Positions 1 through 32,452 of a stretch of DNA of 32,452 nucleotides are shown one piece after another. The position numbers and the translations under genes are program-made. A model generated the notes under the pieces. It ran no database searches. It was not told where the DNA came from and saw only the letters and a list, made by a program, of their open reading frames with translations. The DNA is from an uncultured Bacteroidales bacterium (GTDB lineage: Bacteria; Bacteroidota; Bacteroidia; Bacteroidales; Muribaculaceae). Numbering within the stretch: the first letter of the stretch is position 1; every line of letters starts with the position of its first letter. The stretch spans positions 1 through 32,452 of the forward strand of contig CAMWNF010000016.1 of assembly GCA_947175535.1 (NCBI GenBank), read 5' to 3'.

Positions 1-1
1 A

Positions 2-157
2 ACCGGCATGAAAATAGAGCATCAACGTTTCGGTGTCGGTACAATACTTGAAATCGACCGTTCGCAACCCGACCATAAAATCATAGTCGATTTCAACAAT
101 GTTCAGCAACGCACACTTCTTCTGAAATTCGCCCGCTTCAAAATATTAGGTCAATGA
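2..157 (+). CDS. C-terminal end of UvrD/PcrA-type ATP-dependent helicase (partial, 5' truncated by window)
   Basis: Open frame TGMKIEHQRFGVGTILEIDRSQPDHKIIVDFNNVQQRTLLLKFARFKILGQ* resembles the C-terminal tail of UvrD/PcrA helicases. TGA at 155-157 overlaps the ATG of the next gene (ATGA). Confidence 0.7.
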   Translation, partial: TGMKIEHQRFGVGTILEIDRSQPDHKIIVDFNNVQQRTLLLKFARFKILGQ

Positions 158-1308
158 AAGTTTCCGAATTACCCACCCCGTTCTATATCGTTTACCTCAA
201 CAGAATAGAACGTAATCTAAAACTTATAGATGATGTCAGTCGCCGTGCAGGTGTCAAAATCATCATGGCGTTCAAAGCCAATGCAATGTGGAAGACGTTT
301 CCGACAGTCGGAAAGTATTGCACTGCATTCACGGCAAGTTCGCTGAATGAACTCCGTCTTGGTCTGGAGTATCTTGGTACAGACGCACACAGCTATTGCC
401 CTGCTTACACAGACACAACCATCGACGAATATCTTGACGGGAGCACTCATCTGACCTTTAATTCGCTAAGTCAATGGGAACGTTTCAAAAATAAGCTACA
501 GACCTATAACGCAGCGAATCCGGATAAAAGAGTTTCACCAGGTCTTCGAGTCAATCCTAAATGTTCGGTAATAGAAACCGACTTATATAATCCAGCCTTA
601 CCCGGCTCAAGATTCGGAGTTTCGGCAGAACAACTGCAAAATCTTCCAGAAGGTTTGGAGGGTCTACATTTCCATGCTCTCTGCGAATCAACGAGCTACG
701 ACCTTGAAAAGGTACTATCGGCTTTTGAACAACAGTTCGGACACCTTCTTGACAAAGTAAGATGGGTAAATATGGGCGGCGGTCACCTTATGACAAAAGA
801 AGGATACGACACCGACCATCTTGTAAGTCTCCTCAAGAATTTCAAATCACGCCATCCCAATCTCGAAATTATCCTTGAACCCGGCAGCGCATTCATGTGG
901 AGGACGGGCGATTTAATCACGTCTGTTGTCGATACAATTGAAAACGATGGTGTTACTACGGCAATTGTCGACGTGTCATTCGCATGCCATATGCCTGACA
1001 CCCTCGAAATGCCTTACAAGCCCGCAATTACGGAAAGTGTAGAACATGAAGAGGGAAAACCGACATACCGACTTGGCGGAAACTCCTGTCTTAGCGGCGA
1101 CTACATGGGCGACTGGAGTTTTGATAAGCCATTGAAAATCGGCGACCGTCTTACGCTTGAGGATATGAACCACTATACTACGGTCAAGACTACAATGTTC
1201 AACGGCATTTCACATCCTGCAATTGCAGTCGCAACATCAGAGCAATCTGACGACTGCCATGTTATAAGGGAATTCACATACGACGATTATAAAAACAGAA
1301 TGTGCTGA
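154..1308 (+). CDS. nspC: Carboxynorspermidine decarboxylase
   Basis: 384 aa; PLP fold-type III decarboxylase, MAFKANAMWKTFP near the N-terminus, LHFHALCES, NMGGGHLMTKEGYD, LEPGSAFMWRTG. Confidence 0.92.
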   Translation: MKVSELPTPFYIVYLNRIERNLKLIDDVSRRAGVKIIMAFKANAMWKTFPTVGKYCTAFTASSLNELRLGLEYLGTDAHSYCPAYTDTTIDEYLDGSTHLTFNSLSQWERFKNKLQTYNAANPDKRVSPGLRVNPKCSVIETDLYNPALPGSRFGVSAEQLQNLPEGLEGLHFHALCESTSYDLEKVLSAFEQQFGHLLDKVRWVNMGGGHLMTKEGYDTDHLVSLLKNFKSRHPNLEIILEPGSAFMWRTGDLITSVVDTIENDGVTTAIVDVSFACHMPDTLEMPYKPAITESVEHEEGKPTYRLGGNSCLSGDYMGDWSFDKPLKIGDRLTLEDMNHYTTVKTTMFNGISHPAIAVATSEQSDDCHVIREFTYDDYKNRMC

Positions 1309-1314
1309 GCAACT

Positions 1315-2325
1315 ATGACGCATACTCCGAAATATTCCGTTATAGTACCGGTATACAACCGCATAGACGAAGTGCAAGACCTTCTGGACAGCCTTGCAAA
1401 CCAGACATATAAGGACTTTGAAGTCATAATAGTTGAAGACGGCTCGACCGAGCCATGTAAGGCGGTCGTTGAAGATGCCTGTAGCCGGGGACTTGATGTA
1501 AAATATTTTTATAAAGAGAACGAGGGACGGTCGATTGCAAGAAACTACGGTCTTGAGAGAGCGAGCGGCGATTATTTCATTTTCTTTGATTCAGACTGCG
1601 TAATCCCGGCTACGTATTTCGAAACTATCGATAAAGAACTCACTCAAAATCCGCTTGACTGCTTCGGAGGGCCTGATGCCGCGCATGATTCTTTCTCAAA
1701 CACTCAGAAAGCAATCAATTATTCCATGACATCGTTTCTGACAACAGGAGGAATTCGCGGTGGAAAAATCAGCCTTGAAAAATTTGTTCCACGCACATTC
1801 AATATGGGCTATTCCCGCAAAGTCTATGAACAAGTCGGTGGTTTCCGCGAAATGTTCTCCGAAGATATAGACATGAGCACACGTATCCGTAACGCAGGAT
1901 TCTCTATCGGTCTGATTGCAGATTCTCCCGTTTGGCACAAGCGCAGAATCGACATGAAAAAATTCTTGCGTCAGGTCTATGTTTTCGGCATGTCGCGAAT
2001 AACCCTGAAACTTCTCTATCCCGGTTCGCTGAAACTCGTCCACTGTCTGCCGGCAGCTTTTCTAATCGGTTGTATAATCCTCATAATCCTCGGCATTGCC
2101 GTATCGCCATGGTTTCTTTTACCTATAGGGTTATATTTCACATTGATTTTCATCGGAGCCGCACTATCAACCAAAAGCATCATTATCGCAGCCAAAGCGG
2201 TGCCTGCAGCAGCTATTCAGCTGTTTGGATATGGCGCAGGATTTATCAAAGCCTATGTCTCGAAAATTTTGCTCGGAAAAGGGAGAGATATTCAGGAAGA
2301 AATACTCATAAGAAAAGGTAAATAA
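1315..2325 (+). CDS. Family 2 glycosyltransferase with C-terminal membrane segments
   Basis: 336 aa; YSVIVPVYNRIDEVQDLLDSL...EDGSTE, FFDSDCVIP, FSEDIDMSTRIRNAG, hydrophobic C-terminal helices. Confidence 0.9.
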   Translation: MTHTPKYSVIVPVYNRIDEVQDLLDSLANQTYKDFEVIIVEDGSTEPCKAVVEDACSRGLDVKYFYKENEGRSIARNYGLERASGDYFIFFDSDCVIPATYFETIDKELTQNPLDCFGGPDAAHDSFSNTQKAINYSMTSFLTTGGIRGGKISLEKFVPRTFNMGYSRKVYEQVGGFREMFSEDIDMSTRIRNAGFSIGLIADSPVWHKRRIDMKKFLRQVYVFGMSRITLKLLYPGSLKLVHCLPAAFLIGCIILIILGIAVSPWFLLPIGLYFTLIFIGAALSTKSIIIAAKAVPAAAIQLFGYGAGFIKAYVSKILLGKGRDIQEEILIRKGK

Positions 2326-2332
2326 TCAGGCT

Positions 2333-3058
2333 ATGAATCCACAACACGACGAAAAAAACGAATTGGTGAGAGAAAGACTTATCAGGGAAATGTCGAGCGA
2401 CGAACGTCCCCGCGAAAAAGCGGTAAAGGACGGCATCAAAAGTCTCTCCGACACAGAACTTATGGCGATAATCTTCAGCACGGGCTTAAAAGGGAAGTCA
2501 GTCATTGAGTTAAGTCGTGAAATACTCGAAGACAATGACCGTCATCTTTCCAATGTTGCAAAATTGAGCGTAGCGGAGATGTTGAAACGCTATAAGGGAA
2601 TAGGACCGGCAAAAGCCATCACACTTCTGGCAGCCCTCGAGCTGGGGTCGCGTTCGGCTGCGGATGCTGCCAAAATTGAACATCCTACAGTGGCTTCATC
2701 AAAAATCGCATACTCACTGATGAAACATCATTTCGAGCGACTCGACCATGAAGAGTTCTGGGTACTTCTTCTATCTCAAGCTGGAAAACCGATAAGAGAG
2801 GTGAAAATCGGACAGGGTGGAATAACAGGCACTGCTGTAGATATAAAACTAATCATGCGCGCTGCCATCGAACATCTTGCCTCGGCTATGATTCTTTTTC
2901 ATAACCATCCGTCAGGAAATCTCAAACCGAGTCATCAGGATGATGCTCTGACGCAAAAAATCAAAGATGCCGCAAAACTTATCGACACCAGAGTCCACGA
3001 CCATATAATCGTGACAGACGGCTCTTTTTATTCATATAATGATGAGGGACGCCTATAA
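2333..3058 (+). CDS. radC: RadC family JAB/MPN domain protein
   Basis: 241 aa; N-terminal helix-hairpin-helix, FHNHPSGNLKPSHQD metal-binding JAMM motif. Confidence 0.93.
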   Translation: MNPQHDEKNELVRERLIREMSSDERPREKAVKDGIKSLSDTELMAIIFSTGLKGKSVIELSREILEDNDRHLSNVAKLSVAEMLKRYKGIGPAKAITLLAALELGSRSAADAAKIEHPTVASSKIAYSLMKHHFERLDHEEFWVLLLSQAGKPIREVKIGQGGITGTAVDIKLIMRAAIEHLASAMILFHNHPSGNLKPSHQDDALTQKIKDAAKLIDTRVHDHIIVTDGSFYSYNDEGRL

Positions 3059-3074
3059 TTGATTACAGATAAAT

Positions 3075-4955
3075 TTAATCACGCTTTTCGGCATTTCCTT
3101 CGTAATAATTCACAAATGCCTTGTTCACCAAGCGGTTTCCTCCGGGCGTGGGGTAATCTCCTGAAAAATACCAGTCGCCGGGATGAGCGGGTATGGCTTT
3201 ATGCAGACCGTCAAGCGACTGATAGACAATATCGACCTCGGCTTTAACCTCCGGTCCGGTCAACATCTTCGCAATCTGAGCAGCTATCTCTTCATCCGTG
3301 AAAGGCTCATATACGGCTTTAACACAATTCACCTGCTCGCTGTCAGGCTTTTTCAACTCAGCAAGAGCTTTTTCATAAACAGCATCAAGGATATGTTGTT
3401 TGCCGGAAGATTTCAACAGCTCGACAGCTGCCTTGAATGCTATGAACTCGCCCATTCGCGACATATCGATACCATAGCAATCGGGATATCTCACCTGTGG
3501 CGACGACGACACCACAATAATCCGACGGGGATGCAGACGGTCAAGCATTCTCAGAATAGACTGGCGAAGAGTCGTACCACGAACGATGCTGTCATCAATC
3601 ACCACGAGAGTGTCACAATCATTGCGAATACATCCGTATGTCACATCATAGACGTGGGCGGCAAGATCATTTCTGGACTGCCCTTCGGCTATAAATGTGC
3701 GGAGTTTTATATCCTTTAATGCTATTTTCTCTATCCTTAGACGATGACTCATTATCTCTCTGACGGTCTCTGGTGTAAGCTCGCCTTCAGCCTGAGCTTC
3801 CAGTATTCTGTCAGTTTTGCGGCTGTCTAGAAATTCTTCAAGTCCTTCCTGAAGTCCCATGAATGCAACCTCAGCTGTGTTGGGTATAAATGCAAAAACA
3901 GTGTTATCTATATCATAATTGACCATCTTCAGGATTTCCGGTGCGAGCTGACGCCCTAATGCCTTACGCTCCTGATAGATGTCAGCATCGCTTCCACGGG
4001 AAAAATATATGCGTTCGAACGAGCAGCGTCGGTTATCTCCCGGCTCAAGTATCTGGCGCAATGATAGTTTACCGGTCTTGCCAACTACAAGACTTTCTCC
4101 GGGCTGAAGTTCGTGTACCGCTGAACGCGGAACATCCATGACCGTCTGAATTACAGGACGCTCGGATGCAAGAACCACAATTTCTTCATCATAATAGTAA
4201 AATGCCGGTCTGATGCCATGACGGTCGCGAAGCGCGAACATATCTCCTGACCCTGTTGCGCCACATATCACGAAACCGCCGTCCCACAACGGAGCGGCAG
4301 CTGCAAGAACATTGAACGGATTAAGTTCGTTCTCTATCTCAACGCTTAAACGCGGATCTTCCAGACTGTCACGAAATTTTCTATATAATCTGTGATTTTC
4401 TTTATCAAGATAGTAACCTAACTGCTCAAGCAGTACGACCGTATCACTGTAAAGTCGGGGATGCTGACCTTTTGCGACGATATTTTGAAAAATCTCCTCA
4501 ACATTGGTCATATTGAAATTTCCGCACAGCAAAAGATTACGCGAACGCCAGTTATTTCTGCGCAGGAATGGATGGACATACGACAATCCGCTTCTTCCTG
4601 TAGTGCTGTAACGCAGGTGCCCCATATAAATATTCCCTATGAAGGGAACTTCGTCCTCTGATAAACCTTCTGAACGAATGGCAGTGGAAATCTGTCTGTG
4701 GATATTATCAAATATTGCAGATATCGCATCCGAACCCATGGCTCTTTCACGATAGACATATTCGTGACCTGGCAACGCATCAATCTTAACAACCCCTACT
4801 CCGGCAGCTTCTTGTCCGCGATTGTGCTGTTTTTCCATAAGAAGATACAGCTTGTCGAGACCATAAGTGGATGTTCCATACTTTTCTTTATAATAGCTGA
4901 GAGGTTTGCGAAGTCTTATCAGTGCGACACCACATTCATGCTTTATCAATTCCAT
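3075..4955 (-). CDS. PurF-like amidophosphoribosyltransferase / class II glutamine amidotransferase
   Basis: 626 aa; N-terminal ECGVALIRL with catalytic Cys after a short propeptide, KQHNRGQEAAG, PRTase motif DTLVVIDDSIVRGTTLRQSI. Confidence 0.85.
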   Translation of the reverse strand: MELIKHECGVALIRLRKPLSYYKEKYGTSTYGLDKLYLLMEKQHNRGQEAAGVGVVKIDALPGHEYVYRERAMGSDAISAIFDNIHRQISTAIRSEGLSEDEVPFIGNIYMGHLRYSTTGRSGLSYVHPFLRRNNWRSRNLLLCGNFNMTNVEEIFQNIVAKGQHPRLYSDTVVLLEQLGYYLDKENHRLYRKFRDSLEDPRLSVEIENELNPFNVLAAAAPLWDGGFVICGATGSGDMFALRDRHGIRPAFYYYDEEIVVLASERPVIQTVMDVPRSAVHELQPGESLVVGKTGKLSLRQILEPGDNRRCSFERIYFSRGSDADIYQERKALGRQLAPEILKMVNYDIDNTVFAFIPNTAEVAFMGLQEGLEEFLDSRKTDRILEAQAEGELTPETVREIMSHRLRIEKIALKDIKLRTFIAEGQSRNDLAAHVYDVTYGCIRNDCDTLVVIDDSIVRGTTLRQSILRMLDRLHPRRIIVVSSSPQVRYPDCYGIDMSRMGEFIAFKAAVELLKSSGKQHILDAVYEKALAELKKPDSEQVNCVKAVYEPFTDEEIAAQIAKMLTGPEVKAEVDIVYQSLDGLHKAIPAHPGDWYFSGDYPTPGGNRLVNKAFVNYYEGNAEKRD

Positions 4956-5231
4956 GACCCAAAACGGTTTACCTTAAACATCTAACATTAATCATCGCGT
5001 TTGAATATCCGACCGCGATTTTGACAATGCAAAAATAAGAACTTTCCGCGAGAGCAGGAGCACTTTTGCTTATATATTGCATAAAGATTCTTCATAAATT
5101 TATCATGACTTATTTTGCCACTAATCGGGAATTATCATTAACTTTACGGAAATATTTATTTATAGAGATTCAAATCATACTTTTTACTAACCACGGTCTT
5201 TTAAGACCCATAACAATCAATTCATAACCAC

Positions 5232-6671
5232 ATGAAATTCACTCCAGTGATTCTTTTTGCGGCATCATTATGCGCGCTGTCTTTTAATTCGTGCAAAAGC
5301 GAAAAAAAGAATGTAGAGGCAACTCAACCACGTGACGAGGTTATTCTTCACGCATGGACATGGTCATTCGACACCATCGCAGCAAACATGCATCTGATTG
5401 CAGATGCCGGCTATGATTATGTTCAGACATCTCCGGCTCAGGCATGTTACATAGGCGATAACGGTGGTATGGCTCTCTTCAGCCAGGAAGGTGATTCCGT
5501 TATGGGAAAATGGTATTTCTACTATCAGCCTACCGACTGGACTGTCGGGAATTATATGCTCGGCGACCGCGATGCATTCAAAGCCATGTGCGACAGTGCA
5601 CGGGCATACGGTGTAAAAGTGATAGTCGACGTGTTGCCCAACCACACCGCAGTCGACCATACAGCAGTTCTTCCCGGGCTTGACAACGCTGTCGGCGGAC
5701 ATGAAAATCTCTTTCATGCAAACGGCTTCACCGACATAACAGATTACAACGACCGCCTGCAATGCACTACAGGCATGATGGGTGGTCTGCCTGACGTAAA
5801 CACCGAGAATCCTGATTTCCAGTATTATTACATGCAGTATGTCAACGATTTGATTGGTCTTGGTGCACGTGGTTTCCGTTATGACACGGCGAAACATATC
5901 GGACTACCTTCCGACCCGACCGACCCGAAAGCTGAACAGAATGACTTCTGGGACGTCGCTTTAGGTCACAAAGATATCAGGGGTACAATGCTTTCGATGC
6001 CTGACAGTCTATTTATCTACGGTGAGGTTCTACAGGACCGCAATGTAAAGGAAGATGAATATGCCGAGCTCATGAGTGTTACAGCCAGCAACTATGGTCA
6101 TGAACTCCGCAAAGCTCTCACTGAAAACAACGCCGTAGCAGTTAATCTTGAGGACTGGCATCACAGTGCTGACCCGTCGAGACTGGTAACCTGGGTCGAA
6201 AGTCATGACACTTACTGTAATCAGCATGAATCCGCAGACATGTCGGATGAACTCGTACGTGCAGGCTGGGTATTTCTCGCAGCCCGCGATGGCGGTCGTC
6301 CGCTGTTCTTCAGCCGTCCTGCCGGAAGTACACGCGAAAACTATTGGGGTAACAACCGTATCGGTGCACGAGGCAATGACGAGTTCTTCCATCCAGCCGT
6401 CGTCGCAGCCAACAAGTTCCGTCATGACATGACCGGTCAACCTGAAAAAATGATTTTTGCCAAAGACGGAAGCGTAGTTGAGGTTGCACGTGGCGATAAA
6501 GGCGCAGCAATCGTCAGCTTCTCTCCTGAAACTATCTCAATTTCGCTTGACACTCCCTTGCCCGACGGAGAATATACCGATGTTATATATAATAATGTGT
6601 TCACTGTGGCTGATGGAATCCTGACCGGAGAACTCGCACCCCACACTTCATATATAATATATAGTAAATGA
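5232..6671 (+). CDS. GH13 alpha-amylase family glycosidase, probable lipoprotein
   Basis: 479 aa; signal peptide with lipobox-like LSFNSC, VIVDVLPNHT, GARGFRYDTAKHI, GEVLQ, VTWVESHDTYCN (GH13 conserved regions). Confidence 0.88.
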   Translation: MKFTPVILFAASLCALSFNSCKSEKKNVEATQPRDEVILHAWTWSFDTIAANMHLIADAGYDYVQTSPAQACYIGDNGGMALFSQEGDSVMGKWYFYYQPTDWTVGNYMLGDRDAFKAMCDSARAYGVKVIVDVLPNHTAVDHTAVLPGLDNAVGGHENLFHANGFTDITDYNDRLQCTTGMMGGLPDVNTENPDFQYYYMQYVNDLIGLGARGFRYDTAKHIGLPSDPTDPKAEQNDFWDVALGHKDIRGTMLSMPDSLFIYGEVLQDRNVKEDEYAELMSVTASNYGHELRKALTENNAVAVNLEDWHHSADPSRLVTWVESHDTYCNQHESADMSDELVRAGWVFLAARDGGRPLFFSRPAGSTRENYWGNNRIGARGNDEFFHPAVVAANKFRHDMTGQPEKMIFAKDGSVVEVARGDKGAAIVSFSPETISISLDTPLPDGEYTDVIYNNVFTVADGILTGELAPHTSYIIYSK

Positions 6672-6690
6672 ACTGCCCATTACATTATAG

Positions 6691-6726
6691 ACAAGACCGC
6701 GCTGCCTAATCACAGCGCGGTCTTGT
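6691..6726. terminator. Bidirectional intrinsic terminator
   Basis: Perfect 14-bp inverted repeat ACAAGACCGCGCTG-CCTAATCA-CAGCGCGGTCTTGT followed by T-run, between convergent amylase and sulfatase genes. Confidence 0.92.
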
Positions 6727-6743
6727 TTTTTCATTAGCTTTAC

Positions 6744-8294
6744 TTATTTTGTGAGATTCCGCTCGGAAAATAGTATCTGCGAAAAATATTCAACTAACTC
6801 CGGATGATTATCAGCAACATTCATAGTCTCCAAACTGTCAGTCTGCATATCATATAACTGCGGCGACTGAAGATAACCCGTTTCAATTTTAGGTCCCCAT
6901 GCCACAATCGGTTTTCCTTCGGAGGGTTCGATATATTTCCATTCTTTTGTACGTACGCTCAATGCATGATTGGATGCCTGTTCAATCACATAATCGCGAC
7001 CAGCTTTATCCTCGCCTATAATAGAGGCAAGATTATCACGCGAGTCGATTGCTGCATTTTCAGGTATTCTTGCACCAGAAAGTGCCGCAAGCGATTTGAG
7101 CCAGTCAATCTGCGACACAAGTGCATCGCTTGTCTGACCGGCGGGTATTTTTGCGCGCCAACGGACTATCATAGGCACACGTGTGCCGCCTTCAAACGCA
7201 CTGTACTTACCTCCTCTTAGATTACCCGTCGGTGAATGACCTCCAAGCAGTTCTTCCGCATCATCCAGATAACCGTCATCGACGACCGGACCATTATCAC
7301 TCGATAGTATCACCAAAGTATTATCAGCAATACCAAGTAAATCGAGTGTATTAAGTACTGTCTCCACCGTTGCATCAAACTGTGCTATCGCATCGCCTCT
7401 CAGCCCCATCGAACTCTTACCACGGTGGCGTGGATGAGGAAATCTCGGCACGTGGACATCATTTGTGGCAAGATATAGAAAGAATGGCTCAGATACATGC
7501 TGCTCAATAAATTTCACTGCATGTGCGGTGATAGAATCGGCGATATTCTCATCTTTCCACAAGGCTTTTCCACCTCCTTTCATATAACCGATACGACTTA
7601 TGCCGTTGACTATCGACTGATCATGTCCATGACTCGGATGAAGATTATAAAGCAATTCGGGATTATTTTTTCCGGTCGGTTCTCCTTCAAAATTCTCCTT
7701 GTAGCTTACATAAATCGGTGCATCTGCGTCCCAATTGGCTACCTGCCCGTTCTCTATAAATACACATGGTACACGGTCGGCTGTTGCAGCCATTATATAT
7801 GAATAGTCAAAACCAAGGTCTCCGAGAGCCGACGGTAAGGGAGCATTCCAATCCTGCTCTCCGGTCTTGTCGCCGAGTCCCAGATGCCATTTACCTATAC
7901 CAGCTGTTACATATCCTACACTCTTGAACATATCAGCCATTGTAAACTGACCGGGCTTTATTATCATACCGGCATTTCCTGCCGCAACGTCCGTTCCTTT
8001 ATCGCGCCAAGCATATCTGCCGGTCAGTAATCCGTAACGCGAGGGCGTACTTGTTGCTGCAGCCGCATGGGCATTAGTAAACAGAATACCTTCGGCGGCA
8101 AGGCGGTTAACTGCCGGGGTCTTTACGTTTTTTGCGCCAAAACACTCCAAGTCACCGAACCCGAGATCATCTGCATAAATAAATATTACATTAGGCAGAT
8201 TCGGGCGTTCAAAATTCTGCGATTGCGCATTGACTCCTATCGAAGGAATAGTAAGCAAACCGGCGACAAACGTATTCCATTTATCAATAACCAT
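6744..8294 (-). CDS. Sulfatase (S1 family, Ser-type)
   Basis: 516 aa; NVIFIYADDLGFGDLECFGA, AATSTPSRYGLLTGRYAWR (S-x-P-S-R formylglycine motif), GKWHLG, SSDNGP, signal-peptide-like N-terminus. Confidence 0.9.
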   Translation of the reverse strand: MVIDKWNTFVAGLLTIPSIGVNAQSQNFERPNLPNVIFIYADDLGFGDLECFGAKNVKTPAVNRLAAEGILFTNAHAAAATSTPSRYGLLTGRYAWRDKGTDVAAGNAGMIIKPGQFTMADMFKSVGYVTAGIGKWHLGLGDKTGEQDWNAPLPSALGDLGFDYSYIMAATADRVPCVFIENGQVANWDADAPIYVSYKENFEGEPTGKNNPELLYNLHPSHGHDQSIVNGISRIGYMKGGGKALWKDENIADSITAHAVKFIEQHVSEPFFLYLATNDVHVPRFPHPRHRGKSSMGLRGDAIAQFDATVETVLNTLDLLGIADNTLVILSSDNGPVVDDGYLDDAEELLGGHSPTGNLRGGKYSAFEGGTRVPMIVRWRAKIPAGQTSDALVSQIDWLKSLAALSGARIPENAAIDSRDNLASIIGEDKAGRDYVIEQASNHALSVRTKEWKYIEPSEGKPIVAWGPKIETGYLQSPQLYDMQTDSLETMNVADNHPELVEYFSQILFSERNLTK

Positions 8295-8320
8295 ATCTTA
8301 TGTTATTTAATACCTATCCA

Positions 8321-8328
8321 CAAAGATA
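8321..8328 (-). promoter_or_regulatory. Bacteroidetes -7 element for sulfatase gene
   Basis: Minus strand TATCTTTG (TAnnTTTG) about 27 nt upstream of the ATG; no good -33 at standard spacing. Confidence 0.5.
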
Positions 8329-8582
8329 CATCATTTTCATAAGAATCTGTTTTTCAAACACTATAATATATATATACTATTCTGAAACTATGTTATAAAA
8401 CATAATGCTACAACATACAGTAAAATTAACTTATTTTAGGAATATTACAAAACTATTTCTACCTATATATTTTGATTGATAATTATTACAAAAATCACAC
8501 AATCGTTAAAATAATTATAATTAATCCGTCATAAAATTCATTTTATCAACAAAATCATATAAAAAATCGCCTCTGAAAAAAT

Positions 8583-8612
8583 TTGCAGACTGATATTTTA
8601 TACTTAATTTTG
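8583..8612 (+). promoter_or_regulatory. Bacteroidetes primary-sigma promoter (TTG-N19-TAATTTTG)
   Basis: TTG 8583-8585, 19-nt spacer, TAATTTTG 8605-8612; expected TSS about 8618-8620. Confidence 0.65.
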
Positions 8613-8617
8613 TGCCA

Positions 8618-8745
8618 GGAAAACGAAAGAACTAATAAACGCTTTTTCATATAATAAATAAATCTGGAATAGACATATAAATCTAACATTAAGTACTATG
8701 TGTAAGAAAATAATGGAGGTTCGTGAGAATCTCCATTGTTATTTT
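8618..8745 (+). ncRNA. Candidate small RNA or structured leader upstream of dnaG
   Basis: Starts at the predicted TSS of the preceding promoter. Hairpin AATGGAGGTTC-GTGA-GAATCTCCATT (8712-8737, 11 bp with one G.U) followed by GTTATTTT. No sizeable ORF. Confidence 0.45.
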
Positions 8746-8779
8746 CAGCAATAACCTCCAATCCCTCGTAAATTATTCG

Positions 8780-8787
8780 TAAATTTG
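8780..8787 (+). promoter_or_regulatory. Bacteroidetes -7 element for dnaG (apparent leaderless start)
   Basis: TAAATTTG 8780-8787, six nt before ATG 8794; -33 element not convincing. Confidence 0.55.
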
Positions 8788-8793
8788 CATTAT

Positions 8794-11022
8794 ATGAGAA
8801 TGATTGACCGAGAAACCGTTCAACGAATCCTTGATACCGCAGATATTGTCGATGTGGTCAGTGATTTCGTGAGCCTTAAACGCCGCGGAGCAAATTACAT
8901 CGGACTATGCCCGTTCCATAACGAACGCACGCCGTCATTTTCTGTGTCTAAATCTAAAGGTATCTGTAAATGTTTCAGTTGCGGAAAAGGTGGTTCGCCT
9001 GTAAGTTTCATAATGGAAATCGAGCAGATGAGCTATCAGGAAGCGCTACGTTATCTTGCTAAAAAATATAATATAGAGATAGTCGAACATGAGATGAGCG
9101 AGCAGGAACGTGAGGAAGAATCCCAGCGTGAAGCCATGTTTGCGATAAACTCTTTCGCTCTCCAGCATTTCGAGAAAAATCTCACCGACACTCCCGACGG
9201 GAAAGAGATCGGTCTTGCATATTTCAGAAAACGCGGCATCAACGATGCAATGATACAGCGTTTCCATCTCGGTTACTCTCTCGAACAAGGCAATAACCTT
9301 CACGATGAAGCTCTGGCAAAGGGATATAACGAGAAGTATCTTGTCGACACCGGCTTATGCATACGAAACGACAGAGGAACGGTCTATGACCGCTTCAAAG
9401 GGCGTGTGATTTATCCTGTCCACAGCATTTCCGGTAAAGTGGTCGCCTTCGGTGGACGCACACTCCGAAGCGACAAGAGTGTAGCCAAATATGTAAATTC
9501 ACCCGAATCCATTATCTACAGCAAGAGTCGCGAGCTTTACGGCCTCTATCAGGCAAAACAGTCTATCGCCAAGAAAAACAAATGCATTCTTGTCGAAGGC
9601 TACATGGACGTCATTTCGATGCATCAGGCAGGAGTGGAGAATGTCGTAGCATCCTCGGGCACATCTTTGACTGAAGGTCAAATCAGGCTGATACATCGTT
9701 TTACAGACAACATAACCGTCATCTACGACTCAGATGCCGCAGGTATAAAGGCATCCCTTCGCGGTATTGACATGATATTGGCAGAAGGCATAAATGTCAA
9801 AGTCCTCTCACTACCAGACGGTGACGACCCCGACTCTTTCGCTCAGAGTCACAGCGCTCAGGAAGTTGAGGATTATCTTCAGGCAAATGAGACAGACTTC
9901 ATTCGGTTCAAGACAAAAATTCTGCTGAAAGACGCCGCCAATGATCCGATTGCCAGAAGTAAAGTTATCACAGACATTCTACGGACAATCGCAGTCATAC
10001 CTGATGCCGTCACACGGACAGTATATATCGCTGAGTGTTCTCGTAATTTTGGTATTGACGAGCAAGTGCTTATGCTTCAACTGTCAAAACTGATTGCTGA
10101 GCGTCAAGAAAATGCAGAACGCACATCTCGCCAGGCTGAAGCACGCAATAGCATTGCCGATATAGTCGAAACCGATATACAGGAAGTAAAGCCAGACTCC
10201 AGTTCCACCGAAAGCAGCCCGACAAAATCCGAACCCGCACTTAACATACTTTCAGGTCGTGAGAAATTTCTCGAACCATTCGAACGCGAGCTAATTCGGC
10301 TTATTATCAAGTACGGCATGGTCGACCTTTGCGAAGCAGAAGACGAGAAAGGTAATCCGATATATCTGAAACTCATTGACTACATAGGTTATGAACTCCA
10401 GAAGGAAAACATAACCCTTTCAGTTCCATTATACAGTCAGGCATTCGAGATGGTAAAAAACATGGCTGACACAGCATGGACCGAAGATAAAAACACTTGT
10501 ATTCAAAGACTTCAGAAGAAACGCTCCGATGACGAAACCAGTCTACGCGACGAAATAAGACAGGCAGGAATGTCGGTCAGCGATATAAAGGCGAAGGAAG
10601 TCGCGCTTCAGAGCAGGCTTGATAATGAATTCAATCAAGGGCTCAACGACTTTGCCGAACACTATATAGAACAACGTCTCTGTTCATGTGACAACGATGA
10701 TATAAGACGACTGGCAACCGAACTTGTAAGCGAACGTCATAAACTAAGCAAAATCCACTCGAAATACTCGAAGGTCGAGACCGAGAGGGACAGGCTGATT
10801 GAACTCGTGCCCCGCGCTGTCTACGAACTGCTTTACGGTATTCTTGAATTTGACATCAAGGAAACTGAGCGTAATCTCCAAGCCACTTCTGACACCGCTG
10901 TGATAAGAATGCTCATGCAAAAATATATTGAACTGAAAAGGACGCAGCAGGAATTCGCCAAATTTCTCGGTGAACGCATCGTTGCTCCCCGACCAAGAAA
11001 CAAAGTCAGTCCTGCACAATGA
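8794..11022 (+). CDS. dnaG: DNA primase
   Basis: The ORF track starts at TTG 8785; ATG 8794 (MRMIDRETVQRIL) is preferred. Zinc finger CPFHNERTPSFSVSKSKGICKCFSC, Toprim motifs LVEGYMDVISMHQAG and YDSDAAG. Confidence 0.95.
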   Translation: MRMIDRETVQRILDTADIVDVVSDFVSLKRRGANYIGLCPFHNERTPSFSVSKSKGICKCFSCGKGGSPVSFIMEIEQMSYQEALRYLAKKYNIEIVEHEMSEQEREEESQREAMFAINSFALQHFEKNLTDTPDGKEIGLAYFRKRGINDAMIQRFHLGYSLEQGNNLHDEALAKGYNEKYLVDTGLCIRNDRGTVYDRFKGRVIYPVHSISGKVVAFGGRTLRSDKSVAKYVNSPESIIYSKSRELYGLYQAKQSIAKKNKCILVEGYMDVISMHQAGVENVVASSGTSLTEGQIRLIHRFTDNITVIYDSDAAGIKASLRGIDMILAEGINVKVLSLPDGDDPDSFAQSHSAQEVEDYLQANETDFIRFKTKILLKDAANDPIARSKVITDILRTIAVIPDAVTRTVYIAECSRNFGIDEQVLMLQLSKLIAERQENAERTSRQAEARNSIADIVETDIQEVKPDSSSTESSPTKSEPALNILSGREKFLEPFERELIRLIIKYGMVDLCEAEDEKGNPIYLKLIDYIGYELQKENITLSVPLYSQAFEMVKNMADTAWTEDKNTCIQRLQKKRSDDETSLRDEIRQAGMSVSDIKAKEVALQSRLDNEFNQGLNDFAEHYIEQRLCSCDNDDIRRLATELVSERHKLSKIHSKYSKVETERDRLIELVPRAVYELLYGILEFDIKETERNLQATSDTAVIRMLMQKYIELKRTQQEFAKFLGERIVAPRPRNKVSPAQ

Positions 11023-11858
11023 TAGTTTTCCCAAATGCAAAAATAAATCTCGGTCTTAATATCGTAGCCCGTCGTTCGGATGGTTACCACGACCTCGACA
11101 TGGTCATGTTTCCAATTGGTTGGTGCGATATACTTGAGATTGTTCCGTCAAGTGGAGACAAGACCAAATTGACTACAAGCGGTCGACCGGTAAACTGTCT
11201 GCCCGAGAAAAACCTTGTATTCAAAGCATGGTCTCTGCTTAATGAATATGTAGATGGTAACCTGCCGCCTGTCGACATTTTTCTCCATAAAATAATTCCC
11301 GATGGAGCAGGACTCGGAGGAGGCTCGTCAGATGCAGCCTTCACATTAGTGACATTGAACCGGCTTTTCGCTCTTGATTTAAGTGACAGTCAACTTTGTG
11401 AAGTAGCCGCGTGTCTGGGTGCAGACTGTCCTTTCTTCATTTATAACCGTCCGATGTTGTGCCGTGGGACAGGGACTTTAATGACACCCTTTGACGTAAA
11501 CATGGAAGGCATCAAGGCGATATTGATAGCCAAGCCTGAAGCGACAAGTGTTTCGACAGCAGAAGCCTATTCGGGTGTAATACCTGCTGTCCCAAATATA
11601 ACCACTGATATGGTCGTTTCTCAGTTTATGCCGGAGGAATGGACAGACAGACTAATCAACGGCTTCGAAAAGCACATTTTTGAACTAAAACCCGAAATCG
11701 CACAGATCAAGCGATATATACTGGACAGCGGTGCGGTTTATGCATCAATGAGTGGCAGCGGGTCTGCCGTTTATGGACTATTCTCCGATGTCAGTTTGGC
11801 AGAATCGGCAGCCGGATGTCTCAGCCATTGCGCGTGTTTCATTGACAGACTTGGATGA
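11019..11858 (+). CDS. ispE: 4-diphosphocytidyl-2-C-methyl-D-erythritol kinase
   Basis: 279 aa; MIVFPNAKINLGLNIVARRSDGYHDLDMVM, GHMP motif IPDGAGLGGGSSDAAF, MSGSGSAVYGLF; ATGA overlap with dnaG stop. Confidence 0.95.
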   Translation: MIVFPNAKINLGLNIVARRSDGYHDLDMVMFPIGWCDILEIVPSSGDKTKLTTSGRPVNCLPEKNLVFKAWSLLNEYVDGNLPPVDIFLHKIIPDGAGLGGGSSDAAFTLVTLNRLFALDLSDSQLCEVAACLGADCPFFIYNRPMLCRGTGTLMTPFDVNMEGIKAILIAKPEATSVSTAEAYSGVIPAVPNITTDMVVSQFMPEEWTDRLINGFEKHIFELKPEIAQIKRYILDSGAVYASMSGSGSAVYGLFSDVSLAESAAGCLSHCACFIDRLG

Positions 11859-11930
11859 ATAATATTGGTGTGAACGATATTGGCTCTTATTTGTTATCAA
11901 AATAAAGAAATTTTTGCTGAAACTGAGAGT

Positions 11931-11949
11931 TTGGCAATGTTTTTGCTTT
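11931..11949 (+). promoter_or_regulatory. Putative sigma54 (RpoN) -24/-12 promoter for grpE-dnaJ
   Basis: TTGGCAATGTTTTTGCTTT: GG-N10-GC with TGGCA and TTGCT blocks, 14/16 to TGGCACGNNNNTTGCW; about 40 nt upstream of grpE ATG. Confidence 0.55.
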
Positions 11950-11987
11950 AGTAGATAATATAACTCAGACAATAAATACATACCAAT

Positions 11988-12575
11988 ATGGATAAGAATA
12001 ATAAAAATACTCATCACGAGGAAAACGAGCCCAAGCTCAACGATATTGCCCCCGAAATCGCCGACGATTTAGAAGAAGTGGTTGATAATCCGGAAACTCA
12101 GCCTGACGAAGCCGAAACGCTGACAATGCAGCTTGAAGCTACTCAGGAAGCTCTTGAGAAAGAGAAGAAAGAATATCTCTTCCTCATGGCTGAATTTGAC
12201 AATTACCGCAAACGCGTCACGAAGGAAAAAGCAGAAATCATTAAAAACGGCGCTGAGAAAGTCCTTGCCGGACTTCTGCCAATAGTCGATGACTTCGAAC
12301 GCGGCTTGAAAGCCACCAAAGACGCTGACAATGCTGACGCTTTGCGTGAAGGCATGGAATTGATTTACAATAAGCTAATCAAATATCTTGAGTCAAATGG
12401 TGTAAAAGCCATGGATTCGACCGGCAAGGATTTCGACCCCGAATTTCATGAAGCTATCGCTTCAATCCCTGCCCCAACAGAAGACCTCAAAGGCAAAGTC
12501 ATCGACACGACCCAGACAGGCTACACTCTTAACGATAAAGTCCTCCGTCATGCAAAAGTGGCAGTAGGCGAATAA
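11988..12575 (+). CDS. grpE: Nucleotide exchange factor GrpE
   Basis: 195 aa; MAEFDNYRKRVTKEKAEIIKNGAEKVLAGLLPIVDDFERGLK, DPEFHEAI, GYTLNDKVLRHAKVAVGE. Confidence 0.95.
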   Translation: MDKNNKNTHHEENEPKLNDIAPEIADDLEEVVDNPETQPDEAETLTMQLEATQEALEKEKKEYLFLMAEFDNYRKRVTKEKAEIIKNGAEKVLAGLLPIVDDFERGLKATKDADNADALREGMELIYNKLIKYLESNGVKAMDSTGKDFDPEFHEAIASIPAPTEDLKGKVIDTTQTGYTLNDKVLRHAKVAVGE

Positions 12576-12607
12576 ATCCGGAAACTCATCCAACAACACC
12601 ATAGATA

Positions 12608-13792
12608 ATGGAAAATAAAAGAGATTATTATGAAGTGCTCGGGGTCTCGAAAACAGCCTCCGACGACGAAATAAAAAAAGCCTACCGAACTCTTGCGCGA
12701 AAATATCACCCCGATGTTAACCCCGGTGATAAGGTAGCGGAAGAAAAGTTCAAGGAAGCTGCTGAGGCTTACGAAGTGCTCAGCAATGCCGAAAAACGTC
12801 AGAAATATGACCAGTTCGGCTTCAATATGGGTCCGCAGGGCTTCCCGGGAGGAGGTCAGGACGGAGGTTTCTATCATGCCGGCGGCATGTCGATGGACGA
12901 TATCTTCTCTATGTTCGGAGATATCTTCGGAGACGTGCGCGGTGGTGGTGGCAGATACAGCGGTTTCGGCTCTGCAACCGGTGGTCGCCAGCGACGTACT
13001 CAGCGTAAAGGCTCCAATCTCCGTATCCATGTAAAAATGACTTTGAAAGACATTCTCCATGGCACTACCAAGACCCTGAAAATCCCGACATTCATGAAAT
13101 GCGACCACTGTAACGGTACAGGCGCAAAGGATGGTACGGCATTCGCAACATGTCCGCAGTGTCATGGCTCCGGCTCCATCACCGAAATGCAACAGACTAT
13201 TTTCGGCGTAAGTCAGGCTCATGTTGAATGTCCCCGTTGTAACGGCACAGGCAAAGTAATTACAGAAAGTTGCCAGTACTGCCGCGGCACGGGTGTTGAG
13301 AAAAAAGACCAGCAGATTACGTTCTCCATTCCTGCCGGTGTCGAAGACGGCAATGTTCTCACTATCGCAGGCAAAGGCAACGCACCTGAACACGGCGGCG
13401 TAAACGGCGACTTGCTCGTAGTTATAGACGAGGTTAAGGATCCCGAACTGATCCGTGACGGAGCAGACGTTATCTATAACCTGATGCTCGACATTCCGAC
13501 TGCCACACTCGGCGGATCGGTCGACGTTCCGACCATCGAAGGCCGTGCCCGCTTGAAGATAGCTCCGGGCACACAACCCGGCAAGATTCTCCGCTTGCGC
13601 GGTAAAGGTCTCCCGACCGGACGCGGTAATGCTCATGGCGACGAACTCGTAAACGTAATGATTTACATTCCCGAAAAACTTTCAGACGCCGAACGCTCAG
13701 CTATTGAAAGCCTTAAAGGTTCGCCCAACATTCAGCCAAGCGAATCAGAAAAGCAACGCCTGTTCTCTAAGTTCAAACATATTTTTGAATAA
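12608..13792 (+). CDS. dnaJ: Chaperone DnaJ
   Basis: 394 aa; J-domain with HPD ([10 protein letters not shown]), G/F region, CxxCxGxG zinc repeats ([32 protein letters not shown]). Confidence 0.97.
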
Positions 13793-13812
13793 CATACTCC
13801 CTCGTTAAACAG

Positions 13813-13855
13813 AAAGGTCGACATTACATTTCGTATTGCCGACCTTTTCTTTTTC
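13813..13855 (+). terminator. Intrinsic terminator after dnaJ
   Basis: AAAGGTCG ... CGACCTTT (13813-13820 / 13840-13847) followed by TCTTTTTC. Confidence 0.8.
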
Positions 13856-13864
13856 TACCGTCAC

Positions 13865-14551
13865 TTATTTTGTACATTCTATTTTCTTAATCTTCGACCC
13901 GAAATTATTACCCATTAAAAATTCGGGCAATCCGGATTCTTTTATAAAAAGAGTCCCTATTTCTGTGAGTTTCAACAGCAGGCTGTACTGACAGCGGTCG
14001 GCAAGCGGCATACCTTCAACCTGATTCCAATACAGTTTTTTAAACTTGCAGTTCAAAAGTCTGAACGAATTGCTTGAAGTTATGGTCATAACTTTGGATT
14101 TGAAGTTGAGCAGCGAGGTATTATACTGATAAGTACCGTTATTATAGACCGAAACAAGATTATATTTCGCAGGCACATCTATTATTATCGCCGAAATCAT
14201 TCCGTATGAGGGATTCCACGTCGTCAGTGAGGGATAAAGAAAACTTTGATCCAGTTTCACCTCAAGCGTACCGTCGACGACTTCTGCCGAAATATAAGGC
14301 GAACACACATTATTATATGTTATCGTAGCATTCTCTCCGTCGGTTTCTCGTATCCATATACCCGGATATCCCCAAGTATATATGGTTCTTACCGTCGTTA
14401 TATCAATTATCTTAATCCGCGAAAACTCCGTAAGATCTTTCTTTATAACAGTACGCGGATCATCGTCATCCGTTGCCATAACTGAAAGATTAATTAAAAG
14501 AAAAGAGACGATTACGGCAATTTTCAATAAAACATATTGATATTTTTTCAT
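13865..14551 (-). CDS. Exported hypothetical protein resembling GIN/DUF2807 auto-transporter adhesin head-like domain
   Basis: 228 aa; signal peptide; FSRIKIIDITTVRTIYTWG, beta-rich pattern with VDGTLEVKL. Family assignment by pattern only. Confidence 0.5.
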   Translation of the reverse strand: MKKYQYVLLKIAVIVSFLLINLSVMATDDDDPRTVIKKDLTEFSRIKIIDITTVRTIYTWGYPGIWIRETDGENATITYNNVCSPYISAEVVDGTLEVKLDQSFLYPSLTTWNPSYGMISAIIIDVPAKYNLVSVYNNGTYQYNTSLLNFKSKVMTITSSNSFRLLNCKFKKLYWNQVEGMPLADRCQYSLLLKLTEIGTLFIKESGLPEFLMGNNFGSKIKKIECTK

Positions 14552-14586
14552 AATGGTATTATATTGGTTATACTCGCAAAGTTAAT

Positions 14587-14617
14587 ACTTAAAATTTGTG
14601 AGACCAAATCTTTTTCT
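14587..14617 (-). promoter_or_regulatory. Promoter for 13865-14551 gene
   Basis: Minus strand TTG-N20-TAACTTTG about 40-60 nt upstream of the ATG. Confidence 0.6.
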
Positions 14618-14632
14618 CATAATACATTTAGC

Positions 14633-14657
14633 TTTGATTTTTCAATCAAAAATCAAA
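14633..14657. repeat. Perfect 10-bp inverted repeat, candidate operator
   Basis: TTTGATTTTT-CAATC-AAAAATCAAA immediately upstream of the -7 TAACTTTG (14668-14675) of the TonB receptor gene. Confidence 0.5.
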
Positions 14658-14667
14658 AAATTATGTT

Positions 14668-14675
14668 TAACTTTG
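14668..14675 (+). promoter_or_regulatory. -7 element for TonB-dependent receptor operon
   Basis: TAACTTTG matches TAnnTTTG; about 100-nt 5' UTR. Confidence 0.55.
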
Positions 14676-14776
14676 TGAAAAATTAAGCGTGGCTTAATAT
14701 TACTTCTCTGACACAAATTACATATCTAATAATTTAATAACAATCAATTAATTATCACTTAAAATTTTTCATCGCT

Positions 14777-17512
14777 ATGTTAAAGAGACTGTTTCTCTTG
14801 ACCGGTGCCGTTTTATTGGTTGCTGTAGCTGCATTTGCGGCTCCTGCCAACATCAAGTGTGTCGGTCAGGTTGTCGATGAACAGAACGCACCGATGATTG
14901 GCGCAATGATTGTTCCTGACGGTTCAAAGACAGGTACAACCACTGACGTCGACGGTCGTTTTGTTATCTCTGTCCCGGCGGGACAAAAAATCAACATCAG
15001 CTTCGTGGGTTACAAACCCGTTCAGGTTACTGCTGCTGAAAAACTCGGCGTTATTAAAATGACTCCTGACACAAAGATGCTTCAGGACGTTGTCGTAACT
15101 CAGTCTGTAGCCCGTACTCGTCTTACTCCTGTTGCTGCATCTAACGTCACTGCCGCTACAATTGAAACTAAACTCGGCAACCAGGAACTCCCCGAAGTCC
15201 TGAAGACAACTCCCGGTGTCTGGACAACACGTGCCGGCGGTGGTTTTGGCGACGCCAAGACCAATATGCGCGGGTTCAAGTCTGAAAACGTTGCAATCAT
15301 GATTAACGGTGTGCCCATCAACGACATGGAATGGGGCGGCGTTTACTGGAGTAACTGGGCAGGTCTCGGTGACGTTGCTTCAAGCATCCAGACTCAACGC
15401 GGTCTCGGCGCGACAATCGTGTCTACCCCATCTGTCGGCGGTACAATCAACATCACCACTCGTTCTACCGACGCTGAAAAAGGTGGTAGCGTATGGTATG
15501 GCATGGGTAACGACGGCATGAATCAGGTCGGCATGAAGGTTTCAACCGGACTTATGAAAAACGGCTGGGCTCTCACTATCCTCGGTTCTCGCAAATGGGG
15601 TGACGGCTACATTCAGGGCACTCCCTTCAACAGCTACAACTACTTTGCAAACCTTGCATGGAAAATCAATGAGTCTCATCAGCTCTCTTTGACCGCTTTC
15701 GGCGCTCCTCAGGTTCACTATCAGCGCAGCAGCCAGAACGGTCTCACTATCATGGGCTATCAGGACGTTAAGAATTACATGAGCAACGATGTGAGCATGT
15801 ATCGTTACAATCCTACTTTCGGCTACAAGAAAAATGGCGAATGGTACAACTCGTCAAAGAACTTCTACCACAAACCTCAGATTTCTTTGGCTCACAGCTG
15901 GAAGATAAACGACTTCTCTTCACTCTCTACCACTGTCTACGCTTCATTTGCAACCGGTGGAGGTAATTCAGGTCAGGGTAGCGGTCTCGGCTCATATACA
16001 TATCAAGACTGGTATGGTGCAACAGACGGCAAGCTCCACACAAAATTCCTTGCTGCCGATGGAACTTTCGATTATGGAGCAATTCAGGACCTCAATGCCG
16101 CCAGCAACACCGGTTCAGAACTCGTAATGTCGAAGTCCATGAACTCTCACAAGTGGATTGGACTTGTATCATCCTATAAAAACGATATCAATCAGACCAA
16201 TGGTAACCGTCTGGCTCTCACAGGTGGTATTGACGTACGCTACTATATCGGCGAACACAAGAATATCATCACAGACCTTTTCGACGGTGAATACTTCATC
16301 GACTACTCAAGCCGTAGGTACGTAAAGGCTGAGCTTAACAGCGCGGCTCTCAATCCTGCATGGGCTTATGAAAAACTCGGTGTAGGTGATGTCGTTTACC
16401 GTAACTACAACAGTTACATAGTTCAGGAAGGCATCTACGGTCAAGCTGAATATACAATGCTTGACAAAGCCCTCAACCTTGTTGTTTCAGGCGCACTCAA
16501 CAACAATACTTACTGGCGCCGTGACTTCTTCTACTATGACAAGGCTAACGAAAAGTCTGCAACCCGCAACTTCATCGGCGGTACGATTAAGGGCGGTGCT
16601 AACTACAACATCGATTCGAAGAACAATATCTTCTTCAACACCGGTTTCATCAGCCGCGCGCCTTTCTTTGCTGGCGGTGTGTTTGTCAACGCCACCACTT
16701 CTAATATCCTCAATGACAAACCCGTCAACGAAAAAGTATTCTCATTCGAACTCGGCTACGGCTTCAATTCTCCTGCATTCGCTCTTACTGCCAACGCATA
16801 CTACACCAAGTGGATGGATAAGACAACGACTCGCGGTGGTACAGTCAGCCGCGGCGAACACGAAGGAGACCGTTACTTCATGAACATGAACGGCGTGGAT
16901 GCCCGCCACATGGGTGTCGAACTCAATGCAAGCTGGGTACCTGTTCAGTGGATGAACATTCAGGCTATGATTTCTTATGGTGACTGGATTTGGGACTCTA
17001 ACGCAAGCGGTTACTTCTGGAATCAACTCGGTCAGCCTCTTAAGAACACTGATGGCGATTTAGCTACAGGCATCATGGCTCCCGACCACCTCCATGCCAC
17101 TATTGATCAGAAAGGTGTCAAAGTTGGTGGTTCTGCCCAGACAACCGGTTCTGTATCTATCGACTTCATGCCTTTCAAAGGCTTCCGCATCGGTGGTGAC
17201 TGGGTGTTTAACGCCCGTAACTACTCTGACTATCAAATTAGCAGCAGTGACTTCGATAACGGTGGAATTATAAAGGTGGCAGATCCTTGGGAAATTCCCT
17301 GGGGACAGCAGCTTGACCTCAACGCGAGTCTCCGCTTCAAGATTGGCGGTGTCAACGCTACCCTCTACGGTAACGTCTACAATGTATTCAACTACAATTA
17401 CATTGTCGATGCCTACAACAAATCAACCCAGAAAGGCGAATGGGACAATGTATTCCGTGTATTCTACTCTTTCGGTCGCACTTATTCGCTCCGTCTGAAG
17501 ATTAATTTCTAA
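14777..17512 (+). CDS. TonB-dependent outer membrane receptor with N-terminal carboxypeptidase-regulatory-like domain
   Basis: 911 aa; signal peptide, GQVVDEQNAPMIGAMIVPDGSKTGTTTDVDGRFVISVPAGQKINISFVGYK, plug domain NMRGFKSENVAIMINGVPINDMEWGGVYWSNW, C-terminal SLRLKINF. Confidence 0.93.
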   Translation: MLKRLFLLTGAVLLVAVAAFAAPANIKCVGQVVDEQNAPMIGAMIVPDGSKTGTTTDVDGRFVISVPAGQKINISFVGYKPVQVTAAEKLGVIKMTPDTKMLQDVVVTQSVARTRLTPVAASNVTAATIETKLGNQELPEVLKTTPGVWTTRAGGGFGDAKTNMRGFKSENVAIMINGVPINDMEWGGVYWSNWAGLGDVASSIQTQRGLGATIVSTPSVGGTINITTRSTDAEKGGSVWYGMGNDGMNQVGMKVSTGLMKNGWALTILGSRKWGDGYIQGTPFNSYNYFANLAWKINESHQLSLTAFGAPQVHYQRSSQNGLTIMGYQDVKNYMSNDVSMYRYNPTFGYKKNGEWYNSSKNFYHKPQISLAHSWKINDFSSLSTTVYASFATGGGNSGQGSGLGSYTYQDWYGATDGKLHTKFLAADGTFDYGAIQDLNAASNTGSELVMSKSMNSHKWIGLVSSYKNDINQTNGNRLALTGGIDVRYYIGEHKNIITDLFDGEYFIDYSSRRYVKAELNSAALNPAWAYEKLGVGDVVYRNYNSYIVQEGIYGQAEYTMLDKALNLVVSGALNNNTYWRRDFFYYDKANEKSATRNFIGGTIKGGANYNIDSKNNIFFNTGFISRAPFFAGGVFVNATTSNILNDKPVNEKVFSFELGYGFNSPAFALTANAYYTKWMDKTTTRGGTVSRGEHEGDRYFMNMNGVDARHMGVELNASWVPVQWMNIQAMISYGDWIWDSNASGYFWNQLGQPLKNTDGDLATGIMAPDHLHATIDQKGVKVGGSAQTTGSVSIDFMPFKGFRIGGDWVFNARNYSDYQISSSDFDNGGIIKVADPWEIPWGQQLDLNASLRFKIGGVNATLYGNVYNVFNYNYIVDAYNKSTQKGEWDNVFRVFYSFGRTYSLRLKINF

Positions 17513-17534
17513 CCAATAGCGACTATTATCAATC

Positions 17535-19655
17535 ATGAAACATATCGCAATAAAAAGCCTGATGATTGGCGCGGCTCTCGCAACCACACTCTCTGCTTGC
17601 GAAGAGAACTCATGGAATGACGAGTACCTTGACGGTTTCGACGCTCCGACCATCATAAAGAAAGAGACCGTAGCCTACACTATGACTGCGGCTGATATCA
17701 AGAAAATGGCAGCCATGCCTGCCAACAAGGCTATTGCCCGTGAACGCGGCGAAGTCGCTCAGCTCGAAGCAGTCGGTGCAAACGGCTTCTTCACATCGGC
17801 AATTACCCCCGAATACTATGCTCCCGCATGGCTCGACTCACTTTCAGGCGTGAAAGGCAGCTTCAACTACTATCTTTCTGAAAAATCGACCATACAGCTC
17901 AATTTCCCGACTTCTGACGCTCTTCCTGCCGAACTCACCGGCATTCAGAGCGGTGTTCAGTACACCGTCAGCGAAGCTGACTATCAGACCGTTTGGGGCA
18001 GCGAAACTGACTTTACTGAAGCTTTCGCTCCGTCTAAGCCCGCTGCAAAAGCAATTCCCGGAATCCTCCTCGAATCTGTTGCTGACGCTGCAGAAGGTGA
18101 CTTCGCTGTGGTTACTTACAACGTAGCATCTCAGGATCCTGTCTTCGGCGGTGGTTCTTCAACTCCCGAACCTGAACCCGAATTCGAAATGAGCACCACA
18201 ATCGCTTCCCTAAAGATTGGCGACCCCATCGAAGCTGCCGGTATCGTTACCGGTATATGCAAACAGGGTTATATCCTTACGGACCTTTCAGGATCTACAC
18301 TTATTTACTATGGTTCAGGTTTCGATATGGAACCGTACGCCATTGGTCAACAGCGTAAAGTGAGCGGTACCGGAGGTTCATTCGGAGGATGCTTACAAAT
18401 CGCGTCTGCGACTGAAGAACTAATCGGTACTCAAGAATATACTTATCCTACACCTCTTGCTATTACCGGTGAAATTTTTGAGCAATACTCGGCTGACCGT
18501 CAGGCGCTCAAAGCTGCCAATAATGGTGGTGCGCCTGAATATGCGGAAATCAAAGGAGCAACGTTTACTCAGAGTGGTAACTATATAAACTTCGAAGTTC
18601 CCGGAGCTGATAAGACTAAAGCCGAAGGTAGCGGTTATCAGGTTCCTGCAACTTTCAATAGTCTTCTCAACTTCAACAATCCCGTTGATGTCAAAGGTTA
18701 TATCATCGGTTGCTCTGGTAAAGCCTACGTTACTTTCCTCGTAACTGAGGTCAACGGACAAAATCCGTTCGCTGCTCCTGCAAAAGTTGCTGCTATCGGT
18801 TCGCGCGCAGGCGTTGCTCTTACTTCAACTGAAGAAAAGGCTGTCTACAAATTTAACGGAACAGCATGGACTGCATGTAACGATGTTCTCGTCCTCAATG
18901 CTCAGGATTATGCTCAGATGGGCGCAACAAGCAACCTCACTGCAACTCAGGCTGCGACTTTCCTTCCCGTCTACATGACAACCAAATTCCCCTACGCTCA
19001 GAAAGATGCTGTTTACTACATCGTTTACAACTTCAAGAACGGTGACGACACAATCAAGAACTTCACTTCACGCGCTACTTTCACCGGTACAGATTGGGCT
19101 GTTACCACAGTCAACAACGACATGATGCAGTTCGTGCGCGCAGGCAAAGGCAACGGTTGGTCTAACTGGGTATATGACCCCAGCGTTTATATTGATCTCC
19201 CCGCAGGCAAGGGTGCTTCATCCGCAGATTTCTGGCAGGCATGCGTTGATTGGGCTTATGAGCACGTCGACGTACCCGAATTCGGAGCTGAAAGCATTAC
19301 ATCGGGCATTGGTTATGTTACCTCTTATGGTAATAATGACTACTACACCGGTGCATCTGCATACCAGTGCAACATCGATCTTCGCGCATCGAGTGCCCGC
19401 AAACAGGTTCCATCTGTTTATGGTGACATGTCTGACGACGATGTCGTTGCAACAATGAAAAAGAACTTCGAAGACAAGGTTTGTCCCGCAGTTCTCGCTC
19501 AGCTCTATCCCGATGCTCAGCCTGGTAAGGGTGTAGACCTCTACTACGTAATCTCGTTTGTGATGTATAACGGTTCAAGCCATGACGAAGTAATCCGTTA
19601 CCTCGTTACGGCACCCGGCACATTCACATTTGTTGATTGCACCTGGAACGAATAA
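17535..19655 (+). CDS. Surface/periplasmic lipoprotein paired with the TonB receptor (DUF5689/OB-fold-like middle region)
   Basis: 706 aa; lipobox TTLSACEE; Pro/Glu linker STPEPEPEF followed by TTIASLKIGDPIEAAGIVTGICKQGYILTDLSGSTLIYYG; 22-nt gap after the receptor gene. Confidence 0.6.
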   Translation: MKHIAIKSLMIGAALATTLSACEENSWNDEYLDGFDAPTIIKKETVAYTMTAADIKKMAAMPANKAIARERGEVAQLEAVGANGFFTSAITPEYYAPAWLDSLSGVKGSFNYYLSEKSTIQLNFPTSDALPAELTGIQSGVQYTVSEADYQTVWGSETDFTEAFAPSKPAAKAIPGILLESVADAAEGDFAVVTYNVASQDPVFGGGSSTPEPEPEFEMSTTIASLKIGDPIEAAGIVTGICKQGYILTDLSGSTLIYYGSGFDMEPYAIGQQRKVSGTGGSFGGCLQIASATEELIGTQEYTYPTPLAITGEIFEQYSADRQALKAANNGGAPEYAEIKGATFTQSGNYINFEVPGADKTKAEGSGYQVPATFNSLLNFNNPVDVKGYIIGCSGKAYVTFLVTEVNGQNPFAAPAKVAAIGSRAGVALTSTEEKAVYKFNGTAWTACNDVLVLNAQDYAQMGATSNLTATQAATFLPVYMTTKFPYAQKDAVYYIVYNFKNGDDTIKNFTSRATFTGTDWAVTTVNNDMMQFVRAGKGNGWSNWVYDPSVYIDLPAGKGASSADFWQACVDWAYEHVDVPEFGAESITSGIGYVTSYGNNDYYTGASAYQCNIDLRASSARKQVPSVYGDMSDDDVVATMKKNFEDKVCPAVLAQLYPDAQPGKGVDLYYVISFVMYNGSSHDEVIRYLVTAPGTFTFVDCTWNE

Positions 19656-19678
19656 TAATCATTCCAAATAATCTTTTC

Positions 19679-19716
19679 GAAAGTCCGTTTCATCCGTGAG
19701 ACGGACTTTCTTTTTG
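19679..19716 (+). terminator. Intrinsic terminator
   Basis: GAAAGTCCGT-TTCATCCGTGAG-ACGGACTTTC then TTTTTG. Confidence 0.88.
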
Positions 19717-19780
19717 TGCCGTTAAACAAATTAACTTATTATTCATTATAAATATAGCGACATTCATCATCTCATAGCAA

Positions 19781-21154
19781 ATGACAGGAATAGGGTTTTC
19801 TTATAGGAAATATATCGCGGTAATAGCATTGCAGATAGTGCTCGTGATGACTGTACTTGATGTTACGCTTGTCAATGTCGCCCTACCCGTTCTTGCAGAA
19901 AAATTCGCGATTAGCAACTCTTCGACTGTCTGGATTGTCACCATTTATCAGCTTGTCATAACTATGTTGCTATTGCCTGTCAGCTCAATCGGCGATCTTC
20001 ACAGTTATAAAAGAACATTTCTTATAGGCGTTGTCATCTTCACCCTTTCATCTGCCCTTTGTGCAATAGCTCAAGGATTTACCATGCTTGTCATCGCCCG
20101 TGCTATTCAGGGTATAGGCGCAGCTTGCGTCATGGGAGTCAATATCGCACTTGTGCGTCTGATTTATCCTCGCGAGATACTCGGACGCGGCATGGCATTG
20201 AACGCCATGTGCATAGCCATCGCTACTGCCGCCGGACCGACAATCGCCGGAGCCATACTTTCGATAACGTCGTGGCATTGGCTTTTCTTGATAAACGTAC
20301 CCTTGGGCATCGCAGCCTTCTGCATTGGCTGGAAATTACTTCCTCAAAATCCGCACACCGAACGAAAACCGCGTTTCGACTGGCTCAGTGCGGTTGAAAA
20401 CATGATAGTGTTCGGACTTATCTTCTATGCTTTAGGTAATTTCAGCCGTAAAGGTGATCTGACTCTTAGTGCTGCTATGCTGGTCATCGGTCTGACAGTC
20501 GGTTTCTTCTATGTCCGCCGGCAGTTCGGACACCCTCAACCTCTTCTCCCCGTCGACCTCTTCCGGAATTCGATGTACACAATGAGCATTGCAACCTCAG
20601 TCTGCTCGTTTATCGCGCAGAACGTCGCCATGATTGCCCTGCCCTTCCTATATCTCAACAGCTATCACTTCTCTGCCATAACAACAGGACTTCTAATGAC
20701 ACCTTGGCCGCTTGCAACGATGATAGTGTCTCCCATTGCCGCCCGCTATGTCGAGCGTCATAATCCCGGGGCGACAGCTGCGCTCGGCATGCTGGTCTTT
20801 ATCGCCGGCGTACTGCTTCTTCTGTTCACAGGGAGTCATCCGGCAGAATGGAACATTGCATGGCGCATGGCGGTGTGCGGCATAGGATTCGGCATGTTCC
20901 AGACGCCGAACAACATAGTCATGGTAATGGCTACTCCTGTCCACCGTACAGGTGGAGCCGGTGGTTTGCAAAGCACCGCCCGCCTTGTCGGTCAGACACT
21001 TGGCGCCACGCTCGTCAGCTCGATATTCGCTCTGTTCGCAAGCGAATTAACCGCATTGAAATTGTGCCTTTACATGTCTGTGGGCTTCGCTCTTTTCGCA
21101 GGCATATTCAGCTACACCCGCACCCTCGGTCACAAAAAAGAGCTGCACATGTAA
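19781..21154 (+). CDS. MFS transporter, DHA2 (EmrB/QacA-like) drug:H+ antiporter
   Basis: 457 aa; LDVTLVNVALPVLAEKF, STVWIVTIYQLV, RAIQGIGAACVMG, about 14 hydrophobic segments. Confidence 0.9.
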   Translation: MTGIGFSYRKYIAVIALQIVLVMTVLDVTLVNVALPVLAEKFAISNSSTVWIVTIYQLVITMLLLPVSSIGDLHSYKRTFLIGVVIFTLSSALCAIAQGFTMLVIARAIQGIGAACVMGVNIALVRLIYPREILGRGMALNAMCIAIATAAGPTIAGAILSITSWHWLFLINVPLGIAAFCIGWKLLPQNPHTERKPRFDWLSAVENMIVFGLIFYALGNFSRKGDLTLSAAMLVIGLTVGFFYVRRQFGHPQPLLPVDLFRNSMYTMSIATSVCSFIAQNVAMIALPFLYLNSYHFSAITTGLLMTPWPLATMIVSPIAARYVERHNPGATAALGMLVFIAGVLLLLFTGSHPAEWNIAWRMAVCGIGFGMFQTPNNIVMVMATPVHRTGGAGGLQSTARLVGQTLGATLVSSIFALFASELTALKLCLYMSVGFALFAGIFSYTRTLGHKKELHM

Positions 21155-21159
21155 CTTTC

Positions 21160-21699
21160 TTAGAATTTGTCAGCCAAAGCTGCTGCCTGAGTGCAGCCGT
21201 CGGTTTTGTCGATATCTCCTTCAACGAAAACACCCGGAACAAGCACTTCTCCCACGATATCCCATTTCAACAACGCGGCTGTGCGCTCCAACGGAACACG
21301 GACACCATCCATAACTGACATATCATGCTCCTCGCAGCAGCAGATGAGACCCATCTTCTTACCCTGAATAGGCTTCCCGGCAACGCAAAACGAGAAAACA
21401 CGGTCTATAACTCCCTTTATCTGAGCCGGAATCGAGTACCAGTAGACAGGCATCGCATAGACAATCGCGTCGGCATCAAGAATATGGGGAGCAATCACAT
21501 TGAAATCGTCGTCAAACGAACAAGCCTTTCCAGTCTTGAAACATGTCATACAAGCATGACAACCTCCGATTTTCATCATTGCTGCATCGAAACGCATTAC
21601 TTCATGACCTTTTGCCTCCGCTGCCTTTATAAAAGCGTCGGTCATCGCAAACGTATTACCTTGTTTGCGGGGAGAGCCTGTGATTACAGTGATTTTCAT
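21160..21699 (-). CDS. Flavodoxin-family NAD(P)H-dependent FMN reductase/oxidoreductase
   Basis: 179 aa; MKITVITGSPRKQGNT, CHACMTCFKTGKAC, DAIVYAMPVYWYSIPAQIKGVIDRVF. Confidence 0.88.
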   Translation of the reverse strand: MKITVITGSPRKQGNTFAMTDAFIKAAEAKGHEVMRFDAAMMKIGGCHACMTCFKTGKACSFDDDFNVIAPHILDADAIVYAMPVYWYSIPAQIKGVIDRVFSFCVAGKPIQGKKMGLICCCEEHDMSVMDGVRVPLERTAALLKWDIVGEVLVPGVFVEGDIDKTDGCTQAAALADKF

Positions 21700-22079
21700 T
21701 TCTTTATCGTATTTGAATTCTGATTATAAGCCTTCGCTACACATTTCCATTCGCCGTTGAGTTTGAGCAGCAACAAGAAGTCGGTAAAATCGATTCTACC
21801 GCCCCAGCCTTCTTCAAGGACACGAACCACAGCAACTGTCTCCTCGACAGCAAGCACATCAATACGCGCTTTGAAGTTGTCACCGGCTCCCACTGTGTCG
21901 ACATTATGATAGAACTGCTCTATCGAACCGTGCTCCAGCACTCCGTCAAGGATACCGAACAACACGGCATCTTCTGTAAACAAAGTCTTCGCATACGAGC
22001 TGTTACCTTCCGCGACACTTTTCACAAACTTTTCAGCGGCCTTTGCCACTGCTTCATATTCTTTGATTTCGTTTCTCAT
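21696..22079 (-). CDS. SnoaL/NTF2-like fold protein (DUF4440-like)
   Basis: Trimmed to MRNEIKEYEAVAKAAEKFVKSVAEGNSSYAKTLFTEDAVLFGILDG; the ORF-track start (22142) lies upstream of a promoter. TGA overlaps the ATG of the reductase gene. Confidence 0.8.
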   Translation of the reverse strand: MRNEIKEYEAVAKAAEKFVKSVAEGNSSYAKTLFTEDAVLFGILDGVLEHGSIEQFYHNVDTVGAGDNFKARIDVLAVEETVAVVRVLEEGWGGRIDFTDFLLLLKLNGEWKCVAKAYNQNSNTIKK

Positions 22080-22111
22080 TGTTATATGGTATTTAATTGA
22101 TTTTCTGATTG

Positions 22112-22142
22112 CAAAATTATATTGATAATCACTCGAAATCAA
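22112..22142 (-). promoter_or_regulatory. Promoter of NTF2-like/reductase operon
   Basis: Minus strand TTG (22142-22140)-N20-TAATTTTG (22119-22112). Confidence 0.75.
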
Positions 22143-22183
22143 GTACCGAAAAAAGATTCATATACCGAAAAATTTTTCCATAC

Positions 22184-22214
22184 TTGATTCTTAGTATTTT
22201 GATGACTAACTTTG
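22184..22214 (+). promoter_or_regulatory. Promoter of HxlR-family regulator
   Basis: TTG 22184-22186-N20-TAACTTTG 22207-22214. Confidence 0.75.
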
Positions 22215-22239
22215 CGTCAGAATAAATAAAACACCGACA

Positions 22240-22593
22240 ATGGCATACGAAAAGAAAATACCCGTCGACCTCGACTGTCCCTTGCGTCTCACCATGAGCC
22301 TGATTGAATCGAAATGGAAATCCTGCATTCTCGACGAGCTTCGCTCTGGTGCCCCGATGCGCCCGAGTGAAATCCACAAATGCCTGCCCGAAGCCGCTCC
22401 GCGCGTCCTCGACATACAGCTGAAAGAACTCGTCGAAGACGGTCTTGTCGAAAAAACAATCTATCCCGAACTTCCACCTCGCTCCGAATACCGCATCACC
22501 GAACTCGGCAAATCACTTCTCCCCATCATCGACAGCATGCTCCGCTGGGGCGAAGCCCACTACGACCTCTTCCTCCGCAAATACCCCCGCTAA
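22240..22593 (+). CDS. HxlR family winged-helix transcriptional regulator
   Basis: 117 aa; CPLRLTMSLIESKWKSCILDEL, RPSEIHKCLPEAAPRVLDIQLKELVEDGLVEKTIYPELPPRSEYRITELGKSL. Confidence 0.93.
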   Translation: MAYEKKIPVDLDCPLRLTMSLIESKWKSCILDELRSGAPMRPSEIHKCLPEAAPRVLDIQLKELVEDGLVEKTIYPELPPRSEYRITELGKSLLPIIDSMLRWGEAHYDLFLRKYPR

Positions 22594-22665
22594 ACCACTA
22601 TTTTGGAAGGTCCTACAAAATAGAGTTGATTAGTACTTGGTTCATTTGTGTTCAAAACAAAAGAA

Positions 22666-22702
22666 AAGCAGTTGCGACTATAGTCGTAACTGCTTGTTTT
22701 TT
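22666..22702. terminator. Bidirectional terminator between hxlR-family gene and tRNA
   Basis: 30-nt near-perfect palindrome AAGCAGTTGCGACTATAGTCGTAACTGCTT, followed by GTTTTTTT on + and CTTTTCTTTTG on -. Confidence 0.82.
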
Positions 22703-22710
22703 TAATGAGT

Positions 22711-22783
22711 GGTCCCACTTGGGCTTGAACCAAGGACTCCCTGATTATGAGTCAGGTGCTCTGACCAACTGAGCTATAGGACC
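22711..22783 (-). tRNA. tRNA with CAU anticodon (elongator Met or lysidine-type Ile2)
   Basis: Minus strand GGTCCTATAGCTCAGTTGGTCAGAGCACCTGACTCATAATCAGGGAGTCCTTGGTTCAAGCCCAAGTGGGACC folds as a cloverleaf: acceptor 7 bp, D arm GCTC/GAGC, anticodon loop CTCATAA, T arm CTTGG/CCAAG. Discriminator A at 22710, CCA not encoded. Confidence 0.96.
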
Positions 22784-22815
22784 GGCTAAGATGTTAAATC
22801 TTGGCTTTGCGACTG

Positions 22816-22846
22816 CAAATTTAGCCTATTTTTTTATTCTGTGCAA
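22816..22846 (-). promoter_or_regulatory. Promoter of the tRNA gene
   Basis: Minus strand TTG-N20-TAAATTTG; predicted TSS about 25 nt before the tRNA. Confidence 0.75.
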
Positions 22847-22990
22847 TACTTCATCTTAAAAAAGCCCCCTTTTATTTGGCTTTTATCAAAATCAATCACC
22901 AACCGGCTGAAAACAATCCATTTATAATTCGCCCCCTCTTATAACACCGTATTTATCATATAACATTAAAATGTTAAACTATATTAATTT

Positions 22991-23034
22991 ATAGTACTTT
23001 GTATTGCATAGTACTATAAAATACTATACCTTTG
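22991..23034 (+). promoter_or_regulatory. padR-pspC promoter with overlapping inverted-repeat operator
   Basis: TTG 23004-23006-N20-TACCTTTG 23027-23034; ATAGTACT...AGTACTATAAAATACTAT repeats (22991-23026) overlap the -33 and spacer. Confidence 0.7.
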
Positions 23035-23102
23035 TGCTGTCAAAACGACAAAACCTCGAACATCTACATAAAATAAAATCATATATCATTTATCATTCAT
23101 CA

Positions 23103-23441
23103 ATGGCTACGAACATCGATAATCTGAAATCACAAATGCGCAAGGGCATGCTCGAGTTTTGCGTGCTTCTGCTCCTGAGCCGGAGCGACGCCTACGTGTC
23201 GGAAATCATTGCCCGGATGAAAGAGGCGCATCTGATTGTGGTCGAAGGTACCCTCTACCCTCTCCTCACCCGACTGAAAAACGACGGACTGTTAGGCTAT
23301 CGCTGGGAAGAATCTCCGGCGGGACCTCCGAGAAAGTATTACTCCATAACTCCGCTCGGACGACAGTTTCTTGACGAACTCCACAACTCGTGGTCCGAAA
23401 TCACTCAGACCGTCAACCACATTCTAAACGAAAATTCATAA
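23103..23441 (+). CDS. PadR family transcriptional regulator
   Basis: Trimmed to MATNIDNLKSQMRKGMLEFCVLLLLSRSDAYVSEIIARMKEAHLIVVEGTLYPLLTRLKNDGLL; the ORF-track start (23004) lies within the promoter. Confidence 0.93.
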   Translation: MATNIDNLKSQMRKGMLEFCVLLLLSRSDAYVSEIIARMKEAHLIVVEGTLYPLLTRLKNDGLLGYRWEESPAGPPRKYYSITPLGRQFLDELHNSWSEITQTVNHILNENS

Positions 23442-23466
23442 CAACACCACCTATATAAATACCCAC

Positions 23467-24543
23467 ATGAAAAAGACCTTCCCAGTCAACATCAACGGCA
23501 AAGTGTTCTATATCGACGAAGACGCTTACGAACTGTTGCTCAACTATCTCGACCAGCTTCGCTCGGCGTTTGGCGGAGCCGAGGGCGAAGAAATCGTCAG
23601 CGACATCGAGAGCCGCATATCCGAATTGTTTGACGAACGTATAGCTGCAGGCGCAAATGCCATCGTCTACTCCGACGTCAACAACATTATCGAAATAATG
23701 GGCAAACCGTCTGACATCAGCGACTGTGAGCCTGAACCGCAGACCGATAGCGAACCGTCTGAGTCACAAACGGCAACAGAAGACAGACAAACCGTTACAG
23801 AATCCGTGCAGACCGACGACCGACTCCATAAGAAATTATATCGCAACGTCAACGACAAGGTGCTCGGCGGTGTGCTAGGCGGACTCGCCACCTACCTCGA
23901 CTGGAACGCAAACATAATGCGCATCCTTTACGTTCTGCTCACTTGTTTCACATACTTCTGGCCCCTCACCCTACTTTATCTTATAGCATGGATGATAATT
24001 CCGCCCGCCAACTCTCCGCGCCGCGTCCTCGAGATGCAAGGGCAACCCGTAACAGTCGACACCATCGGTCAATCGGTGCTGTCATCGACCACTCCCCCAC
24101 CTTATCAGGGCGTCCCCGTCCGTGAACACTCCAACTTCTTCACCACACTGCTTTCATTGGTCGGGAAATGCATCGTCGGATTCCTCGGACTTGTAGGCGG
24201 CGCTGCTGCACTGACCGCCACGGGCTTCTTCCTCTTCTTCCTCATAGCATTGATTGCGTTCTCCTGTTTCGACAGCATCACGCTGATAAATCAATTCGAC
24301 CCTACGATACTGCGTATTAATCTCCATTACGCTCCGCTCATTGCATTGCTCGCATTCATGTCCTTCACCCTCTGCTTCCTTATTCCCGGCATAGCACTGG
24401 CATGGATGGCAGTTGCAGTGCTGTTCAACTGCAAGGGAGCCGCCAAGTCGACCATCATCTTCGCTCTACTGCTTGAAGTAATTCTAATCGTCACGACCAT
24501 CGTACTCCTCATCTTCCGCGACGGCATTATCTACGGATATTAG
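23467..24543 (+). CDS. PspC domain membrane protein
   Basis: 358 aa; KKLYRNVNDKVLGGVLGGLATYLDWNANIMRILYVLLTCF...AWMIIPPA; several TM segments. Confidence 0.88.
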   Translation: MKKTFPVNINGKVFYIDEDAYELLLNYLDQLRSAFGGAEGEEIVSDIESRISELFDERIAAGANAIVYSDVNNIIEIMGKPSDISDCEPEPQTDSEPSESQTATEDRQTVTESVQTDDRLHKKLYRNVNDKVLGGVLGGLATYLDWNANIMRILYVLLTCFTYFWPLTLLYLIAWMIIPPANSPRRVLEMQGQPVTVDTIGQSVLSSTTPPPYQGVPVREHSNFFTTLLSLVGKCIVGFLGLVGGAAALTATGFFLFFLIALIAFSCFDSITLINQFDPTILRINLHYAPLIALLAFMSFTLCFLIPGIALAWMAVAVLFNCKGAAKSTIIFALLLEVILIVTTIVLLIFRDGIIYGY

Positions 24544-24604
24544 CAATAGCGACCCTCTGAAAATCTACAATCTACACGATATTAATTTGGTACTATCAAC
24601 ATAT

Positions 24605-24638
24605 CGGTCTGCCGTCGCGACGACGACAGACCGTTTTT
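24605..24638 (+). terminator. Intrinsic terminator after padR-pspC
   Basis: CGGTCTG ... CAGACCG (24605-24611 / 24627-24633) followed by TTTTTCATTTTTG; inner CGTCGCGACG. Confidence 0.8.
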
Positions 24639-24643
24639 CATTT

Positions 24644-24674
24644 TTGCACGACACGTTGTTTTTTATTACTTTTG
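24644..24674 (+). promoter_or_regulatory. Promoter of HMA-AraC regulator, apparent leaderless start
   Basis: TTG 24644-24646-N20-TACTTTTG 24667-24674; ATG at 24681, six nt after the element. Confidence 0.7.
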
Positions 24675-24680
24675 TGTCAG

Positions 24681-25232
24681 ATGAAGCTGACGATTAAAAA
24701 TATGGTTTGCAACCATTGTGTTGCGGCGGTGAGGGCTGCGCTCACCGATGCAGGTGCGACCGTCGTCGATGTTGAGTTAGGCAGGGCTGAGATTGCAGAA
24801 AACCTTTCAGGTAAAGAACTTGCCGACGTCGCCCGCCGTCTTGAAGCTTCAGGTTTCGAACTTATCACCGACCCCGCTAAAGACATCGTCGAGACCATCA
24901 AACGTGAGATTATCATGATGGTGCGCTCTGCCGAACCGCCCTCTAAAAAACTCTCCGAATACCTATCCGACAGACTCGGCAGAGATTACAAATCGCTGAG
25001 CCGTATATTCTCCGAGACCGAAGGCAGGACTATTGAAAATTACGCCATACTCCAGAAAATCGAGCGTGTCAAGGAGCTACTGCTCGACGGACAGCTAACC
25101 GTTTCCGAAATCGCCTGGCAGACCGGCTATTCGAGTGTCGCCCATCTGTCGCGTCAGTTCAAGGACATTACTGCCATGACGCCCTCTGAGTTCCGCATCG
25201 GCGGTCATCGCCTTCCTCTCAACGAGGTATAG
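24681..25232 (+). CDS. HMA (heavy-metal-associated) domain fused to AraC-type helix-turn-helix regulator
   Basis: MKLTIKNMVCNHCVAAVRAAL...(CxxC HMA) followed by LLDGQLTVSEIAWQTGYSSVAHLSRQFKDITAMTPSEFR (AraC HTH). Confidence 0.88.
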   Translation: MKLTIKNMVCNHCVAAVRAALTDAGATVVDVELGRAEIAENLSGKELADVARRLEASGFELITDPAKDIVETIKREIIMMVRSAEPPSKKLSEYLSDRLGRDYKSLSRIFSETEGRTIENYAILQKIERVKELLLDGQLTVSEIAWQTGYSSVAHLSRQFKDITAMTPSEFRIGGHRLPLNEV

Positions 25233-25343
25233 CGCACATAACGCACCGCTCAATGCAACATTTTCGCCGAATTATGTAACACATCGCCCGTCCCTTCTGC
25301 CTAATTTTGTATCAGAAAAAATATAATACAAAATAACAGACAG

Positions 25344-26600
25344 ATGGAAATTATCAACTCAATCATAACGATGACCTGCGAAATGGCTCCTTACATTTTG
25401 CTCGGTCTGCTCATCGCCGGACTGCTTCACGCCTTCGTGACACCCCGGACAATGAGCCGTCATCTCGCCCGTCCGGGCTGGAAATCAGTCGTTAAGGCGT
25501 CACTGATAGGAGTTCCTCTGCCGCTATGCTCCTGCGGAGTGCTGCCGACGGCGGTTGCAATGCGCCGCAACGGTGCCTCTAAGTCAGCGACATCCGCATT
25601 CCTTATCTCTACCCCTCAGACCGGTGTCGACAGCATCGCCGCCACTTGGTCGCTCCTCGGACCAGCATTCGCCATCATTCGCCCCATCGCCGCCATGACC
25701 ACTTCGTTCTTCGGCGGCATAGCCGTCGGAAAGACCGAGACAGACGAAGTGCCTGAAGCCGCTGCGACAGCATGCGCCTCGCCTCAGAATGCCGGCGACA
25801 CCAGGAAAACAGTCTTTTCAAAAATCATCGAAGCCCTGCGCTACGGTTTCTTCGACATGGTGCGCAGCATAGGCGGCTGGCTGATAGGCGGTCTGCTGAT
25901 TGCAGCGTTGATTACCGAGTTCGTGCCTACCGACTTCTTCGCGTCGCTCGCCGAATATCCGCTCGTAGCTATGCTCGCGGTCGTGGCAGTCGCCGTGCCG
26001 ATGTATGTCTGCGCGACAGGCTCCATACCCATCGCCCTGTCCCTGATGCTCAAAGGGCTCTCACCCGGCACCGCCTTAGTCCTCCTTATGGCTGGTCCTG
26101 CCGCAAACTTCGCCTCGGTCACACTGCTGTCGCGCGAACTCGGTCGCCGCGCAGCCGCAATCTACATAGCTTCGATTGTCGTAGGAGCAATCCTTTTCGG
26201 ACTCGCCGCCGACTACCTGATGCCGCGCTCTTGGTTCCCGATGCCCCAAACAGCCGGCGACGCCTGCTGCCACTCCGCAATGACGTCGCCCGGACTTTTC
26301 TCTGACATTTGCGGCGGCATACTCGCCGTGCTGCTGATTGTCGCCATGTGCGCCAATCTAATCAAACCCCACAAACATAATCATCTAAACGAGAATAACA
26401 TGACTAAACAGTATCAGATTAAAGGCATGAACTGCGCTCACTGCCAGAAAAGCGCTCAGACCGCTATCGCCGCCGTTCCCGGCGTAGAATCAGTGACCGT
26501 CAATCTCTCCGACGGTGTCGCCACAGTCGAAGGCAACCCCGACGACGAAGCCGTATTCGCCGCCATCAGCGCCGCCGGCTTCAACCCCGTCCGCCCGTAA
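25344..26600 (+). CDS. SO_0444/DUF318-like metal efflux permease with C-terminal HMA domain
   Basis: 418 aa; GVPLPLCSCGVLPTAVAMRRNGASKSATSAFLISTPQTGVDS, His-rich HKHNH linker, C-terminal QYQIKGMNCAHCQKSAQTAIAAVPGVESVTVNLSDGVATVEG. Confidence 0.85.
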   Translation: MEIINSIITMTCEMAPYILLGLLIAGLLHAFVTPRTMSRHLARPGWKSVVKASLIGVPLPLCSCGVLPTAVAMRRNGASKSATSAFLISTPQTGVDSIAATWSLLGPAFAIIRPIAAMTTSFFGGIAVGKTETDEVPEAAATACASPQNAGDTRKTVFSKIIEALRYGFFDMVRSIGGWLIGGLLIAALITEFVPTDFFASLAEYPLVAMLAVVAVAVPMYVCATGSIPIALSLMLKGLSPGTALVLLMAGPAANFASVTLLSRELGRRAAAIYIASIVVGAILFGLAADYLMPRSWFPMPQTAGDACCHSAMTSPGLFSDICGGILAVLLIVAMCANLIKPHKHNHLNENNMTKQYQIKGMNCAHCQKSAQTAIAAVPGVESVTVNLSDGVATVEGNPDDEAVFAAISAAGFNPVRP

Positions 26601-26748
26601 GGCTGTTTCAATATCAGCCGATTTACACAAATTGATTCGTAGGGGCACTTCGTGGAGCACCCGCCACGTCTGCTTCCTTGCGAAAATTGATGCCAGGACG
26701 TGCATCGCAACGCGTAGCCGGGGACATCACAACAACCCAAACAACAAC

Positions 26749-26783
26749 TAAGGCGATGAACCCAAATCGGTTTCATCGCCTTA
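26749..26783 (-). terminator. Hairpin terminator of the DUF4434-like gene
   Basis: TAAGGCGATGAA-N11-TTCATCGCCTTA, perfect 12-bp stem; the minus strand continues TAGTTGTTGTTTGGG. Confidence 0.6.
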
Positions 26784-26802
26784 AATGCTATTATAAAATC
26801 CC

Positions 26803-27897
26803 TTAATCAGTGATATTGAAGTGTTCGCGGTAGCGGTTATAGAGGTGCCCTGCCTGCGAATAAGCCGAGTTAGGACTCATGAAGTGAGAATATTCGAAGG
26901 TGATGATGTCCTCCATTCCCGCTCTGCGCGCCGCATCGAGCTTGTAAAGCAGCTTTTCCCACTTGATTGGTAGGAAGCGTATCGGCATATCGCGGTCAAA
27001 CGACTCGACATTCGACCAGCAGCGCATGCCGTATTTGTCTGCGAGAGCCTTGTTTACCTTCAGATAATCATAGAGTTCGCCATAGTTGACCTGACCGTCC
27101 TGGAAGGCGAGGATGTCGACCGCACCCTGCAGATTGCCGAGTATTTCGTTCCACTCGCGTTCGTGCTCCTCGACGGTCGTCGCCTGGTCGCCGCTCATCA
27201 CCTGGTCGGTCTTAACGCCGTGGATATAAGGCGAAATCATCACAGGCAGATTGCCCGACACCTCCTTGGCGTGCTTGCCCATCTCTGCCATGATGGTCGA
27301 GATGTTGCGTGTGCGGCGGCTGACTTCCTGAGAGAGATACCATCCGGCGAACGACTTGTGGTGACCGTACTTTTTCCAAACCTCGTCGATAAGCGCGAGA
27401 TTGACATCGATTTCTTTCTGATATTCGCCGATGTGCCAGAAATAGCCCGAGTCATAGACACCGAAATAGAATTTCATGTCGTGCTTGTCGGCAAGCGTGA
27501 GGAACATCTCGACGAGGTCGAGCGGCGGATACATGATATCGTCGCGGCAAGCCATTACCGACTCGAACGGAGCGGCAATCCAGCTTCCGAGACCCGCACG
27601 GATAAGGACTACGGTGTCGATGCCCATTTTCTTCATCGTGGCGAAATCCTTGTCCCACTCCACGGGTCCCCAGTTCTGGTGAGGTATGTCCCAGCTCACT
27701 TCGTCGAGGAATGTGGCGTGGATTGGCATGCCCTGAAGACATTCGGGAGTGACAAACTTGCCGGCAAGGCTCTTGTCGCCTTCAACCGCCGGCTCGGCGG
27801 CACTCGCCGAGGTGCATGACGTTAGATATTTCGCACATGCCGCGCCGCCTATGGCTGCGGCTATCTGCTTGAGAAAGCTGCGTCGATTGTTTTTCAT
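26803..27897 (-). CDS. Exported DUF4434-like (TIM-barrel-like) protein with Tat-like/lipoprotein signal
   Basis: 364 aa; MKNNRRSFLKQIAAAIGGAACAKYLTSC signal, MPIHATFLDEVSWDIPHQNWG, MKKMGIDTVVLIRAG, FAGWYLSQEVS. Confidence 0.7.
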   Translation of the reverse strand: MKNNRRSFLKQIAAAIGGAACAKYLTSCTSASAAEPAVEGDKSLAGKFVTPECLQGMPIHATFLDEVSWDIPHQNWGPVEWDKDFATMKKMGIDTVVLIRAGLGSWIAAPFESVMACRDDIMYPPLDLVEMFLTLADKHDMKFYFGVYDSGYFWHIGEYQKEIDVNLALIDEVWKKYGHHKSFAGWYLSQEVSRRTRNISTIMAEMGKHAKEVSGNLPVMISPYIHGVKTDQVMSGDQATTVEEHEREWNEILGNLQGAVDILAFQDGQVNYGELYDYLKVNKALADKYGMRCWSNVESFDRDMPIRFLPIKWEKLLYKLDAARRAGMEDIITFEYSHFMSPNSAYSQAGHLYNRYREHFNITD

Positions 27898-27923
27898 GAG
27901 AAAATGTGATGACTGATTGACTG

Positions 27924-28097
27924 TTAATTAAGCACGAATGCCGACAATTCGCCTTCGTCGTTGCGCAAAGGCAACGTCTGGCACGCACGGGCAAAATTAC
28001 GGATGAATTCAAGTGTCGATTTACGCGGTCCGAATGACTTGTCGGACATCATCGGCTCTTCTGATTCGGAAATTAACGGAGTAGAGATTTTCTTCAT
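27924..28097 (-). CDS. Small 57-aa protein, not in supplied ORF track
   Basis: Read directly from the minus strand: MKKISTPLISESEEPMMSDKSFGPRKSTLEFIRNFARACQTLPLRNDEGELSAFVLN*. TAA at 27926-27924, 26 nt before the DUF4434-like ATG on the same strand. Confidence 0.72.
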   Translation of the reverse strand: MKKISTPLISESEEPMMSDKSFGPRKSTLEFIRNFARACQTLPLRNDEGELSAFVLN

Positions 28098-28227
28098 AGG
28101 CAAAATCTGCTGAAGGGTTATTATTATGTTGATGATTACGATTGTTAAACGCTCGTCGGGCGGCTATTATTGCCCCGCCGTGAAAATTTTATCATTAAAA
28201 ATTATTGTGTCGAATGAGTTAAAAAAA

Positions 28228-28235
28228 CAAAATTA
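28228..28235 (-). promoter_or_regulatory. -7 element for the small ORF/DUF4434-like unit
   Basis: Minus strand TAATTTTG; implies a 5' UTR of about 125 nt. -33 not convincing. Confidence 0.45.
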
Positions 28236-28248
28236 GACACCGACATTT

Positions 28249-28279
28249 TTGCTCATCTCGCGCATAATTAGTAAATTTG
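28249..28279 (+). promoter_or_regulatory. Promoter of ECF sigma factor gene
   Basis: TTG 28249-28251-N20-TAAATTTG 28272-28279; about 140-nt 5' UTR. Confidence 0.72.
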
Positions 28280-28425
28280 CATAGAGCAAAGCGTAAAACG
28301 CCGCTCGATGTCATTCCGACAATCATTATTACCCGACATATTAACAACAGATTATTTATTAACTTACACTAAATTACACTGCCTATCGCCACACTTCTAC
28401 TCTAATCAATTAAGAAGTTAAGTAA

Positions 28426-29016
28426 ATGCACAAATTCGACAAGCAGACCGACGACCAGTTGGTCGCTTCTTACGCAAGTGGTAATAATGAGGCTTTCGAC
28501 GCGCTGTTGCAGCGTCACCAGTCTCGAGTTTATAATTATATTTATCAGATGGTCCGCGAAAAAAATCTTGCCGAAGACATCTTCCAGGAAACTTTTGTCA
28601 AAGCCATCACAACAATCCGTCAGGGTCGCTACACCGAGAACGGCAAGTTTTCGGCTTGGATTAGCCGCATCGCCCGCAATCTTGTCATCGATTATTTCCG
28701 TCAGGAAAAGACCGAAGCCGCAGTTTCGTCTGACGATGAGAACTTCGACGTGCTCAATCGCAAGGAACTCAGCGAGGAAACCATCGAAGACGTCATGATT
28801 GACGACCAGATACGCGCCGACATACGCCGCCTTATCCGCCATCTGCCGAAGTCTCAGCGTCAGGTGCTCGTAATGCGCTACTACCGCAACCTCAGCTTCA
28901 AAGAGATAGCCGAGGCAACGGGTGTGAGCATCAACACCGCTCTCGGACGCATGCGCTACGCCATCCTCAACTTGCGCCGCATCGCCAACGAGAACGCCAT
29001 AGCCCTTACCCGCTGA
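28426..29016 (+). CDS. ECF subfamily RNA polymerase sigma factor
   Basis: 196 aa; sigma2 YNYIYQMVREKNLAEDIFQETFVKA...ISRIARNLVIDYFR, sigma4 LPKSQRQVLVMRYYRNLSFKEIAEATGVSINTALGRMRYAILNLRR. Confidence 0.95.
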   Translation: MHKFDKQTDDQLVASYASGNNEAFDALLQRHQSRVYNYIYQMVREKNLAEDIFQETFVKAITTIRQGRYTENGKFSAWISRIARNLVIDYFRQEKTEAAVSSDDENFDVLNRKELSEETIEDVMIDDQIRADIRRLIRHLPKSQRQVLVMRYYRNLSFKEIAEATGVSINTALGRMRYAILNLRRIANENAIALTR

Positions 29017-29043
29017 CGCCAGTAAAAAGATTTCAGACAATCG

Positions 29044-30465
29044 ATGATAAGTGCCGACATAAGTTCAGCAATCACCAATGCCGCGGAAATCATCTGCGGC
29101 TATCCTCTTTTTTTCCTACTCATTGGCGGAGGTCTCTACCTCTTCCTGTCGTCAGGCATGGTTTCGCTCCGACGTCTGCCCGACGCCGTCCGTGAACTAA
29201 AGACCAAAGGCAACAAAGGCAAAGGCGAGATATCCTCGGCTCAGGCTCTCGCGTCGGTCGTAGCCGCCACAATCGGCTTGGGCAACATCGCCGGCGTCGC
29301 TATCGCCCTTGTCATGGGCGGACCGGGCGCGATATTCTGGATGTGGGTCAGCGCGATTGTCGGCATGGCGACAAAATATCACGAAGGCGCCCTCGCCATA
29401 ATGTTCAAAGGCAAGGACGACAAGGGCAATCCCCAGGGCGGCACGATGCACATTATCGAACAGGGCTTCGGTCAGAAATGGAAACCGTTAGCTAAGTTTT
29501 TCGCCATAGCCGGACTGTTCGGCACGATGTGTATAATGAACGCCAACCAGTTGACCGAAGCATTCATGTCGACATTCACCACTCCCGAAGGCATCGAAGC
29601 CAACAATTTCCTCTCGGCGACAGGCTCGATACTCAGTCTGCCAAACGCTTCGGTCTACAAACTGCTGTTCGGCTGCGCGGTGGCGATAATCGTCGCCGTG
29701 GTGATACTCGGCGGCATACGCCGCATAGCCAACGTCGCTTCTGTCATGGTGCCGTTTATGGTGGTGATTTACTTCATAATGGTGCTTTACATCATCATCA
29801 CCCACATTACCGACGTTCCTGCCGTCTTCACCCGCATTTTCACCGAGGCGTTCAACCTGCGCGCGGGCTTCGGAGCTTTCGCCGGCATCGCCATCATCGG
29901 TGCGCGCCGCGCGGCTCTCGTCAATGACGCCGGCATAGGCACGGCAACCATAATGCACGGCGCGTCGGGCAACAAGCGACCTGTCCGCGAAGGTCTTATC
30001 GCCATGCTCGGTCCGAGCATCGACTCCGGACTTGTCTGCACCCTCACCGCCGTTGCCATACTTCTCTGCGGCGACATCAACGTCGAGGGCGTCAAAGGAC
30101 TCGAAGTGGCGATGAACGCTTTCCGCTCCGCAATCCCTGCCGGCGAGTATCTGTTGATGTTCATTGTCATATGCTTCGCCATGTCGTCGATGTTCAGCTA
30201 CTCTTTCTACGGCACTACATGCGCCAACTACCTTTTCGGCACACGCTGGGGCAAATACTACAAATGGCTTTTCATCGCTTCGCTCGTAGTGTTCGCCATT
30301 GTTCCGCTTGAAGCAGCGGTCGGCATGTGCGATTTGTTCTATGCCCTTATGGCGATACCGACCATGATTGCCATCATCGCCCTGAGCCCCAAGGTCAGAA
30401 AAGCGACAAAAGAATATTTTTCATCACGTAAACAAAACGTAAACACCTCTGATAAAGATGCTTGA
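29044..30465 (+). CDS. Alanine/glycine:cation symporter (AGCS) family protein
   Basis: 473 aa; ALASVVAATIGLGNIAGVAIALVMGGPGAIFWMWVSAIVGMATKYHEGALA, FGAFAGIAIIGARRAALVNDAGIGTA. Confidence 0.92.
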   Translation: MISADISSAITNAAEIICGYPLFFLLIGGGLYLFLSSGMVSLRRLPDAVRELKTKGNKGKGEISSAQALASVVAATIGLGNIAGVAIALVMGGPGAIFWMWVSAIVGMATKYHEGALAIMFKGKDDKGNPQGGTMHIIEQGFGQKWKPLAKFFAIAGLFGTMCIMNANQLTEAFMSTFTTPEGIEANNFLSATGSILSLPNASVYKLLFGCAVAIIVAVVILGGIRRIANVASVMVPFMVVIYFIMVLYIIITHITDVPAVFTRIFTEAFNLRAGFGAFAGIAIIGARRAALVNDAGIGTATIMHGASGNKRPVREGLIAMLGPSIDSGLVCTLTAVAILLCGDINVEGVKGLEVAMNAFRSAIPAGEYLLMFIVICFAMSSMFSYSFYGTTCANYLFGTRWGKYYKWLFIASLVVFAIVPLEAAVGMCDLFYALMAIPTMIAIIALSPKVRKATKEYFSSRKQNVNTSDKDA

Positions 30466-31306
30466 TTACATTGTCTGGAACGCCAATCCGGTGATTATCG
30501 ATTCGTTTATAACCGTCCGTTGGTACGGGCTGATGTTTGCCATCGGCTTTTGGATAGGTTTCAATATCGTAGCAAAAATGTTCAAGCATGAGGGCGCGCC
30601 CGAACGCTGGCTCGGCATACTCCTCATTTGGGTCGGCGCAGGCACAGTCATCGGCGCCCGCCTCGGTCATGTATTCTTCTATGCATGGGACTACTATTCG
30701 CAGCATCCCTGGAAGATTCTCGCCACTTGGGAAGGGGGTCTTGCAAGCCACGGCGGCGCTATCGGCGTGATAATCGCCGTCATTCTCTTCTCCATCTTCA
30801 CAGCCAAACGCAATCCGCTCTGGACCTTCGACCGACTCGTTCCGGCAATCGCCCTTGTCGGCTGTCTGATACGCATCGGCAATCTGATGAACTCCGAAAT
30901 CTACGGTCACGCCACCACCCTCCCCTGGGGCTTCATGTTCGTGCGCTCAGCCGAATGGCACGCCATGTATGAAGGAGTGGCATGTCACCCGACTCAGATT
31001 TACGAGGCGCTTTGCTATCTCGCCCTCTTCGGACTGCTGATGTGGATGTACTGGAAGAAGAACGCCGAAGAGCGACCCGGACTGATATTCGGAACATTCC
31101 TTGTCGGCATATTCCTGCCGAGATTTTTCATCGAATTCATAAAGAACGACCAGGAAGCCTTCGAAGCTACGATGACCCTCAACATGGGTCAATGGCTGAG
31201 CATACCCTTCGTCATCCTCGGCATAGGTCTGATTATCTACGCTATGTTGCGTCCGAAAGTCCGGCTGTCGTTCCCCAACAGATTCGCCGACGAAAAGAAA
31301 CGCTAA
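30458..31306 (+). CDS. lgt: Prolipoprotein diacylglyceryl transferase
   Basis: 282 aa; RWYGLMFAIGFWIGF, GARLGHVFFYAWDYY, GGLASHGGAIG, RIGNLMNSEIYGHAT, HPTQIYEAL. Overlaps the 3' end of the symporter gene by 8 nt. Confidence 0.96.
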   Translation: MLDYIVWNANPVIIDSFITVRWYGLMFAIGFWIGFNIVAKMFKHEGAPERWLGILLIWVGAGTVIGARLGHVFFYAWDYYSQHPWKILATWEGGLASHGGAIGVIIAVILFSIFTAKRNPLWTFDRLVPAIALVGCLIRIGNLMNSEIYGHATTLPWGFMFVRSAEWHAMYEGVACHPTQIYEALCYLALFGLLMWMYWKKNAEERPGLIFGTFLVGIFLPRFFIEFIKNDQEAFEATMTLNMGQWLSIPFVILGIGLIIYAMLRPKVRLSFPNRFADEKKR

Positions 31307-32370
31307 GATTTCAAAAGTCTGCGCAGCTTGCGACCTACGGGCTTATCGAAATAACGGTTGACGGCTAATGAAACCGCTATAGTGACTGCCAAAGTTATCC
31401 ACAGCATGACCGGGTGGCTCTGAGTGATTCCAATGTGATATGTGAAGCGATAAACTGCCCTAACGACAAGAAGGTGCAGCAGATAGAAACAGAAACTCGC
31501 GTCGCCGAATGCCACAAGCGGTCGGCTTTCGAGCAGACGGCCAATTAAGCCTCCCGCCTTGTCTGTGAGGCTGAACAGCATTAGCGCGAAGACTGTCGGC
31601 AGCCACCAAACGAGTTCGCTGCACCATTTCGGAGACAATTCTTCAGCAAACATCGAGCCAACGACATATAACCCTACCGCCACTAACTCAACCACCGTTT
31701 TCACCCCGACAGACGAACGTCTGAATCTTTCGACGGTCCTGTGCTCTCTCACAGCACGGTAAATCTGCCACAGAGCGATACCGATTGCAAAGTCAATTAA
31801 GCGGACAGGCGGAAGAATACGGCTGAGCCACAGCTCCATATCATTATTGTCCGTAGGTATTAGTATTATATATCCGACAAACAGTATAACAGCTGCGCAT
31901 ATCACGCCAGCTGCTCTACGGGGCTGGCGGTAATAGAACATTATCAGAGCGGGAAACACCGCATACAGGAACATAAACACACTGAGACACCACGACGGAG
32001 TGTTGCATCCATAAAACACATCGATATCCGGCACCCACGCCTGAAGCATAAGTATGTTTGCAAGCAAACCGACGCGTTCTGTCTCTGCATTATGAAGAAT
32101 TAGCCATACTACAAGACATAAAATATGCAACGGATAAAGCCTGATAAGTCGGCGAAGCATGAAATCCTTATAGGATATGCTTCTTAGTTCCACAATCTTC
32201 TCATAGCCCGCACACATCACGAAACCGCTCAGCATGATGAAGAATTCCACACCCATCGTACCACCCGGATAAAATGCACGCACGCCGTCGTCGGTCAGAT
32301 TGAAATGACTCAGAAAAATCATTATGGCGAATACTCCGCGGAGCGATTGAAGGGAATTAATCATATTCAT
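31303..32370 (-). CDS. Acyltransferase 3 family membrane protein
   Basis: 355 aa; INSLQSLRGVFAIMIFLSHF, GTMGVEFFIMLSGFVMCAGY, about 10 TM segments, FDKPVGRKLRRLL. Confidence 0.92.
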   Translation of the reverse strand: MNMINSLQSLRGVFAIMIFLSHFNLTDDGVRAFYPGGTMGVEFFIMLSGFVMCAGYEKIVELRSISYKDFMLRRLIRLYPLHILCLVVWLILHNAETERVGLLANILMLQAWVPDIDVFYGCNTPSWCLSVFMFLYAVFPALIMFYYRQPRRAAGVICAAVILFVGYIILIPTDNNDMELWLSRILPPVRLIDFAIGIALWQIYRAVREHRTVERFRRSSVGVKTVVELVAVGLYVVGSMFAEELSPKWCSELVWWLPTVFALMLFSLTDKAGGLIGRLLESRPLVAFGDASFCFYLLHLLVVRAVYRFTYHIGITQSHPVMLWITLAVTIAVSLAVNRYFDKPVGRKLRRLLKS

Positions 32371-32386
32371 ACAGATTTAGATAATG

Positions 32387-32394
32387 CAAAAGTA
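32387..32394 (-). promoter_or_regulatory. -7 element for acyltransferase gene
   Basis: Minus strand TACTTTTG about 17 nt upstream of the ATG. Confidence 0.55.
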
Positions 32395-32452
32395 ACATTT
32401 CTCCCTGACCCCCGCAACACCAATTCTCCCGGATGGTCACACAAACCCGTAG

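Follow-up and report, generated by a model that had tools for sequence, protein, structure and literature searches.

Gene organization of the locus

The window, by which we mean the entire stretch of 32,452 nucleotides analysed, carries a sulfatase gene on the reverse strand (6744–8294) and, on the forward strand, the DNA primase gene dnaG (8794–11022; Pfam domains DNAG_N, Zn_ribbon_DnaG and Toprim). Between them, a small RNA (sRNA) gene was located on the forward strand at 8618–8745, with transcription predicted to start near 8618 and to end near 8745. It is preceded by a sigma-ABfr promoter consisting of the −33 element TTTG (8582–8585) and the −7 element TAATTTTG (8605–8612), separated by a spacer of 19 nt. 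The RNA ends in a terminator hairpin of 14 bp with a GUGA loop, followed by UUAUUUU (8709–8745). Its stem arms AATGGAGGTTC (8712–8722) and GAATCTCCATT (8727–8737) enclose the loop GTGA at 8723–8726, and the pairing extends to 14 bp at 8709–8740. This promoter and an 11-bp stem with GTGA loop were proposed in the initial annotation of the region, and both were recovered as features conserved in the genus alignment, the stem with covariation. The region folds more strongly than its shuffles (z = −2.66; 2 of 200). A strict terminator scan of the window listed nothing and the U-tract UUAUUUU is weak; with such a poor U-tract, some read-through into dnaG is possible.

Conservation of the RNA within the genus

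A query of positions 8560–9100 against 49 genomes of the genus gave two types of matches, the dnaG coding sequence, at about 66–77% identity in most genomes, and the segment 8638–8745, at up to 96% identity and on other contigs. With 8615–8750 alone as query, 34 of the 49 genomes were matched, one of them (G013) by a short and weak match. Over the matched part, the sRNA is 99–100% identical in genomes G044 and G038 and 76–96% identical in remoter members of the genus. Aligned copies share TTTG-N~20-TAnnTTTG, GGAAATGATACGACAAGCA and GCTTTTTCATA, then AATCTGGAATAGACATATnAATCTAACATTAAGTAC and the terminator, while their flanks are mostly unrelated. The window and its nearest relatives have diverged in the region 5′ of the predicted seed (see below).

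The letters of the terminator vary between the copies with the pairing kept, and RNAalifold found double changes at 13 of the 14 pairs. In total 70 cells were changed on both sides, against 18 expected with shuffled partners and 11–17 in a control in which partners were slid by 1–3 columns. The covariation of stems in orthologous loci, which had been proposed as a check, is present in the terminator hairpin; the 5′ hairpin of the RNA is weakly supported. The unit is conserved independently of its neighbouring genes, as expected of a trans-encoded sRNA. The conservation of its promoter and terminator together with the RNA, in many unrelated places of the genomes, gives strong support to the free small RNA of about 125 nt that had been put forward as one of two readings of this region.

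The sRNA is usually present in a single copy per genome. Two distinct versions were found only in G029 (L127 and L156); they represent a short group A and a long group B that carries TCATAGTGGAA as an additional segment, coexisting in one genome. In G030, the two apparent copies are probably a single locus divided by the end of a contig.

Relation to dnaG

Most genomes of the genus carry close copies of the sRNA, nearly always apart from dnaG, and the downstream gene varies. In four loci of the genus, the window included, dnaG lies directly downstream, and a weak relative of the sRNA in another genus (G060, L306) is also placed directly upstream of dnaG. The most common upstream neighbour is a gene similar to GH13 alpha-amylases (15 of 55 loci). 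Such a gene is present in the window at 5232–6671, with the sulfatase gene between it and the RNA, and we infer that amylase – RNA – dnaG may represent the ancestral order.

The other reading advanced initially was that of a cis-acting dnaG leader, namely an attenuator or riboswitch whose terminator hairpin would compete with an alternative pairing of TGGAGGTT and AACCTCCA. Both sequences are found in the window, at 8714–8721 and 8753–8760 respectively, and the adjacency of the RNA to dnaG in the four loci and in the weak relative fits this explanation. The alternative pairing is private to the window sequence, however, since AACCTCCA, downstream of the terminator, is absent from L113, L114 and L115, the three other dnaG-adjacent copies; mutually exclusive pairing is therefore not a conserved property of the region upstream of dnaG. 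The majority of the copies are located away from dnaG, and no Rfam riboswitch was matched. Moreover, dnaG has a promoter beside its own ATG. The second promoter-like element before dnaG, also noted initially, was confirmed as the −7-like element TAAATTTG at 8780–8787 on the forward strand, a TAnnTTTG-like sequence that ends 6 nt before the ATG at 8794 and is found before the dnaG ATG in L113–L115 as well. As a TAnnTTTG-like sigma-ABfr element lies within 25 nt of the dnaG start in 32 of 64 relatives, 8780–8787 most plausibly represents a promoter belonging to dnaG itself. A regulated dnaG leader is hence largely refuted and very improbable; of the two initial readings, the free sRNA stood and the attenuator did not, just as the promoter and hairpin were borne out and the competing pairing was not.

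In the dnaG loci L002–L073, as in the window (8780–8794), the position of the −7 element often implies a very short dnaG leader.

Distribution in the Muribaculaceae

Muribaculaceae, bacteria of the mouse-gut type, are dominant in the gut; our literature searches found no paper on their sRNAs. A covariance model built from 30 copies of the genus matched the window at 8609–8754 with 126 bits, and gave matches at E≤0.01 in 132 of 397 genomes of the family, from 17 of 30 genera, the weakest of which may be due to chance. Searching for the conserved core of the RNA with up to three mismatches returned members of the genus only (25 genomes). Forty further family matches were read individually for retention of the motifs: TTAAGTACTATGTGT was kept in 32 of these, TTTTTCAT in 23 and TTTTCAT in 27, and the core occurred together with TTTTCAT in 22. 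In an alignment of the family fitted to the covariance model, all 14 terminator pairs covary.

Order-wide samples, searched with a broader model and the core pattern, contained no clear member outside the Muribaculaceae; the matches were chance-like, the broader model giving one weak match only (G516). The exact core was absent from viral contigs, with only short and weak phage matches, and plasmids contained no match to the sRNA, on which grounds a mobile origin was rejected. The Rfam covariance scan suggested for the region gave neither a family nor a riboswitch at gathering or at relaxed thresholds. The sRNA family is real and of a known kind, and absent from Rfam.

In one other genus (L227, L229 and L251), a gene for an OmpR-type response regulator is conserved 3′ of the sRNA on the opposite strand. 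This regulator might be related to the control of the RNA.

Predicted seed and complementarity to translation starts

The stretch GCUUUUUCAUA (8641–8651, forward strand) is predicted to be the seed, antisense to UAUGAAAAAGC start regions, based on its conservation and its complementarity to start codons. It hardly varies in the genus and is retained in most other genera, while some family members lack it (see the counts of TTTTTCAT and TTTTCAT above). Complementarity was assessed on 612 genes sampled from about 830 kb of the bacterium's own genome, made up of the window and 40 stretches of 20 kb, by scoring exact contiguous complementarity over the start codon for 22-nt windows of the RNA. For windows starting at 8631–8639, 22–27 of the 612 genes had at least 9 contiguous complementary nucleotides covering the start codon, with the maximum of 27 in the area of 8635–8660. 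The overlapping window starting at 8643 matched 12 genes and all remaining windows 0–4, which makes the seed the portion of the RNA with marked start-codon complementarity. Start-region matches of at least 10 nt numbered 10, compared to a mean of 2.85 and up to 8 for shuffles of the seed.

Four marginal extra matches of the RNA examined in genomes of the genus were all antisense over MKK translation starts. These starts are of the type TTATATGAAAAAG or near it, and the genes begin with MKK and have signal-peptide-like N-termini. One such antisense match, in the bacterium's own genome, is perfect over 19 nt. Among the predicted targets, the gene at L175:1723 (19-nt match) and a GldB-like leader at L316:15751 (17-nt match) rank best. 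These AT-rich genomes use AUGAAAAA as a start very often, so that complementarity of the seed does not by itself demonstrate targeting; the case is supported further by FopS, an RNA with a like seed that is proven to pair at start regions.

The near-invariant core and a possible peptide

Located 3′ of the seed is a core of 45 nt, AUCUGGAAUAGACAUAUAAAUCUAACAUUAAGUACUAUGUGUAAG (8662–8706, forward strand), invariant or nearly so in the genus; its portion UUAAGUACUAUGUGU is kept in 32 of the 40 further family members. Within the core, RNAalifold suggests an invariant hairpin of 4 bp, UAGA/UCUA, and an ACAUAU/AUGUGU stem shows few double changes. Among the 612 sampled genes, complementarity of the core to translation starts was not enriched. 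This, together with a conservation that exceeds what any pairing would need, would fit a stand-alone RNA that acts mainly through a protein bound to the core, its seed-like stretch being incidental. We regard this as unlikely, given that UUUUUCAU is kept in most of the divergent members too and corresponds to the seed proven for FopS.

In many members of the genus, the predicted 5′ end is followed by an in-frame ATG and similar peptides can be read, as would be the case for a small mRNA or dual-function RNA whose 5′ part encodes the 12-aa peptide MIRQALxNAFSY. Early stops, frameshifts or the lack of an ATG break the frame in L109, L112–L115, L117, L119, L122, L133, L135, L139 and L156, however, and the downstream ATGTGTAAG frame stops immediately in other genera. 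With its frames broken, the peptide was rejected as highly improbable.

Comparison with known small RNAs

FopS (Rfam RF04319) comprises RbpB-associated paralogous sRNAs of Bacteroides, with a proven seed in Bacteroides thetaiotaomicron; its consensus begins with GUGUUUUUCAUGG. Gel shift, in-line probing, compensatory mutation and in-vitro translation demonstrated that FopS pairs at susC start regions and blocks translation (PMC11697453). It has in common with the sRNA described here a sigma-ABfr promoter, a 5′-proximal stretch with UUUUUCAU, which in FopS is the seed R1′ and in the sRNA the predicted seed, and a terminator with a GUGA-like loop, and the FopS of the genus also shares with it a palindromic candidate operator, present in many FopS promoters. 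FopS RNAs are 65–70 nt long, have the seed at the extreme 5′ end and occur in several to many copies per genome, whereas the sRNA is about 130 nt, usually single-copy, with the extra 45-nt core and its candidate operator about 224 nt upstream. The RF04319 covariance model matched neither the sRNA in the window nor its other copies at the thresholds used, and found true FopS copies in 49 of the 49 genomes of the genus. Tandem arrays of FopS or FopS-like RNAs were seen at G000:C115:14-294 and G007:C25:18700-19708 (two and three copies).

The RbpB domain RRM_1 (PF00076) was not found in the bacterium's own genome or in 48 genomes of the genus, which are drafts and from which a divergent RRM could escape the model; the control search was positive in Bacteroides ihuae. 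Association with RbpB, a feature of FopS, is thus apparently lacking for the sRNA and equally for the true FopS copies of the genus.

GibS (BTnc035) of B. thetaiotaomicron is about 145 nt long and its 5′ seed pairs at translation start regions, at the start codons (PMC7366714). Compared by its published description, it resembles the sRNA in length, in a 5′ seed such as that predicted here, in conserved unpaired regions and a glycan gene alongside (PMC7366714), and differs from it in the promoter motif PM2 and the R1/R2 seeds. PM2 of GibS is a near-palindromic −10/−30 motif; by that description the sRNA is devoid of PM2 and has a sigma-ABfr promoter instead, and the PM2 arrangement apparently differs from the palindrome of the sRNA.

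BTnc231 (RF04180) has an ACGyUUUUUCAUA-like sequence and a terminator loop in common with the sRNA. Its covariance model gave a weak match in a scan of 351 bases (E 0.0086), scoring 23.4 bits where the gathering score is 80.4; no such match was found in six other family members. Kinship with BTnc231/BTnc060 was dismissed as a generic likeness of seed and terminator. In enterobacteria, the stress-controlled, Hfq-dependent OmrA/OmrB, MicA and RybB act as repressors of mRNAs for outer-membrane proteins, close to the start codon; they would be functional analogues of the sRNA and are unrelated in sequence.

An upstream palindrome shared with FopS

A 14-bp palindrome, ATGTTATAAAACAT, lies at 8390–8403 and is a candidate transcription-factor operator common to FopS promoters. 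It is followed at 8425–8438 by ATTAACTTATTTTA, a copy of a conserved upstream element, TTTAACnnAnTTTAA, that forms an aligned block in loci of the genus at a constant distance from palindrome and promoter; between them and the promoter lie approximately 135 bp that lack conservation. In most copies of the genus the palindrome ATGTTnTAnAACAT is positioned at −223 to −226, counted from where the −7 box ends, and in other genera mostly at −53 to −103. It was present in 34 of 52 upstream regions of the sRNA, compared to 0.39 expected from mononucleotide shuffles.

The strict palindrome occurs seven times in the bacterium's own genome, two of these in FopS promoters. Of 20 FopS loci of the genus that were read, 11 have it at −37 relative to the FopS seed; it was seen at exactly this distance in many FopS promoters of the genus (L181–L195). 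Of 78 palindromes in 13 genomes, 16 belong to FopS (at −33 to −35) and 7 to the sRNA (at −219 to −225), 23 in all. Other copies adjoin unrelated genes. At G000:C17:30883 (L298), a palindrome precedes by about 40 nt a TATGTAATTTTG promoter-like element of a putative transcript beside a dnaE-like gene. The presence of the palindrome upstream of both RNAs suggests that the sRNA and FopS probably answer to one common regulator. FopS has been suggested to be enhanced under bile salts by an unknown transcriptional regulator (PMC11697453), for which the palindrome is a candidate site.

Proposed function

At the level of sequence, the comparisons establish a unit that stands alone, in which a sigma-ABfr promoter of its own precedes a conserved RNA with a covarying terminator, kept in varied genomic places; its targets and regulator we infer. 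On balance, 8618–8745 probably encodes a trans-acting sRNA of the FopS/GibS kind, belonging to a Muribaculaceae-wide family. The RNA would expose the seed GCUUUUUCAUA, which would pair with start regions AUGAAAAAG of mRNAs for exported ‘MKK...’ proteins and lipoproteins and block the initiation of translation in the manner of FopS and GibS. The core (8662–8706) may stabilise the RNA, bind a protein or form a second pairing site, and transcription would be controlled through ATGTTnTAnAACAT by a factor that also acts at FopS promoters.

More tentatively, it is conceivable, if rather unlikely, that one factor runs through ATGTTnTAnAACAT a two-armed riboregulon of the FopS copies and the longer RNA, independent of RbpB, which globally lowers the synthesis of exported ‘MKK’ proteins in Muribaculaceae. 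The operator at its fixed position about 224 bp upstream of the longer RNA would then possibly involve DNA looping.

As the genus is apparently devoid of RRM proteins, the question arises how FopS-type RNAs work without RbpB. The candidate operator in common with FopS may provide a handle on the regulator proposed for FopS under bile stress, and the sRNA itself provides a defined family-wide RNA with a testable seed in dominant gut bacteria.
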